Shown here: positions 1-64,000 of the stretch, piece by piece | Layout: each line of letters starts with the position of its first letter | How positions within the stretch are numbered: position 1 is the stretch's first letter | Assembly (NCBI RefSeq): GCF_000165485.1 | Contig: NC_014623.1 | Coordinates: 8,078,893 to 8,142,892, forward strand | From: Stigmatella aurantiaca DW4/3-1 | Lineage (GTDB): Bacteria > Myxococcota > Myxococcia > Myxococcales > Myxococcaceae | DNA: 64,000 bases | Reading direction: 5' to 3' | Notes under the pieces: generated by a model | What the model was told of the DNA's origin: nothing | The model's database searches: none | The model's input: only the letters and a program-made list of their open reading frames with translations | Translations under genes and position numbers: made by a program

Positions 1-954
1 CGCGGCCGCCCGGGGCGGCATGGCCTCCATGGGCCGCTGCGCCACCGGCTGGGACAGGCGGATGCGGCGGTCCTCCGCCCGGGCCTGCTTCCATTTCTGC
101 CGGCCGCCCGCCTTCGCCGTGTCCTGAGCGAACTGGCCCAACTGCTTGGCCAGATCGGCCCGGGGCGAGTCCGGGTGCATCGCCAAAAAGGCCTCGAACC
201 CCTCGTGCGCGGCCTGGAGCGCCTTCACGTCCTCGCCCTTCGTCTCGTACAGCAGCGCCGAGCGCGAGAAGAGCGCCTCCTCGTGGGAAGGAGACACCTC
301 CAGCACCCGCCCGTACACCGTCAGCGCGCCCTGCGAATCCCCCGTCAGGTAGAGCGCATTGGCGCGCAGCACCTCCACCTCGAGCACCGGCGCCAGCGCC
401 GCCCTCGCGCAGGCCGCGGCCCCCGCGGCGTCGCCCTGCTTGGCGCGCGCCTCGGCCACCTTGCCCATCTCCTCCACGGAGGAGGTCTCCGAGAAGCCAC
501 ACTGGGCCTCCTGCGCGCTGGGCACGGGCTTCTTTGCGAGCTTCTTGCGCTGCTCCAGGAAGAGCGCCCGCGTCTTCACCGCTTTTTCCTCGGCCTGGAG
601 GAAGTACATCACCGAGTCCGCGTGCCGCCCGTTCGAGTAGTAGAGCTTGCCCAGCGACGAGGCGATCTCGAACGTCTTCTCCCGCGCGCGCAGCCCCTCG
701 GTCGAGTCGAGCTGCTTCAACAGCTCCTCGGCGGAAGGCGGGGCCCGCCCCGTCTCCGACATGGGCGGGTGCCCCGCGGGCAACTCGCCCGGGGCCGATG
801 GCGCCGCGAAGGGGGGATGGCCCTCGGGCATTGCCCCCATGGGCGCCGCGGGCGAGGCCCCCGTGCCCGGAGGCACCGGCGGGTGGTTGGGCGGCAGGCT
901 GGTGGGCTCCGCGGCGAGCAGGGCCGCGGTGGCGAAGGCGAGGGCAAGCGTCAT
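1..954 (-). CDS. TPR-like secreted protein, 3' end outside window
   Basis: The frame stays open from an ATG at 954 to the left edge (318 codons, no stop), so the C-terminus is missing. The protein opens with a short hydrophobic signal-like segment (MTLALAFATAALLAAEP), then a Pro/Ala/Gly-rich linker of about 60 residues. A helical, Ala/Leu/Glu-rich region follows with the spacing of tetratricopeptide repeats (for example ALYLTGDSQGALTVYGRVLE, then SPSHEEALFSRSALLYE). The start codon overlaps the folK stop as ATGA, so the gene is probably translated by coupling at the end of the lysine/folK operon. TPR proteins generally mediate protein-protein contacts; no specific partner can be named. The start is well supported by the overlap; the function is not. 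Confidence 0.6.
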   Translation of the reverse strand, partial: MTLALAFATAALLAAEPTSLPPNHPPVPPGTGASPAAPMGAMPEGHPPFAAPSAPGELPAGHPPMSETGRAPPSAEELLKQLDSTEGLRAREKTFEIASSLGKLYYSNGRHADSVMYFLQAEEKAVKTRALFLEQRKKLAKKPVPSAQEAQCGFSETSSVEEMGKVAEARAKQGDAAGAAACARAALAPVLEVEVLRANALYLTGDSQGALTVYGRVLEVSPSHEEALFSRSALLYETKGEDVKALQAAHEGFEAFLAMHPDSPRADLAKQLGQFAQDTAKAGGRQKWKQARAEDRRIRLSQPVAQRPMEAMPPRAAA

Positions 955-1478
955 GAGTCGTGTTCCAAGAAGCGGGCCTCGGGCCACTGGGTGGCCGAGA
1001 GCCGGCGGACATCCTGCGGGGCGAGGCGGATGAGCAGGTCTCTCACCGTCACACCCAGCACGGGGTGCTTCAAGTCGGGGGCAAGCTCGACCAGGGGCTC
1101 GAGGGCGAAGCGGCGCTTGTGCAGCTCCAAGTGGGGCACCTGGAGGTTCGCGTCCGCCACCACCTCGCCCCCCCAGAGGAGGATGTCGAGATCAATGGGG
1201 CGAGGCCCCCAACGCACCCCATCCCGGCGGCGTCCGAGATCATGCTCGATGCGCTGGAGGATGGTGAGCAGCCGCTGGGGGGACAGGCCACAGTCCAGCG
1301 CCACCACCGCGTTGAGGAAAGGGGGCTGGGAAGGCCCTACCGGAGCACTCTCGAACAGCGAGGAGTGGCGCAGGACGGCGACCGCGTCGATGCGCGAGAG
1401 CGCCTCCAGGGCCGCCACGAGGCGGCCTTCGCGGTCTCCTTCGTTGGATCCCAGTCCCACATAAACGTTGGTGCTCAC
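951..1478 (-). CDS. folK: 2-amino-4-hydroxy-6-hydroxymethyldihydropteridine pyrophosphokinase (HPPK)
   Basis: This 175-residue protein has the usual HPPK length and fold signature. The N-terminus VYVGLGSNEGDR is typical, and residues 89-100 carry the family motif RWGPRPIDLDIL, whose two Asp residues bind the Mg-ATP pair. The enzyme transfers pyrophosphate from ATP to 6-hydroxymethyl-7,8-dihydropterin in cytoplasmic folate synthesis. Its ATG overlaps the stop of the FAH-family gene (ATGA at 1475-1478), and its own stop overlaps the start of the TPR gene, so it sits inside the lysine operon rather than beside folB/folP. Confidence is high; thyA and folA lie about 12 kb away. Confidence 0.95.
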   Translation of the reverse strand: MSTNVYVGLGSNEGDREGRLVAALEALSRIDAVAVLRHSSLFESAPVGPSQPPFLNAVVALDCGLSPQRLLTILQRIEHDLGRRRDGVRWGPRPIDLDILLWGGEVVADANLQVPHLELHKRRFALEPLVELAPDLKHPVLGVTVRDLLIRLAPQDVRRLSATQWPEARFLEHDS

Positions 1479-2248
1479 GGCTCCATCTCAACCGGGTTGG
1501 CCAGGGTCCCGATTCCCTCCAGTTCCACCTCCACCATATCTCCAGCCGCCAGCGCGCCCACACCGGAGGGGGTGCCCGTGCTCACCAGGTCACCAGGCAG
1601 GAGCGTCATGATGTGGGAGATGAAGGAGACGAGCTGGGCGGGGTTGAACACCATGTCGGAGGTGCGGCTGTCCTGACGCACCTGGCCATTCACCCGGCAG
1701 AGGATGCGCAGGTCCGCCGGGGAGAGCCCCGTCACGGCCCACGGCCCCACGCAGGCGAAGGTGTCATAGCTCTTGGCGCGGGTGTGCTGAACCTCCCGGC
1801 GCTGGATGTCCCGCGCCGTGACGTCGTTGATGCAGGTGAGCCCCCAGATGGCGCGGGCCGCGGTGGCCTCGTCCGCGTTCTTCAACCGCTCCCCGATGAC
1901 GAGCCCCAGCTCCGCCTCGTAGTGCACCTCCTGGCTGGCCTTGGGCAGGCGGATGGGCGAGCGCGGCCCATTGAGGGCGGTGGAGGGCTTGATGAACAGG
2001 AGCGGCTCGCTGGGGACGGGCTTGCCCATCTCCTCGGCGTGCTTGCGGTAGTTCTGCCCGATGCACACCACCTTCGAGGCCTCGGAGGGCACCAGCAGCG
2101 TGAGCGAGGACAGCGAGCGCCGCAGCCCCGTCTCCTTGCCCCCGGCCCAGGGCGAGGCGGTGAGCACCACCACCTCCTGGCCCTCGATGCGGCCCGGGTG
2201 CGCACGGCCCTCGTGGAGGAAGCGGCAGTAGCGTGTGGGAGTCATCAT
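1475..2248 (-). CDS. Fumarylacetoacetate hydrolase (FAH) family protein
   Basis: The 257-residue protein has the FAH-type C-terminal domain. It shows [15 protein letters not shown] at 61-75, and [12 protein letters not shown] at 108-119 with the two metal-binding Glu residues. A further metal-site region reads [12 protein letters not shown], and the end reads [15 protein letters not shown]. Family members cleave or decarboxylate beta-diketo acids or hydrate 2-oxo-enoates with Mg or Mn; the substrate cannot be read from sequence. The first of two adjacent ATGs (2248) overlaps the dapB stop and is preferred. Being embedded between dapB and folK suggests co-expression rather than a lysine-pathway role. 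Confidence 0.88.
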
Positions 2249-3057
2249 GTCCTCTGAAAGCCGAGTACGTTGGCCATGTCATAGAGCCCCGGCCGCTGCC
2301 GCGCCACCCACTCCGCCGCCCGCAGCGCCCCCTTTCCGAATTGGTCACGGCTGGTGGCCCGGTGAGTCAATTCGATGCGCTCTCCCTCTCCAAAGAAGAA
2401 AACGGTGTGCTCGCCTACCACGTCGCCTCCCCTCAACGCCTGCACGCCGATCTCCCGCTCCGAGCGAGGTCCAATCCACCCCCGGCGCGCGAACGTCAGG
2501 TCCTCGCTGTTGCGCCCCAGCGACCCCGCCAGCACCTCCGCCAGCCGCAGCGCCGTGCCCGAAGGCGAGTCCTTCTTCATCCGGTGGTGCGTCTCCAGCA
2601 CCTCCACGTCGAAGCCCTGGCCGAGCACCCGGGCCAGCTCCGCCGCCATCTGGATGACGACGTTGACCCCCACCGAGGTATTGGGCGCCAGCACCACGGG
2701 GATGGACCGGGCGCATTCGACCACCTGGTGGCGCGTGTCGGCGTTGAACCCGGTGGAGCCAATCACCATGGCCACCCCCTTGGCGGCGCACTGCCGGGCG
2801 TGCGCCACGCTGGCCTCCGCGCTGGTGAAGTCGATGACCACCTGGGCCCCTGCCTCCAGCGCCCGGTCCAGGTTGTCCACCACCGCCAGACCGAGCGGCT
2901 CGCCCATGCGCGCCGCCAGCGCCGCATCCAACCCCACGACTGGACTGCCCTGCCGCGCCGTGGCCCCCACGATGGTGAAGTCCCGTGAGCTCCGCGCCAG
3001 CCGCATCAGCGTGCTGCCCATGCGTCCGGTGACTCCGGTGATGACTGTCCGCAGCAT
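2245..3057 (-). CDS. dapB: 4-hydroxy-tetrahydrodipicolinate reductase
   Basis: DapB reduces the DapA product with NAD(P)H in the diaminopimelate/lysine pathway. The protein starts with the Rossmann motif [10 protein letters not shown]. The family signature [16 protein letters not shown] contains the catalytic His and the substrate-binding Lys/Ser-Gly-Thr. At 270 residues it matches the family. I chose the ATG at 3057 rather than a TTG seven codons upstream, because GGTAGGA precedes the ATG and the nucleotide-binding motif then begins at residue 6. It lies 48 bp downstream of dapA, and its stop overlaps the next start. Confidence 0.95.
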
Positions 3058-3105
3058 GCGTCCTACCTTCGTGTCCAAGTCCCCCCCAGGCCGGGGAGGG
3101 GTTCA

Positions 3106-3987
3106 TTACAGTAGGTTCAACCGTCCTAGCTCTTCACGCAACTTGGAGGCGTGCGGCTCGGACAGCGGGGTCAACGGCAAGCGGATTTCCGGGCCGAAGA
3201 CGCCCATCAGGTGCAGCGCCCACTTCACCGGAATCGGATTGGACTCGGCAAAGAGCGCCTTGTGCAGGGCATTGAGCTTGACCTGGAGCGCCCGCGCCAC
3301 CGTCAGGTTGCCCGCCCGCGCCGCCGCCACCAGGTCCGCCATCAGCCGGGGAGCCACGTTGGACGACACCGAGATGACACCCTTGCCCCCGCAGGCAATG
3401 AAGGGCAGCACGGTGAAGTCATCCCCTGACAGCAGGGCGAGCCGGTCTCCACACAGCTCCATCAAATCCACCGCGCGGGACATGGTGACCGAGGCCTCCT
3501 TGATGGCCACCACCTCGGACAGCTCCGCCACCCGCGCCACGGTCTCCGGAAGCATGTCCACGCCCGTGCGACCGGGAACATTGTAGGCGATCAGCGGGAA
3601 GCCAGGATGCGCGCGGGCGATGGCGCGGTAGTGCTCCACCAGCCCCGCTTGCGTCGGCTTGTTGTAGTAGGGCGTGACGATGAGCGCCCCATCCGCGCCC
3701 GCCTCGCGCACGCGCTTCACCGACTCCACCGTCTCCGCGGTGTTGTGGGAGCCCGCGCCGCCCACCACCGGCACCCGTCCCCGCGCCGCCTCCACCGCCA
3801 CCCGCACCGCACGCCAGCGCTCCTCGGGGGCCATGGTTGCCGCTTCGCCCGTGGTGCCCATGGGCACGATGCCGCTCGTTCCGCCTGCGATCTGCCGCTC
3901 GATCAGTTCCCGGTAAGCCGCCTCATCGAACCTTCCATTCTGGAAGGGCGTGGCGAGCGCGGTCATAGACCCTTCAATAGTCTTCAT
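3106..3987 (-). CDS. dapA: 4-hydroxy-tetrahydrodipicolinate synthase
   Basis: This 293-residue TIM-barrel aldolase condenses pyruvate with aspartate semialdehyde, the committed step to diaminopimelate and lysine. Visible landmarks are MGTTGEAAT at 43-51, VTPYYNKPTQ at 104-113, AYNVPGRTG at 134-142 with the catalytic Tyr135, and VVAIKEAS with the Schiff-base Lys163. It sits 17 bp downstream of lysA and 48 bp upstream of dapB on the same strand, giving a lysA-dapA-dapB block. Start at 3987; an internal Met8 is possible but less likely. Confidence 0.96.
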   Translation of the reverse strand: MKTIEGSMTALATPFQNGRFDEAAYRELIERQIAGGTSGIVPMGTTGEAATMAPEERWRAVRVAVEAARGRVPVVGGAGSHNTAETVESVKRVREAGADGALIVTPYYNKPTQAGLVEHYRAIARAHPGFPLIAYNVPGRTGVDMLPETVARVAELSEVVAIKEASVTMSRAVDLMELCGDRLALLSGDDFTVLPFIACGGKGVISVSSNVAPRLMADLVAAARAGNLTVARALQVKLNALHKALFAESNPIPVKWALHLMGVFGPEIRLPLTPLSEPHASKLREELGRLNLL

Positions 3988-4004
3988 GTCCGCCGCTTAT
4001 ACGT

Positions 4005-5246
4005 TCAGGCCCGCTCACGACGCCAGAGATCCTCATCGCGCTCGCGCTCGCGCACTACCCGCCAGGCAGTCCCCTCCACCAACACCTCCGCCGGACGCGG
4101 ACGCGAGTTGTAAGTAGAAGCCATGCTCATGCCATACGCGCCAGCGCTCATCACCGCGAATAGTGCGCCCTGCCGGGGGAGCACCAACGGCCGCGCCCGG
4201 GCCAGCACATCGGTGGACTCGCACACGGGCCCCACCACATCCACCTCGACGGCCTTGCCCCGCTGCTTCACCACCGGCAGCAAGGCGTGGTGCGCCTCGT
4301 AGAGCGCCGGGCGAATGAGATCGTTCATGCCCGCATCCACCACCACGAAGGTCTTCGCGGGCGCCTGCTTGCGGTACAGCACGCGCGTGAGCAGCACCCC
4401 GGCATTGCCCACCAGCGACCGGCCTGGCTCCAGGATGAGACGGGCCCCGGTGCCCTTCACCACCTCCAGCACGGTGCGGGCGTACTCCTGAGGCGACGGC
4501 GGCGTCTCGTCCGCGTAGGTGATGCCCAGCCCCCCGCCGATGTCCAGGTACTCCAGCGGATGGCCCTGGGCCTTCAGCTCCGCGTAGAGCCCCGCGACCT
4601 TGGAGAGCGCGGCCTTCACCGGCGCCGTGCGGGTGAGCTGCGAGCCGATGTGGCAGTCCACGCCCAGGGCGCGCACGCCCTTCATCTTCCGGGCGCGGGC
4701 ATAGAGGGCCACCGCCTCCTCGAAGGGCACGCCGAACTTGGACGTCTTCAACCCCGTGGAGATGTAGCGGTGGGTGCGTGCGTCCACGTCCGGGTTGACG
4801 CGCAGGCCGAAGGGCGCGCGGCGCCCCGCCTGGCGCCCCACGGCATCGAGCGCCTCCAGCTCCTCGGCGCTCTCCACGTTGAACAGGAGGATGCCGGCGG
4901 CAAGCGCCCGGGCCATCTCCTCCTGCGTCTTGCCCACCCCGGCGAACACCGTCTTGCCCATGTCCCCCCGGGCCTGCCGCACCCGGGCGAGCTCACCGCC
5001 GGAGACGATGTCGAAGCCACTGCCCATCCCGGCGAACAGGCCCAGCACCGCCAGGGTGCTGTTGGCCTTCACCGAGTAGCAAATGAGGTGGGGGGACTCT
5101 CCAAAGGCCTTGTCCAGCACCTGGAAGTGCCCGGTGAGGGCGGCCTGGGAGTAGACATACGTGGGGGTGCCCACCGCCTCGGCGATGGCCCCCAGGGGGA
5201 CGGACTCCGCGTGGAGCGCGCCCTTCTTGTACTGGAAGGAAGTCAT
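4005..5246 (-). CDS. lysA: Diaminopimelate decarboxylase
   Basis: LysA makes L-lysine from meso-diaminopimelate using PLP. The 413-residue product has the alanine-racemase-like PLP barrel with Lys60 in CYSVKAN, the glycine-rich phosphate loop LDIGGGLGITY, and the C-terminal GPVCESTDVLA, whose Cys reaches the active site across the dimer. The frame is open 44 codons further upstream, but the ATG at 5246 overlaps the stop of the preceding lipoprotein gene (ATGA, 5243-5246) and the family N-terminus starts here. Translational coupling to the LptM-like gene is therefore likely. Confidence 0.96.
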   Translation of the reverse strand: MTSFQYKKGALHAESVPLGAIAEAVGTPTYVYSQAALTGHFQVLDKAFGESPHLICYSVKANSTLAVLGLFAGMGSGFDIVSGGELARVRQARGDMGKTVFAGVGKTQEEMARALAAGILLFNVESAEELEALDAVGRQAGRRAPFGLRVNPDVDARTHRYISTGLKTSKFGVPFEEAVALYARARKMKGVRALGVDCHIGSQLTRTAPVKAALSKVAGLYAELKAQGHPLEYLDIGGGLGITYADETPPSPQEYARTVLEVVKGTGARLILEPGRSLVGNAGVLLTRVLYRKQAPAKTFVVVDAGMNDLIRPALYEAHHALLPVVKQRGKAVEVDVVGPVCESTDVLARARPLVLPRQGALFAVMSAGAYGMSMASTYNSRPRPAEVLVEGTAWRVVRERERDEDLWRRERA

Positions 5247-5449
5247 GGTCCCGCATCCGGCGAGAGGCCCATCCCCGAGGGTTCGAGGGGGCCGCGAGGG
5301 GCAGTCTCCGGAGGCTGGGTCTCCGGCGTAGGCGCAGGGGGCGGCAGCGGCGGGCGCGGCGGCCCTTTGATTCCACACGCCATGCCACCCACCATCAGGA
5401 GCAGGGCCATCCCCGTGAGGAGGGCCCCGCGGTGCTGGAACAGGGACAT
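5243..5449 (-). CDS. lptM: Small LptM/YifL-like lipoprotein
   Basis: A 68-residue protein with a hydrophobic signal segment (ALLTGMALLLMVGGMAC), a lipobox Cys at residue 25 and immediately CGIKGPPRPPLPPP. The CG(L/I)KGP-Pro pattern right after the lipidated Cys is characteristic of LptM (YifL/LppL), the small outer-membrane lipoprotein shown in E. coli to assist LptD assembly. Synteny supports this: in gamma-proteobacteria the gene is found beside lysA or dapF. Here it overlaps lysA by ATGA and starts 7 bp after the stop of a large barrel-like protein gene. Outside the motif the sequence is a Pro/Thr-rich tail, so homology rests on a short motif plus context. Confidence 0.7.
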   Translation of the reverse strand: MSLFQHRGALLTGMALLLMVGGMACGIKGPPRPPLPPPAPTPETQPPETAPRGPLEPSGMGLSPDAGP

Positions 5450-5456
5450 GGGGTGC

Positions 5457-7307
5457 CTAGAAACGAATCCCCAGCGTGCCGCGGACCGCCTGCGCGGTCT
5501 CGAAGTCCAGGGGGATGCCCTGGTCCTGCAGGCCGCTCATCGGGAAGAGGATGCCCCAGTCGATGCCGGCGATGAAGCCGTCCTCCGTCTCGTAGCGCGC
5601 CCCGATGTCCACCTCCACGCCCAGGCTCTTGCTGGTCCTGGACGGCGTGGACTCCGCGTAGATCGCCTGCGAGTAGATGACGGAGCCGTACACATCGAAG
5701 CCGTCCGCGATCGAGTACTTCAACGACGGCTTGAGGTAGACGGCGTCGGTGAGGCCGCCAATCAGCTCGCGCCACAGGATGAGGTCCACGCGGTAGGCGC
5801 GGTTGAAGCGGAAGTTGCGGATGGCGTCGTCGCTGCATCCGCCCACGGCGCAGTTGAACTGCGGCCCATCGAGCTGCTCGTTGTTCTCGTTGGCGACACG
5901 GCGGCGCGGGGAGTTGCCGAAGCCCGCGGCCCTGTCACCCGAGGCGACGCCGAGCTCCAGCCCCAGCTTGAGCTTCGCGTTGAGCAGCCGGTACTCGCCC
6001 TGGGCCACGCCACCAAACTGGAGAATGCGCAGGTCCTGGTTCTGCGCCGGATCGACCGAACCCTCCAGCGTCAGCGCACGGTTGCCGATGCTGCCGTACA
6101 TGACGGCCAGCTCCACCTCGAGGCGCCACAGGCGCTCCTCGTAGCGCAGCCACAGGTCTGGCACGTACAGCTTGGCGTCCCGGGGCACGAAGCCCGCGGT
6201 GGTGGGGGTGTTGCCCTGGAAGTTGCCCCCCTCGTAGCCCGTGGCCTCCCAGCGCTGCGTGCGGTAGGTGAAGTGCAGGCCGTAGTTGAGCACGCCTTGG
6301 TTGTTGTCCAGCTTGGCCCGCACCTGCTGGTCGGTGTCCCTCCGGGCAATGGCCAGCACGTAGCTGTGGCTGTCATCCGCGTTCGTCAGATCCACCGGCT
6401 CGCGCTCGGCGTTGCGGACCTCGCTGGAGACGCCCTCCGAGTTGAAGTCGACCATGGGCGTCACGTAGAAGCCGGCGAACGGCTCGGTGACGAACTGGAT
6501 GCGGTCCACGTTGTCGCCGAAGTCGCAGTCCACGCAGTTGCCGTCATTGCGCAGCATGCCCAGGCCCCAGTGGCTGCCCATGCGGCCAAAACGCAGCATG
6601 CCCACCGGGGTGGAGACCTCGCCGTAGGCGCGCTTGACGGAGATCGAATCCTTGAAGGCGTTGATGGCCGAGGCGGGCGGCGTCTGGCTCTCGGAGAAAA
6701 TCGTATAGATGTCCCGGTCGCTGCCGGTGAAGGAGCTGTCCGGCGTCGAGCCCAGGAGGATGTTGTCCAGCGCGTCCACCTGGAGCTTGATGCGGACCTC
6801 CTCGGAGACGTTGAAGGTGGGCTCCAGCCGCAGACGCATGTTGGTGCCGGCCTGCGTGTTCTCCGAGGGCGAGCGCGGCGAGGTGAACGGGAACAGCCGG
6901 CGGCCGGGGGCCTGGCCCAGGTCGAACTTGTAGAAGAGGTTCGGCCGCAGGCGCAGGTAGCCGTCCAGCGTGAAGATCTCCAGCTTGCGCCGCTCCTCGG
7001 TGAACTCCGACTGCCAGTTGGACTCGGAGGCGGTGGCCAGTGACTGGGTGGCGATCTGCGCGCGGATCTCCTCACGCATCTCGGCCTTGGCCGCTTCCAG
7101 CCGGCGGGCCAGCTCCGCCTCGGCCTCGGCAGACAGCGGCGAAGCGGAGGAGACGCCCTCGGCGGCGGGGGCGGGCGGGGCGGACGCAGGGGCAGCGGAC
7201 GGGGTGGCTGCGGGCGTCGCGCTCTCGGGCACCGGCGCCGGCGGGGACGTCTGGGCGGTGGCCGTGGCGGAGGCGACGAGCAGCGCCGCCAGCAGGACGT
7301 GGGACAT
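5457..7307 (-). CDS. Putative outer-membrane beta-barrel protein (TIGR04551-like)
   Basis: A 616-residue exported protein. It has a signal peptide (MSHVLLAALLVASATATAQ), an Ala/Pro-rich linker, a Glu/Ala-rich helix around residues 60-85, then about 500 residues of alternating aromatic/polar beta-type sequence (LDGYLRLRPNLFYKFDLG, VRIKLQVDALDNILLGS, ending VRGTLGIRF). The final aromatic residue and strand periodicity suit an outer-membrane barrel. It resembles the myxobacterial family I recall as TIGR04551, of unknown function. The frame extends 74 codons upstream, but the ATG at 7307 begins the signal peptide. It is first in the run leading into lptM-lysA. Function unknown. Confidence 0.75.
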   Translation of the reverse strand: MSHVLLAALLVASATATAQTSPPAPVPESATPAATPSAAPASAPPAPAAEGVSSASPLSAEAEAELARRLEAAKAEMREEIRAQIATQSLATASESNWQSEFTEERRKLEIFTLDGYLRLRPNLFYKFDLGQAPGRRLFPFTSPRSPSENTQAGTNMRLRLEPTFNVSEEVRIKLQVDALDNILLGSTPDSSFTGSDRDIYTIFSESQTPPASAINAFKDSISVKRAYGEVSTPVGMLRFGRMGSHWGLGMLRNDGNCVDCDFGDNVDRIQFVTEPFAGFYVTPMVDFNSEGVSSEVRNAEREPVDLTNADDSHSYVLAIARRDTDQQVRAKLDNNQGVLNYGLHFTYRTQRWEATGYEGGNFQGNTPTTAGFVPRDAKLYVPDLWLRYEERLWRLEVELAVMYGSIGNRALTLEGSVDPAQNQDLRILQFGGVAQGEYRLLNAKLKLGLELGVASGDRAAGFGNSPRRRVANENNEQLDGPQFNCAVGGCSDDAIRNFRFNRAYRVDLILWRELIGGLTDAVYLKPSLKYSIADGFDVYGSVIYSQAIYAESTPSRTSKSLGVEVDIGARYETEDGFIAGIDWGILFPMSGLQDQGIPLDFETAQAVRGTLGIRF

Positions 7308-7414
7308 GGGCACGTATCTCCAAGTGCTCTCGGGGCAGTCGATTCGAGAGGGCGGGCGAGTTAAGCCACGGGGGGGAGGGGTGTCAACGCCAACCACACG
7401 CCCCTTCCCAGCCG

Positions 7415-8260
7415 TCAACGCCCCGGCGCCCGCTTCCGCCCCGGGCGTTGCGCCTTCAACGGCTGGCACTCCGGACAGACGTGCGTGGTGCGGCCCGCCT
7501 GGGTGAAGGACTCCACCGGGGACTGGCACACCTGACAGGGCTGGCCCGCCCGGCCATACACCCGGAACACGTTCTCGGCCCCCCCATCCTCCAGGTAAAC
7601 CGGTTCTTCCCCCTCCTGCTCCTCCAGGCCGAAGGCGATGGTCGCGTGGATGGCCCGCGCCAGCCGCTTCCAGTCCTCCGGGGTGAGGGTGTCGGGCTTG
7701 CGCGCCGGGTGCAGGCCCGCGCGGAAGAGCGCCTCGGCGGCGTGGATGTTGCCCAGGCCCGCGAGGCGCCCCTGGTCCATCAGCGCCACCTTCAGGTCCT
7801 GCCGGGAGGTGCCCACCGCCTCCGCGAGCTGCGGCCCCGTCAGTCCATCCTCCAGCGGATCCCTTCCCAGCGACTGGATGGCCTCCAACGCCCGGAGTTC
7901 CGAGGCGGGCACGGGCTCCATCCGCCCAAAGAGGCGCGGGTCACGGAAGTGGATGACGGTGCCATCCTCCAGGTGGAAGCGGGCGCGGCTGTAGGGCTCT
8001 GGCTGCCCTTTTTGCCGGCGAACGAACTTTCCGGTCATCCCCAGGTGGGCCAGCAGGCCGCGGCCCGCCTCGAAGGTCCACAGCAGGTACTTGCCCCGGC
8101 GCTCCAGGGACTCGACCCGCCCCTTGAGCGCGGAGAACCGCGCACGCTCCGCCCCTCGGAAAACCCGGGTGTCGTCCGCCTCGGCCTTCACCACGCGGCG
8201 CGGGCCAATCCAACGTACCAGGTTCCGCCGGGCGATCTCTACCTCTGGGAGCTCGGGCAT
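7415..8260 (-). CDS. mutM: Formamidopyrimidine-DNA glycosylase
   Basis: Fpg/MutM excises 8-oxoguanine and other oxidised purines and nicks the abasic site. The mature N-terminus PELPEVE (catalytic Pro2, Glu3) is present when the ATG at 8260 is used; a longer reading would mask the N-terminal Pro and is rejected. The C-terminal zinc finger is CQVC (about 245-248) followed by CPEC (about 264-267). At 281 residues it is the expected length, with a basic tail KAQRPGRKRAPGR. A divergently transcribed superoxide dismutase gene lies next to it, so two oxidative-stress functions share an intergenic region. Confidence 0.93.
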   Translation of the reverse strand: MPELPEVEIARRNLVRWIGPRRVVKAEADDTRVFRGAERARFSALKGRVESLERRGKYLLWTFEAGRGLLAHLGMTGKFVRRQKGQPEPYSRARFHLEDGTVIHFRDPRLFGRMEPVPASELRALEAIQSLGRDPLEDGLTGPQLAEAVGTSRQDLKVALMDQGRLAGLGNIHAAEALFRAGLHPARKPDTLTPEDWKRLARAIHATIAFGLEEQEGEEPVYLEDGGAENVFRVYGRAGQPCQVCQSPVESFTQAGRTTHVCPECQPLKAQRPGRKRAPGR

Positions 8261-8345
8261 CGGCTCCGTCCCATAACATCGTGCGAGGGGAGCCTGCACC
8301 GCTTACTTGTTGAAGCGCGTACACCCGCGTGAAGTTCCGCAGGCC

Positions 8346-8384
8346 AAACGGCCGCGCTTCCTCTATTTGGAAGAGGGGCCGTTT
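8346..8384 (+). promoter_or_regulatory. Hairpin in the superoxide dismutase leader
   Basis: AAACGGCC (8346-8353) pairs with GGCCGTTT (8377-8384), with an inner stem CTTCC/GGAAG closing a TCTATTT loop. It ends about 17 nt before the Shine-Dalgarno AGGAGG of the sod gene. No U-tract follows and the upstream gene is divergent, so it is more likely a 5' UTR structure (stability or attenuation) than a terminator. Confidence 0.55.
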
Positions 8385-8410
8385 CACCTTCCACTCCCAC
8401 AGGAGGCAGT

Positions 8411-9010
8411 ATGGTCGATAAGAAGTACACGCCGCTCAAGTTCCCGGAGCTCAAGGGCCTCAAGGGCATCAGCGATGCGGTCCTCGAAACGCACTTCAAG
8501 CTGTACGAGGGCTATGTCAACCGCGCCAACAAGCTCACCGAGAGCCTGTCGGGTCTGGCCACCCAGGGCGAAGCCTCCGGAACCAACCCCGTCTACGCGG
8601 AGCTGACGCGTCGCCTGGGCTTCGAATACAACGGCATGGTCCTTCACGAGTACTACTTCGGCAACCTGAAGCCGGGCGGTACCCCGCCGGGTGACCGGCT
8701 GAAGAAGGCGTTCGAGGCAAGCTTCGGCTCCTTCGAGAACTGGCTGACGGACTTCAAGGCCGTGGCCACCATGCCGGGCATCGGCTGGGCCGTCACCTTC
8801 CAGGATCCGCGCAACGGGTGGCTGTCCAACCATTGGATCACCCTGCACGAGACCAACAACATCGCGGGCTTCACGCCCATCATCGTCCTGGACGCGTGGG
8901 AGCACGCCTTCGTCCCGGACTACAAGGCCAACGAGCGCGCCAAGTACGTGGATGCGTACTTCTCCAACATCGATTACGAGGCCGCCCAGGCGCGGCTGAA
9001 CGTGAAGTAG
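8411..9010 (+). CDS. Superoxide dismutase (Fe/Mn family)
   Basis: A cytoplasmic Fe- or Mn-dependent enzyme dismuting superoxide. Of 199 residues, the likely metal ligands are His28 (LETHFKLYEGY), His79 (MVLHEYYF), Asp161 and His165 (VLDAWEHAF). The N-terminal helix lacks the usual HH pair of KHHQ(A/T)YV and is one residue shorter around this point, placing it in a divergent branch of the family; metal preference cannot be assigned. A strong AGGAGG lies just upstream of the ATG, and a hairpin sits in the leader. A stem-loop terminator candidate follows at 9036-9061. Confidence 0.93.
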   Translation: MVDKKYTPLKFPELKGLKGISDAVLETHFKLYEGYVNRANKLTESLSGLATQGEASGTNPVYAELTRRLGFEYNGMVLHEYYFGNLKPGGTPPGDRLKKAFEASFGSFENWLTDFKAVATMPGIGWAVTFQDPRNGWLSNHWITLHETNNIAGFTPIIVLDAWEHAFVPDYKANERAKYVDAYFSNIDYEAAQARLNVK

Positions 9011-9035
9011 CGCCCTCCCCGTCTCGGCCGCGGGC

Positions 9036-9061
9036 CCTCTCTCCTTGCGACAGGGGAGAGG
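9036..9061 (+). terminator. Stem-loop after sod
   Basis: CCTCTCTCC (9036-9044) pairs with GGGGAGAGG (9053-9061), nine pairs including one G-U, around an 8-nt loop. It lies 26 bp past the sod stop. No clear U-run follows, so termination efficiency is uncertain. Confidence 0.5.
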
Positions 9062-9196
9062 TGCTTGAAGGCCGTGTCCACTGGCGGCTACCCCCTGGCA
9101 CCTGGCGCTTGCCGTGCCGCCAACATCTGGCTACGAGTCGCTCCTCCCCGTTGCTCCTCCCCCTGGAGGCGGGCCGGAAAGGAAGACGCGTACCTT

Positions 9197-10021
9197 ATGC
9201 AGCGAATCTTCTCGGTGGTTCTGAGTCTCACGGTCGCGGCAGGCTTCTCCGCGGGCTGCGCCACGCAGCGCATCAAGGCGGAAAAAGCCGTGGCCAACGT
9301 GCTCATCTCGGACGAGCAGGAGGCGGAGCTCGGCGCGCAGGTGAAAAAGCAGCTCGAGCAGGAGGAGAAGATCCAGTACGTCCAGGATCAGGCCGTCGTG
9401 GACTACGTGAACACCGTGGCCACCCCCATCCTCCGGGCGGCCAACCGGGACCGCAAAGGGGTGAAGTGGCAGGTCTTCGTCATCAATGATCCGAAGACGG
9501 TCAATGCCTTCGCCACGCCCGGCGGCTACCTCTATGTCTACACGGGGCTCATCCTCGCGGCGGACAACGAGGCGGAGCTCGCCGGGGTGCTGGCGCACGA
9601 GGCGGGCCACGTGGTGGGCCGGCACTCGGCGCGGGCCATGGTGAATGCCTATGGCCTCCAGGCCCTGAGCGAGCTGGCGCTGGGCAAGAACCCCGGCGTC
9701 GCGGCGCAGATCGCCGCGCAGTTGGCGGGCACGGGCGCGCAGCTGGCCCATGGCCGCAGCGAGGAGACGGAGGCGGACGAGTACGGCGCGCGCTACTCGG
9801 CGGCGGCCGGCTATGACCCCAAGGGCCTCATCACCTTCTTCGACAAGTTGAGGAAGCAGGAGGGCACCACGCCCGGGGTGCTCAAGTGGCTGAGCACGCA
9901 CCCCACCAGCGCCGACCGCATCTCGCACCTCCAGCAGTACATCTCCCAGAACAACCTGAGCGGCACGAACGTGGGCGCCGAGCGGATCACCCCCATCAAG
10001 CAGCGCCTGCAGGGCCGCTGA
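9197..10021 (+). CDS. M48-family zinc metalloprotease lipoprotein
   Basis: The 274-residue protein has a lipoprotein signal (VVLSLTVAAGFSAGC, lipidated Cys about 20). A peptidase M48 domain follows: zinc motif HEAGHVVGRHSAR in the middle and the third ligand Glu in SEETEADEYGARY. The DEYG and DKLRKQEG context matches the BepA/LoiP group of periplasmic or outer-membrane quality-control proteases. The frame is open upstream to 9065, but the lipoprotein signal starts at the ATG at 9197, with GGAAAGGAAG about 14 nt before it. It is monocistronic, convergent with the YihY-family gene. Confidence 0.9.
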   Translation: MQRIFSVVLSLTVAAGFSAGCATQRIKAEKAVANVLISDEQEAELGAQVKKQLEQEEKIQYVQDQAVVDYVNTVATPILRAANRDRKGVKWQVFVINDPKTVNAFATPGGYLYVYTGLILAADNEAELAGVLAHEAGHVVGRHSARAMVNAYGLQALSELALGKNPGVAAQIAAQLAGTGAQLAHGRSEETEADEYGARYSAAAGYDPKGLITFFDKLRKQEGTTPGVLKWLSTHPTSADRISHLQQYISQNNLSGTNVGAERITPIKQRLQGR

Positions 10022-10032
10022 GCAGCCTCGGA

Positions 10033-10061
10033 AGGCCCCGGCCCCGCTGTGCCGGGGGCCT
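10033..10061. terminator. Hairpin between convergent genes
   Basis: AGGCCCCGGC (10033-10042) is complementary to GCCGGGGGCCT (10051-10061) with one bulged G and an 8-nt loop. It fills the 45-bp gap between the convergent M48 and YihY-family genes and could act in both directions. Confidence 0.5.
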
Positions 10062-10066
10062 GCCGG

Positions 10067-11116
10067 TCAGTGCACGGTGGGGTTTGGCGGATCCGGAGGT
10101 CCGGAGGGCTCGGGGGCTTGTCCCCGGGCCACGCGCCGCTTCCAGCGCCAGAACGCATCCCGCGTCTTTCGCGCGCTGCTGGCGCTCTTGGCCGCGCCGG
10201 GCGTCTTGAGGGGCGGCTCCAGGGGGGACGGCTCGCCCGGGGCCCGCGCCCCCTTCGCCTTCGAGCGCGCGTCCAGCGAGGCGTGCTCCAAAATGGCGTT
10301 CACCTCTCCACCGACGATGAAGATGAGGCCGCTGATGTAGAGCCACGTCAGCAGCACCACCACCCCGCCGATGGAGCCATACGTGACGTTGTAGTTGCCG
10401 AACTCATCCACGTACTGGGTGAAGCCCCAGGTGCTCACCAGCCACAGCACCGTGCCCAGCACGGAGCCCGGGGTGATGTACTTGAAGCGCTGCTTCACGT
10501 CCGGCAGCACGTAGTAACAGAGCGCCAGCATCAGCATCACCAGCGAGGCCGTGAACGGCCAGCGCAGCCACGACCAGAACAGGTGGAACGCATCGATGAG
10601 CTGGAGCCGCTCGGCGAACCACTGCCCCACCCGGCCGCCCAGCAGGAACACCGTGAAGGACAAGGGCAGCAGCAGCGTGCCCACCAGCGTCATCAACATG
10701 GCCACACCCTGCGTCTTCCAGACGGGCCGGGACTCCGGGACGTCGTAGGCGAGGTTGAGCGCCTTGCGCAGCGCATCCACCCCGCGCGAGGCCGACCAGA
10801 GCGCCACCAGGAAGCCGAGGGTGAGCAGCTTGGGCCGGGGCTGATTCACCAGCGAGCGCAGGTGCTCGTCGATCAGCGACAGGGCATCCCCCGGCACCAG
10901 CGGCGCGATGCGCTGCAACATCGCCTCCACCGTCCCCGGCGCGAAGGGCAGGTACGCCGCCAGCGTGACGAGGAAGAACAGCAGCGGGAAGAGCGAGAAC
11001 AGGAAGTAGTACGACAGCTGCGCGGCACAATCGGTGGCCGTGTCTTCCTGAAACTCCTTGATGAAGCGCCGGCCGAACTCACGCCACGAGAGGTGTTTGA
11101 GTTTCAACAGTCGCAT
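10067..11116 (-). CDS. YihY/BrkB-family inner-membrane protein
   Basis: A 349-residue polytopic protein with about six hydrophobic segments. It shows the family's N-terminal pattern DTATDCAAQLSYYFLFSLFPLLFF and the region YITPGSVLGTVLWLVSTWGF then YNVTYGSIGGVVVLLTWLY. The C-terminus is a cytoplasmic Lys/Pro-rich tail. Although first called ribonuclease BN, this family is not RNase BN; its role is unknown. The frame is open 36 codons upstream, but the ATG at 11116 is preceded by GGAGGGAGG and matches the family start. Confidence 0.88.
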   Translation of the reverse strand: MRLLKLKHLSWREFGRRFIKEFQEDTATDCAAQLSYYFLFSLFPLLFFLVTLAAYLPFAPGTVEAMLQRIAPLVPGDALSLIDEHLRSLVNQPRPKLLTLGFLVALWSASRGVDALRKALNLAYDVPESRPVWKTQGVAMLMTLVGTLLLPLSFTVFLLGGRVGQWFAERLQLIDAFHLFWSWLRWPFTASLVMLMLALCYYVLPDVKQRFKYITPGSVLGTVLWLVSTWGFTQYVDEFGNYNVTYGSIGGVVVLLTWLYISGLIFIVGGEVNAILEHASLDARSKAKGARAPGEPSPLEPPLKTPGAAKSASSARKTRDAFWRWKRRVARGQAPEPSGPPDPPNPTVH

Positions 11117-11248
11117 CCACCCTCCCTCCCACAGGTCAAAGAAGGTGGGGATGCACAGGACGCCGCGCAGCAGACGGGCAGACGAGCCCCTGCTTTTCAA
11201 CGGCCTTTCCCGGTGGGTTTTCAAAGGCTGCTAGATTCCAGGGCCGTC

Positions 11249-11881
11249 ATGCGCACACTTCCCCTCCTGCTCCTCGTCCTGCTCGCGGGCCCCGCCGCCG
11301 CCCAGAAGTCGGGCGCGGCCATCCGCTGCCAAGAGGACCACACCGCCTGCAAGGAAGACTGCACCGTCGAGTACGGAAGCAGCTCCCGCACCTACAACAA
11401 GCTCGGCGCCTGCTTGCGCAAGTGCGAGACCACCTTCGGCACCTGCAAGGAGCGGCACTTCTCTTTGCAGCAGCACAACTTCGACCCCGCCACCGGCGCT
11501 TCCTCTCCCCCATCCGACGAGCCCACCGCGCGGACCGCGCCCCGCACCGTCTCCGATGACAGCAGCGAGGCCCTGGCCGAAGACGCCTCCCCCGCCCGGC
11601 GCCAGGACGCCCTGAAGGGCCCCACGCCTTCGTCCACCTCCACCCCGCCGAGCGAAGAGGCCCCCGTGGTCGAGCGCCGGGGCGTCTACCGCGCCTCCGA
11701 GGCCCACAAGCCCTCGGCGCCCGCGGAGGAGCCCGCGGAGACCCCAGCGCCCGTGGAGGAGGAAGCCGTCGCGCCCGCCCCGCCCCCCCCTCCGGCGCCC
11801 AAGCCCGCCCCCCAGCGGTCCTCTGTCCCCAAGGAGCCCAAGAAGAAGGACATCTCCGACTGGGATCCCACCGAGAAGTGA
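11249..11881 (+). CDS. Secreted Cys- and Pro-rich hypothetical protein
   Basis: A 210-residue protein, not recognised as a named family. A signal peptide (MRTLPLLLLVLLAGPAAAQ) is followed by a compact domain with six cysteines spaced C-x6-C-x3-C ... C-x3-C-x6-C (residues about 27-65), consistent with a disulfide-bonded helical hairpin. A long Ser/Thr/Pro/Glu-rich low-complexity tail of about 130 residues contains a run of Pro and ends in Lys-rich sequence. It starts 132 bp from the divergent YihY-family gene and ends 28 bp before queG on the opposite strand. Location is likely periplasmic or extracellular. Confidence 0.7.
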   Translation: MRTLPLLLLVLLAGPAAAQKSGAAIRCQEDHTACKEDCTVEYGSSSRTYNKLGACLRKCETTFGTCKERHFSLQQHNFDPATGASSPPSDEPTARTAPRTVSDDSSEALAEDASPARRQDALKGPTPSSTSTPPSEEAPVVERRGVYRASEAHKPSAPAEEPAETPAPVEEEAVAPAPPPPPAPKPAPQRSSVPKEPKKKDISDWDPTEK

Positions 11882-11909
11882 CTCTGGCGGGCCCCGTGGG
11901 AGGTCCGCG

Positions 11910-12929
11910 TCACTGAGCCAGTTGCCGGAGCGCCCACTGCGCGGCGCTCCGGACCGGCTCACTGGGCTCTTCGCAGAGCTTTTCCAGCAACGCCCGGGCC
12001 TGCTCCTGGCGGGCCGCTCCCAGCGCATAGATGGCATTGCGCCGGAGCCCGTCGTAGCGCGCCCGCGCGAGCGCGGTCCCCGGAATGAACTGCGCGTATT
12101 GCTCGGGGGTGAGCCCGGCCAGCTCCATCACGCCCAGGCCCGCGACGGCCCGGGGGGCGAAACGGGGGTGCTCCGCGAAGACGGGCTTGCGATTGAGCGG
12201 ACACACGTCCTGGCAGATGTCACAGCCAAAGACGAGGCTGTCCATCGCGAAGCGGAAGGCCTCGGGCACCTCCTGGCTGCGGTTCTCGATGGTCTGGTAG
12301 GACAGGCATGCGCGGGCATCCACGCGGCCGTTGCCCACCAGCGCCCCCGTGGGACACGACAGGAGGCACCTGCGGCAGGCGCCACACCGGTCCGTGGCGG
12401 GCCCCTCGCCATAGGCATCCACCTCGGCGTCGAGGATGAGCGTGGCCAGCAACACCCAGGAGCCATAGCGCTCGGTGATGAAGCAGCCGTTCTTCCCCAC
12501 GTAGCCCATCCCCGAGCGGGCCGCCCACACCTTCTCCATCATCGGCCCGCTGTCCACGCCGCCGTAAGTCCCGATCCCCGGGTAGCTCTCCTGGAGCGCC
12601 TTGCGGAAGGCCTTCATCCGGTCCCGCAGCGTCGAGTGGTAGTCCCGCCCCCGGGCGTACCGGGCAATGGGCGAGTCGGCGGCCTCGGGATCATCCCGGT
12701 AATAGTTGTTGGCGAAGGTCACCACCGTCTTCGCCCCGGGCAGGAGCAGGCGGACATCCAGACGCTCCGCCGCCCGTTCGCCCATCCAATCCATGTCGGC
12801 CGCGTAGCCAGCCTCCACCCAGGAGCAGAGCGCTTCGGGCGGAATGGGCTCCGCGCGCGAGAAGCCCACCAGGTCGAAGCCAACGGCTTCGGCGAGCTGA
12901 CGCAACCAGGCGGTCGGCAAGGAACTCAA
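11910..12929 (-). CDS. queG: Epoxyqueuosine reductase
   Basis: QueG reduces epoxyqueuosine to queuosine in tRNA using a corrinoid and two 4Fe-4S clusters. The cluster ligands are visible as CGACRRCLLSCPTGA and CDICQDVCPLN. The C-terminus has HEAT-like helices (LRRNAIYALGAARQEQARALLEKL), as in full-length QueG. No ATG is in frame at the N-terminus; the TTG at 12929 is preceded by AAGAAGG and gives 339 residues starting MSSLPTAWLRQLAEAVGFDLVGF, a normal beginning. A cobalamin adenosyltransferase gene lies 38 bp upstream on the same strand, an apt neighbour for a B12-dependent enzyme. Confidence 0.93.
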   Translation of the reverse strand: MSSLPTAWLRQLAEAVGFDLVGFSRAEPIPPEALCSWVEAGYAADMDWMGERAAERLDVRLLLPGAKTVVTFANNYYRDDPEAADSPIARYARGRDYHSTLRDRMKAFRKALQESYPGIGTYGGVDSGPMMEKVWAARSGMGYVGKNGCFITERYGSWVLLATLILDAEVDAYGEGPATDRCGACRRCLLSCPTGALVGNGRVDARACLSYQTIENRSQEVPEAFRFAMDSLVFGCDICQDVCPLNRKPVFAEHPRFAPRAVAGLGVMELAGLTPEQYAQFIPGTALARARYDGLRRNAIYALGAARQEQARALLEKLCEEPSEPVRSAAQWALRQLAQ

Positions 12930-12967
12930 GGCGCCCTTCTTCTACTCTCCCCCCTCGCCGAAGCGGG

Positions 12968-13528
12968 CTATTTCGCGGGCTTCTCCGGTATCCACTTCAC
13001 ATCCGCGACCCCCGCCCGGTGGTTGGCCACCCGGGCCATGACAAAAAGCAGATCCGAGAGGCGATTGAGGAAAACCACGGTCTCTGCCGGCACCGTGGCT
13101 TCGCGCACCAGGGGAATGACCCGCCGCTCCGCCCTGCGGCACACCGTGCGCGCCAGGTGCAGCGCGCTCGACGCTTGCGTGCCCCCGGGCAGGATGAAGT
13201 GGGTCATCTTCGGCAGCTCGCCCTCGAAGGCATCGATGGCCTGCTCCATGGCCTCGACCCACTCCGCCTTGAGCACCGGAATGTGCGCGGCCGCCTTGGT
13301 GCCCGTGGGCGTCGCCAGCACCGCGCCCACGGTGAAGAGCTGCTCCTGGAGTTGGTGCAGGAGCCCCCCCAGTTCCGCCGGCAGGGAGAGGCTGCGGGCC
13401 AGGCCCAGCGTCGCGTTCAGCTCATCGACCTCGCCGTACGCGTCCACCCGCGCGTCGTCCTTCGGAACACGCCCGCCCCCAAAGAGCCCTGTCTCTCCCG
13501 CATCGCCGCTCTTCGTGTAGATCTTCAT
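12968..13528 (-). CDS. pduO: PduO-type ATP:cob(I)alamin adenosyltransferase
   Basis: The enzyme transfers the adenosyl group of ATP to cob(I)alamin to make coenzyme B12. The N-terminus MKIYTKSGDAGETGLFGG is the PduO/MMAB ATP-binding signature, and VDAYGEVDELNA, LPGGTQASSALHLARTVCRRAER and LNRLSDLLFVMAR follow in order. At 186 residues it is family length. I took the ATG at 13528 rather than an upstream in-frame start at 13603, since the signature begins there. It probably shares a transcript with queG and is divergent from thyA. Confidence 0.94.
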   Translation of the reverse strand: MKIYTKSGDAGETGLFGGGRVPKDDARVDAYGEVDELNATLGLARSLSLPAELGGLLHQLQEQLFTVGAVLATPTGTKAAAHIPVLKAEWVEAMEQAIDAFEGELPKMTHFILPGGTQASSALHLARTVCRRAERRVIPLVREATVPAETVVFLNRLSDLLFVMARVANHRAGVADVKWIPEKPAK

Positions 13529-13631
13529 GGGGCGCCCTTCTACTTCTCCTGGAGGCCCCATCGAGAGCGTCCAGACGCCCCGGGGAACGACGGTTTCTTG
13601 CATCTAGACCTACCTGCGCCTACAAAGGCGC

Positions 13632-14426
13632 ATGAAGCAATACCTGGACCTCCTGGACCGTGTCCTGAAGGATGGAACGAAGCGGGGCGACCGCACGGGG
13701 ACCGGAACCCTCAGTCTCTTCGGGCCTCAGCTCCGGTTTGATCTCACCCAGGGCTTCCCGCTCCTCACCACCAAGAAGCTCCACCTGAAGTCCATCCTCC
13801 ACGAGCTGTTGTGGATGCTCCGGGGCGACACCAGCGTGCGCTCGCTCCAGGCACAGGGGGTCACCATCTGGGACGAGTGGGCAGACGCGCAGGGCAACCT
13901 CGGCCCCGTGTACGGCCACCAGTGGCGCTCCTGGTCCGGGCCCCAGGGACAGTCCATCGATCAGATGCGCCAGGTCGTGGAAAGCCTGCGCAAAAACCCC
14001 GAGTCGCGGCGCCACATCGTCAGCGCGTGGAACGTGGCGGACCTGCCCGCCATGAAGCTGCCGCCCTGCCACATCCTCTTCCAGTTCTACGTGGCCAACG
14101 GGCGCCTGTCCTGCCAGCTCTACCAGCGCAGCGCCGACCTCTTCCTGGGGCTGCCCTTCAACATCGCCTCCTACGCCTTGTTGACGATGATGGTGGCGCA
14201 GGCCACGGGGCTCACCGCCCACGAGTTCATCCACACGCTGGGCGATGCCCACCTGTACCTCAACCACGTGGAGCAGGCGCGCACGCAACTGGCGCGGGAG
14301 CCTCGCCCCTTGCCGCGGATGCAGCTCAACCCGGAGGTGAAGGACCTCTTCGCCTTCCGGTACGAGGACTTCACGCTCCAGGAGTACGAGCCCCACCCCG
14401 CCATCAAAGCCCCCGTGGCCGTATGA
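13632..14426 (+). CDS. thyA: Thymidylate synthase
   Basis: ThyA methylates dUMP to dTMP with methylene-tetrahydrofolate, yielding dihydrofolate. It is 264 residues, with the nucleophilic Cys in [12 protein letters not shown], the phosphate-binding RRHIVSAWN and [14 protein letters not shown], and [13 protein letters not shown]. The stop overlaps the folA start (ATGA at 14423-14426), which couples production of ThyA to the enzyme that recycles its dihydrofolate product. The ATG is 12 bp into the post-leader sequence after a divergent promoter region of 103 bp. Confidence 0.97.
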
Positions 14427-14905
14427 CGCTGTCCGCCATCGTCGCCATGGCCGCCAACCGCGTGATTGGCGCGAACAACCAGCTCCCCTGGCGCCTGCCC
14501 ACGGACCTCGCCCGCTTCAAGCGGCTCACGATGGGGCACACCCTCCTCCTGGGCCGGAAGACCTACGAGTCCATCGGCCGCCCCCTGCCGGGCCGTACCC
14601 TCGTCGTGGTGACGCGCCAGCGGGACTACGCTCCCGCGGGCGTCCAGGTGGTCCACTCGCTGGAGGAGGCCCTCGCACGGGCGCGCGGCGACACCGAAGC
14701 CTTCATCGCCGGGGGCGCGGACCTCTACGCCCAGACACAACACCTGTGGAACCGGCTCTATCTGACCCGCATCGAGCGGGATGTCCCAGGCGATACCTGG
14801 TTCCCCGAGGTGGACCTCTCCGCCTGGCGCCTCATCGAGCAGGAACATCACCCCGCCACGGGCGAATCAGGGCTCCCCCATGCCTTCCTCACCTACGAGC
14901 GCTGA
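14423..14905 (+). CDS. folA: Dihydrofolate reductase
   Basis: FolA reduces dihydrofolate with NADPH. The 160-residue protein begins [16 protein letters not shown], followed by [16 protein letters not shown] with the catalytic acidic Asp in the expected position, then [22 protein letters not shown] (NADPH contacts) and [11 protein letters not shown]. The ATG overlaps the thyA stop, so the pair is translationally coupled. The frame upstream is open only as a thyA shadow. Confidence 0.96.
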
Positions 14906-14939
14906 GCAACCCACGCGCTGAGGCTGTTTCACCCCCTCG

Positions 14940-14963
14940 AATTTGAGTCTGATTCTCAAAATT
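14940..14963. promoter_or_regulatory. Fur-box-like palindrome before the FTR1 gene
   Basis: The near-perfect palindrome AATTTGAG-TCTGATT-CTCAAAATT sits in a locally AT-rich patch. Its core TGAGTCTGATTCTCA resembles the 7-1-7 Fur consensus TGATAATNATTATCA at most positions. It lies just upstream of a predicted iron permease gene, making iron-responsive repression plausible. Assignment to Fur rather than another dimeric repressor is inference. Confidence 0.6.
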
Positions 14964-14997
14964 GAGGGAAATGGCCCCGGCTGGTAAAAGTGGGAGC

Positions 14998-16851
14998 GTG
15001 AATCGCGCATGGATCGCCGCAGGGGTGTCACTGCTCATGGTGTGGCCCTGGATGGCCCGCGCCGACGAGGCCGCGTCCGAGGGGCGCACGTGGCACCGGC
15101 TGGTGGGCATCCTCCAGTACCTGGAGGCGGACTACCCGGCCGCCGTCGAATCCCAGTCCGAGTTCGAGCTGACGGAGCAGAAGAGCTTCATCGCCGAGGC
15201 GATGGGGGCCGCCCAGGAGCTGGGGCCCGCGGGGCTGGGATTTCTTCCCCGTCTCCAGGAAGTGAAAGCGCGGGTGGATCAAGGCACGGATCCGGAAGGC
15301 GTGAGCCGGGACTGCGGGGCCCTCGTGGAGGATCTGGTGCTGGCCGGAGGCCTGGCCCGCAGCCCCCGCCGGGTGCCGGACCTGGCCCGGGGTGAGCAGC
15401 TCTTCAAGGTCGCCTGTGCGTCCTGTCACGGCGTGGATGGCCGCGCGCAGGTGAGCATCGCCCAGACGATGGAGCCGCAGCCAGCCAACTTCCAGGATCC
15501 GGAGACCATGGAGGGCCTCACCCCGTACAAGGCCTTCAACACCACCAGCTTCGGCGTTCCCGGCACGGCGATGCCGGGCTTCCCCACCCTCTCCGAGGAC
15601 GAGCGCTGGTCGCTGGCCTTCTATGTCTTCACCCTCCGCCAGCCGCCGTGCGAGGGCCTTCCGCCCCGCGCCTCGCTGGAGCGCCTGGCCACCGCCACGG
15701 ATCCGCAGTTGGTGGCGGACCACGGCGAGCAGCACCTGGCCTGTTTGCGGCGGAAGCTGCCGGACGCGGACGAGGAGCGCTCGCTGCTCACGGCCCGGGG
15801 CGAAGTGGAGAATGCCCTGCGCCTGGGCGCCGCCGGGGACTACCTGGGCGCGCGCAACGCACTGCTCGATGCGTACCTCAATGGCCTGGAGCCCGTGGAG
15901 GTGAAGCTGAGCGCCCGGGAGCCCGAACTGGTGGCGCGGCTGGAGCAGGCTTTCCTCCAGGCGCGGCTCGCCGCCGAGCAGCGCAGCCCGCACCTGCAAG
16001 ACGAGGGGCGGGAGCTGCTCTCGCTGCTGGACCAGGCACGGCGGGGCAGTGGCCACACGGCGAGCTTGCTCTCCGTCGTCTGGCTCACCCTCTTCATCCT
16101 GCTGCGCGAGGGCTTCGAGGCGATGATCATCGTCACGGCCCTGCTGGCCTCGCTTCGCAAGCTGGACGCCACCCACCATGCCCGCATCGTCCACGCGGGG
16201 TGGATCTCCGCCCTCGGGGTGGGCGCGCTGGCGTTCCTCTTTGGCCAGCACCTGCTGGCGGGGGCCAACCGGGAGCTGCTCGAGGGCGTAGCGGCGCTCG
16301 TCGCGGTGGCCATGCTCCTGTACGCGGCGCTGTGGCTCAATGCGCGCGCCAACGTGAGCCACTTCATGGGCGAGCTGCGCCAGAAGATGCAGGGCGCGCT
16401 GGGCCGGGGCAGCGCCGTGGGCGTGTTCACCATCGCCTTCACGGCGGTGCTGCGCGAGAGCTTCGAGACGGCGCTGTTCCTCCAGGGGCTGGCGCTCGAC
16501 TCGGCCTCCGGCGTGGCCTGGGGCGTGGCCGCGGGCCTCGTGGCCCTCATCGCGCTGGTCTTCTTCGTGCGCTACGTGGGCTACAAGCTGCCCATGAAGA
16601 CGCTCTTCAAGGCGTCCACCGCCGTGCTCGTCGCCACCGCCGTCGTGCTGCTGGGCAAGGGGCTGCACGCGCTCCAGGAGATCGCCCTCCTGCCGCTGGT
16701 TCCCTTCCCCTTCGTGACCGTGGACATGCTGGGCGTCTTCCCGGACCTGGTGTCCTTCGTGCCGCAGTTGGTGCTCGCGCTGTCCCCCCTGCTCCTCGCC
16801 CTCCGCCGGAGCCGGACCGCGCGTCTGGCGGGCGCCTCGACCCAGGGCTGA
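14998..16851 (+). CDS. Cytochrome c - FTR1 fusion iron permease
   Basis: A 617-residue membrane protein. After a signal segment (AWIAAGVSLLMVWPWMARA) comes a periplasmic helical domain and a cytochrome c module with CASCH at 140-144 and the axial-Met region GTAMPGFPTLSEDERW. A second helical spacer precedes seven hydrophobic segments forming the FTR1 permease, with REGFE (370-374) and RESFE (486-490) as the two RExxE iron-binding motifs. Such fusions are thought to import iron with electron transfer at the heme. Start choice is uncertain: GTG 14998 gives the cleanest signal peptide; ATG 14971 adds nine residues. The Fur-like site just upstream fits iron control. Confidence 0.88.
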   Translation: MNRAWIAAGVSLLMVWPWMARADEAASEGRTWHRLVGILQYLEADYPAAVESQSEFELTEQKSFIAEAMGAAQELGPAGLGFLPRLQEVKARVDQGTDPEGVSRDCGALVEDLVLAGGLARSPRRVPDLARGEQLFKVACASCHGVDGRAQVSIAQTMEPQPANFQDPETMEGLTPYKAFNTTSFGVPGTAMPGFPTLSEDERWSLAFYVFTLRQPPCEGLPPRASLERLATATDPQLVADHGEQHLACLRRKLPDADEERSLLTARGEVENALRLGAAGDYLGARNALLDAYLNGLEPVEVKLSAREPELVARLEQAFLQARLAAEQRSPHLQDEGRELLSLLDQARRGSGHTASLLSVVWLTLFILLREGFEAMIIVTALLASLRKLDATHHARIVHAGWISALGVGALAFLFGQHLLAGANRELLEGVAALVAVAMLLYAALWLNARANVSHFMGELRQKMQGALGRGSAVGVFTIAFTAVLRESFETALFLQGLALDSASGVAWGVAAGLVALIALVFFVRYVGYKLPMKTLFKASTAVLVATAVVLLGKGLHALQEIALLPLVPFPFVTVDMLGVFPDLVSFVPQLVLALSPLLLALRRSRTARLAGASTQG

Positions 16852-16917
16852 GGGAACCCGGAAAGCCTTCCCGGGAAGCGTGCCCCCTCCAGGGGAAAAG
16901 CCCGCTAGGCTGACGCC

Positions 16918-17625
16918 ATGTTCCTGCTGCGCATCGCCCTGGGCCTGGCCCTGATGGCTCCGTGCTTGGGGCTCGCCCAGCCCGCCGACGCCCCCGCGCT
17001 CTCCCCCCCCACGAATCCGGACACGCTGCCTCCCCCCCCGCTCGTCTCCGCCCCGAAGGAGCCCGAGGCACCCCATCCCCCCGCGGTCCTCTTCCCCCAC
17101 CAGTGGAAGCCCTCCGAGCCCCAGGGGCCGGGCCTCGTCGCCGGACGGCTCATGCTGGAGCTGCTGGCTGGGGCCGCGGGCGGCGCGGGCATGGGGGCCG
17201 TGAGCTTCCTCGTCGGGGCCAGTGTGATTTCCGGCGCCTGCGATGGCGACAGCCTGGACTGCTTCGTCCCCCTCTTCATGATGGGGGGCGCCGGCGCCCT
17301 GATCGGCGTCCCCTTGGGCGTCTACGGTGCCGGCAAGCTGATGAAGGGCCGCGGGCAATTCTGGCCCACCCTCATTGGCACCGTGGCGGGCGCCGGCCTG
17401 GGCTTGGCCGGCGCCCTGGCCAGCCAGAATGGGACAGCGTTGATCCTTGGACTGTCCGCCGGCCCCGTGGTTGGCGCCATCGTCGGGTACGAAATCTCCC
17501 ACCTTGTTCCAGGTTTCCCCACAAGACCGGGCACGGTGCGGCCGGGGCTGGGCTTGTCGATGCTCCCCTCGTTCGCGGCGACCCCGGGAGGGGGCGTGCT
17601 CGGGGGGCTCTCGGGCCGCTTTTGA
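16918..17625 (+). CDS. Hypothetical exported glycine-zipper membrane protein
   Basis: A 235-residue protein without a recognised family. It has a signal peptide (ALGLALMAPCLGLAQ), a 50-residue Pro-rich linker, then three or four hydrophobic Gly/Ala-rich segments with small-xxx-small spacing (LLAGAAGGAGMGAVSFLVGA, GGAGALIGVPLGVYGAGK, GTVAGAGLGLAGALA). A short Cys-containing loop ISGACDGDSLDCF lies between two of them. The pattern resembles myxobacterial surface or envelope proteins of unknown role. It lies 66 bp after the iron permease gene and could be cotranscribed, though an imperfect inverted repeat lies in that gap. Confidence 0.65.
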   Translation: MFLLRIALGLALMAPCLGLAQPADAPALSPPTNPDTLPPPPLVSAPKEPEAPHPPAVLFPHQWKPSEPQGPGLVAGRLMLELLAGAAGGAGMGAVSFLVGASVISGACDGDSLDCFVPLFMMGGAGALIGVPLGVYGAGKLMKGRGQFWPTLIGTVAGAGLGLAGALASQNGTALILGLSAGPVVGAIVGYEISHLVPGFPTRPGTVRPGLGLSMLPSFAATPGGGVLGGLSGRF

Positions 17626-17756
17626 CCGGGGCGGCGGCACCTACCCGAGAAACTCCAGTCCGGCCCCCTGTAAGAAGTGCTGCTTTCCGGCCCTAAGCAC
17701 GGCAGCGCTCCAACGCAAGTGCTCGGATTCACGGGGAAACGTCGACACCCAGGCGT

Positions 17757-17772
17757 TGGCACCCCCCTTGCT
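17757..17772 (+). promoter_or_regulatory. Consensus sigma-54 promoter of the RpoH-like gene
   Basis: TGGCAC at 17757-17762, five bases, then TTGCT at 17768-17772. The GG and GC dinucleotides are exactly 10 bases apart, matching the RpoN -24/-12 consensus TGGCAC-N5-TTGCW. Transcription would start near 17784, giving a leader of about 50 nt that contains the AGGAGA ribosome site and the ATG at 17834. Confidence 0.8.
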
Positions 17773-17833
17773 CAATGTCTCCTGCGTGCAGTCGCAGTGA
17801 TTCCCAAGCGTCCTCCACCCCCTAGGAGACACC

Positions 17834-18715
17834 ATGCAGGCCTCCCTCACCTCGACCGACTCCCTCTCGACCTACCTCTCGGAGATCAACCAGTACCCGC
17901 TGCTGACCCAGCAGGAGGAGCAGGCACTGGCGCGGAGCTTCCGTCAGGGAGATCTCCAGGCGGGTCACCGGCTGGTGACGAGCAACCTGCGCTTCGTGGT
18001 GAAGGTCGCCTACGAGTACCGCTCCTACGGCCTGCGCATGAGCGACCTCATCCAGGAGGCGAACATCGGCCTGATGAAGGCCGTGCAGAAGTTCGATCCG
18101 GACAAGGGCATCCGCCTCATCTCCTACGCGGTGTGGTGGATCCGCGCCTACATCCAGGGCTACGTGCTGAAGAACTGGTCGCTGGTGAAGCTCGGCACCA
18201 CCCAGGCCCAGCGCCGGCTGTTCTTCGCCCTGGCGCGCACCCGGCGCGAGTTGGAGAAGCAGGGCAACACCGACGGCAACATCGTCAACGCCGAGGAGAT
18301 CGCCCGCAAGCTGAACGTGAAGGCCTCCGAGGTGCGCGAGATGGAGCAGCGCATGGGCGGGCGGGATCTGTCGCTGGATGCCCCCATGGGCGAGGACGGC
18401 GACGCCACCCACATGGACTTCGTGGCCTCCGACTCCGTCTCGCAGGCGGACGAGGTGGCGGACCGCCAGGAGGCGGACCTGGCCCGCACCCGCATCCAGC
18501 AGGCGCTCCAGCGGCTGGACCCGCGCGAGCGCTTCATCATCGAGAAGCGCGTGATGAGCGACTCGGAGATGACCCTGAGCGAGCTGGGCGAGCACTTCGG
18601 TTTCTCGCGTGAGCGCGCCCGCCAGCTGGAGATCCGCGCCAAGGACAAGCTCAAGGCGGAGCTGGCCACGCTCATGGCCGAAGTCGGCGGCGACCAGGCC
18701 TCGATGCTGGGCTAG
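17834..18715 (+). CDS. RpoH-like (sigma-32 family) RNA polymerase sigma factor
   Basis: This 293-residue sigma factor has region 2 ([40 protein letters not shown]), a clear RpoH box ([15 protein letters not shown]) and region 4 with helix-turn-helix ([29 protein letters not shown]). In Myxococcus several RpoH-type paralogues (SigB, SigC, SigE) act in development and stress rather than as the single heat-shock factor, so no symbol is assigned. AGGAGA precedes the ATG. A consensus sigma-54 promoter lies about 75 bp upstream, implying an RpoN-to-RpoH-type cascade. The PPK2 gene follows 38 bp downstream. Confidence 0.93.
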
Positions 18716-18753
18716 TCTCCGGAAAAACTGACAAGGAACAACCTCTGCGTTCC

Positions 18754-19572
18754 ATGACCTTGGACAAGCCGGGCAAGAAGGTCCGGCTTGCCAGCTTCCC
18801 AGAAAAGCCCCCCAAGGGGCTGACCGAGAAGAAGTGCCAACAGGAGTTCGACGCGCTGTGCGCGGAACTCTTTGATCTCCAGGACTTGCTCTGGGGAGCG
18901 CGGCAGCACTCCGTGATGGTCGTCCTGCAAGGCCGGGACAGCGCCGGCAAGGACGGGACGATCAAGCACGTGGTGGGCTGCCTCAATCCCCGGGGCGTCC
19001 ACGTGACGTCCTTCAGCGCGCCCACCGAAGAGGAGCGCGAGCACGACTTTCTCTGGCGCATCCACCGCCACGCCCCCCGGCGGGGCGAGTTCGCCATCTT
19101 CAACCGCTCCCACTACGAGGACGTGCTCGTCGCGCGCGTGAACGAGCTGGTGCCCAAAGCGCTCTGGAAGCAGCGCTACGGACACATCCGCGACTTCGAG
19201 GAGCTGCTGTCCGAGCACGGCACCCTCGTCCTCAAGTTCTTCCTCCACATCACCCGCGACGAGCAGGAGAAGCGGCTGCTCAAGCGCGAGGAGGAGCCGA
19301 GAAAGTCCTGGAAGATCAGCGCCGGGGACTGGAAGGACCGCGACCACTGGGACGACTACACGCAGGCGTACGAAGACGCCCTGTCCCGGACGGCGACGAA
19401 GACGGCGCCGTGGACCATCGTGCCCGCGGACTCCAAGTGGTACCGGAACCTCGTGGTGGCGCGGACCATCGCCGAGGCCCTCCGTCCGCACCGCAAGGCC
19501 TGGCAGGCCCAGCTGGATGCGGTCGGCGAGAACAAGAAGGCGGAGCTGGCGCAGTACCGCCAGCAGAAGTGA
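18754..19572 (+). CDS. ppk2: Polyphosphate kinase 2 family protein
   Basis: PPK2 enzymes transfer phosphate between inorganic polyphosphate and nucleotides. The 272-residue protein carries Walker A LQGRDSAGKDGT (58-69), the lid-region RIHRHAPRRGEFAIFNRSHYEDVLVARV with the Walker B-type Asp, and WKISAGDWKDRDHWDDYTQAYEDAL. The single-domain length fits class I or III PPK2; phosphorylation of AMP versus ADP cannot be told. It follows the RpoH-like sigma gene by 38 bp on the same strand and could be read from the same sigma-54 promoter. It is convergent with the Nudix fusion gene 13 bp away. Confidence 0.92.
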   Translation: MTLDKPGKKVRLASFPEKPPKGLTEKKCQQEFDALCAELFDLQDLLWGARQHSVMVVLQGRDSAGKDGTIKHVVGCLNPRGVHVTSFSAPTEEEREHDFLWRIHRHAPRRGEFAIFNRSHYEDVLVARVNELVPKALWKQRYGHIRDFEELLSEHGTLVLKFFLHITRDEQEKRLLKREEEPRKSWKISAGDWKDRDHWDDYTQAYEDALSRTATKTAPWTIVPADSKWYRNLVVARTIAEALRPHRKAWQAQLDAVGENKKAELAQYRQQK

Positions 19573-19585
19573 GCGCCCAGGCGCC

Positions 19586-21100
19586 CTATCGCCGGAAGTA
19601 GTGGCCCGCCTCCATCCGGACCCGCCCTTCCTCCAGGAGCTTCTCCAGCGTGGCCAGCGCGCTGCGCTCGGCCACCGGGTGCAGGAAGACCGGCGTGTCC
19701 GAATACGCGTCCTTCACCACCTGGGACAGGGAGGCCCCCGAAACGGGAACGGCCTCCAGGATGCGCGCCTCGCGCAGGGCCCGGTGGTGGAGGTACTCCT
19801 GAAGCTTGCCCGGCCCATCGGGGATGGGAACTCCGTGTGCGGGGTACAACGTGGTGACGGGCCAGTCCCGGAGCCGCGCGAGCTGGGCCAGGTAATCGCG
19901 CATGTTGCCCTCGGGCGGATCGATCACAATGGTGCTCATCCCCGCCACCATGTCTCCCACCACGGCGGCGCGGCTGAGCTCATCCACCAGGGTGAGGTGG
20001 CCCCGGGCATGTCCCGGCGTGTGCAACACGTGCCAGCGCTGGGGAGGGCTGCCCGCCAGCTCCAACACCTCCCCGTCCTCCAGCAGCCGGTCCGCGGCGG
20101 CCTCCAACCGGTCCGCCGTGCGCGCATGGCACCACAAGGGAATGCCCAGCCGCTCCTTCACCGCCCGGGCACCGGCGATGTGGTCCCCATGGTGGTGGGT
20201 GAGGAAGACGGCCACGGGCCGCATCCCCTCCTCTTTCAGGAGGGCGATCAAATCCAGCAGCTTCTCGTACTCGCGCGCATCGCCCGCCCCGGGGTCCACG
20301 ATGAGCAACTCGCCGTTGCCCAGGACGTACGTGTTGGTATGCGTGGCGGGAGGCAAGGTGAGCGTCTCCAGCGCCACCACCCGCACCCCCTGCTGGAACT
20401 CGAGGCGCTGGGTGATGAAGTCCACGCAGTGAGGCGGGGAGACGAGGCGCGCGAACGCCTCCTGGGAAATGCCCTCCTGGTGCAGGACCTTCAGCGCGTG
20501 GAGGTTGGGCGTGTGCAGCAGGGCGGTGCCCCGCTCCCAGCGGGCCAGCGCCTCGGCGGGCGCCACCCACGCCGCCTCGCTGAACTCCCCCGGCCACAGC
20601 TCCGCCTGGGCGTGAGGGGGCATCTCCACCGCGAAGAAGTGGGCATCGAAGCGCACGGGCATGAAGGGGGGGGTGATCCACCGGCCCGCCGGGACGAAGT
20701 CCTCCGCCTGGAGCGCCCATCCCTCCGCGGCCACCATCTCGCCCCAGGGGCGCTGACCTGACAGCAGTTCCTGACGCAACACCCTCGACCGCTCCGCCGT
20801 CACCGCCTCCGCCCCCTCGGCCACCAGCACCCCGGTCTCCTCGAAGAGCTCCCGGGCGGCGGCCACGCGCGCGGCGGCCTGTTCCCCCGAGGCACCCCGC
20901 ACCGGCACCGCTGCGTCCGCCTTGTCCACCTTGCCTCCCGGAAAGGCGTAGAAGCCGCCCGCGAAGCTCAGCGCTTTCTCCCGCTTGACCCAGAACACCT
21001 CCACCCCGGAGCCCACCCGCCGGTACAGCATCACCACGGCCGCGGGCCGCGGGCGGGCCGCGGGAGGCGCAGGCGGCATGCCGGGAATCGCTTCGCTCAT
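19586..21100 (-). CDS. Nudix hydrolase - metallo-beta-lactamase-fold fusion
   Basis: A 504-residue two-domain protein. The N-terminal Nudix domain has PGGKVDKAD and, after an insertion of about 20 residues, RELFEETG (83-90), as in the NUDT19/RP2 type of CoA- or nucleotide-hydrolysing Nudix proteins. The C-terminal metallo-beta-lactamase fold has HHHGDH (302-307), HTPGHARGHL, VVGDMVAG and YPAHGVPI, closest to the LACTB2-like group. Neither substrate is evident. The ATG overlaps the stop of the HD-domain gene (ATGA at 21097-21100), so three hydrolase domains are made from a coupled pair. Confidence 0.88.
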   Translation of the reverse strand: MSEAIPGMPPAPPAARPRPAAVVMLYRRVGSGVEVFWVKREKALSFAGGFYAFPGGKVDKADAAVPVRGASGEQAAARVAAARELFEETGVLVAEGAEAVTAERSRVLRQELLSGQRPWGEMVAAEGWALQAEDFVPAGRWITPPFMPVRFDAHFFAVEMPPHAQAELWPGEFSEAAWVAPAEALARWERGTALLHTPNLHALKVLHQEGISQEAFARLVSPPHCVDFITQRLEFQQGVRVVALETLTLPPATHTNTYVLGNGELLIVDPGAGDAREYEKLLDLIALLKEEGMRPVAVFLTHHHGDHIAGARAVKERLGIPLWCHARTADRLEAAADRLLEDGEVLELAGSPPQRWHVLHTPGHARGHLTLVDELSRAAVVGDMVAGMSTIVIDPPEGNMRDYLAQLARLRDWPVTTLYPAHGVPIPDGPGKLQEYLHHRALREARILEAVPVSGASLSQVVKDAYSDTPVFLHPVAERSALATLEKLLEEGRVRMEAGHYFRR

Positions 21101-22389
21101 GACTCCACCCCTTGTCCCAGCAGCTGCCCCATCAGGGTGCGCGCCGCCTCCACCTGGTCGGGCCGCACGTAGATGCGGGTCAACCGCACCGAGCCACTGT
21201 AGCGCTGGTACAGCGGGGTGTAGCGCGCCACCTCGGTGAGCCGCCCCGTGGACACATCGACGATGAAGAGGCTCGGCCCCTGGGCCCCTTCCGCGAAGTA
21301 CTTGGAGAGCACCCCGCGAGACTCGACGATGTAGTGCTCGAACTGCCCGGCCACCAGCGCGCTGCGCAGCACGTCCATGTCATAGCCCGTGTCGCGCTCG
21401 GTGAACTGGGCCAGCAGCTTGAAGCCCCGCCGCGTGGAGATGCGCTCCGCCCACCGGTTCTTCGAACGGCGCAGCGTGTACCAGAGCGCCGCGTCGTCGC
21501 TGAGCAGGAAGTCCTCCGGGTCGGCGGGAATCTCGAACTCCCCGGGCGCCTCCTCATAGTAGCGCCGCAGCATGTGGTCGAAGTTCACCGAGGTGTGGTG
21601 GTAATAGACCGAGACAAACATGTGGTAGCGGCTGAGCAGGAAATCCTCGAAGGCAAACGCCGCCGCCCGGCTCAGCGCCAGATAGGCCCGCCCGTCCTTC
21701 ACCGCGGGGTTCAGGTTGGAGATGATCCAATCGAAGTCATACCGGCCGTAATTGACGCCCGTATAGAAAGAGTCGCGCAGCAGATAGTCCATCCGGTCCG
21801 CGTCCAGCTCCCCCGAGACGAGGGCCCTCAGGAGCGGCGTCCAGTCCACCCCCCGGTGTGTGAACCCCGGATCCTTGGGGGACCGAGCACCGGTGATGAG
21901 CCCCACGATGGCATCCGCCCGGATGCCCAGCGGCCCGAAGTGTTTCTCGATGACGGGCGTGAGCGAGCTGTCGAGCAGGATCTTCGCGGTGAAGTCCTCA
22001 TGGGTGGCCTGGTCCCCTTCCGCCGTGCCGTCCAGCCAGGACGGCAACTTCAAGGCAGCCCGGAGCGGCGCGATGCTCTCGGAGGCGTGGGACAGGGGCA
22101 TGTGGCCCAGGTCATGGCACAGCACCGCGAGCCGGACGGCGGTGTGGAACCGGGAGCGCACCTCCTCGGGCAGCTCCGAGCGCTCCGCCACGGCGCCAAA
22201 CAACCGGGACGCCACGTGCATGGCCCCCAGCGAGTGGGCATGCCGGGTGTGGGTGGCGCCGGGGAATGCCAGGTCCCCGAAGCCCAGTTGGCGCACGTGG
22301 CGCAGCCGCTGGTAGTGGCGGCTGTCAATGATGGCCTTCTCCGGGTCGCTCACGGAGATGGTGCCGTGAATCGGGTCGCGAATCCGCAT
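21097..22389 (-). CDS. HD-domain phosphohydrolase (dGTPase/SAMHD1-like)
   Basis: A 430-residue protein starting MRIRDPIHGTISVSDPEKAIID, the usual N-terminus of this HD family. RLRHVRQLGFGDLAFPGATHTRHAHSLGAMHVA and the metal motif LCHDLGHMPLSHASE follow. LVSGELDADRMDYLLRDSFYTGVNYG supplies the last Asp ligand of the H...HD...D site. Relatives hydrolyse dNTPs or related nucleotides. The frame is open far upstream but only as a shadow of the divergent ligase gene; the ATG at 22389 has AAGGGA before it. It is translationally coupled to the Nudix-MBL fusion, suggesting a shared nucleotide-sanitising role. Confidence 0.9.
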   Translation of the reverse strand: MRIRDPIHGTISVSDPEKAIIDSRHYQRLRHVRQLGFGDLAFPGATHTRHAHSLGAMHVASRLFGAVAERSELPEEVRSRFHTAVRLAVLCHDLGHMPLSHASESIAPLRAALKLPSWLDGTAEGDQATHEDFTAKILLDSSLTPVIEKHFGPLGIRADAIVGLITGARSPKDPGFTHRGVDWTPLLRALVSGELDADRMDYLLRDSFYTGVNYGRYDFDWIISNLNPAVKDGRAYLALSRAAAFAFEDFLLSRYHMFVSVYYHHTSVNFDHMLRRYYEEAPGEFEIPADPEDFLLSDDAALWYTLRRSKNRWAERISTRRGFKLLAQFTERDTGYDMDVLRSALVAGQFEHYIVESRGVLSKYFAEGAQGPSLFIVDVSTGRLTEVARYTPLYQRYSGSVRLTRIYVRPDQVEAARTLMGQLLGQGVES

Positions 22390-22494
22390 GGTTCCCTTTC
22401 CATACTCCTGGATACCCTGGGCAGGCAGCCAATCGACAAGGCCTTGGACTGGGATCGTCCGGGGGGACGTGCTAACCCTCCTGTCCCAATACGA

Positions 22495-23619
22495 ATGCAC
22501 ATCGTCATCCTGCACAACCGCGACCACGACCTGCTTGAGGAAGATCCAGGAAGGGAGGCCCGTGAGGATGTGATGCGTGTGGCCACCTGCCTGAGCGAGG
22601 CCCTCACCCGGAGCACCACCCACGCCGAGCCCCTGGCCGTCGAGGGCGACGGGCTGGACTTCGTGGACACGCTGCGCCGGATGCAGCCGGACCTGGTCAT
22701 CAACCTGTGTGAGTCCTTGGCCGCCGACAGCCGGGGCGAAATCGTCGTGCCCGGCCTGTTGGACATGATCGGCCAACCCTACACCGGCTCGTCCGCCCTC
22801 TCGCTGGGCCTGGCACTGCACAAGCCCAAAGCCAAGGAGCTGCTGCGCGCCCGGGGCATCTCCACCCCGGCCTTCGCGGTGGTGAAGCGCCTGGAGGACG
22901 TGAAGGCGGTGGACCTGCCCTACCCGCTCATCGTCAAGCCCGCCCACGAGGATGCCAGCATGGGCGTGGACTTCGATTCGGTGGTGGAGGGGCCGGCGCA
23001 GCTGGCCCGCGCGGCCGCGGAGGTGCTGAGCACCTTCCACCAGCCGGCGCTCGTGGAGCAGTTCATCCGGGGCCGGGAGATCTACGTCCCCCTGCTGGGC
23101 AATGCCCCGCGCCGGGCGCTTCCGCTCACGGAGATTCACTTCGGCCAGGCCTTCGAGAACCGGCCCAACATCGTCTCCTACAAAGCCAAGTGGGAAACAG
23201 AATCCCCCGAGTGCCGCGACAGCACCTCCGCGGTGTGTCGGCTGGAAGACGCCGACCTTGAGGCACGGCTCGTCCACACCGCCATGGAGGCCTTCTCGGC
23301 GCTGGACTGCCAAGACTACGGGCGCGTAGACCTGCGCGTCTCGCCGGACGGCGTGCCCTACGTCATCGACATCAACCCCAACTGCGACCTCCACCCCGGG
23401 GCGGGGTTCGCCAAAGCCGCCCTGGCGGCCGGTATCGACTATCCCGCCCTGGCGGCCCACCTCGTGGAGATCGCCCTCGAAAGAACCCATGGAAATCCGT
23501 CCCCTCGAAAAAAAGGATCGGGAACCGCTCGCCGGACTGATCAGCCGAATCGAAACGTTCTCGCCGGAAGAGGTCCAGTGCGCCATCGAGCTGGTGGACC
23601 TCGCGCTCACGCCGAATAA
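22495..23619 (+). CDS. D-Ala-D-Ala ligase-like ATP-grasp protein
   Basis: A 374-residue ATP-grasp enzyme. It shows DLVINLCESLAADSRGE, GQPYTGSSALSLGLALHKPKAK, the ATP-binding strand YPLIVKPAHEDASMGVDF, and the Mg-binding end YGRVDLRVSPDGVPYVIDINPNCDL. These resemble D-Ala-D-Ala ligase, but it lies outside any cell-wall cluster, so a different amino/carboxylate pair is likely. The last 40 or so residues after LVEIALERTHG are basic and low in structure and lie over the first 131 bp of the GNAT gene in another frame. The ATG at 22495 matches the family start (MHIVILHNRD); the open frame further upstream is a shadow. Confidence 0.88.
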   Translation: MHIVILHNRDHDLLEEDPGREAREDVMRVATCLSEALTRSTTHAEPLAVEGDGLDFVDTLRRMQPDLVINLCESLAADSRGEIVVPGLLDMIGQPYTGSSALSLGLALHKPKAKELLRARGISTPAFAVVKRLEDVKAVDLPYPLIVKPAHEDASMGVDFDSVVEGPAQLARAAAEVLSTFHQPALVEQFIRGREIYVPLLGNAPRRALPLTEIHFGQAFENRPNIVSYKAKWETESPECRDSTSAVCRLEDADLEARLVHTAMEAFSALDCQDYGRVDLRVSPDGVPYVIDINPNCDLHPGAGFAKAALAAGIDYPALAAHLVEIALERTHGNPSPRKKGSGTARRTDQPNRNVLAGRGPVRHRAGGPRAHAE

Positions 23620-23956
23620 CAACGACTACACCATCCTCGTGGCGGACCGGGATGGGAGCATCGTGGGCTACGTGTGCTACGGCCCCACGCCGATGACCGA
23701 GGGGACGTTCGACCTGTACTGGATTGCCTCGGACCCGACGGTGCGGGGCCAGGGCATCGGCGCCTCGCTGATCTCCGGGATGGAAGGGGACATGCGGCGG
23801 CGCGGGGCGCGGATCATCCGGGTGGAGACGAGCGCCACGGAGGCCTACGGCCCCACCCGCGGCTTCTACGCCTCCATGAAGTACACGGAGGAGTCCCGTT
23901 TCCGGGACTTCTACAAGGTCGGGGACGATCTCATCGTCCTGGCCAAGCGGCTCTAA
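23489..23956 (+). CDS. GNAT-family N-acetyltransferase
   Basis: A 155-residue GNAT domain starting MEIRPLEKKDREPLAGL, with the acetyl-CoA loop VRGQGIGASLISGM preceded by LYWIASDPTVR. The C-terminal strand is FYASMKYTEESRFRDFYKVGDDLIVLAKRL. It begins inside the ATP-grasp gene, in the +1 frame relative to it, overlapping by 131 bp. The overlap includes a run of seven A residues at 23508-23514. The tight arrangement suggests that the ligase and acetyltransferase act on one small molecule, for instance an amino acid or peptide. The substrate is unknown. Confidence 0.88.
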   Translation: MEIRPLEKKDREPLAGLISRIETFSPEEVQCAIELVDLALTPNNNDYTILVADRDGSIVGYVCYGPTPMTEGTFDLYWIASDPTVRGQGIGASLISGMEGDMRRRGARIIRVETSATEAYGPTRGFYASMKYTEESRFRDFYKVGDDLIVLAKRL

Positions 23957-23996
23957 TCCGCGAACAAAACCGCGCCACATCCGTTAAGAGGGAGAG

Positions 23997-25514
23997 ATGA
24001 CCCGCTCCCGTTCCCACGCCCTCTGGCTGTTGGCCGCCACGCTGCTGTGCGCGGCCCCGGTGCTGGCCCAGGCGCCCGCGTCCGCCCCCCGTCCGGCCGC
24101 CCCCCAGGCGCTCTCGGATGTGCTCAAAGTGCCCCGCCCCCCGGGAGGCGAGTGGCTGGGGCTGTACCTGATGGACAAGAAGGTCGGGTACTTCTTCACG
24201 GACGTGTCGCTGGTTCCCGGGCGCAAGGACCAACTGCGCGCCGTCACCGAGCTGGTCTTCAAAGCGACCGTGGGCACCAAGCTCTCCGAGCGGGTGCACC
24301 GCGAGGAGCGCGTCTACGAGGCGAAGCCCGGCGGGCGGCTGCTCTCGTTCGTGGTGGACCAGCGTGGGGATGGCGGCACCCAGCGGCTGGAAGCCACGAA
24401 TACCCCCAGCGGCTTGAAGGTGGTGCGCAAGCGGCCCGGACAGCCCAACGAGGTGCTGACGGTGGCGGCCAGCGCCGAGAAGACCGAGGACGCGGACCAG
24501 GCGCGCGTGGCCATTTACCGCAAGGCGGCGGTCGAGGGCACCATCACCGATGGAACGGACCTGGAGGGATACAAGGTCACCACCACCACGGAGCCCGCCG
24601 AGGAGCGGATGGTGCGCGGGGTGAAGGTGCGGCTGAGCCGGGCGCAGACGATCTCCGAGAAGGAGAAGGTGCCCGTGACGGCGTACTTCACCGAGGACGG
24701 CGAGATGGTGGAGGTCGACTTCGGTCAGACGATGAAGGCACGGGCCGAGACCGAGACGGTGGCAAAGCGGCTGGACGTGGTGGAGGTCTTCGGGCTCACG
24801 CGCATCGTGCTGCCCAAGAAGCTGCCGATCGAGGCGCGGGCGGTGCCGGGCCGCGCCGTCCTGGTGATGACGGGGCTGCCGGAGAAGTTCCAGCAGGACA
24901 GCTACCGGCAGAAGTACGTGAAGCTGCCGGACGGACGCGTGGAGGTGACGCTGCTGTCGGACTTCCCCAAGACGTCCAACCTCAAACAGCTGCCAGTGAC
25001 AGATCCGGAGGGGGGCGAGAACCTCAAGGCGACCCTCATCGTCGAGAGCGACAACGCGGAGATCCGCAATCTGGCCAAGACGCTGGTGGGCTCGCAGAAG
25101 GACGCGTACACGGCGGCGAAGAAGATCGTCGCCTGGGTGGCCAAGAACCTGGCGAAGGACTACGGGGCGAGCGCGGACCGGGCGTCGGACGTGCTGCGGC
25201 AGAGGAAGGGCGACTGTACGGAGCACTCACTCCTGGCGGTGGCGCTGCTGCGCGCGGCGGGGATTCCGGCGCGGCGGATCGACGGCGTGGTCTACATGGT
25301 GAACGAGGACGGGGTCCCCGCGTTCTACTGGCACGAGTGGATCGAAGCCTACGTGGGCGAGTGGACGCAGATGGATCCGACCTTCGACCAGCCGGTGGCG
25401 GACGCAACCCACTTTGGCGTGGGCCAGGAGGGCAACGCGGAGATCACCCCGCTCATCGGCCAGCTCAAGGTGGTGGAAGTGAGGGACAAGCCTTCCACTG
25501 CCATGAAGCCATAA
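23997..25514 (+). CDS. Exported transglutaminase-like protein
   Basis: A 505-residue protein with a signal peptide (LWLLAATLLCAAPVLAQ), a beta-rich N-terminal region of about 300 residues, and a C-terminal transglutaminase-like domain. The domain has the triad Cys407 (RKGDCTEHS), His446 (FYWHEWIEAYV) and Asp460 (QMDPTFDQ). Bacterial members of this fold usually act as proteases, amidases or peptidoglycan/protein cross-linkers in the periplasm. GAGGGAGAG precedes the ATG. It follows the GNAT gene by 40 bp, so it may share that transcript. Confidence 0.88.
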   Translation: MTRSRSHALWLLAATLLCAAPVLAQAPASAPRPAAPQALSDVLKVPRPPGGEWLGLYLMDKKVGYFFTDVSLVPGRKDQLRAVTELVFKATVGTKLSERVHREERVYEAKPGGRLLSFVVDQRGDGGTQRLEATNTPSGLKVVRKRPGQPNEVLTVAASAEKTEDADQARVAIYRKAAVEGTITDGTDLEGYKVTTTTEPAEERMVRGVKVRLSRAQTISEKEKVPVTAYFTEDGEMVEVDFGQTMKARAETETVAKRLDVVEVFGLTRIVLPKKLPIEARAVPGRAVLVMTGLPEKFQQDSYRQKYVKLPDGRVEVTLLSDFPKTSNLKQLPVTDPEGGENLKATLIVESDNAEIRNLAKTLVGSQKDAYTAAKKIVAWVAKNLAKDYGASADRASDVLRQRKGDCTEHSLLAVALLRAAGIPARRIDGVVYMVNEDGVPAFYWHEWIEAYVGEWTQMDPTFDQPVADATHFGVGQEGNAEITPLIGQLKVVEVRDKPSTAMKP

Positions 25515-25515
25515 C

Positions 25516-25528
25516 CCTCTCCCAGAGG
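25516..25528. terminator. Small hairpin between convergent genes
   Basis: CCTCT-CCC-AGAGG forms a 5-bp stem with a 3-nt loop in the 15-bp gap between the convergent transglutaminase and Cys-rich lipoprotein genes. It is short, so termination is only a possibility. Confidence 0.3.
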
Positions 25529-25529
25529 A

Positions 25530-27569
25530 CTACAGCGGGCACTGCCGATCCGTTTCGGGGCTGATCACACTGTCGCTGTCGATTTCGCATGGCTGCATGG
25601 ATCTCAAACGGACGGATCCAACCGCTCCGCCCCCACCACCGCCTGCCCCACCCTCGAGAATGAGGCCTCCTCCCGAACTCCCTTGAACAGGGGGCCGTGC
25701 TCGCGCGCCGCCCTTACCGCCATTTCCTCCGAACGAGCCTCCCCCCGCTCCACCATTGGCCTGAACGTCCGAGGAGCGCGGACCATCTTCTCCCTTGGCG
25801 CCAGGGTTCGCGTTTTCGCCTCCCCCTCCAGCCCCTCCTCCATTGGAGGTAAGCCGGACTCCACTGGAGAGGACCAGCCGGGAGGCTTCTAGAAGGACTT
25901 GGCCTCCGCTGCCGCCGCCGCCGCCCCCTCCTGCCTGATAGTCGGCCTTCTCACCGCCACCGCCCCCCCCACCGCTGGCAGTGACCCACGCACCCGCCGA
26001 GAGTGTTCCCGCGACGGAGATCTGGATCGCGCCTCCCCCCGCCCCACCTTTCCCCCCGTAGGAACTCCCTCCGTTTCCACCTGCACACCCTCCGAGGAGG
26101 AGGCCCGATGGCTCTAATCTGGCACCTTGGGCACCCCCTTCCCCATTGTAATACCCCCTTCCCCCCGGCTCCCCCGCGGTCCCCCCACCTGCCCCGCCGC
26201 CACCGCCTCCTGGCCCCAGATCGCCTCCGGCTCCCCCCTGCCGTGAACCACAAAATTGATTGCCTCCAGCCCCCGGAATCATTGCCGTTCCCGAGAGATG
26301 GCCGTTGGCGAGAATGTCTTTGGTCAACGTGGCATCTCCATACACAGCCAAGATGACTGGGCGAGTGCCGGCGAGCGTCCATGTTCCATCCAGGCGCACG
26401 CCTCTCACAGGAAGCACCACCACTTCGGGAGCCTGACTGCCCTGAGACACTTTAAATTCTTCAGGGGGACTGCTCACACAGCCCTCCGGGCTCCAGGGTT
26501 TCATCAGCCCAGGCGTTGAATCGAAGGTGACATCACACGTGATGGTGAGACTGGCGGCAATCTTGGCCTCAGGAATGGCATCCGGATCAAAGTGGCTCGG
26601 CACATAGGGGAAAGAACTGCAAGCCCCATCCGGAAAACGGCAAGTGCCCTTCTGATGACCTCCCCGTGTGCATTCTGTGTTCACCTTGGATGGGTCCAGT
26701 TCCTCCATGCAGTTATTCAGCGCTGTGCAACCTCCTGTGATTCGGCGGCAGCTGCTGGAGGGCGTGCAGGGTGTCTCCTGGCCCTCACAAACCCCGGAGG
26801 CATTGCACTGGTCGATCACGGTGCAGTCCTTGCCATCGTCACATGCGGTCGCAACCGGCTTGGACGCATAGACGCATTGGCCATTGGCCGTGTTGCATGT
26901 CCCTGCTGCCTCATGACAAACCGTCGGCGGCGAGTTGCATACCTTGCTCTTTCCCAAGCAGCGGGCGTCTGGTTCGCACGTGTCCTCCGTGGTGCACGGA
27001 TCGCCGTCATCACATGACTTGCTGAGACACTTTGAATCCAAGCAGCCTTGGAATCCGTTACAATCGAAGTCCACTCTGACGCTGCACTTCTCGGCAGCCC
27101 CTGGATACACGTCGTCGCGCTCGTCATCGCAGTCCGCGTTCGCGAGCCCTTCCAGCGCGATGTAGGTATCGCCATCCTTGTCCTGTGCTTGGAGCACGGC
27201 CTCAAACGAGGCGAACTCTCCCCTGGGAACCTCCACGGGTCCGTTCGAGGAACGTGTCTCCACCCTGTCTCCCGCACACCCCTCAATGGAGATCTCTTGG
27301 TACGAGGACACCTCCAGCATCAGTTCCTGCCCCCATTCTGGCTTCCGGAACACCGCGACGCGGACTTCCTTGGCGTCCACGTCCTGGAACTTCTCCCGGG
27401 GGATGTCCGTCCTGGCCTCATGGCCCTGCCCATCCCGGGCGAGGACGCGGACACAGGCAGGAACGTAAGTGCCGTACTTGACCAAGACCCGGATGGCTCC
27501 CTCCGCAGGTTCCTTCTCGCGGCAGGCAGCAAGACTCAGCAGCAGTCCCCAAACACAGGCTCGATACAT
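25530..27569 (-). CDS. MopE-like Cys-rich, Gly-rich lipoprotein
   Basis: A 679-residue surface lipoprotein with signal MYRACVWGLLLSLAAC. Residues about 125-175 match the putative metal-binding (MopE) motif: DKDGDTYIALEG ... ADCDDERDDVYPGAAEKC ... DFDCNG. Cys repeats of Dictyostelium-CTDC type follow (CDDGDPCTTEDTC, CDDGKDCTVIDQC). The last 250 residues are extremely Gly-rich with short hydrophobic strands (GAIQISVAGTLS, GGQVLLEASRLVLSS). Its codons show more A/T in third positions than the flanking genes, suggesting more recent acquisition or relaxed selection. Likely exposed on the cell surface; calcium or other metal binding is inferred. Divergent from the EEP nuclease gene. Confidence 0.82.
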   Translation of the reverse strand: MYRACVWGLLLSLAACREKEPAEGAIRVLVKYGTYVPACVRVLARDGQGHEARTDIPREKFQDVDAKEVRVAVFRKPEWGQELMLEVSSYQEISIEGCAGDRVETRSSNGPVEVPRGEFASFEAVLQAQDKDGDTYIALEGLANADCDDERDDVYPGAAEKCSVRVDFDCNGFQGCLDSKCLSKSCDDGDPCTTEDTCEPDARCLGKSKVCNSPPTVCHEAAGTCNTANGQCVYASKPVATACDDGKDCTVIDQCNASGVCEGQETPCTPSSSCRRITGGCTALNNCMEELDPSKVNTECTRGGHQKGTCRFPDGACSSFPYVPSHFDPDAIPEAKIAASLTITCDVTFDSTPGLMKPWSPEGCVSSPPEEFKVSQGSQAPEVVVLPVRGVRLDGTWTLAGTRPVILAVYGDATLTKDILANGHLSGTAMIPGAGGNQFCGSRQGGAGGDLGPGGGGGGAGGGTAGEPGGRGYYNGEGGAQGARLEPSGLLLGGCAGGNGGSSYGGKGGAGGGAIQISVAGTLSAGAWVTASGGGGGGGEKADYQAGGGGGGGSGGQVLLEASRLVLSSGVRLTSNGGGAGGGGENANPGAKGEDGPRSSDVQANGGAGGGSFGGNGGKGGARARPPVQGSSGGGLILEGGAGGGGGGAVGSVRLRSMQPCEIDSDSVISPETDRQCPL

Positions 27570-27628
27570 GGGCTCAGTCTAGCCTACCTTGACTCAAGCC
27601 CAGCCGATGGTTCCTCCTGAAGCCCCCC

Positions 27629-28954
27629 ATGCACGCACGCCCCCTTCTCCTCCTCCTCCCTGTCCTCGTGACCACCCTCACTCACTGTGCACCGCCCGAT
27701 GCCGCCGAGCCGGTCCCACAACCCGGCGAGAGCCTCCAAGGCCTCACCGCGGGAGGCGGCTTGCGGTTCATGACCTACAACATCAAGCACGCCGAACTCA
27801 GCAGCCTGGAGGCCATCGCGAGCGTCATCAACGCCCAAGCCCCGGACGTGGTGGCCCTCCAGGAGGTCGACGTCCTCACCGTGCGCTCCAACAGGGTGGA
27901 TCAGGCCGCCCGGCTGGGTCAGCTCACCGGCCTGTCGCATGCCTTCATTCCCTCGCTGACCAGCTATGACTCGGGCCAGTACGGGTTGGCGATCCTGTCC
28001 CGTTACCCCATCCGCTCCGCCCAGCGCCTCCCGCTCCGCTCGGCCGCCGAGCAGCGTGTCCTCGCCCTCTTCGAGGTGGAGCTGGCGCCCTCACGCCTCA
28101 TCCCCGTGGGGGTCACCCACTTCGGTACCACCGGCGCCACGGAGCGCGTGCAGCAGGCCGAGGACATCAAGGCGGCCCTCGCCGGAAAGCCGTGGGCCCT
28201 GCTCGGCGGAGACCTCAACGCCAGCCCTTCCGAGTCCAGCATCTCCAGCCTCCTCCAGCAGTTCACCGACGCCTGGGCCCGGGGCGGCTCGGGCAGTGGC
28301 TACACCCACTCGGCCACCCTGCCCACCAAGCGCATCGATTACGTCCTGCTCGGCTCCGCATGGACCTCCCCGCTCACCGCCAGCGTCGTGAACGCGCCCT
28401 CCCAATCCGACCACCGCCCGCTCGCCGCCACGCTCATCCTTCCGTGGAGCCAGACCTTCTTCGGAGACCGTGTCCCAGGCACCGCCGTCCAAGACGACAC
28501 CCGCGCGGTGGAAGTAGGCGTCCGGTTCCGCAGCAATGTCAGCGGCACCATCGAGGCCCTCCGGTTCTACCGGGGCACGGGCAACGCCAACGGCTACGTC
28601 GCCCACCTTTGGACCAGCACGGGCACCCTCTTGGCCCAGGTTCCCGTGAAGGATGGGCGCATCCCCGGATGGCAGGAGGCGCCGCTTCCCGCTCCCATCT
28701 CCGTCTCCGCGGGGTCGACCTATGTGGTCTCGTATTACACGTCCAATGGGCAGTTCGCCCGGGACGTCTCGGGGCTGACGAACGCAGTGGTCAGCGGCAA
28801 CCTCACGGCGCCTGGCAGCGCCAGCGTCGGTGGAAACGGCGTCTTCGTCTACGCGGCCGGAGGCGGATTCCCAACGAGTTCCTATAAAGATGCCAACTAT
28901 TGGGTCGACGTCCGCTTCAAGCCCTCCTCCTCCGCGGCAGCCCTTCTTCCATGA
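27629..28954 (+). CDS. Secreted endonuclease/exonuclease/phosphatase with DUF4082 domain
   Basis: A 441-residue lipoprotein (signal PLLLLLPVLVTTLTHC). The EEP catalytic domain has RFMTYNIKHAE, VVALQEVD, LLGGDLNASP and the final SDHRPLAATLIL with the catalytic Asp-His, as in DNase I-like enzymes and sphingomyelinases. From about residue 270 a DUF4082 beta-sandwich domain (TRAVEVGVRFRSNVSGTIEALRFYRG ... YVVSYYTSNGQFA) probably binds carbohydrate. The substrate could be DNA, lipid or phosphoester. The stop overlaps the next start (ATGA at 28951-28954). Confidence 0.88.
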   Translation: MHARPLLLLLPVLVTTLTHCAPPDAAEPVPQPGESLQGLTAGGGLRFMTYNIKHAELSSLEAIASVINAQAPDVVALQEVDVLTVRSNRVDQAARLGQLTGLSHAFIPSLTSYDSGQYGLAILSRYPIRSAQRLPLRSAAEQRVLALFEVELAPSRLIPVGVTHFGTTGATERVQQAEDIKAALAGKPWALLGGDLNASPSESSISSLLQQFTDAWARGGSGSGYTHSATLPTKRIDYVLLGSAWTSPLTASVVNAPSQSDHRPLAATLILPWSQTFFGDRVPGTAVQDDTRAVEVGVRFRSNVSGTIEALRFYRGTGNANGYVAHLWTSTGTLLAQVPVKDGRIPGWQEAPLPAPISVSAGSTYVVSYYTSNGQFARDVSGLTNAVVSGNLTAPGSASVGGNGVFVYAAGGGFPTSSYKDANYWVDVRFKPSSSAAALLP

Positions 28955-29853
28955 CCTCACACGCCGGACAGTTCCTTCGCCTCCATGACGTTGAGCTTTG
29001 GTACGAGGACAGGGGCACACCGGCCGCTCCGCCCCTCCTGCTGCTGATGGGCAATGGATGCAGCTCCGTGTTCTGGCCCGAGCCGTTTGTCGCCCGCCTC
29101 GTGAGCGGAGGCCGGCGCGTCATCCGCTTCGACTACCGCGACACGGGCCGCTCCTCGCATTTCGACTTCGACCAGGCACCCTACAGCCTCGATGACATCG
29201 AGCGGGATGTGCTCGGGCTGCTGGCGCACCTGGGCCTCCAGAAGGCCCATTGCGTGGGATTGTCCATGGGAGGCTTCCTGGCGCAGCGAATGGCCATCCG
29301 GCACCCCTCCCGCGTTGCATCGCTGGCCAGCATGATGTCCACGCCGGACTATGCCGTGCTGCTTCACACCTTCATTGGAGGCGAAGCCCCCACGTCCGGA
29401 CTCCCCCCTCCCCGCAAAGACTGGCTCGAGGCGCTCTCGAAAATCCCGCCAGGGCTGTCCCCGCTGGAGCTGTCGGTGGAGAGCTGGCGGCTGGCCAATG
29501 GAAGCCGGGCCCCGTTCGACGCGGACGCCTGGCGAGACCTCCAGCGGCTCGCCGACGCGTGGGGCGATGACTCCCGCGCCGGAGACCATCACCGGCGTGC
29601 CTGCGAGCGCATCACGGACAAGAACCTGCTGGGCGCGCTGCGGCACGTCACGGCACCTTGCCTGTTCATCCAGGGCTCGGAGGATCCGATCTTCGTGCCC
29701 GCGCACGCCGAGGCAGCAGCCCAAGCGGTGCCGGGCGCCAAGCTGCGCATCGTCGATGGAATGGGACACGCCCTCAGCCCTGCTTTTTTTGAACTCCTGG
29801 CCGACGCCCTCCTGGAGCACACCCAGGACCCGGTGGCCCCCCGGGGGCCGTGA
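28951..29853 (+). CDS. Alpha/beta hydrolase
   Basis: A 300-residue alpha/beta-fold hydrolase with the oxyanion region LLLLMGNGCSSVFW, nucleophile Ser105 in VGLSMGGF, Asp245 in QGSEDPIF and His273 in GMGHALSP, a complete triad. The architecture is that of esterases and haloperoxidase-like hydrolases; the substrate is unknown. The start at 28951 overlaps the stop of the secreted nuclease gene, so the two are coupled, although this protein has no export signal. The sensor kinase gene begins 12 bp after its stop. Confidence 0.9.
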   Translation: MTSHAGQFLRLHDVELWYEDRGTPAAPPLLLLMGNGCSSVFWPEPFVARLVSGGRRVIRFDYRDTGRSSHFDFDQAPYSLDDIERDVLGLLAHLGLQKAHCVGLSMGGFLAQRMAIRHPSRVASLASMMSTPDYAVLLHTFIGGEAPTSGLPPPRKDWLEALSKIPPGLSPLELSVESWRLANGSRAPFDADAWRDLQRLADAWGDDSRAGDHHRRACERITDKNLLGALRHVTAPCLFIQGSEDPIFVPAHAEAAAQAVPGAKLRIVDGMGHALSPAFFELLADALLEHTQDPVAPRGP

Positions 29854-29865
29854 TACGCTCGACCC

Positions 29866-31062
29866 GTGACTTCCGGCATATGGCCTCCTGAGCACACCCC
29901 TGCTACTGCTCGTGGAAGGCGTTCCGTCACACTGGCCTCCCCGCGTCCCCCTCCGCTCCTCTTCCTCGCCGGAATCATGATGTGGGTCTCCGCTGGCTAC
30001 TCTCCCGTGGGAGAACTGCTCTTCGACCCGGCGAGCCGGGCGGAGCCCGCCATGCAGCTCTGGCTCCTCTGCTTCCTCACCTTCGGCGGGGCCTTCTGGT
30101 GCACCGTGCGAGGCCAGGGCCAAGGAGCGGTTTGGCTCTTGGGGCTTCAGACCGCCGCGGCCCTGGGCGCCCTCGCCACCGGTCACGATGGTTCCGAAGG
30201 GGTGCTCCTGTGCGTCATCGCCGCACAAACCCCTTACTTCCTGCCCTCACGGCGGGCCACCCAGTGGGTGGTGGGAATGGCCCTTCTGTCCGCGGCCGTG
30301 TACTTCGCCACCCTCCCGCTCGAAACCGCGGTGCCGACGGCGGCCCTGTTCACGGGCTTCATGGGGTTCACGGCCATGGTGGCCCGCATCCAGCAGCGAG
30401 AAGCCCAGGGGCGCCGCGAGCTGGCCCGGCTGCACACGGAGCTCAAGGCCGCCCAGGTGCTGCTTGCCGACCGCGAGCGCGAGCAAGAACGGCTGCGAAT
30501 CGCCCGCGAGCTGCATGACTCGCTCGGCCACCACCTCACCGCCCTCTCCCTCAACCTGGAGGCCGCCTCACACACCGTCACGGGCCCTGGCGAGGAGCAT
30601 GTCCGGCGAGCCCGCACGGTGGCCCGGACCCTCCTGGGCGAGGTCCGCGAGGTGGTGTCCTCCATGCGCGATGGGCCCTCGCAGCTGGGTCCTTCGTTGC
30701 AAGCGCTCGCACAGGGGGTTCCCGGGCTCGACGTGCACCTCCAGGTCCCCGACAAGCTCTCCATCAACGACCCGGTCGCGGCCCAGTCCGTGTTCCGCTG
30801 TGTCCAGGAAGTCATCACCAACACGCTGCGGCACGCTTCGGCGAAGAACCTCTGGATCGACGTCGTCTCCACCGAGGAGGGCGGCATCCAGGTTCACGCC
30901 CGGGATGATGGAAAGGGCGCCGCCACGCTCAAGCCCGGCGCGGGGATCACCGGCATGCAGGAGCGCTTTGCCCTGCTGGGAGGAAAGGTGGAGCTGCGCC
31001 CTGCGGGAGGACAGGGGATGGAGCTGGTGGCCTGGCTGCCCGCACGAGGAGACGACCGATGA
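29866..31062 (+). CDS. NarL-type sensor histidine kinase
   Basis: A 398-residue kinase with about five transmembrane segments (residues 31-170) and no large periplasmic loop, then a coiled coil and a HisKA_3 dimerisation box with the phospho-acceptor His217 (ARELHDSLGHHLTAL). The ATPase domain has the N-box QEVITNTLRHA and DDGKGA. This is the LiaS/DesK-like organisation, sensing within or near the membrane. The start is a GTG at 29866. The last codons overlap the response regulator ATG (31059-31062), so the pair is a cognate two-component system. Confidence 0.9.
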   Translation: MTSGIWPPEHTPATARGRRSVTLASPRPPPLLFLAGIMMWVSAGYSPVGELLFDPASRAEPAMQLWLLCFLTFGGAFWCTVRGQGQGAVWLLGLQTAAALGALATGHDGSEGVLLCVIAAQTPYFLPSRRATQWVVGMALLSAAVYFATLPLETAVPTAALFTGFMGFTAMVARIQQREAQGRRELARLHTELKAAQVLLADREREQERLRIARELHDSLGHHLTALSLNLEAASHTVTGPGEEHVRRARTVARTLLGEVREVVSSMRDGPSQLGPSLQALAQGVPGLDVHLQVPDKLSINDPVAAQSVFRCVQEVITNTLRHASAKNLWIDVVSTEEGGIQVHARDDGKGAATLKPGAGITGMQERFALLGGKVELRPAGGQGMELVAWLPARGDDR

Positions 31063-31700
31063 TCAACATCGTCTTGGTGGATGACCACGCCCTCATCCGA
31101 GAGGGCATCCGCAGCCTGCTGGAGTTCACCCCGGACCTGCATGTCGTGGGGGAGGCCTCCGATGGCGAGGAAGCCGTGAAGCGTGTGCGGGAGCTATCCC
31201 CGGACGTGGTGTTGATGGACGTGCGGATGCCGCGCATGACCGGCCTGGAGGCGCTGCGCGCGATGCGCCGCGAGGCCCCGGAGCGCCGCGTGGTGCTGCT
31301 CACCACCTTCGATGAGGACTCCGTGGTGGTCGAGGCGCTGCGGGCGGGCGTCAAGGGCTTCCTCCTCAAGGACGTGACGCGCGATCAGCTCGCGGATGCC
31401 ATCCGCCGGGTAGCGAACGGCGAGACGCTGCTGCCGCCCGGAGTCGCCGAGCGTGTGCAGCGCGGTTTCACGGAAGTGCCGCAGGAGTTTCCCCATGCCG
31501 AGCTTCCGGAAGGGCTCACGCGCCGGGAGCTGGAGGTCATGCGCCTCATTGCCCGTGGCCTGAGCAACCGGGAGATCGCCACGGTGCTAGGCACCGCCGA
31601 GGGGACGGTCAAGAACCAGACGTCCAACATCCTCGCCAAGCTGGGCGTCCGAGACCGGACCCGGGCGGTCCTCCGGGCCATGGAGCTGGGGTGTCTCTAA
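31059..31700 (+). CDS. NarL/LuxR-family response regulator
   Basis: A 213-residue regulator. The receiver domain has the acidic pair VDDH, phospho-acceptor Asp54 (VVLMDVRMP), Thr in LLTTFDE and Lys in FLLKDV. The C-terminal LuxR-type helix-turn-helix is LTRRELEVMRLIARGLSNREIATVLGTAEGTVKNQTSNILAKLGVRDRTRAV. It is coupled by ATGA overlap to the sensor kinase before it. The pair follows the EEP nuclease and hydrolase genes closely and may control them or a distant target. Confidence 0.93.
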   Translation: MINIVLVDDHALIREGIRSLLEFTPDLHVVGEASDGEEAVKRVRELSPDVVLMDVRMPRMTGLEALRAMRREAPERRVVLLTTFDEDSVVVEALRAGVKGFLLKDVTRDQLADAIRRVANGETLLPPGVAERVQRGFTEVPQEFPHAELPEGLTRRELEVMRLIARGLSNREIATVLGTAEGTVKNQTSNILAKLGVRDRTRAVLRAMELGCL

Positions 31701-31789
31701 GTGCTCGGCCATCGAGAATGAACACCCTCCCCCCCTGTCAGCCCCAGGTGGTGTGATGGCCCTGTCTGAAGCAAGGAGGGGGGAGGGAC

Positions 31790-32992
31790 ATGGAATGGTC
31801 GGGGCTCGTCGGACGAGTGGAGCAGGACCTGGAGCGGGTGATTTCGCAAGGCCTGCTGCCCCAGGATGGCTTTCTTCCCTCGGAAAACTCGCTGGCCAAG
31901 CACTACGGACTTTCACGCAGCACCGTCCGTGAAGCACTGAAGCGACTGGCCGCCAGAGCGTTGATTGAGCAGCACCCGGGCCGCCGCAGCCGAGCCCTCC
32001 CCTTGGAGGGGGCGGTGACCCTGGAGAACCTGGGAGTGGTGCTGGAGGGCCCGGGCGCCGCTCAACCGGAGAGACGCAAGCTGCTGGAAGGCTTTCTGGC
32101 CCTCAAGCGAGAGACGGCTGTGGAACTGCTGGCGGCGTGTTGCCAGCAGGCCTCTGCCAGGGACTTGGACACGCTGGCAGGCCTGTGCTTCGAGTTGGCG
32201 GAGGAGGCCCGCTGGGGCGAACACCCCGGCAGGTGGGCGGAGCTGGAGTTCGCGTTGCTGAGGCAGGCGGCCCGCGCGGTGGAGCGTCCCGGACAGGCAC
32301 TGCTGCTGCAGTCGCTGGAGCGCTCGTACCGAGGAATGGCCCGGTGGCTGGTGCCCCACCTGAATGCGCAGGCCACTCGGCAGTGGGCACTCTGTGCGCT
32401 GCACGCCCTGGCAGCCAAGGATGCGCAGCCCCTGCGCCAGGAACTGCCCGCCTTGCTCCAGGCGAGCGATGGGCACCTGCTCGCAGGCCTCCCACCCCTG
32501 CAGGAACCAAGGGGGTCGTCACTGTCCCCACTTTGTGCAGACACAGTCCCCTCTCACCCCACCTCAGAGCCTGAGGACGCCACGGCGAGGCTGTCGGAGG
32601 CGAATCGTCCCATCCAGTCTGCTTGCCAGACAGGTTTGAGCCAACGGCCGCCCACGGGGGGCCTCTCACCCGAGGCCCCCTCCTCTGACGCACGCACCCC
32701 TCTGGTCGAGGGGGCTCCCAGCACGAATGTCCCTCAGGGCCAGGAAGCGTCGCGAAGGGTTCCGCCTGGCCACCAGGAGCGACCGTCCCAAGCTCCGGTT
32801 GGCTCGGGCTCTGGGGTTGAACGCCTGAACAGAGAGGGCGGACACCTCCTGCTGGATGGAACGGCGGAGGGTGAACACGGTGGAGCATGCATGGCTGGGC
32901 ACGCGGGGCTCGTGACTGGCCATCGAGTGTCTGAAGAGGGGCAGGGTGGAACGGGTGCTGCTGGCGTGCGCGGTCGCTCTTCTCCCTGTTGA
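31790..32992 (+). CDS. GntR/FadR-type regulator with long low-complexity tail
   Basis: The first 240 residues look like a FadR-type GntR regulator. The winged helix is LPSENSLAKHYGLSRSTVREALKRLAARALIEQHPGRRSRA (residues 28-69), followed by an all-helical Ala/Leu/Glu-rich effector-type domain. Residues 240-400 are Pro/Ser/Gly/Glu-rich with no fold evident and may be translated spacer. GGAGGGGGGAGGG lies before the ATG. Typical FadR-type proteins end near residue 240, so either the stop was lost or the tail is functional. No adjacent metabolic operon identifies an effector. Confidence 0.65.
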   Translation: MEWSGLVGRVEQDLERVISQGLLPQDGFLPSENSLAKHYGLSRSTVREALKRLAARALIEQHPGRRSRALPLEGAVTLENLGVVLEGPGAAQPERRKLLEGFLALKRETAVELLAACCQQASARDLDTLAGLCFELAEEARWGEHPGRWAELEFALLRQAARAVERPGQALLLQSLERSYRGMARWLVPHLNAQATRQWALCALHALAAKDAQPLRQELPALLQASDGHLLAGLPPLQEPRGSSLSPLCADTVPSHPTSEPEDATARLSEANRPIQSACQTGLSQRPPTGGLSPEAPSSDARTPLVEGAPSTNVPQGQEASRRVPPGHQERPSQAPVGSGSGVERLNREGGHLLLDGTAEGEHGGACMAGHAGLVTGHRVSEEGQGGTGAAGVRGRSSPC

Positions 32993-33082
32993 CAGGGTCG
33001 CTTGAATGCCACCCACCAGCAGGTGCTCAACATCCATGTCCGGGAGCTTAGTCTGATAAGAGCCCCTCCTGTGCAAGCGGCC

Positions 33083-34750
33083 GTGACGTATTTCGATCCG
33101 CAGCCAGCTCCGGCTGAGGTGCCCTCGTGTCTCGCGAACCCGTTCGCCGAGGGCCCCACCCACCCGCTGGCCCGCCGCGCTGCCGAGGCGTTGCAATCGC
33201 GCCTGCGCCACGGAGACCTCTCGGCCGGACTCCGTCTCGAGGACCTCGAGGAACCGGGACGCGGCAAGATGTTCGGCGTGCTGGCCGTGGCGGCGCCCGA
33301 TGGGCGCATCGGCTACCTCTGCGGCTTCTCGGGCATGCTCGATGGCCGCTGGCACATCGATGGGTTTGCGCCACCGCTCTTCGATGAGGCCGCGCGCGCG
33401 GCCTTCTGGCCCGCGGGCGAAGCCGAGCTGCGCACCCTGGACAGCGCTCATGCGGAGTTGCTCCAAGGCGCCGAGGCCGTTGCGCTCCGCACGCGCCTCG
33501 ACGCGCTGACCACGCGCCACGGCGCCAGCACCGCCGCACTTCGGGAGCGCCACGAAGCGAACCGCCGTCTCCGCCACGACGCCCGTCAACATCTGGCCGA
33601 GCGGATGATGGAGGAGGACGCGCGGCGGGCCGCGCTTCACGCGCTCGGCCAGGAGAGCCGCGCCGACGCCGATGAGCGCCGCCGGCTGGACGCCGCGTAC
33701 CAACAGGATCGAGAGGTTCTGGTGTCGGCACTCCGGGCGATCGATGCGCGCCGCGCCGCGATCGAGCACCTGCGCGCCGAGCGCTCCAGGCAGCTCTGGC
33801 AGCAGATTGCCTACAACTACGTCATTCCGAACGCTCGCGGCGAGGAGCAACCCTTGGGCGCCCTGTTCGCCCCCGAGCCTCCCCCCGGCGGCGCGGGAGA
33901 CTGCGCCGCGCCCAAGCTCCTGGCGCAGGCCTACCGCCACCACCTGAAACCGCTGGCCCTCGCCGAGTTCTGGTGGGGGGCCCCTCCCCTCACCGGTGAA
34001 CGGCACTCGGGCCTGTACTACCCGGCCTGCCACAGCAAGTGTGGCGGGGTCTTGCCCTACATGCTGGAGGGCCTGCGGGTGGATCCCCCCCTCCCGCCTG
34101 GAAAGACCCCCAGCGAGGGGGATGCGCTGCGGCTCGTCTATGAAGATCCCTGGCTGCTCGCCGTCGACAAACCCTGTGGCCTCCTGTCCGTCCCTGGCCG
34201 CCACTCGCCGCAGAGAGACTCGGTGCTCACCCGCCTGCGGCGGCGCGCTCCGGAAGCGCCCGAGCCGCTCATCGTCCACCCCCTCGAGAGCGACACCTCC
34301 GGGCTCCTGCTCGCCACCAAGGACGCGGAGACCCACGCGGCCCTCCAGCGTCAATTCGCACGGAAGGAGGCGGACAAGCACTACATCGCCTGGCTCGAAG
34401 GCCCCGTTCTGGGAGACCACGGCGTCATCGAGCTGCCCCTCCGGGCCCACCCAGAGGAGCGCCCCCGCCAGATCGTCGATCCCGTCCACGGCAAGCGCGC
34501 CGTCACGGAATGGCGCGTCCTGCGGAGACGCGGCCCCCAGACCCAGGTGTCATTCCTGCCCCGCACGGGCCACCCCCACCAGCTTCGCGTCCATGCCGCG
34601 CACCCGCTCGGCCTCGGTGCTCCAATCGCCGGCGACCGGCTCTACGGAAGCAGCGGCGGCACGCGCCTGATGCTCCACGCCGAATCGCTGACGGTCCTCC
34701 ATCCTCGCACGGGCGAGCGCCTCCACCTCGAATGCCCGGCGCCCTTCTGA
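33083..34750 (+). CDS. RluA-family pseudouridine synthase-like protein with Asp-to-Glu catalytic change
   Basis: A 555-residue protein. The N-terminal 320 residues include a long charged helical region. The C-terminus is an RluA-type synthase domain: DPWLLAVDKPCGLLSVPGR, ATKDAETHAALQRQFARKEADKHYIAWLEG, FLPRTGHPHQLRVHAAHPLG and PIAGDRLYG are all typical. The catalytic motif HRLDxxTSG instead reads HPLESDTSG (399-407), with Glu402 in place of the Asp essential in known members and Pro for Arg. The GTG at 33083 is my start choice; a TTG at 33002 is in frame but gives an atypical leader. Activity is doubtful. Confidence 0.8.
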   Translation: MTYFDPQPAPAEVPSCLANPFAEGPTHPLARRAAEALQSRLRHGDLSAGLRLEDLEEPGRGKMFGVLAVAAPDGRIGYLCGFSGMLDGRWHIDGFAPPLFDEAARAAFWPAGEAELRTLDSAHAELLQGAEAVALRTRLDALTTRHGASTAALRERHEANRRLRHDARQHLAERMMEEDARRAALHALGQESRADADERRRLDAAYQQDREVLVSALRAIDARRAAIEHLRAERSRQLWQQIAYNYVIPNARGEEQPLGALFAPEPPPGGAGDCAAPKLLAQAYRHHLKPLALAEFWWGAPPLTGERHSGLYYPACHSKCGGVLPYMLEGLRVDPPLPPGKTPSEGDALRLVYEDPWLLAVDKPCGLLSVPGRHSPQRDSVLTRLRRRAPEAPEPLIVHPLESDTSGLLLATKDAETHAALQRQFARKEADKHYIAWLEGPVLGDHGVIELPLRAHPEERPRQIVDPVHGKRAVTEWRVLRRRGPQTQVSFLPRTGHPHQLRVHAAHPLGLGAPIAGDRLYGSSGGTRLMLHAESLTVLHPRTGERLHLECPAPF

Positions 34751-34865
34751 GCCACAGCTCCCTGGATTTCCGCCCCTCCGGGAAGTAGCTTGCCGGGCCC
34801 TGGAAGTCCGCTGCGGACGCAACCGCGGACACACCCCCTTCCCCTTTTCAGAGAGAAGACACGCC

Positions 34866-36023
34866 ATGAGCGCGAAGGACGCACAGAGCCTGGAGACCAT
34901 CTGCGTGCATGCGGGCGTCGTGCCCGACCCCCAGCACGGGGCCATCATGACGCCCATCTTCCAGACGTCCACGTACGTGCAGCCCGCCCCGGGCCAGCCC
35001 CTCACGTATGACTACTCGCGTGGTGGCAATCCCACACGGGCCGCCCTGGAGACGTCCCTCGCCGCGCTGGAGCGGGCCAAGCATGCCATCTCCTTTGCCT
35101 CGGGACTCGCCGCCGAGCAGGCCATCATGCAAGCCCTGGAGCCGGGGGCCCGGATCATCGTCTCCGAGGACGTGTACGGCGGAAGCGGGCGGCTGTTCCG
35201 CAAGCTGTTCGCGCGCTATGGCTTCCAGTTCGACTTCCTGGACCTGAGGGACTTGAACGCGGTCGCCGCCGCCATCGACAGCAAGACGAAGCTCATCTGG
35301 GTGGAGACGCCCACCAACCCGCTGCTGCGGATCGTCGACATCGCGGGCATCTGCGCCCTCGCGAAGAAAGCCGGGGCCAAGGTCGTCGTCGACAACACGT
35401 TCACCTCCCCCATCTTCCAGCAGCCGCTCACGCTGGGCGCGGACATCGTCGTTCACAGCACCACCAAGTACATCGGCGGCCACAGTGACTTGATCGGTGG
35501 CGCGCTGATGACCAACGACGACGAGTTGGCGGAGAAGCTGCGCTTCGTGCAGTTCGCCGGCGGCGCGGTCAACTCGCCCTTCGAGTGCTTCATGCTCCTG
35601 CGCAGCATCAAGACGCTCGCGCTGCGCATGGAGCGCCACAACAGCAATGCGCTGGCCTTTGCCCGGGCCCTGGAAGACAGCGGTGACTTCGCGAGCGTGA
35701 TCTACCCAGGTCTCGAATCCCACCCCCAGCACGCCCTGGCTCGCCAGCAGATGAGCGGCTATGCCGGCGTGGTGTCTGTCTACATGAGACGAGACATGGA
35801 GGGGGTGACACGGTTCTTCAAGAACCTGCGCCTCCTGGCCCTCGCCGAGAGCCTCGGGGGCGTTGAATCCCTGGTCAATCACCCCGAGCAAATGACGCAC
35901 GCCAGCGTCCCGCCCGACCTGCGCCAGAAGCTCGGCATCAACGCCCAGCTCGTGCGCTTCTCCATCGGCATCGAGAATGTGAATGACTTGATTGCCGACG
36001 TGCGTCAGGCCCTGCAACGCTGA
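34866..36023 (+). CDS. Cys/Met metabolism PLP-dependent enzyme (cystathionine gamma-synthase/lyase type)
   Basis: A 385-residue fold-type I PLP enzyme. It shows TSTYVQPAPGQPLTYDYSRGGNPTR, SFASGLAAEQAIMQAL, VETPTNPLLRIVDI, VVVDNTFTSPIFQQPL and the Schiff-base Lys in VHSTTKYIGGHSDLIGG, then MERHNSNALAFARAL and ESLGGVESLVNHP. The family includes cystathionine gamma-synthase, gamma-lyase and beta-lyase, which cannot be separated by eye. It stands alone, with a 115-bp leader that contains a perfect GTCCGC-T-GCGGAC repeat, and is followed by a strong intrinsic terminator. Confidence 0.92.
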   Translation: MSAKDAQSLETICVHAGVVPDPQHGAIMTPIFQTSTYVQPAPGQPLTYDYSRGGNPTRAALETSLAALERAKHAISFASGLAAEQAIMQALEPGARIIVSEDVYGGSGRLFRKLFARYGFQFDFLDLRDLNAVAAAIDSKTKLIWVETPTNPLLRIVDIAGICALAKKAGAKVVVDNTFTSPIFQQPLTLGADIVVHSTTKYIGGHSDLIGGALMTNDDELAEKLRFVQFAGGAVNSPFECFMLLRSIKTLALRMERHNSNALAFARALEDSGDFASVIYPGLESHPQHALARQQMSGYAGVVSVYMRRDMEGVTRFFKNLRLLALAESLGGVESLVNHPEQMTHASVPPDLRQKLGINAQLVRFSIGIENVNDLIADVRQALQR

Positions 36024-36037
36024 CCTGTCTTCCACGT

Positions 36038-36077
36038 AAAAAAGAGGTTACGCTCAAAAAGAGCTTAACCTCTTTTT
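36038..36077 (+). terminator. Strong intrinsic terminator after the PLP enzyme gene
   Basis: AAAAAGAGGTTA (ending at 36050) pairs with TAACCTCTTTTT (36066-36077). A nested GCTC-AAAAA-GAGC hairpin lies in between. The right arm supplies the T-run, and the A-run on the left could make it bidirectional. It is one of very few AT-rich structured elements in the window. Confidence 0.85.
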
Positions 36078-36120
36078 CTCATTATTGTTTAGTGGCCCGC
36101 CCGAAAGGCAGGGCCACCCC

Positions 36121-37188
36121 ATGCTCCCCATCCGTCAGTATTTCCGCGGTGTCATTGCGCGCACCGTCCTCCCCACCTCTTTGATGATCCTCGCCGCCTG
36201 CGGGCCGGACTCGCTGGAGGATCTCACCGGAGAGCTGCAAGGAGCCCTCGCCAACGGCGTCGGCTCGACGGCAGCCCGGGCCGCCCTGGCGAAGCGCTGG
36301 GCGCCGGTCCACTACCAGGACGTGGATGTGACGGGCTCGCACTCGCTCTCGGGCCGGTCGGACTACATCTCCCGCGTCGACTTCGACGGGGACTGGACCG
36401 GGACGAACAACTGGGACAACGCCGGGTCGAGGGCGCTCCCCGCGCACGTCTACCACTCGGTGGTCGAGACGAGCTCGCACTGGTACATCGTCTATACCTT
36501 CTTCCATCCGCGCGACTGGGCGGACTCGATCTTCGACACGGAGCACGAGAACGACGGCGAAGGGGTGCTGCTCGTCGTGGCGCGGGATGGGAGCGAGTTC
36601 GGCAAGCTCGTGGGTGCCGTGACCGTGGCCCACAAGGACTTCTTCTCCTACGTCCCGGACGGCAGCCCGCTCGCCTCGGGCGCGGAGTCGGTGGACGGCA
36701 AGCTGTCGTATGCGAACTTCGAGGGGGTGGATCACCCCATCACGGCCCAGGAGGCCAAGGGGCACGGCCTCAAAGCGTGGCCGGGCTACGACATCGTCGG
36801 AGATGGGGTGAAGTACTTCCCCTCGCTGACCACCTCCGAGGAGCCGTCGTCCGCCACCGATTCCGACGTGCGCTACAAGCTCATCGACATCTACGGCCCC
36901 GATGGGCTCTGGGTGCGCCGCAACCTCGCCTCGCTCTTTGCCTCCTACGGGACGTTCGCGGGGGACACGAGCGGTGACTGTGGCTACGTCAAGAGCCTCT
37001 GCTCCACCAACTCCGCCAACGCGCCCTGGGGCTGGAATGACCAGAACGACGGCCCGATCGAGGGCGGCGAGATCGCCACCGATCCGGCCAAGCTCTCGGC
37101 CTACTACTTCAGCCCCTCCGCGGCCTTCGCCACGGCGTACACGTTCAATCCGTTCAAGGGCGTGGGGGCTGACCCGAACACGCCGTGA
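36121..37188 (+). CDS. Hypothetical lipoprotein, possibly VPS62-like
   Basis: A 355-residue lipoprotein (signal ARTVLPTSLMILAAC). The body contains WAPVHYQDVDVTGSHSLSG, AHVYHSVVETSSHWYIVYTFFHPRDW, EHENDGEGVLLVVARDG and a C-terminal region with Cys pair GDCGYVKSLC. The HPRDW...EHENDxEG segment recalls the VPS62/DUF946-type domain of eukaryotes and some bacteria, but this assignment is from memory and tentative. The ATG at 36121 starts the lipoprotein signal; 12 codons of open frame precede it. It has its own start after the terminator and is convergent with the histidine kinase at 37193. Confidence 0.65.
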   Translation: MLPIRQYFRGVIARTVLPTSLMILAACGPDSLEDLTGELQGALANGVGSTAARAALAKRWAPVHYQDVDVTGSHSLSGRSDYISRVDFDGDWTGTNNWDNAGSRALPAHVYHSVVETSSHWYIVYTFFHPRDWADSIFDTEHENDGEGVLLVVARDGSEFGKLVGAVTVAHKDFFSYVPDGSPLASGAESVDGKLSYANFEGVDHPITAQEAKGHGLKAWPGYDIVGDGVKYFPSLTTSEEPSSATDSDVRYKLIDIYGPDGLWVRRNLASLFASYGTFAGDTSGDCGYVKSLCSTNSANAPWGWNDQNDGPIEGGEIATDPAKLSAYYFSPSAAFATAYTFNPFKGVGADPNTP

Positions 37189-37192
37189 GTCC

Positions 37193-38314
37193 CTAGGGAA
37201 ACTCGATCCGCAGGCGCGCCCCACCCTCCGCCCGGTTCTCCGCGGAGAGGGTCGCGCCAAACTGCCCCAGCAGCTCCCGGGAGATGACCAGGCCCAGCCC
37301 GGTGCCTCTCTCGGGCCCCTTGGTGGTGAAGAAGCTCTCGAAGAGGTGGGGCAACACCTCCGGTGGAAAGCCGGGGCCGTTGTCCTCCACCACCAGCACC
37401 ATCCGAGGGCCCTTCCTCTCAGCGCGCACGATGATGTCTCCGCGCTCGCGGCCTGACTCCTCGATCGCGTCCCCCGCGTTGACGAGCAGGTTGAGCAACA
37501 CCTGGACCAGCCGACGAGGCGTGGCGAAGACCGGGGGCAGTTCCCCGGGAACGTCGACCCTCACCTGGGCCACATGCTTGAGCCGCACCTGCGCCAGCCG
37601 CACCGCGTTCTCCACCACGTCCGTCAGCAAGCACGGCCTGGGCTCCTCCATGTCCATGCGGGAAAAGCCCCTCAGGTCCGCGGCGATCTGCTGGGTGCGA
37701 TCCAAGCCCGTGCGCGTCTCGGAGAGCACCTCCTCGAACTCCATCCGGACCTCGGAAGGCAAGGACAAGGCCAGCAGCTCTTTCTGGAGGAAGTGCAGGT
37801 TGGAACGCACGAACGCCAGGGGGTTGTTGATCTCGTGCATCACATTGGCGGCGAGCCGCCCCACGGTGGCGAGCTTCTCGGACTGGGCCTGGTGACGGAC
37901 CGTTCTGGCGAGCGCCTCCGCGGCCTCGCGGCGGGCGCGCTCCACGCGCGCCTCGTTCCGCCCCTCGATTCCCTTCCGGAAATGGGACGAGCCATAGCCG
38001 CCGAAGAAGGTGGACAGGACCACCAGGGCCACCCAGGCAATCCCCTGCGAGAACGGCACTCCCGACGACTGCACCAGCCACACGGTGCCCACGAGGCAAG
38101 CCAGGCCGCTGGCAATCGTCGAGTACCTCTCCTCCGACAACGCGAAGAGCGCCAGCTCGATGCCCCACCCCACCCGCAGCGCAAACGCCTCGGGGATGAA
38201 GCGCGACAGGGTGAGGACATCCAAGGCCGACAGCAACGGCATGAGCACCGCGAAGACGAGGGACTTCCTCTCCAAGCGCGGCTCAGGGCCCTCGGCCGAT
38301 GAGGTGGATGACAT
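37193..38314 (-). CDS. Orphan membrane sensor histidine kinase
   Basis: A 373-residue kinase. Five or so hydrophobic segments (about residues 17-120) are followed by a short coiled coil and a HisKA domain with phospho-acceptor His in NVMHEINNPLAFVRSN. The ATPase domain has N-box LLNLLVNAGDAIEES, G1 VEDNGPGFPPE, F-box LFESFFTTKGPERGTG and G2 GLGLVIS. No response regulator lies beside it, common in myxobacteria. The Ser/Thr kinase gene ends 58 bp upstream on the same strand. The start at 38314 is chosen over 38347 because CGGAGA precedes it at suitable distance. Confidence 0.9.
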   Translation of the reverse strand: MSSTSSAEGPEPRLERKSLVFAVLMPLLSALDVLTLSRFIPEAFALRVGWGIELALFALSEERYSTIASGLACLVGTVWLVQSSGVPFSQGIAWVALVVLSTFFGGYGSSHFRKGIEGRNEARVERARREAAEALARTVRHQAQSEKLATVGRLAANVMHEINNPLAFVRSNLHFLQKELLALSLPSEVRMEFEEVLSETRTGLDRTQQIAADLRGFSRMDMEEPRPCLLTDVVENAVRLAQVRLKHVAQVRVDVPGELPPVFATPRRLVQVLLNLLVNAGDAIEESGRERGDIIVRAERKGPRMVLVVEDNGPGFPPEVLPHLFESFFTTKGPERGTGLGLVISRELLGQFGATLSAENRAEGGARLRIEFP

Positions 38315-38372
38315 GGACGGGGGTCTCCGTATGCTCAGAAGCACCACGCTGCGTCTAGAAACAAGCCATGCA

Positions 38373-39863
38373 TCACCATTCCAGCAGCAACTGGGCGTCC
38401 TCTCCGGAGGCCACCTGAAGCATCTTCCGCCGCCGACGTCCGTCTGGAAACACCGCCTCTACTTCATACGAGCCCGGTGATAACACGTGACGATAAAGGG
38501 GCGCGGACCCCAGGGGCATCCCATCCATGGAGAGCGCCGCCCCACTGGGCCGGGAATCGATGGTCACGCGCCCAGGTGCCTCCTGGTCGCGGGCGGCGGC
38601 ATGGAGACGGGACGGAAACCGGCGCACGGCCAAGGATGAAGACGCGGCGAGTCTGCCGGGCACCCAGGCCAGCTCCGAAGAGGCTGTCCCCTCGGGAGAC
38701 GGCTCCTCGGAGAGCTTCCCTACGGGGAAAACGTGCGGCTTCGCGAAAAGAAAGCCCCACGGGTTCGCGAGCACGCCCATGCCGCCGGCCGCCAGCAGCA
38801 CGCCGGCGGCAACCGCGGCGCCTCGCCACCCACTTCCACCGAGGCGGGGAGCCGGCACCTCGGGGCTGGGCGCCACCGCCGGGAGCAACTCTGTCTGGCG
38901 GGAAGGCACTGTCTCCGTGCATCCCGGAAAAACCGCGGGCAGCTCCATCGACGCCGTGGGGACTCTCCCGCGCCGGCGCGTGCTCCACTGAGCCAGCCGC
39001 GCCTGCGTCCAGCGCTCCGCCTCGGGCAACCCCGCACGCAGCGCCTGGGCGAACGCTTCCGCGGAAGAGGGCCGCTCCGCCTTGTCGCGCCTCAGCGCCC
39101 ACATGAGCGCTTCATTGAGCGCCACGGGAACATCCGCGCGCAGCTGGCGCACCGGAGGAATGGGGCTCCAGAGCAGCGCGCTGAGCACCGTGGCCTCATT
39201 CGACTGATGGAAGACGCGGCGCCCCGTGAGCAGCTCATGCAACACAAGCCCCAGCGAGAACAGATCGCTTCGTGTATCGAGTGGCTCGCCACGCGCCTGC
39301 TCCGGCGACAGATAAGGCAGGCTTCCCCGGACCAGCCCGGAGCGGGTCTGCGTGAGTTCCAGCCCCGCCGCGCGGGCAATCCCAAAGTCGATGATCTTGA
39401 CCTTGCCCTCCACCGTCAGAAAGAGGTTGGAGGGCTTGAGATCCCGGTGAATGAGCCCCAGCCGGACGCCCGCGGGCGAGGGGGCATTCTGGGCATACGC
39501 GAGGGCCTCCAGCACCTGGAGCCCCATCTCCACCACCATCCCGCACGCGAGCGGCCCCTCGGAGGTCAGGTCCAATTGTGACAGGGGAATGCCCTCCAAG
39601 CATTCCATGACCAGATAGAGGTCTTCCCCTTCCCGCCCCAGATCCAACGTGCGGACGATGTGAGGATGGTCCAGCAGGGCGCCGATACGGGCCTCATCGA
39701 TGAAACGGCCCCGGGAGCCGGCAGGCCGCTCATCGCCATGCAACACCTTGAGGGCCACGCGCGAGCCCGGCTGTCGCGTGGGCTCCGCCTCCCAGACCTC
39801 GCCCATCCCGCCCCGGCCCAGGCGGTGCAGCAATCGATACGGGCCCAGGATGCGCTGCCTCAT
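38373..39863 (-). CDS. Eukaryote-like Ser/Thr protein kinase with PEGA domain
   Basis: A 496-residue Hanks-type kinase. The glycine loop is GRGGMGEVW (16-24), the ATP Lys39 is in VALKVL, the catalytic loop is HRDLKPSN (139-146) and DFG is at 159-161. LPYLSPEQARGEP follows in the activation segment. After a Pro/Thr-rich linker there is one transmembrane segment (GAAVAAGVLLAAGGMGVLA), then an extracytoplasmic PEGA domain (VTIDSRPSGAALSMDGMPLG) at the C-terminus. Start at 39863; 50 codons of upstream open frame are shadow. It is divergent from an FHA-domain sigma-54 activator, whose FHA domain could read phospho-Thr made by this kinase. Confidence 0.92.
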   Translation of the reverse strand: MRQRILGPYRLLHRLGRGGMGEVWEAEPTRQPGSRVALKVLHGDERPAGSRGRFIDEARIGALLDHPHIVRTLDLGREGEDLYLVMECLEGIPLSQLDLTSEGPLACGMVVEMGLQVLEALAYAQNAPSPAGVRLGLIHRDLKPSNLFLTVEGKVKIIDFGIARAAGLELTQTRSGLVRGSLPYLSPEQARGEPLDTRSDLFSLGLVLHELLTGRRVFHQSNEATVLSALLWSPIPPVRQLRADVPVALNEALMWALRRDKAERPSSAEAFAQALRAGLPEAERWTQARLAQWSTRRRGRVPTASMELPAVFPGCTETVPSRQTELLPAVAPSPEVPAPRLGGSGWRGAAVAAGVLLAAGGMGVLANPWGFLFAKPHVFPVGKLSEEPSPEGTASSELAWVPGRLAASSSLAVRRFPSRLHAAARDQEAPGRVTIDSRPSGAALSMDGMPLGSAPLYRHVLSPGSYEVEAVFPDGRRRRKMLQVASGEDAQLLLEW

Positions 39864-40052
39864 GGCGCGTGGCCATTTCCCGCGAGCGGCACCGGCTCCC
39901 TCACCCAGGAAGCACGGGCTTGCCCGAGCCGTTGCACAGCAGGAGCCTTGACGGGAGTCGAGGGCGTGGCCGTCAGCAGGGCCGGGCTGGCGATGACCGG
40001 GCGGATCATGCACGCCGCTATATCATTCCATGAGAAGACGGTCCTGCTGCCC

Positions 40053-41402
40053 ATGCCCTCTCGCATGCCCCTCTCCTCCATCACACTCTCTGTGTTCCGG
40101 CACGCACAGCAGGACTGGATTCATGTCCCCGCCCTGCGGGTTGTTGTCCGTCCACCGAGGGGGGAGCCGGTCGCTGCCCTGCTGGGGCTGGAACCCTTGG
40201 TGGTGGGCAGCCGCGGCGCGGATCTGCTCGTTCCCGACCGCACCATCTCGGGAAAGCACTGCCTGCTGCGGCTCACGGAAGAAGGCGTCCTGCTCAGGGA
40301 TCTCGGCAGCAAGAACGGCCTGGTGATGGCTGGGGTGCGGCTGAAGGAAGCCCTGCTCATCCCCGGTGCTCAAGTGATGATGGGCCAGTCCGTTCTGAGC
40401 TTGGAGCTCACGGGCCCTCCCCAGCAGGTGCCGCTGTGGCCCGAGCCCCACTTCGGCGGCGCTCTGGGGGCAAGCGTGCGCATGCGGGCCCTCTTCGCCC
40501 AGCTTCACCGGGTCGCCACGGGAACGGAAACGGTGCTCCTGCTCGGAGAGTCCGGCACCGGCAAGGAACTGCTCGCACGGGCCATCCACGACGCGAGCCC
40601 TCGCCGCGACGGCCCCTTCGTGGTGTTCGATTGCAGCGCGGTGGCTCCCAGCCTCATCGAAGCCGAACTCTTCGGCGCGGTGAAGGGCGCCTACACCGGG
40701 GCCATTCAGTCGCGCGAAGGGCTCGCGGAGCAGGCGAACGGGGGCACCCTCTTCCTGGACGAAGTGGGCGAGTTGCCCCTGGAACTCCAGCCCAAGCTGC
40801 TGCGGATGCTGGAGGCCCGCGAAGTGCGCCCCCTGGGAGGTTCGAGCGTGCGAACGGTGGACGTGCGGGTGGTGGCCGCCACCCACCGCCCACTGCGCGA
40901 GCAGGTCAGCGCGGGCAGCTTCCGGCAGGACCTCTACTACCGGCTGGCCGTCATCGAAGCGCACGTTCCCCCCCTCCGGGAACGTCCCGAGGACATCCCG
41001 CTCTTGGTCGAGCGCCTCCTGGCCTCCCAGAGCCCGCCGCGCACGCTGGCGGATCTGCCCCCCCACGCCCTGGAGATGCTCCAGGCCCACCGCTGGCCGG
41101 GAAATGTCCGTGAATTGCGCAACGCGGTGACTCGGCTGACGCTCTTTCCGTCGCTGGTGTCCCTCCTGCCAGGAGCCGAGGCCGCCACGGCCCACCCTTC
41201 GCAAGAGGAACCCCCGCTGACCCTCCGGGAAGCCCGCGACGCGGTGATCCAATCCTTCGAGCGTGCCTACATTCGGCGGCACCTGGAGGAGAACGAGGGC
41301 AATGTCTCCGCAGCGGCCCGGCGGATGGGCATCTCCCGCCAGATGCTCCACCGGATGATGGTGGAGCATGGCGTGAGGGCGCCCGGCCACCGAGAGGACT
41401 GA
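40053..41402 (+). CDS. FHA-domain sigma-54-dependent enhancer-binding protein
   Basis: A 449-residue activator. The N-terminal FHA domain has [21 protein letters not shown] and DLGSKNGL, which bind phospho-threonine. The AAA+ domain has Walker A GESGTGKE (165-172), the sigma-54 contact loop as GAYTGA (212-217; usual GAFTGA), and Walker [12 protein letters not shown]. The Fis-type helix-turn-helix at the C-terminus is [23 protein letters not shown]. The FHA-AAA-Fis form is typical of myxobacteria, where Ser/Thr kinases can replace histidine-kinase input. The start is uncertain among ATG 40008, 40053 and 40065. Divergent from the kinase gene across 189 bp. Confidence 0.9.
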
Positions 41403-41567
41403 GCGCCGACGCGGACGGTGGAGCGCGCGTGTCTGTCCCAGGTGTCAACCGGCGGTTTCCACCTGCCGGGCCCCAAGTTCCCGAAATGTCAGGAACGACA
41501 CGTTTTGGGGCGGGTGGGCATGGGAGGTGCAGTTGGGTTTTGCACACCCCCGATACGTGGAGCCCCC

Positions 41568-42770
41568 ATGTCCAAGAAGTCCCTCTTCCTCGCCACCGCC
41601 CTGCTCGCCGCCCCGTTCACCGGGTGTGGGCCAGGCGCGCTCTCCGAGGAGGATGCCCCCCTGCCCGTGGACACCCAGGCGGAGGAACTCACCCTGCAGA
41701 ACTGCACGGCCCTGACCCCCACCGCCGTGACCGCCATTGGCGATGATGGCGCTGGCAGCGTGGCCAGCAACACCCAGGACGATAACCTGGCGACGCGCTG
41801 GAGCCACCTCGGGCCCGGAAGCTGGATTCAATATGATCTCGGCTCCGCCAAGACCCTCTCTGGCGCCGCGGTGGCCTGGCACCAGGGCAACACGCGGACG
41901 AGCCCCTTCTCCCTCTCCGTCTCCACGGACGGGAGCCAGTTCACCTCTGTCTACAGCGGGACCAGCAGCGGCACCACCACCGCCGCCGAGACGTACCGCT
42001 TCGCGGAGAAGAGTGCCCGGTACCTGCGCATCCGCGTCGATGGCAACAGCAGCAGCCAGTGGTCCTCCATCACCGAGGCGCGTGTCTGCGGGGCGCAGCA
42101 AGCCGTACCGTCCCCCAACGTCGTCTGGAGAGGCGACTTCGAGACGGGAAGCATCTCCCAGTGGAGCCACACGCAGGCGGTGAGCGCGGACCGGCTCCAG
42201 ATCGTCAACTCCCCTGCCCGCCAGGGTTCCTACGCCATCAAGGCCACCGTCCAGCAGGGCGATGACCCCATCAACTCGAGCGGCAACCGCAACGAACTCG
42301 TCTACATGTCCCACGAGCCGGTGAACTCCGAGTTCTATTACCGGTGGAGCACCCGGTTCGCGGCGAACTTCCCCAGCGCGAAGACCTGGCAGCTCTTCAC
42401 CCAGTGGCACCACGAGGGCTGCTGCGGCTCGCCGCCCGTGGAGTTCTACGTCTATGGCGAGGAGATCCGCCTCTCGATTGGCGGCAACAGCCCGGTCATC
42501 GTCTGGAAGACGCCGCTGGTGCGGGACACGTGGCACGACTTCATCTTCCACGTGAAGTGGTCCCCGGATGCGAGCGTGGGCTTCGTGGAGCTGTACCACA
42601 ACGGCCAGATCGTCCTGCCCAAGCGCAAGATCGCCACCATGTTCTCCGGCTCGCTCAACTACCTGAAGGTGGGCCTCTACCGGAGTGACACGGTCCAGCC
42701 GGTGGGGGTCGTGTACCACGACGGCTGGATGCAGGCCCGCACCCTCGAAGCCGTCCTGGCCGAGCCGTAA
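41568..42770 (+). CDS. Secreted polysaccharide lyase-like lipoprotein with discoidin domain
   Basis: A 400-residue lipoprotein (SLFLATALLAAPFTGC). Residues about 40-175 form an F5/8-type (discoidin) carbohydrate-binding domain (DDNLATRWSHLGPGSWIQYDLGS ... RYLRIRVDGNSSSQWSSITEARVCG). The rest matches the heparin-lyase-like polysaccharide lyase fold (WRGDFETGSISQWSH ... NELVYMSHEPVNSEFYYRWSTRF ... WQLFTQWHHEGCCGSPPVEFYV ... GLYRSDTVQPVGVVYHDGW). It would bind and cleave an acidic polysaccharide outside the cell; the target is unknown. The FHA activator gene lies just upstream, but no sigma-54 consensus was found before it. Confidence 0.85.
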   Translation: MSKKSLFLATALLAAPFTGCGPGALSEEDAPLPVDTQAEELTLQNCTALTPTAVTAIGDDGAGSVASNTQDDNLATRWSHLGPGSWIQYDLGSAKTLSGAAVAWHQGNTRTSPFSLSVSTDGSQFTSVYSGTSSGTTTAAETYRFAEKSARYLRIRVDGNSSSQWSSITEARVCGAQQAVPSPNVVWRGDFETGSISQWSHTQAVSADRLQIVNSPARQGSYAIKATVQQGDDPINSSGNRNELVYMSHEPVNSEFYYRWSTRFAANFPSAKTWQLFTQWHHEGCCGSPPVEFYVYGEEIRLSIGGNSPVIVWKTPLVRDTWHDFIFHVKWSPDASVGFVELYHNGQIVLPKRKIATMFSGSLNYLKVGLYRSDTVQPVGVVYHDGWMQARTLEAVLAEP

Positions 42771-42803
42771 CCAGGGAACCTGACGCCTCCTCGCGCAGGG
42801 TGA

Positions 42804-42830
42804 ACGCCATCCCAAGACTTGGGATGGCGT
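42804..42830. terminator. Perfect 27-bp palindrome after the polysaccharide lyase gene
   Basis: ACGCCATCCCAAG (42804-42816), one A, then CTTGGGATGGCGT (42818-42830): thirteen perfectly paired bases. It lies 34 bp after the lyase stop and 69 bp before the next operon, followed by CACATTTT. It may be a terminator or a dimeric-protein operator. Confidence 0.55.
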
Positions 42831-42898
42831 CACATTTTGGGGCTGAGCTCTCCCTCCACAGGTCCTGGCGGAAGAAACGGCCGATGAGGAGGCGCACC

Positions 42899-43951
42899 AT
42901 GCAATCCGAGCTCTCAGGGTCTTCTTCCCACACAGACACCGCCGTTCCCTTCCTGGCGGGCGATGGCCGGAAACTCCATCTGCTCCACGTCCAGGGGGAA
43001 CAAGCGCCGACTCGGGGCCCCGTGGTGCTTGTCCACGGGGCGGGGGTGCGCGCCAACATCTTCCGGGCCCCCATCCCGGAGACGCTCGTCGATGCGCTGC
43101 TCGCGGATGGCTATGACGTATGGCTGGAAAACTGGCGCGCGAGCATCGACGTCGAGCCCAGCGAATGGACGCTCGATCAAGCGGCCGTCCACGATCATCC
43201 CAGCGCCATCCAGACGATCGTCCGGGAGACGGGCTGGGATGAAGTCAAAGCCATCATCCACTGTCAGGGCTCGACGAGCTTCATGCTGTCGGCCGTCGCG
43301 GGGCTCATTCCCCAGGTCAAGCTGATCATCAGCAACGCCGTCTCCCTCCACCCCGTGGTGCCGCCCGCCGCGAGGAGGAAACTCCGCTATGCGGTTCCCC
43401 TGGTGGCGCGGCTGACGCCCTACATGGATCCGCAGTGGGGATTCGAGGCGGAGGGCCTCACGGCCCAGGCGCTCACCCTGTTCGTGAAGGCCACCCACCA
43501 CGAGTGCGACAACACGGTGTGCCGGCTGGCGAGCTTCACCTATGGCGTGGGCTTCCCGACGCTCTGGCGCCACGAGAACCTCAACCCGGCGACGCACGAG
43601 TGGTTGAAGCACGAGTTCGCCAAGGTACCGCTCAGCTTCTTCCATCAAATGGCTGAGTGCGTGCGCGCGGGCCACCTGGTGCCCGTGGAAGGCTACCGGG
43701 AACTTCCCGAGGATGTGGCCGAGCGCTCGCCTCGAACGGATGCCCGCTTCGTCCTCCTCGCCGGAGAGCGAAACGACTGCTTCCTGCCCGAAAGCCAGCA
43801 GCGGACCTACGACTTCCTCTCTCGCGACCGGCCCTCGTACCACGCGCTGCATTGGATACCGGGCTACGGCCACCTCGACATCTTCATGGGCCAGCAAGCA
43901 GCCCGCGATGTCTTCCCCCTCATTCGCGCCGAGCTGGGCAAGCCGGTGTGA
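42899..43951 (+). CDS. Alpha/beta hydrolase of the GMC-oxidase-associated type
   Basis: A 350-residue alpha/beta hydrolase: LVHGAGVRANIFRAP, DGYDVWLENWRASIDVEPS, the nucleophile region IIHCQGSTSFM (Ser125), HECDNTVCRLASFTYG, the acid in AGERNDCFLPES and the final His in YGHLDIFMG. This sequence type is the one I know as the hydrolase module fused to GMC/cholesterol-oxidase modules in actinobacterial proteins. AGGAGG lies before the ATG at 42899; 33 upstream codons are rejected. It opens a six-gene operon, with the next gene 12 bp downstream. Confidence 0.88.
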   Translation: MQSELSGSSSHTDTAVPFLAGDGRKLHLLHVQGEQAPTRGPVVLVHGAGVRANIFRAPIPETLVDALLADGYDVWLENWRASIDVEPSEWTLDQAAVHDHPSAIQTIVRETGWDEVKAIIHCQGSTSFMLSAVAGLIPQVKLIISNAVSLHPVVPPAARRKLRYAVPLVARLTPYMDPQWGFEAEGLTAQALTLFVKATHHECDNTVCRLASFTYGVGFPTLWRHENLNPATHEWLKHEFAKVPLSFFHQMAECVRAGHLVPVEGYRELPEDVAERSPRTDARFVLLAGERNDCFLPESQQRTYDFLSRDRPSYHALHWIPGYGHLDIFMGQQAARDVFPLIRAELGKPV

Positions 43952-43963
43952 CGGAGCACTGCC

Positions 43964-44869
43964 ATGTTCAAGGTACCGAAGCGAATCCAGCAGCAGACGG
44001 GGCGCTACGCGAAGGTGGACGGCATTCCCTACGAACTGCCCATCAACTCCCGGGCCTCGCCCGCCTTGATGGCGGCGTTCACCCTCGATGCACGCAAAGC
44101 CGCGGCATGGATGCCCGGCAACGAGGTGCACCCGCTGAGGCTGTGGGGCAACAAGGGCGTTCTGTTCATCACGGTCATCGACTACCGCGACACCGACATC
44201 GGCCCGTACATCGAGTTCAGCGTCGCCATCGCCTGCACCCACGGGCGGCGGCCCGCGCCCCCGCTCCTGCCCCTGCTGTTCCAACGCCACCATGGGCTGG
44301 GGCAGTACGTGGTGGATCTGCCTGTCAGCACGGAGATCTCCGTGAAGGGCGGCAAGGGCATCTGGGGCATGCCCAAACACCAGGCGAACCTGGACTTCCG
44401 CATCGATGGCAGCACGGTCAGCAGCCAGTATGACAAGGACGGGCAACTGGCGGTGCGCATCGAGATCGATCGGCCCCGGCGAACCTGGCTTCCCATCCGG
44501 GCCAGTGCCGCCAACTACTGCCAGTTCCGCGGGATGCTGATGAAGTCTTCCATCTATTTCCGGGGAAAGTTCGGCTTCTGCTTCGGCTCAAAGGCCTCGG
44601 CCCGGCTCACCCTGGGCTCTCACCCCCGCGTGCAGCCACTCAAGGACCTGGGCATCGCGTCCAAACCCTTCTTCACGGGCTTCCTTCCTTCATCGAGCGG
44701 TGTGCTGGACGACCACTTCGAGTCCTGGTTCCTCAGCTACCCGCAGCTGCCCGCGGGACAACCCGAGGGAATGGAGAGCGTCACCCGCCTCGGCCTGAGC
44801 CAGCAATGGCTGCCAGGCCCTCACCGAAGCGGGGATGGATCGGAGACAGGAACGGGAGCGCACTCATGA
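43964..44869 (+). CDS. Acetoacetate decarboxylase-like protein
   Basis: A 301-residue member of the acetoacetate decarboxylase superfamily, recognised by YIEFSVAIACTHG and the conserved KGIWGMPKHQANLDF, whose Lys138 aligns with the Schiff-base Lys region of the family. The superfamily includes decarboxylases and aldolase/dehydratases acting on 3-oxo acids; the reaction here is unknown. The last residues (GPHRSGDGSETGTGAHS) are low-complexity and the stop overlaps the next ATG (44866-44869). Lying between an alpha/beta hydrolase and a patatin/GMC pair, it probably handles a keto-lipid intermediate. Confidence 0.8.
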   Translation: MFKVPKRIQQQTGRYAKVDGIPYELPINSRASPALMAAFTLDARKAAAWMPGNEVHPLRLWGNKGVLFITVIDYRDTDIGPYIEFSVAIACTHGRRPAPPLLPLLFQRHHGLGQYVVDLPVSTEISVKGGKGIWGMPKHQANLDFRIDGSTVSSQYDKDGQLAVRIEIDRPRRTWLPIRASAANYCQFRGMLMKSSIYFRGKFGFCFGSKASARLTLGSHPRVQPLKDLGIASKPFFTGFLPSSSGVLDDHFESWFLSYPQLPAGQPEGMESVTRLGLSQQWLPGPHRSGDGSETGTGAHS

Positions 44870-45393
44870 AATCCCCTGTCCTGTCCACGCTCAATGCCTG
44901 CCTGCTGTTCCTGTGTGCCTCGATGTATCTGGGGACCGGCTGGTCGCTCGTGTTGTTCTCATTCCCCATCGCGCCCCAGCTCACGGTGGACAACTACTTT
45001 CTCCAGTTCGTTCCCCAGGTGAGCGCGGCCACCCGCTTTTTCACCTGGATGACGCTGGTGATGGGGGTCTCTTCCGCCGCCTTGTTCATCTCCGAGCGCC
45101 GGAGCCGGTTGCGCGCCTATCCCGCGCTGGTCTTCCTCGCCGTGGTGGCCGCCACCTTGCTCACCCGGATCTTCATCTTTCCCTACAACGCGGAGATGGC
45201 CTCGGGGATCCGGGATCCTCAGCGCCTCGGAGAGGTGCTCGCCGCGTGGATGGCCACCAACCGCGTCCGCGTGGGACTGTGGACCGTGCAGTGGCTGTCG
45301 ATGATGGGCTACTTCGCCCACAAGCTGCTGCGCGGGCACGCTTCGCTTCCCAAGAAAGCGGCCTTCCGGCCCTGGGTGGAGGTTCGGCCATGA
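44866..45393 (+). CDS. Small polytopic membrane protein
   Basis: A 175-residue integral membrane protein with four hydrophobic segments (LNACLLFLCASMYLGTGWSLVLF, FFTWMTLVMGVSSAALFIS, YPALVFLAVVAATLLTRIFIF, VGLWTVQWLSMMGYFAHKLL) and a loop reading MATNRVRVG. The N-R-x-R loop before the last helix recalls DUF1772-type proteins, a tentative match. It is locked in the operon by ATGA overlaps at both ends (44866 and 45390). The role may be membrane anchoring or transport for the lipid pathway. Confidence 0.75.
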   Translation: MKSPVLSTLNACLLFLCASMYLGTGWSLVLFSFPIAPQLTVDNYFLQFVPQVSAATRFFTWMTLVMGVSSAALFISERRSRLRAYPALVFLAVVAATLLTRIFIFPYNAEMASGIRDPQRLGEVLAAWMATNRVRVGLWTVQWLSMMGYFAHKLLRGHASLPKKAAFRPWVEVRP

Positions 45394-47426
45394 GCCAGCC
45401 CTCCGAGCGCGGACTCCACTGGGCCTTGAAGGCCGTTGGCGTCATCACGCTGATCGCCGGTGCCATGCAGCTCGTCGCCCCCGGTTTCGAGCTCAGACTC
45501 CTCGGGACCGAGCCCTCTCCCGCCAGCGTCCACTTCTTCGGCACCATCGGCATGTTCATGGTCCTCTTCGGCGGGCTGTTGCTCCATGTGCTGAAACGGC
45601 CCCACGAGAACCGGGACGCCTTCCTGTGGGTGGCCCTTCAGAAGCTCGGGGCGGCCTACGCCGTGGCCTGGGGCGTCACCCGGGACATCTTCTCGCCCAT
45701 CACGCTGGGGGTCGCGGGGTTCGATCTCCTCTCTGGGCTCTTGATCCTGGGCTACTTGCAGACGCTTCGCGAAGCCCAACGCCCAGTGGCCTCTGCCCTG
45801 CTCAAACCTGCCCCCAGGACACCGCCCCCTTCTCCAGAACCTCCCCCCGTGCGGCCCCTCGCTGCCCGTCCTCCTGGAGAGGCCCGGAGGCGGTCTCTCA
45901 TCCTCGCGGGCGGGGGCATGCGGGTGGCCTGGCAAGCGGGGGCGCTGCGCGCGCTCCACGAAGCGGGCATTCACTTTGCCCACGGGGATGGAACCTCGGG
46001 CGGAATCATGAACCTGGCGATGATGCTGTCGGGCCAGCTTCCCGAGGAGATGTGCGGCCGCTGGCGGACCTTGCGCATCCAGGACTTCGTCTCCTTCCGC
46101 TCTCCCGAGCAGTACCTGAAGGCCTGGGACATGGAAGCCCTGGGAGACGCCGATGGAATCGTCCGCCACGTCTTCCCCCATCTGGGCATCGACGTGGACG
46201 CCATCCGCGCCAACACGGCGATGGAGGGGAGCTTCAACGTCTGCGACTTCACGCGCAAGACGAACGAGGCCATCCCGCATGATCAGGTGGATCTGGACAT
46301 GCTCGTGGCGGGCATCTCGCTGCCCATCTTCATGCCGCCCGTCCGGAAAGCCGGCACGCTCTACCTGGACTCCGTTTGGATCCAGGATGCCAACCTGCTC
46401 GAAGCCGTGCGGCGAGGCGCGGATGAGCTCTGGGTGCTGTGGTGCATCGGCAACACGCCCACCTACCGGAAAGGCGTCTTTCCTCAGTACGTCCACATGA
46501 TTGAGCTGAGCGCCAACGGGGCCCTCTTCGCCCAGCTCGAGCGCATCCAGGAAATCAATGACCGCATCCGCGCGGGCGAGACGGTCCACGGTCACCAGCG
46601 GCCCATCGTGGTTCACCTCGTCAAACCCGCGCAGCCCCTGCCGCTGGATCCGGACCTCTACGCCGGACACATCACCGCGGACACCCTCATTGACCAGGGC
46701 TACGCGGACGCTTGCCGCTACCTCGAAACCTTCACACCGCGGGGCCTGCCCCTTTCTCCGGAGATCACCCAAATGAACGCATTCCTTCCCAGCCTCGCCT
46801 TCCGCGAGACGATGTCCGGCGCCTTCTCGCTCGGAGAGACCGAGCCCACCGCCGGTGCGGGCAAAGGCCGGTCCACCCCCTTCACCTTCCATGCGACGAT
46901 CAGCGTGGATGACATGGAGGCCTTCATCCAGAATCCGGAGCACGCCGCCCGGCTCGTGGCCCACATCTCCTTTCCACCGTTTGGCAAAGACATCCCCACC
47001 AAGCGGGGGAGCTTCAACCTCTTCAAGGCCAGTGATGACCCGAAGGCGCGGCTGATGACCTACGGCATGGCCTTCGAGCACCAAGGCCGCGAGTACTACC
47101 TGGCCGGCACCAAGACCATCCGTGATGACCGGGGCGCGGACCTGTGGCACGACACCACCCGGCTCTACTGCCGCCTGCATGAAGGGGGCGATGAGCGCGG
47201 CGCGGTGGTGGGGGCCGGCGTCCTCAAGCTGACGCTCGGCGAGCTGATCAAGCTCGTCTCCAGCATGCGCTCCTCCCTCGAGGGGAGCGAGGGGCGCCAG
47301 GCCGTGCTGCGCTTCGGCCAGTTCTTCCTGGGCACCCTCTGGGATGTGTATGCCCCCATGGCCCAGAAGGCCGACGGCATGGCGCGTGAAGCCAGTGCCA
47401 CTCGCGACGCCGGGACGCCTCCATGA
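45390..47426 (+). CDS. Membrane - patatin - lipid-enzyme linker three-domain fusion
   Basis: A 678-residue protein. Residues 10-125 form about four membrane segments. Residues 168-450 are a patatin-like lipase domain: oxyanion loop LAGGGMRVAWQAG, nucleophile elbow GTSGG (201-205, Ser203), and a catalytic-Asp region that reads LYLDSVWIQDAN (Asp327) instead of the usual DGG. Residues 469-600 form a third domain (FRETMSGAF ... SFNLFKASDDPKARLMTYGM ... DLWHDTTRLYCRLHEG) of the kind found between GMC oxidase and hydrolase modules in large actinobacterial fusions. It overlaps both neighbours by ATGA. Likely a lipid acyl hydrolase at the membrane. Confidence 0.85.
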   Translation: MSQPSERGLHWALKAVGVITLIAGAMQLVAPGFELRLLGTEPSPASVHFFGTIGMFMVLFGGLLLHVLKRPHENRDAFLWVALQKLGAAYAVAWGVTRDIFSPITLGVAGFDLLSGLLILGYLQTLREAQRPVASALLKPAPRTPPPSPEPPPVRPLAARPPGEARRRSLILAGGGMRVAWQAGALRALHEAGIHFAHGDGTSGGIMNLAMMLSGQLPEEMCGRWRTLRIQDFVSFRSPEQYLKAWDMEALGDADGIVRHVFPHLGIDVDAIRANTAMEGSFNVCDFTRKTNEAIPHDQVDLDMLVAGISLPIFMPPVRKAGTLYLDSVWIQDANLLEAVRRGADELWVLWCIGNTPTYRKGVFPQYVHMIELSANGALFAQLERIQEINDRIRAGETVHGHQRPIVVHLVKPAQPLPLDPDLYAGHITADTLIDQGYADACRYLETFTPRGLPLSPEITQMNAFLPSLAFRETMSGAFSLGETEPTAGAGKGRSTPFTFHATISVDDMEAFIQNPEHAARLVAHISFPPFGKDIPTKRGSFNLFKASDDPKARLMTYGMAFEHQGREYYLAGTKTIRDDRGADLWHDTTRLYCRLHEGGDERGAVVGAGVLKLTLGELIKLVSSMRSSLEGSEGRQAVLRFGQFFLGTLWDVYAPMAQKADGMAREASATRDAGTPP

Positions 47427-49183
47427 GGCAGGGACGAGAGCATTTCGACGTCATCATCGTCGGCTCCGGCTTCGGGGGCTCGGTGATGGCCTGGCGGCTT
47501 GCGGAGGCAGGGCTCCGCGTCTGCGTTCTGGAGCGTGGCAAGTCCTATCCCCCCGGCTCTTTCCCTCGCAGCCCCTATGGCATGCGCCGCAACTTCTGGG
47601 ATCCGAGCGAGGGGCTTCACGGGCTCTTCAACCTCTGGTCCTTCCGGGGGCTCGGTGGGGTGGTGGCCAGCGGCCTGGGAGGGGGCTCGCTCATCTATGC
47701 CAACGTGCTGCTGCGCAAGGACGAGAAGACCTTCGTCCATGAGAACCCGCGCGACGGCGGCTACGAGGACTGGCCCGTCAGCCGCGCGGATCTGGAGCCC
47801 CACTACGACGCCGTGGAGAAGATGCTCGGGGCGCAGCGCTACCCGTTCCAGGAAGAGCCCTATCGTCACACCGCGAAGACGATCGCGATGAAGCTGGCCG
47901 CCGAGCGCATGGGCCTCCAGGACGACTGGCAACTCCCGCCGTTGGCGGTCACCTTCGCCAACCCCGGCCAGAAGCCTGTCCCCGGGGAGCCCATCCCGGA
48001 GCGGTACCCCAACCTGCACGGGCGCACCCGCATGACGTGCCGGCTGTGCGGGGAGTGCGACATCGGCTGTAACTACGGCAGCAAGAACACGCTCGATTAC
48101 AACTATCTGTCGGCCGCGAAGCGGCTGGGGGCGGAGCTGCGCGTCCGTTGCGAGGTGAAGTCCTTCTGGCGCGAGGGCTCGGAGTACACCGTCGAATACC
48201 TGGACCACTCCGAGGCCCGCGAGGGCGAGCGCCCCGAGGTGCCCACCTCGATGCTGCCGCGAACGGTCATCTCGGCGGACAAGCTCGTCCTGGCCGCGGG
48301 GACGTTCGGAACCACCTACCTGCTGCTCAAGAACCAGCAAGCCTTCCCTGGGCTCAGCCCCCGGCTCGGCACCCAGTTCTGCGGCAACGGTGACCTGCTG
48401 GGCTTTCTCTCCAAGTGCACGGACCAGCGCCAAGGCCGGCGGGAGCCCCGGGTGCTCGACGGGGGCCATGGTCCCGTCATCACCAGTGCCCTCCACATCC
48501 GGGACGCGACGGAGGGGGGCACCGGCCGCGGCTATTACGTGGAGGACGCGGGCTATCCGGAGTTCGTCAACTGGCTCTACGAGGGGAGTGACCAGTTCGC
48601 CTTGCTCAAGCGTTTCGCGCGGCTGAGCCAAAAAATCGTGAAGGGCTGGTTGGGTTTGAGCCGGGACACGGACGTGAGCGCGGAGATCGCCGAAGTGCTC
48701 GGGGACTGCGTGGGCTCCGCCAGCTCCTTGCCCCTGCTCGCCATGGGGAGGGACCTGCCCACTGGCCGGATGTCGCTCAACCGGGATGGCCTGCTCGAAG
48801 TCGATTGGCGCATGCGCGACTCGTCCCAGTATTTCCAGCGCGTCCGTCAGACCATGGCGCAGATCGCGGACGTGCTGGAGGGGACGCTGATCCAGAACCC
48901 GCTCAGCTACCTGAGCCGCGTCATCACCGTGCACCCCCTGGGAGGATGCCCCATGGGCCGCACCCTGCGGGAAGGCGTGGTGGATTCCCACGGAGAGGTC
49001 TTCAACCACCCCGGACTCTATGTGGCCGATGGCGCGGTGATGCCCGGGCCGACCGGCCCCAATCCCAGCCTGACCATCGCCGCCTTCGCCGACCGCTCCG
49101 CGGACCACCTAATCGATCACTTCCACCGTCCCCCTCTCTCCACCCCCGCCCAGGAGGTGCCATGGGCTCCTCGACCGATGTGA
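47423..49183 (+). CDS. GMC oxidoreductase, cholesterol-oxidase (ChoD)-like
   Basis: A 586-residue FAD enzyme. The dinucleotide motif is DVIIVGSGFGGSVMAWRLAEAG near the N-terminus, followed by LGGVVASGLGGGSLIYANVLL and CRLCGECDIGCNYGSKNTLDYNYL. The C-terminal active-site stretch is VHPLGGCPMG, then GLYVADGAVMPGPTGPNPSLTIAAFADR. These match ChoD-like GMC enzymes that oxidise sterols or similar alcohols; whether the substrate is cholesterol is unknown. There is no Tat or Sec signal, so it is cytoplasmic or membrane-associated via its operon partners. It overlaps the patatin fusion by ATGA and the next gene by 22 bp. Confidence 0.9.
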   Translation: MRQGREHFDVIIVGSGFGGSVMAWRLAEAGLRVCVLERGKSYPPGSFPRSPYGMRRNFWDPSEGLHGLFNLWSFRGLGGVVASGLGGGSLIYANVLLRKDEKTFVHENPRDGGYEDWPVSRADLEPHYDAVEKMLGAQRYPFQEEPYRHTAKTIAMKLAAERMGLQDDWQLPPLAVTFANPGQKPVPGEPIPERYPNLHGRTRMTCRLCGECDIGCNYGSKNTLDYNYLSAAKRLGAELRVRCEVKSFWREGSEYTVEYLDHSEAREGERPEVPTSMLPRTVISADKLVLAAGTFGTTYLLLKNQQAFPGLSPRLGTQFCGNGDLLGFLSKCTDQRQGRREPRVLDGGHGPVITSALHIRDATEGGTGRGYYVEDAGYPEFVNWLYEGSDQFALLKRFARLSQKIVKGWLGLSRDTDVSAEIAEVLGDCVGSASSLPLLAMGRDLPTGRMSLNRDGLLEVDWRMRDSSQYFQRVRQTMAQIADVLEGTLIQNPLSYLSRVITVHPLGGCPMGRTLREGVVDSHGEVFNHPGLYVADGAVMPGPTGPNPSLTIAAFADRSADHLIDHFHRPPLSTPAQEVPWAPRPM

Positions 49184-50877
49184 TGGCCCTCTCCGCCGGG
49201 GCGCCGGCGCCTCGTCCCAAGCGCCCACCGGGCCACCGGATGGTGTCCTGGCTCGACCCCCTCATCCTCGCGAAGACAGGCGTGCGAGCCGTCATCTCCG
49301 CCACCATTGGAAAGCAGGCCGATCGGCGGCTGCTCGACGCGCTGGCCGCGCCCAAGGTCGAGCCCTGTGATTTCTCCGTCGATGCGGCAGGCCTCCCCCG
49401 GCGAGAACTCTGGCTCGACTACGTGTCGGACCTGGGAGATGGCTGGGACTCGACCTATGCCGTCGCCCTCGCGGTGTCTCAGCCCACGCTGATACTCCGG
49501 GACGAGACTGGAGCGGCCCACGAGACCCAGGGCGGCGAGGTGCTCGTGTTCGGCGGAGACGAGGTGTACCCGGCGGCGAGCGTGAAGGCCTACGAGGAGA
49601 AGACTGTCCAGCCCTGGAGCTCGGCGATGCGTGGGCAGCGTCCGCCGGCCCACCTGTTCGCGGTTCCGGGAAACCACGATTGGTATGACGGGCTCGTCTC
49701 CTTCATGCGGCTGTTCTGCCAGGGCCGCAGTCTGGCGGGCTGGCAGACCCACCAGCACCGCAGTTACTTCGCCGTGAAGCTGCCCCAAGGGTGGTGGTTG
49801 CTCGGCACGGACATGCAGCTCGAGTCCGACATCGACCAGCCCCAGGTCTGCTACTTCCAGGAGATCGCCAAGCAGATCGGGGACAAGGACCGCATCATCC
49901 TCTGCCTCGCGGAGCCCGCCTGGCTGGGAGCCCAGGTCCACGCCTCCATGGGAAGGTCCTATCTGGAAAACAACCTCGACTTTCTCGAGGACCAGGTGCT
50001 TGGAAAGAAAATCAGTGTCTTTCTCGCGGGAGATCTTCACCACTACCGGCGCCACGCCAATGACGAGGGGCGGCAGAAGATCACCGCCGGCGGAGGGGGC
50101 GCCTTTTTGCACCCCACCCACCTGCCCCGGCGGCACCCGCCTGCCCTGGAAGACTTTACCGTCCGCAAGAGCTTCCCCAGCGCCGAGGAATCCCGGAGGC
50201 TGAGCTGGCGCAACCTCTGGCTCGTGAGCCACAACCCGCGGTTTGGAATCCTCATGGGCCTCATCTACACGCTGCTGGCCTGGGCGCTCGCGGTGAACAT
50301 CGGCACCGCCCGCCTCCCGAACGCGCTGGAAAACGTGATGGCCATGGCCCTCTCCACTCCGGGCAGCGCGCTGGTCTGTCTTGCCATCATCCTGGGCCTG
50401 ATCGCCTTCGCGGACCGCAGCTTCGGGCGCGGGCGCTGGCTCGTGGGGCTCGTGCACAGCCTCGCGCACCTGGGCGCGGCGTTCCTGATTGCCTGGGGCG
50501 CGTCTCACCTCGTGGACAGGCTCCTGGACGTCCCCTTCCGGAGTCCGCAGCGAGACCTCCTGAGTGCCGTGCTCATCTTCGCGGGGGGCTTCCTGGCGGG
50601 CCCGTCGATCATGGGGCTCTACCTGCTCCTGTCCCTCAATGTCTTCGGTGCCCATGCGAACGAGGCCTTCTCGTCCCTGGCCATTCCAGACTGGAAGAAC
50701 TTCCTTCGGCTGCACATCGCTCCGGATGGACGGTTGTGGATCTACCCCGTCGGCATCCGGCGGGTCCCCCGCGCCTGGAAACCCGGAGAGACGGTCCGTG
50801 AGCCCGAGTGGGTGGCGGATCCTCGGGATCAAAAGGCCACGCCCCCTGCCCTGATCGAACCACCGATCGTCGTCTGA
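49162..50877 (+). CDS. Membrane-anchored calcineurin-like metallophosphoesterase
   Basis: A 571-residue protein. The phosphoesterase domain has DYVSDLGDGWDST, VLVFGGDEVYP, VPGNHDWYDG (169-177) and, near residue 290, LAGDLHHYRRH, giving the metal ligands of calcineurin-like enzymes with GDL-H instead of GHxH. The C-terminal part contains about four or five transmembrane segments (LIYTLLAWALAVNIG, ALVCLAIILGLIAF, LGAAFLIAWGASHLV, LIFAGGFLAGPSIMGLYLLLSLNVFG). AGGAGG lies before the ATG, inside the end of the GMC gene. It closes the lipid-oxidation operon and may dephosphorylate a lipid headgroup or prenyl phosphate. Confidence 0.85.
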   Translation: MGSSTDVMALSAGAPAPRPKRPPGHRMVSWLDPLILAKTGVRAVISATIGKQADRRLLDALAAPKVEPCDFSVDAAGLPRRELWLDYVSDLGDGWDSTYAVALAVSQPTLILRDETGAAHETQGGEVLVFGGDEVYPAASVKAYEEKTVQPWSSAMRGQRPPAHLFAVPGNHDWYDGLVSFMRLFCQGRSLAGWQTHQHRSYFAVKLPQGWWLLGTDMQLESDIDQPQVCYFQEIAKQIGDKDRIILCLAEPAWLGAQVHASMGRSYLENNLDFLEDQVLGKKISVFLAGDLHHYRRHANDEGRQKITAGGGGAFLHPTHLPRRHPPALEDFTVRKSFPSAEESRRLSWRNLWLVSHNPRFGILMGLIYTLLAWALAVNIGTARLPNALENVMAMALSTPGSALVCLAIILGLIAFADRSFGRGRWLVGLVHSLAHLGAAFLIAWGASHLVDRLLDVPFRSPQRDLLSAVLIFAGGFLAGPSIMGLYLLLSLNVFGAHANEAFSSLAIPDWKNFLRLHIAPDGRLWIYPVGIRRVPRAWKPGETVREPEWVADPRDQKATPPALIEPPIVV

Positions 50878-50948
50878 AGGCCTCGATTGCCCTGCTCCCG
50901 GTTCTGCCGTTAACTCCGCCGAGGTTGGACGCGAGAGGGAGCTGGCAC

Positions 50949-52259
50949 GTGAAGCAGGGGAACATCCTGGCGCTGGGGGTACTGCTGCTCCTTGCCCCCA
51001 TGGCATGGACACAGGAGGAAACAGGAGTCCCCGCGCCATCCGAAGCGGCCTCCGCCCAGGCGCTGGCGGTGTACGAGCAAGGCAAACGCCTCTACGACGC
51101 GAAAGACTACGCGGGGGCCCTGGAGCGGTTCGATCAGGCCGCGGCGCTGGAGCCCGGCAAGGCGCGCTGGCAGTACAACCGGGGCCTGGCCCTGCGAAAG
51201 CTCAACCGCTTCGAGGAAGCCCGGACCGCCTTGCTTCAGTCCCGGACCCTTGATCCCGCCTACAAGCAGGCGGAGATCGACGATAAGCTGCGGGAGATGG
51301 GCTTCTCGGACGAGCCTGTCCAAGAGACCGGACGCGCTTCCTCGCCCAAGGGCTTCCAGGCCCTGGGGCCCCTCCTCTGCGGCGTCGGTCCCTTCGTCGG
51401 CGCCATGGCCGTGCTGTACTGGATGTTCAGGAGAAGCGCCTCCCGGAAGCGGCGGGATCCGGCCCGCTCTTCCCGGCCCCCTTCCTCTTCACCCGTGCCC
51501 CGGCCAGAGGAACTCCGGCTGCTGAACACGCGGCTGGAGCAACTCTCCAGCTCACTCGTCCAGGTGGAGCATGCCCTTCGGCTCGAGGAGGACGCCGACC
51601 TGAGGGCGCTGCTCAACCAGGCCACCCTGGCCGAGCAGCGCAGCCGGGACGCTTTGGACCGTGCCCGGCAAGGGCAGCTTCCACTGGACGCAGCCGCTGG
51701 ACAGCTCCGGGCGGCCCAGGACAGCGCGGAGGCCGCGCTGAAACGGGCTCAGAGTCTCTTCGGAGAGCGGGCCTTTCAACCCGAGGGAGCGCGCGTGGGC
51801 TGCTACTTCTGCGCACGCCCGCTGGCCAATCCGGCCTTCCGGATGCTGGTTCCCCTCAAGCGGGGCGCGGACGTCACGAAGGTCCTCGCGTGCCCTCCAT
51901 GCGCGAACATGGCTTCCGCGGGCCAGCCGCCACCCGTGAAGGTCCGGCAGCTGCGGAACGGGCAGACCCAGCACTGGAGCGAGCTGGACGGGTATGATCC
52001 CTATCTCCACCGTCACAAGCCCTATCCGGAGATGGGCACGGTGCCCTCCTGGGAGTACGCCCCGCAGCGCTCCCTGGGCGAGGTGGCGGCCATGGCCGCG
52101 GGCGGGGCCCTGGCAACGGGACTGGCGGCCTATGGCATGAGCAAGCTGCTGGACCTCGACACCGCGAGTGAGGCGGCGGCGGCCCAGGCGGCGACCCAGG
52201 CTTCGGCGGCGCGGGCCAGTGAGCGCCGCGAGGAGCGAGACTGGAGGGACCACTCCTGA
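50949..52259 (+). CDS. TPR - coiled coil - zinc-ribbon membrane protein
   Basis: A 436-residue protein of unknown family. In order: a signal or anchor segment (ILALGVLLLLAPMAW), two TPR-like repeats (ALAVYEQGKRLYDAKDYAGALERFDQAAALEPG then NRGLALRKLNRFEEARTALLQ), and a transmembrane helix (LGPLLCGVGPFVGAMAVLYWMF). A Glu/Leu/Arg-rich coiled coil of about 80 residues and a zinc-ribbon-like knuckle pair CYFC ... CPPC follow, then an Ala-rich tail. A GTG at 50949 with GAGGGAG upstream gives this start. Its stop shares a base with the glycosyltransferase start (TGATG), linking it to the radical SAM/GT operon, perhaps as scaffold. Confidence 0.72.
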   Translation: MKQGNILALGVLLLLAPMAWTQEETGVPAPSEAASAQALAVYEQGKRLYDAKDYAGALERFDQAAALEPGKARWQYNRGLALRKLNRFEEARTALLQSRTLDPAYKQAEIDDKLREMGFSDEPVQETGRASSPKGFQALGPLLCGVGPFVGAMAVLYWMFRRSASRKRRDPARSSRPPSSSPVPRPEELRLLNTRLEQLSSSLVQVEHALRLEEDADLRALLNQATLAEQRSRDALDRARQGQLPLDAAAGQLRAAQDSAEAALKRAQSLFGERAFQPEGARVGCYFCARPLANPAFRMLVPLKRGADVTKVLACPPCANMASAGQPPPVKVRQLRNGQTQHWSELDGYDPYLHRHKPYPEMGTVPSWEYAPQRSLGEVAAMAAGGALATGLAAYGMSKLLDLDTASEAAAAQAATQASAARASERREERDWRDHS

Positions 52260-53347
52260 TGGGCGCGCCTCGCTTCGTCTTCTATGCCGTCAACGGCCTG
52301 GGGCTGGGGCACGTTACGCGCCTGGTATCCATCGCCCGGGCGCTGCGCCGACTCTCCCCCGGGTGCGAGGTGCTCTTCCTGACCTCGTCCGAGGCGGACC
52401 ATGTCATCTACCGTGAGGGCTTCGCGGCGGTGAAGCTGCCTTCGAAGACCATCCGCGAGCACTGCGGCCTGCGCAAGGGCAGCTACCTCAAGCTGGCGCA
52501 GACGGTGACGTGGAACACGATCTCCGCGTTCGATCCGGACGTGCTGGTGGTGGACACCTACCCCACGGGCTCCTTCGAGGAGCTCCTCCCCGTGCTCCGC
52601 TGGCGCCAGAAGAACGTCTTCGTCTTCCGGGAGCAGCGGGCCGAGGCGGCGGGCTCGCAACTGCTCCAGGCCACCCTGAGGCTGTATGACCGGATCCTCA
52701 TCCCGCATGAGAGCGTGTCCCAGGTAGGGCCGGTGCCCGAGCCCACCAAGGCCCTGGCCGTGGGGCCCATCCTCATCCGCGAGCGCCACGAGTTGCCCAC
52801 CCGGGCCCAGGCGCGCAAGGCCCTCGGGCTCCCGGAGGAGGGAACGCTGCTCTACGCCTCCTTCGGCGGCGGTGGCGATCCCGAGGCGGCCCGCGCCTTG
52901 ACCCTCACGGCACAGGTGGCGCGGGAGCTGCCCGGCGTCCGGCTGGTGGTGGGCGCGGGCCCGCTGTGGCGCGAGCCGCCGCCCACCTTGGAGGGAGCGG
53001 TGGTGCTTCAGGGCCGCTACCCCGCCTTGGACTTCCTGCCCGCCTTCGACGCGGCGGTGACGGCGGCTGGTTACAACGCCGTCCATGAGCTGCTCTACGC
53101 GGGCATCCCCTCCGTCTTCGTCCCCTTCGAGCGGATGGTGGATGACCAGGAGAAACGGGCTCGGGAGGTGACGGCGGCGGGGGCGGGACTCGACTGCACG
53201 CCGTTGACCCGAGAGGGGCTCACCCGGGCGGTCCGGGAAATCCTGAACCCGGACGTGCGCCAGCGCCTGAGCGCGGCAGCCCGGAAGAAGGTGGAGCGCA
53301 ATGGCGCGGAGCCCGCGGCCCGGGCCCTGCTGGAGCTGCTCGCATGA
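52259..53347 (+). CDS. MurG-like (GT-B) glycosyltransferase
   Basis: A 362-residue GT-B fold protein. The N-terminus FVFYAVNGLGLGHVTRLVSIARALRR carries the Gly-rich loop and His of the UGT/MurG group. The C-terminal half has LLYASFGGGGDPEAA and the nucleotide-sugar region VVLQGRYPALDFLPAFDAAVTAAGYNAVHELLYAGIPSVFVPF, ending in a KRA helix. It would add a sugar to an unknown acceptor. It overlaps the TPR gene by one base upstream and the radical SAM gene by ATGA (53344-53347). Confidence 0.87.
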   Translation: MGAPRFVFYAVNGLGLGHVTRLVSIARALRRLSPGCEVLFLTSSEADHVIYREGFAAVKLPSKTIREHCGLRKGSYLKLAQTVTWNTISAFDPDVLVVDTYPTGSFEELLPVLRWRQKNVFVFREQRAEAAGSQLLQATLRLYDRILIPHESVSQVGPVPEPTKALAVGPILIRERHELPTRAQARKALGLPEEGTLLYASFGGGGDPEAARALTLTAQVARELPGVRLVVGAGPLWREPPPTLEGAVVLQGRYPALDFLPAFDAAVTAAGYNAVHELLYAGIPSVFVPFERMVDDQEKRAREVTAAGAGLDCTPLTREGLTRAVREILNPDVRQRLSAAARKKVERNGAEPAARALLELLA

Positions 53348-54384
53348 AGAATCCGGACGCGACGAAAGAGCGCCTGAAGGGCTACCTGGAGCGCCGGCCA
53401 CGCACCGGGCCCGAGACCGTCCACCTGGATGTCACCAACGCGTGCAACCTCGACTGCATCACCTGCTGGAACTACGCACCGGACCTGGCCCAGCCGAAAC
53501 CAGTGTCCTGGAAGCGGCAGCGGATGGACGCAGCCACCTTCCACCGCATGGTGGACGAGTCCGCCGAAGCGGGGGCCGAGCGCATCGTCATCAGCGGCGG
53601 CGGCGAACCCTTCACCCACCCGGACATCTATTCCTTCATCGCCAAGGTCAAGGCGCGAGGCCTGCGGCTCACCGTCATCTCCAACGGGACGCTGTGTGAC
53701 TGGGAGCGAGTCCGGGAGCTCCAGGTGGACCAGCTCCTGCTCAACATGGCCTCCGCCTCCCCGGAGACCTACGTCGCCTACCATCCCAACCAGCCACCGG
53801 AGACCTTCCACCGGCTGCTGGAGGGCGTCCAGCAGGTGCGGGAGGTCACGGCCGTGAACCTCGTGCAGGTCATCAACCAGGTGAACTACCTGGAGCTGCC
53901 CGCCATGGTGCAACTCGCGCACCGCGTGGGGGCACGGTCTTCCTTCAAGGTGGGGGATGTGCCCCGGGGCACCGAGCACCACGCGCTCACCGCCGCGCAG
54001 CGGCAGCACGTCCTCGAAGCGCTCATCCCCGCGGCGCGCAAGCAGGCCAAGGCGCTGAAGGTGAAGCACAACCTGGACGCGTACGAGGCGCAGCTCTCGG
54101 GACGGTGGCCCTCGGGGCAGGAGACCGGTTGTTTCGCGGGCTACCTCTACAGCCGCGTCTACGTGGACGGACGCGTCTTCTTCTGCTGTGAGCACATCGA
54201 GGCCGGGCACGTGAACGACGGGCCCTTCCAGGAGGTGTGGCGCGCCCCAGCATACGAGGCGGTGCGCCAGCGGCTCCACCGCGGCGAGTACTACCCAGGC
54301 TGCGCGCGCTGCGGGAAGCACGACATGAACTTCGCGGCGGCCCGGGACTTGCGCGAAATGCTCGAGGCGGGAGATCTCCCATGA
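53344..54384 (+). CDS. Radical SAM protein with SPASM-like C-terminus
   Basis: A 346-residue radical SAM enzyme. The cluster motif CNLDCITC (Cys34, Cys38, Cys41) sits in HLDVTNACNLDCITCWNYAP, followed by the SAM-binding ISGGGEP. The C-terminal part has Cys residues in TGCFAGYL, FFCCEHIEAG and YPGCARCGKHD, consistent with an auxiliary iron-sulfur domain of SPASM/twitch type. Relatives modify peptides or small molecules. No candidate peptide substrate is encoded next to it. It overlaps its neighbours by ATGA on both sides. Confidence 0.9.
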   Translation: MKNPDATKERLKGYLERRPRTGPETVHLDVTNACNLDCITCWNYAPDLAQPKPVSWKRQRMDAATFHRMVDESAEAGAERIVISGGGEPFTHPDIYSFIAKVKARGLRLTVISNGTLCDWERVRELQVDQLLLNMASASPETYVAYHPNQPPETFHRLLEGVQQVREVTAVNLVQVINQVNYLELPAMVQLAHRVGARSSFKVGDVPRGTEHHALTAAQRQHVLEALIPAARKQAKALKVKHNLDAYEAQLSGRWPSGQETGCFAGYLYSRVYVDGRVFFCCEHIEAGHVNDGPFQEVWRAPAYEAVRQRLHRGEYYPGCARCGKHDMNFAAARDLREMLEAGDLP

Positions 54385-55253
54385 GCGGTCCGCGTCCCAC
54401 GGTGAGCTGGAACATCGTTGGCGGGTGCAACTACCGCTGCACCTACTGCGTGCAGAAGCACATGCCGGGCATCGGCGGCCCCACGGACGAACAGCTCGAG
54501 GCGGCGCTCACCACGCTGACCGCCTTGCCCGGAAGCTGGGAGTTCAAGATCTCCGGCGGAGAGCCCTTTCTGCTCAAGCGGCTGCCGGAAGTGGCGAAGC
54601 GGCTCGCCACGGCGGGGCACAAGGTCTCGTTGCTCACCAACCTCTCCGCCCCCCTGCGCGTCCTCGCCACCTTCATCGAGGCAGCGGGGGAACAGCTGCG
54701 CACCTTCTCCTGCTCGCTGCACCGCGAGGAGGTGGAGGAAGCGGCGTTCCTCGAGAAAGCCCAGGCCGTGCAAGCGCTGTTGGCGCGGTGGCCCCGCGCA
54801 ACCTTTGTCGTCAACAGCGTGGTGGTCCCCGGCCAAGTGTCCGCGGTCTCCAGCAGCCGCGAGCGCTTCGAGGAGGCGGGCATCAAGTTCTACCCACAGC
54901 TCATGCGGGTGGACGGAAAACCGGCGGAGTACGGGTGGGCGGACCGCTGGCGCATCGACAGGGCCTTCGGGGACATGGTGTCCCCCTCCCAGATGAACCG
55001 CGGCTACCCGCTCAAGGGCTACCGGTGCCACGCGGGCAGCAAGTACTTCATCATTCACCCCAAGGGGGACGCCTTCTCGTGCTACCCCGGCAAGCGCTTC
55101 GGGGATGGCCACCTGGGCAACGTCTTCGACGGCACGCTGAAGCTGTGGGAGGCACCCGCCCCATGCCGCTACGAGGTGTGCCCCTGCACGGTGCCGCAGA
55201 ACCGGGGCATCATCGAAGGATTCGGCCAGGGCGCCGGGGAAGATTCGCCCTAA
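54381..55253 (+). CDS. Second radical SAM protein
   Basis: A 290-residue radical SAM enzyme distinct from its neighbour: CNYRCTYC (Cys16, Cys20, Cys23) after VSWNIVGG, SAM motif FKISGGEPF, and a C-terminal Cys-rich end (YRCHAGSKYFIIHPKGDAFSCYPGKRFGDGHLGNVFDG then CRYEVCPC) typical of SPASM-like domains. The ATG at 54381 overlaps the previous stop, so the 48 upstream codons are rejected. Two unlike radical SAM enzymes in succession suggest two separate steps on one molecule. Confidence 0.88.
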   Translation: MSGPRPTVSWNIVGGCNYRCTYCVQKHMPGIGGPTDEQLEAALTTLTALPGSWEFKISGGEPFLLKRLPEVAKRLATAGHKVSLLTNLSAPLRVLATFIEAAGEQLRTFSCSLHREEVEEAAFLEKAQAVQALLARWPRATFVVNSVVVPGQVSAVSSSRERFEEAGIKFYPQLMRVDGKPAEYGWADRWRIDRAFGDMVSPSQMNRGYPLKGYRCHAGSKYFIIHPKGDAFSCYPGKRFGDGHLGNVFDGTLKLWEAPAPCRYEVCPCTVPQNRGIIEGFGQGAGEDSP

Positions 55254-55263
55254 ATTGACGGTG

Positions 55264-56088
55264 ATGACGCGCAAGCAGCCCCCGCCGCTCTCCATCATCA
55301 TTCCCTGGTGCAGGCGCCCTGAACTCGACGTCACCCTGAGACGCAACCGCCGCTTCTTCACCGCGCACCCGTTCGAGGTGCTGGTGGTGAACTGCGGGGG
55401 CAGCGTCCGGACGTTCCGGAAGCTGCTGAGGGCCCATCGCTTCCCGGGGCTGCGCGGCCTGGAAATGCGGGACACCTCCTTCAACAAGTCCCTGGCGCTG
55501 AACGCCGGCGCTTCCGCGGCCCGGGCCAATTGCTTCCTCTTCCTCGATGCGGACGTGGTGCTGCGGGGTGACTTCCTGGAAGGAGCCCTGGCCAAGCTGG
55601 GCACGAAGCACTTCGTCACCGTGGATCGGCTCTTCGAGTCGCACCCCGCCGCCCGGCGCCGCTCCCGCCTGCGCGAGCTGGCCTACCTCATGCGCTTCGT
55701 GGACCGGAAGGGCCGCGCCGCGCAGGTGGAGACCCAGCGCGTGAACCTGAGCGACGGCAGCCACGGCGGGCCCGGCCTCGTGATGCTGCGGCGCAAGCAC
55801 TTCGAAGAAGTGAATGGGATGAACTCGAACCTGAGGGGCTGGGGTTGGGAGGACATGGACCTGCTGGTCCGGTTGCAGCTCGCGCTGGGACTGTCGCAGC
55901 GGCGCCATGGCGAGGCGGTGCACCTCACCCACGGCGATGACCAGCGTGACCTCGGAGGCATCCACAAGAAAGCCAGCGAGCTGCTTAACCTCTTCCGCTG
56001 CCTGGAGAACTACCGCGAAGGCTATTACTGGGGCACCCGCGACGCCGACGTCGAGACGTGGCAAGGGCGCTTCTCGTGGTACGAGTAG
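55264..56088 (+). CDS. GT2 glycosyltransferase with galactosyltransferase-type C-terminus
   Basis: A 274-residue GT-A enzyme: LSIIIPWCRRPELDVTLRRN, metal-binding DxD in LFLDADVVLRGDFL, and GMNSNLRGWGWEDMDLLVRLQLALG, the W-G-W-E-D segment of chondroitin/beta-4-galactosyltransferase-like proteins. It has no membrane segment. Starts TTG 55255, GTG 55261 and ATG 55264 are all in frame; I chose the ATG. It begins within 11 bp of the second radical SAM gene and ends the operon, with no further same-strand gene for 96 bp. Confidence 0.85.
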   Translation: MTRKQPPPLSIIIPWCRRPELDVTLRRNRRFFTAHPFEVLVVNCGGSVRTFRKLLRAHRFPGLRGLEMRDTSFNKSLALNAGASAARANCFLFLDADVVLRGDFLEGALAKLGTKHFVTVDRLFESHPAARRRSRLRELAYLMRFVDRKGRAAQVETQRVNLSDGSHGGPGLVMLRRKHFEEVNGMNSNLRGWGWEDMDLLVRLQLALGLSQRRHGEAVHLTHGDDQRDLGGIHKKASELLNLFRCLENYREGYYWGTRDADVETWQGRFSWYE

Positions 56089-56184
56089 TCCGGAGCGGAG
56101 GGCAGCCACACGAGCAAGCGCCTGCCGTGCCATGACCCCGGGAGTGGCCATCTTCAGCCCGCCACCCACCGAGGGAAAAACACG

Positions 56185-57036
56185 ATGGCGACACTGAGAA
56201 TGGGCCATGGACCCGGCCTGGAGCGTCTGGAACAGGCGGGGCACACGGTGGGGGGCTGGGTGGCGCGCTACGCCCGGTTCGGCTACGCGGCCCGGGGGGT
56301 GGTGTACGCCACCATCGGGGTGCTCGCGGTGAAACTGGCGCTCGGCTACGGCGGGAAAACCACGGACACCCAGGGCGCGCTCGTCACCCTGGCCCAGCAG
56401 CCCTTCAGCATCGTGCTGCTGTCCCTCCTGGCGGCGGGCCTGGTCGCTTTCGCCGCCTGGCGCTTCGTCCAGGCGATCCTCGACCCTGAACAGAAAGGCC
56501 GTGACGGCAAGGGGATACTGACCCGTGTCAGCTACTTCATCAGTGGCGGCATGCACGTGGCGCTCGCGCTCTCCGCGGCCCACCTCGTGACCGGTGCGGG
56601 AGTTCAACGCGGACGCGGGACACAAGGGTGGACGGCGGAGCTGCTCTCCAAGCCTTTCGGGGCGGCGTTGGTCGCGCTGGTGGGCGCCGGCGTCCTCGCC
56701 TTCGCCCTCGTGCAGTTCCGCAACGCCTACACCGCGAAGTTCCGCGAGAAGCTCTCCCTGGAGCGCCTGACACCCGCCCACCGGCAGTGGGCCCTCCGGG
56801 TCAGCCGCTTCGGACTTGCCGCCCGCGGCGCGGTCTTCACCCTCATCAGCGGCTTTCTCCTGCTCGCCGCCCTCACCGCCAACCCCCGCGAGGCCAAGGG
56901 GCTGGATGAATCCCTGGCCGTCCTCGCGGAGCAGCCCTTTGGGGCGGTCCTGCTCGGCATCGTCGCCTTGGGGCTCGTGGCGTATGCCGCCTACCTCTTC
57001 CTTCAGGCGCGCTACCGCCGAATCGCCGCTCCGTGA
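56185..57036 (+). CDS. DUF1206-type membrane protein with three internal repeats
   Basis: A 283-residue integral membrane protein built from three copies of a two-helix unit of about 75 residues: WVARYARFGYAARGVVYATIG ... LLSLLAAGLVAFAAWRFVQA; RVSYFISGGMHVALALS ... LVALVGAGVLAFALVQFRNA; and RVSRFGLAARGAVFTLISG ... LLGIVALGLVAYAAYLFLQA. This is the DUF1206 pattern. The function is unknown. Its stop codon forms part of a hairpin shared with the convergent histidine kinase gene. Confidence 0.87.
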   Translation: MATLRMGHGPGLERLEQAGHTVGGWVARYARFGYAARGVVYATIGVLAVKLALGYGGKTTDTQGALVTLAQQPFSIVLLSLLAAGLVAFAAWRFVQAILDPEQKGRDGKGILTRVSYFISGGMHVALALSAAHLVTGAGVQRGRGTQGWTAELLSKPFGAALVALVGAGVLAFALVQFRNAYTAKFREKLSLERLTPAHRQWALRVSRFGLAARGAVFTLISGFLLLAALTANPREAKGLDESLAVLAEQPFGAVLLGIVALGLVAYAAYLFLQARYRRIAAP

Positions 57037-57049
57037 CGGCTCCCGTCAC
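57033..57049. terminator. Hairpin containing both convergent stop codons
   Basis: GTGACGG-CTC-CCGTCAC is a perfect 7-bp stem. The plus-strand TGA of the DUF1206 gene (57034-57036) lies in the left arm, and the minus-strand TGA of the histidine kinase gene (57046-57048) in the right arm. It probably serves as a compact bidirectional terminator. Confidence 0.5.
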
Positions 57050-58323
57050 GGGGAGGGAGGACAGCACGGCAGGAAGAGGGTGAACCGGGCCCCCTTCTGA
57101 AGCTCGCTCTCCACCTCGATGCGGCCTCCGTGGGAGGTGACAATCCCGTGGGCCGCCGCCAGCCCGAGCCCCATCCCCTTGCCCGGAGGCTTGGTGGTGA
57201 AGAACGGCTCGAAGAGGCGCTTCATCGTCTCCGAGGACATGCCCACGCCTGTGTCACGGACATCCACCCGCGCCATGTCCCCTTCTCTCCGGGAGGAGAT
57301 GAGCACCCGGCCGGTGTCCGTCACGGCGTGCCCCGCATTGACGAACAGCTGCACCAGCACCTGCGTGATTTGCTGAGGACGTCCCACGAAGGTGCCGATT
57401 TTCTGGAGGTCCGTCTCCACCTGGCAATGGCTCAGCTCGCCCTGCGCGATGCGCAGCGCGGACTGGAGCTCCGCATCGAAGTCGAACTCCGTGAAGGCCT
57501 CGGAGTCGCCGCGGGCGAAGCGGCGCAGGTCCATGACGATGGCATTCACCCGGCGGATGCCGTCCAGCGTGGCAGGCAGCACGTCGTCCACGTACTCCTG
57601 GAGTGAACGCGGCAACTGGGGGACCTTGCGCAGGTCCCGGAGCAGCCAGTTGACGTTGCTCGTCACGTAGCTCATCGGGTTGTTGATCTCATGGGCCACC
57701 CCCGCGGCCATCTTGCCCAGACTGGCGAGCTTCTCCTGCTCGAGGGCCCGCTCGTGCATCACCTGCAACTCCTGGTGCGCCTCCTGGAGCCGCTCCCGTT
57801 GAGAGAGCAGCTGCTTGAGGACCCCCATCATCAGCGCGGAGTGCTTCTCGGTGACCAGATAGGCAAAGAGGCCGAGCACCGAGAACGCCGCGAGCATCTG
57901 AAGATCGCACCCCTGCCAGAGCGCCACCCCGTCCACGACCACCAAGAAGAACACCATCCGCCACCGGTTCCAGGCATCCAGCCCGGTGAACCAGAGCATG
58001 TTGTACGGCAGGAAGACCCACACCAGGATCGACCACTCCAGAAGCGTTCCCCCCGCCACCAGGCCCACCGCGTTGAAGACCACCCGGACCATCTCCGCCA
58101 CCAACACGCTGAAGCGCCGGGCCAACCACTCGAAGACCTTGCTGTTGATGAGGGAGAGCACCGCGCAGATCAACACCGCGCCGGTGAGCACACGCCATTG
58201 GCCCCAGAACCCGATGACCACCAAGAGGTTGAGGACGTTCGCCCCGAGGACCGAGACGCTGCGGGGGCGGCGAAGCAACTGCTCCAGGTCCGCGTCCGTG
58301 GGAAACTGAGTGGAAAGAGGCAA
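57046..58323 (-). CDS. Orphan membrane sensor histidine kinase
   Basis: A 425-residue kinase. Roughly six transmembrane segments (residues 25-175) are followed by a coiled coil and a HisKA box with the phospho-acceptor His in AAGVAHEINNPMSYVTSN. The ATPase motifs are VLVQLFVNAGHAV, VRDTGVGMSSE, LFEPFFTTKPPGKGMGLGLAAAHG. No receiver protein is adjacent. The start appears to be a TTG at 58323 with GGGAG nine bases upstream; no ATG fits, so the N-terminus is less certain. A similar kinase lies at 37193-38314. Confidence 0.88.
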   Translation of the reverse strand: MPLSTQFPTDADLEQLLRRPRSVSVLGANVLNLLVVIGFWGQWRVLTGAVLICAVLSLINSKVFEWLARRFSVLVAEMVRVVFNAVGLVAGGTLLEWSILVWVFLPYNMLWFTGLDAWNRWRMVFFLVVVDGVALWQGCDLQMLAAFSVLGLFAYLVTEKHSALMMGVLKQLLSQRERLQEAHQELQVMHERALEQEKLASLGKMAAGVAHEINNPMSYVTSNVNWLLRDLRKVPQLPRSLQEYVDDVLPATLDGIRRVNAIVMDLRRFARGDSEAFTEFDFDAELQSALRIAQGELSHCQVETDLQKIGTFVGRPQQITQVLVQLFVNAGHAVTDTGRVLISSRREGDMARVDVRDTGVGMSSETMKRLFEPFFTTKPPGKGMGLGLAAAHGIVTSHGGRIEVESELQKGARFTLFLPCCPPSP

Positions 58324-58372
58324 GGGGGGGATTCTCCCAGCCAGCCCTCATCGCGCCGAAGGTGCGCCACTG

Positions 58373-60187
58373 TCAATCGCAGTGGAAACAGAGTGTCCGT
58401 GTTCCCCTTTGAGCCCAACGCACCGGGTATTGCCGGCACGTCCGTCCCGGCTCGGCATGGAGCGCGCGAACCTGGGCCTCCAAGGCCGGGAGCCCCTCCA
58501 CGGCGTGCTGATGGTAATCCTCCCAGTCCTCAGGAGCAGCCTCCCAGAAGACACAGGCCCCAGGCGCCCTGCGCACCCTGCCCTCGCTGAACAAGGGCCA
58601 GTGGCCGTTGGTGGCCGTGAAATTCTCCGGGACCCAACCCAGGGCGACATTCGAGAAGTTCACCCGGGCCCAGGAGGGGCTCAGCAGGCCACCCAAGCGC
58701 TTTCCCTCATCCCGTAGAACCTGGCGGATGAGGGCCGAGCCCGCCCTGTCTTCCAAGGCGCTGAGCAGGGCGAAGGGAGGCTGGCCGCGCACCCGCTCCT
58801 GGTAGCTGGGCGAGTAGGCAGCAAACGCCCGGCTCCACCCTCGGGTCACCGCGGCCAGCCCCGCGGCGACGAGCACGGCCAAGGCCACACGCCAGCCCCG
58901 ACGGCGGACAGGCGCCGCTTGGACCAGGCTCCCCACCCGGATGCTGGCAACGAGCAGGCCCGCGCAGAGCAGCAGCACCACGGCATGGAAGCTGTACTTG
59001 AGGAAGTAGTACCCCACGGGCAGCCCTGCCTTCAGGTAGGCCAGTTGGACCAGCGCGTTGACACCGCCAAACACGAGGGCAAAGTCGATCAGCCTTCGTT
59101 CGACGGCCTCTCCCCGGGGGGAGAAGAAGCGCAGCACCAGGAGCCCCACGACACACCAGCCCTGCGTTCGCAGGGCTCGCACGGGATCATGGTGAATCAA
59201 ACTGCCGTACACGGGCGCCAGCGGGAGAAGCTTCCCGTAGGCGAAGGCGCTCGCCGCCAGGAAGGCGAGCCCCATGAGCCGCGCCAGCCACGCCAGCCGG
59301 CGGTGCTCCCGGCCGAAGGAGGAAAATCCCTCCACCAGCGCCAGCACGCCGCCCATGAGGAGAAAATCGCCGAGGTTCAGCCCGTAGGTGTACCGGTAGA
59401 GGACCGTGAACACGGCGAGCGCCGCGCAGCGGGCCCAGGCCGCGCGGGGCAACGCGTAGGCCGCCCAGGCCAGGACCAGGGGCACCAGCCCGAAGAGGTG
59501 GCCGTAGAAGCCATCGGCCTGGTGGTAGTGCAACAACCGCAGCAACAGGAACGGCCACACGATGACGGTGGCGGCCAGCAGCGCCCCTTGTGCCACGGCA
59601 CACGCGCGGGACGAGCGCCACAACCGGCCCACCGCGAACTCGAGCGAGGCGGCCAGCACCCCCGCGAGGACGGCGGGCACCAGGTAGAAGCCCGCCCGGA
59701 AGCTGGAGAACGTGTCCAGGCCGAACAGCCATCCCAGCCCGTACGTCACCGTGTGGAAGAGGGTGAAGCCCTGGTAGGTGCCAGGCTCGTGGGTGACGAA
59801 ATCCATTCGCAGCGCGGCGTGATTGCCCGCATCCCCGCCGCCCACCGAGACCAACCCATCCATGACGGGAATCCCCAGCATCCTCCACGTCACCCCCGCT
59901 ACCACGGCGAGGAACAGCACTTGGAGCAGCGCGAGCCCTCGATGCGTGGGCCAGATGGACTGGCGCGCGAGGGCGCCCCCCACCCCGACGGCGGCCCCCC
60001 ACAACCCCACGAGGGCACCCACCCACAGCGGCAATCCCAGGGCGGCGCGCAGCACACTTGCCCCCGCGCCGGGCAGCAAGGCCACCAGCACCAGCAAAAA
60101 GAGCAGGGCCCCACAGCCTCGGGGGGGCGCTTTCACGGAGGACGAGACCCCTTCCAAGGCCTCTGGGACAGAGCGGTCGAGCGGCAT
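58373..60187 (-). CDS. Polytopic membrane protein, probable GT-C-like glycosyltransferase
   Basis: A 604-residue protein with about 12 hydrophobic segments and a soluble C-terminal tail of about 130 residues. A luminal-type acidic loop early in the chain (VSVGGGDAGNHAALRMDFV) could hold the catalytic acid of a GT-C enzyme. The gene order GT2, small membrane protein, large polytopic protein supports lipid-linked sugar transfer. The family is not recognised by sequence. ATG 60187 leaves a 4-bp gap to the preceding gene; ATG 60217 (ten residues longer) is equally possible. Confidence 0.7.
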   Translation of the reverse strand: MPLDRSVPEALEGVSSSVKAPPRGCGALLFLLVLVALLPGAGASVLRAALGLPLWVGALVGLWGAAVGVGGALARQSIWPTHRGLALLQVLFLAVVAGVTWRMLGIPVMDGLVSVGGGDAGNHAALRMDFVTHEPGTYQGFTLFHTVTYGLGWLFGLDTFSSFRAGFYLVPAVLAGVLAASLEFAVGRLWRSSRACAVAQGALLAATVIVWPFLLLRLLHYHQADGFYGHLFGLVPLVLAWAAYALPRAAWARCAALAVFTVLYRYTYGLNLGDFLLMGGVLALVEGFSSFGREHRRLAWLARLMGLAFLAASAFAYGKLLPLAPVYGSLIHHDPVRALRTQGWCVVGLLVLRFFSPRGEAVERRLIDFALVFGGVNALVQLAYLKAGLPVGYYFLKYSFHAVVLLLCAGLLVASIRVGSLVQAAPVRRRGWRVALAVLVAAGLAAVTRGWSRAFAAYSPSYQERVRGQPPFALLSALEDRAGSALIRQVLRDEGKRLGGLLSPSWARVNFSNVALGWVPENFTATNGHWPLFSEGRVRRAPGACVFWEAAPEDWEDYHQHAVEGLPALEAQVRALHAEPGRTCRQYPVRWAQRGTRTLCFHCD

Positions 60188-60191
60188 CGGA

Positions 60192-60578
60192 TCAACGGGC
60201 CGAAGGCTCGGCCCCATCGGGGGCGGGGCCCTCGGGACGGTCCTGGGTGGGACGCTGGGCCGTCAGGACGGCGAGTTCCTGCGCCAGGCGTTGAATCTGG
60301 CTGCGCTGCTCGGCCACCTGAAGGCTCAGCCGGAAGAGCAGCCAGAGCAGCACGATGCACACCATGAAGAAGAGCGCCGAGGGCGCGTAATAGATGCCCA
60401 TCGCCGAGGCAATGGCGTCGATGGCGCCACGCCAGATGGCCAGCGCGGCGGTGAACACAGACACCATCAGCCAGCTGAAGGTATGGCGCTCCGAGGTCCG
60501 CATGCGGCGCGCCGAGACGAGGACCGCGATGGCGAAGCCCGCCGAGAACACCAGGACGATGATGCTGGAGCGGCTCAT
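60192..60578 (-). CDS. DUF2304-like small membrane protein
   Basis: A 128-residue protein with three hydrophobic helices (IIVLVFSAGFAIAVLV, FSWLMVSVFTAALAIW, ALFFMVCIVLLWLLF) followed by a coiled-coil stretch (SLQVAEQRSQIQRLAQELAVL) and a disordered tail. This matches the DUF2304 pattern usually encoded next to GT2 dolichol-phosphate-mannose-synthase-like enzymes, as here (4 bp after the GT2 stop). It may anchor or assist the GT2 enzyme. ATG 60578 is preferred to an in-frame start at 60617. Confidence 0.8.
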   Translation of the reverse strand: MSRSSIIVLVFSAGFAIAVLVSARRMRTSERHTFSWLMVSVFTAALAIWRGAIDAIASAMGIYYAPSALFFMVCIVLLWLLFRLSLQVAEQRSQIQRLAQELAVLTAQRPTQDRPEGPAPDGAEPSAR

Positions 60579-60582
60579 GGGC

Positions 60583-61278
60583 TCAGACCGTCCGGAACCG
60601 CTCCATGAGGAGCGCAAACGACACCTTGGCCATATAGAAGGCCGAGCGCCAAGGCGTGAGGGAGCTCACCCCCGCGCGCCGCGAGCGCATCTTCACGGGA
60701 ACCTCCACGATGGGCAGTTGCTGCCGTGAGGCCATCAACACGCTCTCGGGCTCCGGATAGTCATGGGGGAAGTGCGTCGAGAAGAAGCGCACGGCCCGGG
60801 GACCGAACCCACGGAAGCCGGATGTCGGATCCGTGATGCGCTGCCGGCACAACGAGGAGAGCAGATGGGAGAGGAACCGGCTGCCCAGGCGCCGCACCCA
60901 CGTGGACTGGAAGCTGGCCACTCCGGCGAAGCGGCTTCCCACCACCAGCTCCGCCCCCTCATCGAGCGCCTTCAACAAGGCGGGGACGCTCTGCGGGTCA
61001 TGCTGCCCATCCCCATCCATGCGGAGCGCGCGCGCGTAGCCATGGCGCAACGCATACAGCAGCCCCGTGGCCTCCCCCGCGGCGACGCCCAGGTTGAAGG
61101 GATGGCGCACCACGAAGGCCCCCGCTTCGCGGGCACGCTCCGCCGTCGCGTCCCGGGAGCCATCATCCACGACCAGCACCTCCACGGACAGCGGCTGGCC
61201 CCGAAGCTCGCGCACCGTGGCGGCGATGCTGGCCTCCTCGTTATAGGCCAGCAGGATGATGAGGGTCCTGGCTCCCAT
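60583..61278 (-). CDS. GT2 glycosyltransferase (polyprenyl-phosphate sugar synthase type)
   Basis: A 231-residue GT-A enzyme without membrane anchors: LIILLAYNEEASIAATV, VVDDGSRDATAERA, FNLGVAAGEATGLLYAL, and the metal motif RMDGDGQHDP, then VVGSRFAG and TDPTSGFRGFG, typical of dolichyl/undecaprenyl-phosphate mannose or glucose synthases. It would load a sugar on polyprenyl phosphate for the polytopic protein encoded downstream. The ATG at 61278 is 54 bp after the stop of the YyaL-type gene. Confidence 0.9.
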   Translation of the reverse strand: MGARTLIILLAYNEEASIAATVRELRGQPLSVEVLVVDDGSRDATAERAREAGAFVVRHPFNLGVAAGEATGLLYALRHGYARALRMDGDGQHDPQSVPALLKALDEGAELVVGSRFAGVASFQSTWVRRLGSRFLSHLLSSLCRQRITDPTSGFRGFGPRAVRFFSTHFPHDYPEPESVLMASRQQLPIVEVPVKMRSRRAGVSSLTPWRSAFYMAKVSFALLMERFRTV

Positions 61279-61332
61279 GGCTTTTCCACGGAGCGGTGTA
61301 CCTCAAACCGTGCGCCATTGCCCAGCCGCAGG

Positions 61333-63417
61333 CTACGGCCGCGCTCCGAGCCGGGCCTTCAGCTGCTCGGGGTTCGTCAGGGGCCGCTCGCAGGCAAAGC
61401 CGCGGCAGACATAGGCCGCCCCTTTCCCCTCCACCGGCTCGCGCCCCTCGAAGAGCTCCTTCAGCACCGCTGGAACCGGGGCTCCCGCCTCCTTCCACCC
61501 GACGGCAAAGGTGGGAGCGAAGGCGCGCTGCGCCACCTCCAGCAACGGGGCCACCTGCTCGCGCGTTCCCGCGAAGGTGATGCCCGCCCCCCCATCCAGG
61601 AACGTGTCCGCCGCCAACGCCAGGTGCCCATACCCCAGGGGGTTGTCCTCCAGCGCCTTGCGCATCCGGGACAGGTAGCGCTCGGGCAGCTCCAGATGAG
61701 ACTTGTCCCCCGTCAAGGCGGCCAGGGCGACCTGCGCCTCGGTGAGCGTGGAGGCCCCCGAAGGGAAGGCATTGTCAAAGAGCGAGTAGGTGGCGACCAC
61801 CAGGTCTTTCTGTCCCTTCGGCGCGGAGAGATAGGCTTGCTTCTCCTCGTCCCAGAAGAGCGCCACGGCCCGCTTCACCAGCGCGGAGGCCGCCTCCAGG
61901 TACTTCGCCTCGAAGGTCGCCTGGTAGAGCGCGGTCAGCCCCACCGCGAAGTCCCCATAATCCTCCAGGAAGCCGTCGATGCGCCCCCCGCCCTCCTCGT
62001 ACGAGCGGCTCAGCCGCGTGCCATCCCACATGTGGGTGAGCACGAAGTCCGCGGACCCAGCCGCCAGCTGCGCCCACTCGGGGCGGCCAAAGACGCGCGA
62101 GGCGAACGCCAGCCCCCGGATCATCAACCCATTCCAGCCCGAGAGGATCTTGTCGTCCCGCCCTGGCTTCACGCGCTGCTCCCGGATCCCGAAGAGGGCC
62201 TCGCGTGCCGCCGTCAGGGTGCGCTCCAGCGCCTCCTGGGACAGTCCCCGCTCGTGGGCGATCTGCGCCACGGGCACGGCCACCTCCAGCACGGTGGCGC
62301 CCTGCTCGAAATTTCCCTGGGGGGTAATCCGGAAGTGGCGCAGCAGGAGGTTGGCGTGCTCGGGCGTGAGCACCGAGCACACCTGCGCCGGGGTCCACAC
62401 GAAGAACCGGCCCTCCTCGCCCTCGCTGTCCGCGTCCTGCGCGGCGTAGAAGCCGCCGCGCGCATCCGTCATCTCCCGCCGCACGTACTCCGCGGTCTCC
62501 TCCACCACCTTGCGCCACAAGGGCCGGGACTCCACCTGCTCGCCCTCGGCGTACAGGTGCAGGAGCTGGGCGTTGTCATAGAGCATCTTCTCGAAGTGTG
62601 GCACCCGCCAGCGGTCGTCCACGGCGTAGCGGTGGAAGCCCCCTCCCAGCTGGTCGTAGACGCCCCCGAGCGCCATGCGCTCCAACGTCCGCAGGGCCGC
62701 GTCCTTGAGCGGCTCCGGGCCTCCCCGCCGCCAGGCGCGCAGCAGGAAGGACACATTCATGGGATTGGGAAACTTGGGCGCGCCCCCGAAGCCGCCATTG
62801 ACCGGGTCCACATGGCGCAACATCCGCTCGCCCATCTTCAACACGTCTTCCACCGAGAGCGCCGCCGGGGCCGCCTCCAGGCCATAGGTGGCCAGCTCCC
62901 CCAGCCCCTCCCGGAAGTCCGCCGCCTGCCCCAGCACCTTCTCCCGCTGGTTCATCCAGGCGTCATGGAGCGACTCCAGCACCTTGGGAAACCCCGGACG
63001 CCCGTACTTGTCCTGCGGTGGGAAGTAGGTGCCCCCATAGAAGGGCCGCAAGTCCGGCGTGAGAAAGACGGTGAGCGGCCAGCCTCCCCCCTGTCCCATG
63101 AGCTGCACCACCCCCTGGTAGATCTGATCCAGGTCCGGCCGCTCCTCTCGATCTACTTTGATATTGATGAAATGCGCATTCATGACGCTCGCGATGGCGG
63201 GGTCCTCGAAGGACTCATGGGCCATCACATGGCACCAATGACACGCGGAGTACCCCACCGAGAGCAGAATGGGTTTGTCTTCCGCCCGGGCGCGCTCGAG
63301 CGCTTCTTCCCCCCAGGGATACCAGTCCACGGGATTGGAGGCGTGCTGCCGCAGGTAGGGCGAATGCTCGCGGGCAAGGCGGTTACCGGAACGGGACGGC
63401 GTCTGGGGAGGGGCCAT
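61333..63417 (-). CDS. YyaL/SSP411-type thioredoxin-domain protein
   Basis: A 694-residue protein with an N-terminal thioredoxin-like domain: [21 protein letters not shown], then the active-site-like [16 protein letters not shown] (CxxC), [14 protein letters not shown] and [14 protein letters not shown] large alpha/alpha-barrel resembling N-acylglucosamine-epimerase-like folds follows ([64 protein letters not shown]). The family is widespread and its biochemical role is unsettled. The start at ATG 63417 is preferred to 63465; no strong ribosome site is visible. Confidence 0.9.
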
Positions 63418-63603
63418 AATCGCTACGGTTCTCAGCAAGAGGAGCCTTTGGAATAGGAACCCCACGGACCAGGAGCAAGCGAGAAAGGGACTTGCAGTGT
63501 CATTCCCGGAAACACAAGACCCTTCTGCCCCTGTTCAAGACGCCCTGAGTGCGCTTTGTCCCTGGGCGTGGCCCGCTCCGCCATATTTACCCTGTCCCAG
63601 CCA

Positions 63604-64000
63604 ATGAAAACCTGCCTCGCCCTGCTTGCCCTGAGTGCGGCCATCCGGCTCACCCTCGCGCTGGGAACAGATGTCTATTTCGATGAAGCGTATTACTGGC
63701 AGTGGTCGCAGCGGCTCGACTGGGGCTATTACGATCATCCGCCCCTGGTCGCGTGGCTCATCGCCGCGCTGGGCATCCGGCCCATGGCGTTGCTCTGTGG
63801 GGCGGGCACCGTGGCGGCGGTGTGGGGCCTCGCGCGGGACATCCATGGCGATGCCGCGGTGGCCTGGCGAGCCGCGGCGCTGTGGAGCAGCGTGCCCATT
63901 TCCATCCTGTCGGGCGTCTGGGCCACCCCGGACACCCCCTTGCTGCTGTTCTGGACGCTGGCGCTCTGGGCGCTGTGGCGCGAGCGGTGGATTCTGGCGG
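63604..64000 (+). CDS. ArnT/PMT-like membrane glycosyltransferase, cut by window end
   Basis: An open frame of 132 codons from ATG 63604 to the edge. The first helix (LALLALSAAIRLTLAL) is followed by the catalytic acidic loop VYFDEAYYWQWSQRLDWGYYDHPPLVAWLI, the hallmark of the ArnT/dolichyl-mannosyltransferase-like (PMT_2) family, and later ATPDTPLLLFWTLALWALW. Such GT-C enzymes move a sugar from a polyprenyl-phosphate carrier to lipid A, glycan or protein. It is divergent from the YyaL-type gene across 186 bp and near a polyprenyl-sugar synthase gene. The C-terminus is not in the window. Confidence 0.85.
   Translation, partial: MKTCLALLALSAAIRLTLALGTDVYFDEAYYWQWSQRLDWGYYDHPPLVAWLIAALGIRPMALLCGAGTVAAVWGLARDIHGDAAVAWRAAALWSSVPISILSGVWATPDTPLLLFWTLALWALWRERWILA

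Follow-up and report, generated by a model that had tools for sequence, protein, structure and literature searches.

What do two glycosyltransferases and two radical SAM enzymes act on when they are encoded together and no peptide precursor seems to accompany them? The question is raised by an operon in the window, by which we mean the whole stretch of 64,000 nucleotides that was analysed (all coordinates are positions within it, and all five genes and their features lie on the + strand). The original prediction described five closely joined genes, and all five ORFs are present. g1 (50949..52259), which encodes a protein of 436 amino acids, starts with GTG at 50949, and its TGA stop (52257-52259) shares a base with the ATG of g2 at 52259 (TGATG). 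g2 (52259..53347) encodes a GT28 (MurG/UGT-like) glycosyltransferase. It overlaps g3 (53344..54384), which encodes radical SAM protein A (rSAM-A), by ATGA at 53344-53347, and g3 overlaps g4 (54381..55253), which encodes radical SAM protein B (rSAM-B), by ATGA at 54381-54384. The stop of g4 is at 55251-55253, and g5 (55255..56088), encoding a GT2 glycosyltransferase, has candidate starts at 55255 (TTG), 55261 (GTG), and 55264 (ATG). The gap between them, given earlier as 11 bp, is 10 bases if g5 starts at the ATG. A promoter scan found none.

The arrangement is more than chance, because the order g1-g2-g3-g4 is found again in other genera, where the flanking genes differ. (The window's own flanking genes recur only in the closest genomes.) An orthologue of g1 precedes g2 in 12 of the 18 larger loci, while g5 is present in 2 of the 18 and in 3 of 8 loci of a separate test (genomes G095-G097). 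The conserved unit is four genes, g1 to g4, not five, and g5 is a non-core add-on of close relatives. The five-gene operon therefore survives as a co-conserved set of four, with g5 outside it; non-conservation of the set, which had been named as grounds for abandoning the idea, did not occur, as the set without g5 is conserved across genera. The cassette, with its glycosyltransferase, usually two or three radical enzymes, and a partner protein, is found in scattered, distantly related bacteria. In other phyla, the same enzymes (one A and two B) are accompanied by an unrelated coiled-coil protein that replaces g1. The claim that the operon was undescribed also stands: we found no description of the cassette in the accessible parts of the literature that we searched, including those of PMC7159879.

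A membrane scaffold had been proposed as the product of the first gene. g1 contains a TPR part (residues 32-116, 51042..51296), which is matched by Pfam and has block means of at least 92 in the AF2 model, followed by a long helix in that model (residues 140-167, 51366..51449). This helix is hydrophobic, has basic residues after it, and likely crosses the membrane. A coiled coil and four cysteines (C285, C288, C315, and C318; 51801..51902) complete the protein; the cysteines are invariant in 19 of 19 rows and form a putative zinc-binding site. Among the best 50 Foldseek matches of g1, most are TPR proteins and none has E < 0.001. Elsewhere in the genome there are four matches to g1, all weak, partial, and confined to its residues 25-182 (E 2e-6 to 7.5e-4). 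Thus, a protein of membrane type does seem to stand in front of the cluster, but scaffolding is probably not its whole role, because its last residue is fixed, which makes it the best candidate substrate.

That residue is a serine, Ser436, at the end of the tail DWRDHS (52239..52256). A C-terminal serine is found in 19 of 19 g1 proteins and in 38 of 38 coiled-coil proteins (67 of 67 if later loci are included). As background, among the other genes called in these loci, 54 of 732 end in serine, as do 18 of 191 cassette enzymes. Gene calls came from a simple ORF caller that missed rSAM-A in 8 of 70 loci, so we recounted the background without those loci (47 of 657). Twelve loci were omitted from the serine count: ten are the same region under another locus, and at two (L052 and L073) the "g1" match is a TPR in a different protein, of 891 amino acids, that ends in Arg. 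Another 20 loci gave no gene-1 match, and several of these are contigs that end before gene 1. L115 is a partial protein, the ends of L175 and L176 are identical, and at L077 and L117 the coiled-coil gene lies away from GT28.

The two gene-1 families share this invariant serine without detectable homology. By hhalign, g1 matches the coiled-coil family with a probability of 0.4%, as against 100% for their GT28 partners, and the coiled-coil proteins have a median pairwise identity of 25% among themselves (n = 38). Since the terminal residue is fixed across both families, gene 1 itself is the best candidate substrate, and we would no longer say that no precursor is visible. That every partner copy examined ends in serine suggests that the extreme C-terminus is the enzymes' target. 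Residue −3 of the tails is less uniform (D in 51, Y in 8, E in 4, F in 2, I in 1, and P in 1; n = 67). In the AF2 model of g1, the helix runs up to residue 433 (pLDDT of 56 in the last block), and therefore only about three terminal residues are clearly free, which counts against the tail as a target. The last 28 residues of the one coiled-coil protein that we modelled have pLDDT < 50 and are probably disordered; a fold search with this protein gave no significant match (best E 0.054).

Could the serine instead be a by-product of translation signals? The codons for W-R-D in the tail of g1 contain GGAGGG, a possible ribosome-binding site for g2 that could account for the W/R part, so we checked codon usage and distant cases. 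The terminal codon of the coiled-coil genes is AGC in 6 of 38 and TCN in 32 of 38. The serine is also kept in genes whose estimated distance to g2 is at least 25 bases (8 of the 37 coiled-coil genes and 2 of the 18 g1 genes), among them L117, where another gene intervenes before GT28. On these grounds, we rejected a ribosome-binding site as the cause.

Because the serine persists in three GT28 genomes without orthologues of A or B, it goes with GT28. G192 has GT28 and a Ser-ending partner with no A or B orthologue; G189 keeps the serine, and the one radical SAM gene adjoining is divergent; and in G276, where the serine is also kept, neither A nor B was detected at E 1e-20. (G189 and G192 also carry a GT-A-like pair.) We had fixed in advance the prediction that a Ser-ending partner would lie beside GT28, and found one at 8 of 9 loci (one previously known); the second part, D, E, Y, or F at −3 where the genome has rSAM-A, was seen in 7 of 7. 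An exception is G509: beside its GT28 (E 4.4e-121) lies a protein that is no gene-1 protein and has Lys as its last residue. Of the 68 matches to the GT28 profile in the phylum, 47 come from weaker relatives, at E values between 2e-38 and 3e-21. In the two readable regions of three around such distant relatives, the upstream protein ends in Pro in one case and in Lys in the other, and therefore the serine rule is limited to the cassette GT28 and does not extend to the wider family. At L100 (G196), rSAM-A is present and GT28 is absent at E 1e-20. That the Asp at −3 follows the radical enzymes would fit G192 and G189, but it is weakened by G276, which keeps the Asp without them; so the Asp does not simply follow these enzymes.

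The constant enzyme, g2, is of GT28/UGT type in a Pfam domain search, and its C-terminal nucleotide-sugar domain matches MurG and UGT chains. It is unlike MurG in that it scores only 44.3 bits against TIGR01133 (cut-off 250.25), and we recognised no peptidoglycan gene adjoining it by Pfam or NCBIfam domains. Among proteins called at plausible length (the scope of all our enzyme motif counts), the GT28 motif NGxGxGHxxR is kept in 41 of 46, the Glu of the nucleotide-sugar domain in 45 of 46 by a loose pattern, and the third motif in 44 of 46 (two of the three patterns are loose). E277, D295, and Q297 are invariant in an alignment of 13 rows, and we take them to have the roles that they have in MurG. 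With its glycine-rich loop with His and the Glu/Gln of the nucleotide-sugar site, g2 belongs to GT28 within GT-B. The accessory enzyme, g5, is assigned to GT2 by Pfam.

Both g3 and g4 match Pfam Radical_SAM (62.9 and 45.4 bits; cut-off 29.5), and for SPASM g3 is above the cut-off of 21.5 (37.1 bits) and g4 below it (19.6 bits). Membership of both proteins in characterised subfamilies with known unrelated roles had also been named as grounds for abandoning the idea, but no NCBIfam family claims either (at best 98.8 bits of 380 for A and 49.1 of 200 for B). Besides CxxxCxxC, g3 has C263, C281/282, C320, and C323, and g4 has C216, C234, C262, C267, and C269. The SPASM motif C-x2-C-x5-C-x3-C is absent from all 51 rSAM-A and all 73 rSAM-B proteins. 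A twitch domain is a shortened SPASM domain that holds one auxiliary cluster (PMC9012708, in the part available); its cysteine pattern is present in 51 of 51 rSAM-A proteins, and a variant of its own in 71 of 73 rSAM-B proteins. The auxiliary domains of A and B are twitch-like, with a predicted cluster. The auxiliary cysteines of rSAM-A align with, and are spaced as, the four of BtrN, the butirosin twitch dehydrogenase (4m7s), although the full chains are only weakly similar (5.7 bits for the core) and the operon differs. The best match of the rSAM-A core is PqqE (E 4e-10), and cytosylglucuronate decarboxylase also matches. (PqqE acts on a peptide and BtrN is a cyclitol dehydrogenase.) The best family matches of rSAM-B are STM4011 (the 49.1 bits above) and prokaryotic viperin, and their partners differ; against HxsC of the His-Xaa-Ser system, g4 scores 17.3 of 267.9 bits. 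Viperin models in PADLOC match both g3 and g4 (E ~1e-13), which looks like the common radical SAM core; as the scores (48.0 and 41.0 bits) are far below the NCBIfam viperin cut-off of 180, we rejected a defence system.

We propose that the operon is a dedicated system for modifying a protein tail, a reading to which we give somewhat less than an even chance. g1 would be the carrier, probably membrane-bound, and would offer its extreme C-terminus, DWRDHS-COOH, to the operon's own enzymes. g2 would move a sugar from a nucleotide-sugar donor onto the C-terminal Ser, or at least recognise it. g3 and g4, as putative twitch-type enzymes, would then tailor the sugar or residues next to the Ser (e.g., the Asp at −3), and g5 may add a further sugar in the window's lineage. 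In other phyla, the same enzymes would act on the unrelated coiled-coil protein, which has the same kind of tail. We infer all of this, from the tail as substrate and the glycosylation of Ser to the order of the steps and the radical reaction, from sequence. More tentatively still, the cassette may be a widespread bacterial system in which a dedicated protein receives a sugar on its C-terminal Ser, radical chemistry reshapes that sugar, and the carriers come from two independent families. The literature listings that we searched showed no C-terminal Ser serving as glycan acceptor. The SPASM cysteine motif has been linked with peptide modification (PMC3023750, in the part available), and radical enzymes that are without it count against tail modification. 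A precedent is mycofactocin (MftC radical SAM, MftF glycosyltransferase, and MftA peptide), which also has a gene product with a highly conserved C-terminal motif (same source). However, gene 1 here is about 400-600 amino acids long, the constant partner is GT28 and not GT2, and the scores against the mycofactocin families (TIGR03962 and TIGR03965) are low: 46.3 of 265 bits for g3 and 23.9 of 280 for g5.

A second possibility, already raised in the original prediction and still a live rival that we consider rather unlikely, is that g2, g5, and the radical enzymes make a free or lipid-linked glycan, with g1 or the coiled-coil protein as a scaffold whose tail docks the enzymes. The resemblance of GT28 to MurG and UGTs fits this, g5 and the GT-A-like pair of G189 and G192 would indicate glycan building, and BtrN, whose auxiliary domain that of rSAM-A resembles, acts on a cyclitol. 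Clusters of polysaccharide type also house distant relatives of GT28 and one rSAM-B homologue that stands alone. But a glycan product alone leaves the invariant terminal Ser of two unrelated proteins unexplained, and we noticed no recurring flippase or polymerase in the cassette, whose flanks were annotated unsystematically.

Third, the radical enzymes could join an aromatic or acidic residue of the tail to its neighbour (i, i+2), with glycosylation being secondary. Triceptides carry such crosslinks, from Trp or Tyr to the C-beta of Asp, and the available parts of two papers describe triceptides and FxSxx-COOH peptides as having a C-terminal motif on a variable protein with an adjoining radical SAM gene (PMC11002830 for the crosslink; PMC11002830 and PMC7159879 for the gene arrangement). 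The window's W-R-D and its relatives' Y-S-D and F-R-D resemble triceptide motifs (of the W/Y-x-D kind) as given there, an aromatic residue or His stands one or two positions before an acidic residue in 16 of 19 g1 tails, and PqqE is the best match of the rSAM-A core. Yet the pattern is found in no more than 14 of the 38 coiled-coil tails, gene 1 encodes a full-length protein and not a short precursor with an aromatic-x-X3 core (3-CyFE), the SPASM motif is missing, the constant partner is GT28, and the terminal Ser outlives the radical enzymes. The W-R part may, moreover, double as the ribosome site for g2. We consider a crosslink improbable.

Slightly less probable again is that the tail serves recognition alone (by a partner in degradation, localisation, or assembly) and has nothing to do with the enzymes. 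Terminal residues of proteins are often recognised without modification, and binding, not modification, could be what keeps the tail fixed. But two unrelated proteins, which have the operon's enzymes in common, would each have had to acquire the feature, and most other genes of the loci lack a terminal Ser.

Finally, it is very improbable that the real substrate is a small peptide encoded far from the operon: precursors are usually, though not always, near their maturases (PMC3023750, as far as available), but the operon has no room for one, gene 1 already supplies a conserved tail, and a conserved neighbour peptide is unlikely because the window's flanks recur only in the closest genomes. We rejected a precursor hidden within the operon for want of space, its flanks not being conserved between genera. 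The last gene of type II loci, which has a DRDDKWDEKW domain, was likewise rejected as a further substrate. The Trp there closes a domain, which may occur twice within one protein, and is not part of a tail.

With g1 as a named candidate substrate and Ser436 as a named residue, the cluster is now testable, since natural variants either have or lack the radical enzymes, and unrelated carriers of two kinds occur across several phyla. If the Ser is modified, the cassette would carry out a dedicated modification of a protein's C-terminus, one not described in the sources searched, and it would provide a substrate for uncharacterised subfamilies of radical SAM enzymes.

Re-reading the sequence showed that the five open reading frames of the original prediction are present, with the TGATG junction and both ATGA overlaps as described, and placed the window at 8.08-8.14 Mb of a single-contig genome of 10,260,756 bases. 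In Pfam, g1 matches TPR only, g2 is GT28/UGT-like, g3 and g4 (hereafter rSAM-A and rSAM-B) are radical SAM proteins, and g5 is a GT2 glycosyltransferase. Of the NCBIfam families listed (for g3 the top 25 of 50, for g4 25 of 26), none was matched above its cut-off by any of the five proteins; the best family was W_rSAM_matur for g3 (98.8 of 380 bits) and STM4011 for g4 (49.1 of 200 bits). Directly upstream of the operon, at window positions 44835-50877, are three overlapping codirectional genes whose order is kept in genome G095: one that we take from its appearance to be patatin-like, a GMC oxidoreductase (a cholesterol oxidase model matched below its cut-off), and a weak metallophosphoesterase with a membrane part.

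Relatives of g3 occur in 19 of the phylum's 195 genomes (E 1e-25), relatives of g4 in 18 (E 1e-10), and both together in 17. g1 lies upstream of g2 in 12 of 18 larger fetched loci; in one more, beyond these 12, the contig begins inside g2 (G071). The flanks of g1-g4 vary from genus to genus, so these four genes stay together while their surroundings change. Of the genomes tested, only the three closest have g5 beside them. (In G011, the rSAM-B1 gene, L053:9678-10536, is split across two reading frames, meaning that either the gene is broken or the assembly is wrong at that point.)

Seventy loci, 67 of them titled as MAGs, came from a single search of bacterial and archaeal genomes with the alignment of rSAM-A; five of the 70 (L121, L122 and L126-L128) appear to be remote radical SAM proteins. 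By their depositors' labels, the others come from Myxococcota, Betaproteobacteria, Acidobacteria, Cyanobacteria, Planctomycetota, Spirochaetes, Anaerolineae and Ozemobacteraceae, among others. Type I cassettes, mostly from Myxococcaceae and Betaproteobacteria, have the order g1-GT28-A-B; one of them (L066) has a Bro-N domain gene (L066:6374-7222) between GT28 and rSAM-A. Most remaining loci are type II: a coiled-coil protein (about 430 aa), a GT28 with an extra C-terminal part, rSAM-A, two rSAM-B, and a signal-anchored protein that carries a DLDRDDKWDEKW-like domain once or twice; a gene of about 115 aa often stands at the front. Among 20 type II loci with 7 kb beyond the coiled-coil gene, gene calls gave two rSAM-B genes in 20, the last gene in 19 (by motif) and the small front gene in 8. 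The window's rSAM-B scores a median of 213 bits against the first type II copy (n = 33) and 157.5 bits against the second (n = 30), so it is nearer to the first. The radical SAM and GT28 proteins of one type II cassette likewise reached no NCBIfam cut-off, three other genes tested from the same cassette had no NCBIfam match, and none of eight type II proteins passed a Pfam cut-off (the nearest was GT28, 19.9 of 22). The DLDRDDKWDEKW-like domain is Asp-rich (e.g., L148:6902-7711 and, in type II, L103:10899-11420); its signal-anchored family has no Pfam match above cut-off, and within the phylum two of the 195 genomes have it, each alongside a type II cassette.

Homology between g1 and the coiled-coil protein was not detected (probability 0.4%). 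Both kinds of gene-1 protein end in serine: 38 of 38 distinct coiled-coil proteins and 19 of 19 distinct g1 proteins, or 67 of 67 gene-1-type proteins after all loci. Of 732 further genes in these loci (100 aa or longer), 54 end in serine (47 of 657 without eight loci badly handled by the gene caller) and 7 end in D/E-x-S; of the cassette enzymes, 18 of 191 end in serine. (Fisher's test gives 2e-64, which overstates independence because the sequences are related.) The third residue from the end (position -3) is D in 51 of the 67, Y in 8, E in 4, F in 2, and I and P once each. Across the 38 rows of the coiled-coil family, nothing but the final serine and one tryptophan is invariant, and the last three positions of the g1 family are D, H (Q once) and S. 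The one coiled-coil model, of the L103 protein, has pLDDT under 50 over residues 407-434; in the g1 model, a helix extends to residue 433.

We propose that GT28 would glycosylate the C-terminal serine of the gene-1 protein and that the radical enzymes would act after it; both their timing and their target are ones that we infer. The glycine-rich loop and the sugar-nucleotide residues of GT28 are conserved in 41 to 45 of 46 proteins. rSAM-A has CxxxCxxC plus auxiliary cysteines at BtrN-type (twitch) spacing (51 of 51), and rSAM-B has CxxxCxxC (73 of 73) with its own auxiliary pattern (71 of 73); the SPASM motif is absent from all of these. The most economical rival is that the product is a glycan and the gene-1 tail a docking site. 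Among solved relatives, sequence comparison ranks PqqE first for rSAM-A (E 4e-10) and cytosylglucuronate decarboxylase second; for rSAM-B, a viperin-like enzyme comes first (E 1e-7). BtrN, which rSAM-A resembles in its auxiliary domain, is described in a passage of PMC9012708 as a cyclitol oxidiser with one auxiliary cluster. These relatives leave both a sugar and a peptide as candidates for the radical substrate. Finally, neither gene overlap nor a ribosome site accounts for the serine, because the codons are mixed (AGC in 6 of the 38 coiled-coil genes, TCN in the other 32) and the serine is kept where g2 is estimated to start at least 25 bases downstream (8 of 37 coiled-coil and 2 of 18 g1 genes), in one coiled-coil case although another gene intervenes before GT28.

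At E 1e-20, a GT28 profile matched 68 of the phylum's 195 genomes, 21 of them strongly (E under 1e-130) and the other 47 as weaker relatives. Three of the strong matches are natural variants. G010 has a 603-aa g1-like protein ending ADRS upstream of GT28, with rSAM-A on a separate contig and no rSAM-B orthologue found. G192 has a coiled-coil protein ending RISS with GT28 directly behind, and rSAM-A and rSAM-B orthologues were not found. In G189, the coiled-coil protein ends PPES, and a divergent radical SAM gene adjoins it and GT28. G189 and G192 also have GT-A-like genes nearby (DCDVLF read from the sequence). Pairs of GT-A-like genes of about 325 aa lie near coiled-coil/GT28 genes at L143:4029-5992 and L144:12042-14005, in two genomes with no rSAM-A or rSAM-B orthologues; three of the four proteins were tested in Pfam, with no match. 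For the weaker relatives, three of 47 regions were fetched; the two readable ones are in polysaccharide-type clusters, and the proteins upstream end in Pro and Lys. Polysaccharide-type clusters of one myxobacterial family (L056:4006-4959, L146 and L149) hold a lone rSAM-B homologue and distant GT28 relatives.

The expectation of a serine tail was fixed beforehand and then checked in the phylum of G195, where 9 of 347 genomes have GT28. The gene before GT28 ends in serine at eight of the nine loci (one, G265, is L125 and was already counted). Of those eight, seven are in genomes that also carry rSAM-A (beside GT28 in six, on another contig in G195), and their tails all have D or E at position -3. 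The eighth, in G276, ends KDRS. The exception is G509, where GT28 has as its neighbour an unrelated protein of 894 aa (L174:9786-12470) that ends in Lys, and there is no serine-tailed partner. Neither G276 nor G509 has rSAM-A or rSAM-B at E 1e-20. (The 894-aa protein is followed by fragments with similar N-termini, which give the impression of Rhs/intein-like arrays.) GT28 is present in seven of eight genomes reached via the loci, including G195; in G196 (L100), rSAM-A is present and GT28 was not found at E 1e-20.

We found no description of this cassette in the open-licence PMC literature, which is weak evidence of absence because only such papers were covered. The cassette is conserved, and the serine terminus of its gene-1 protein accompanies its GT28. 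That this serine is glycosylated first and the radical enzymes follow is, as a whole, a tentative reading, to which we give slightly less than an even chance.
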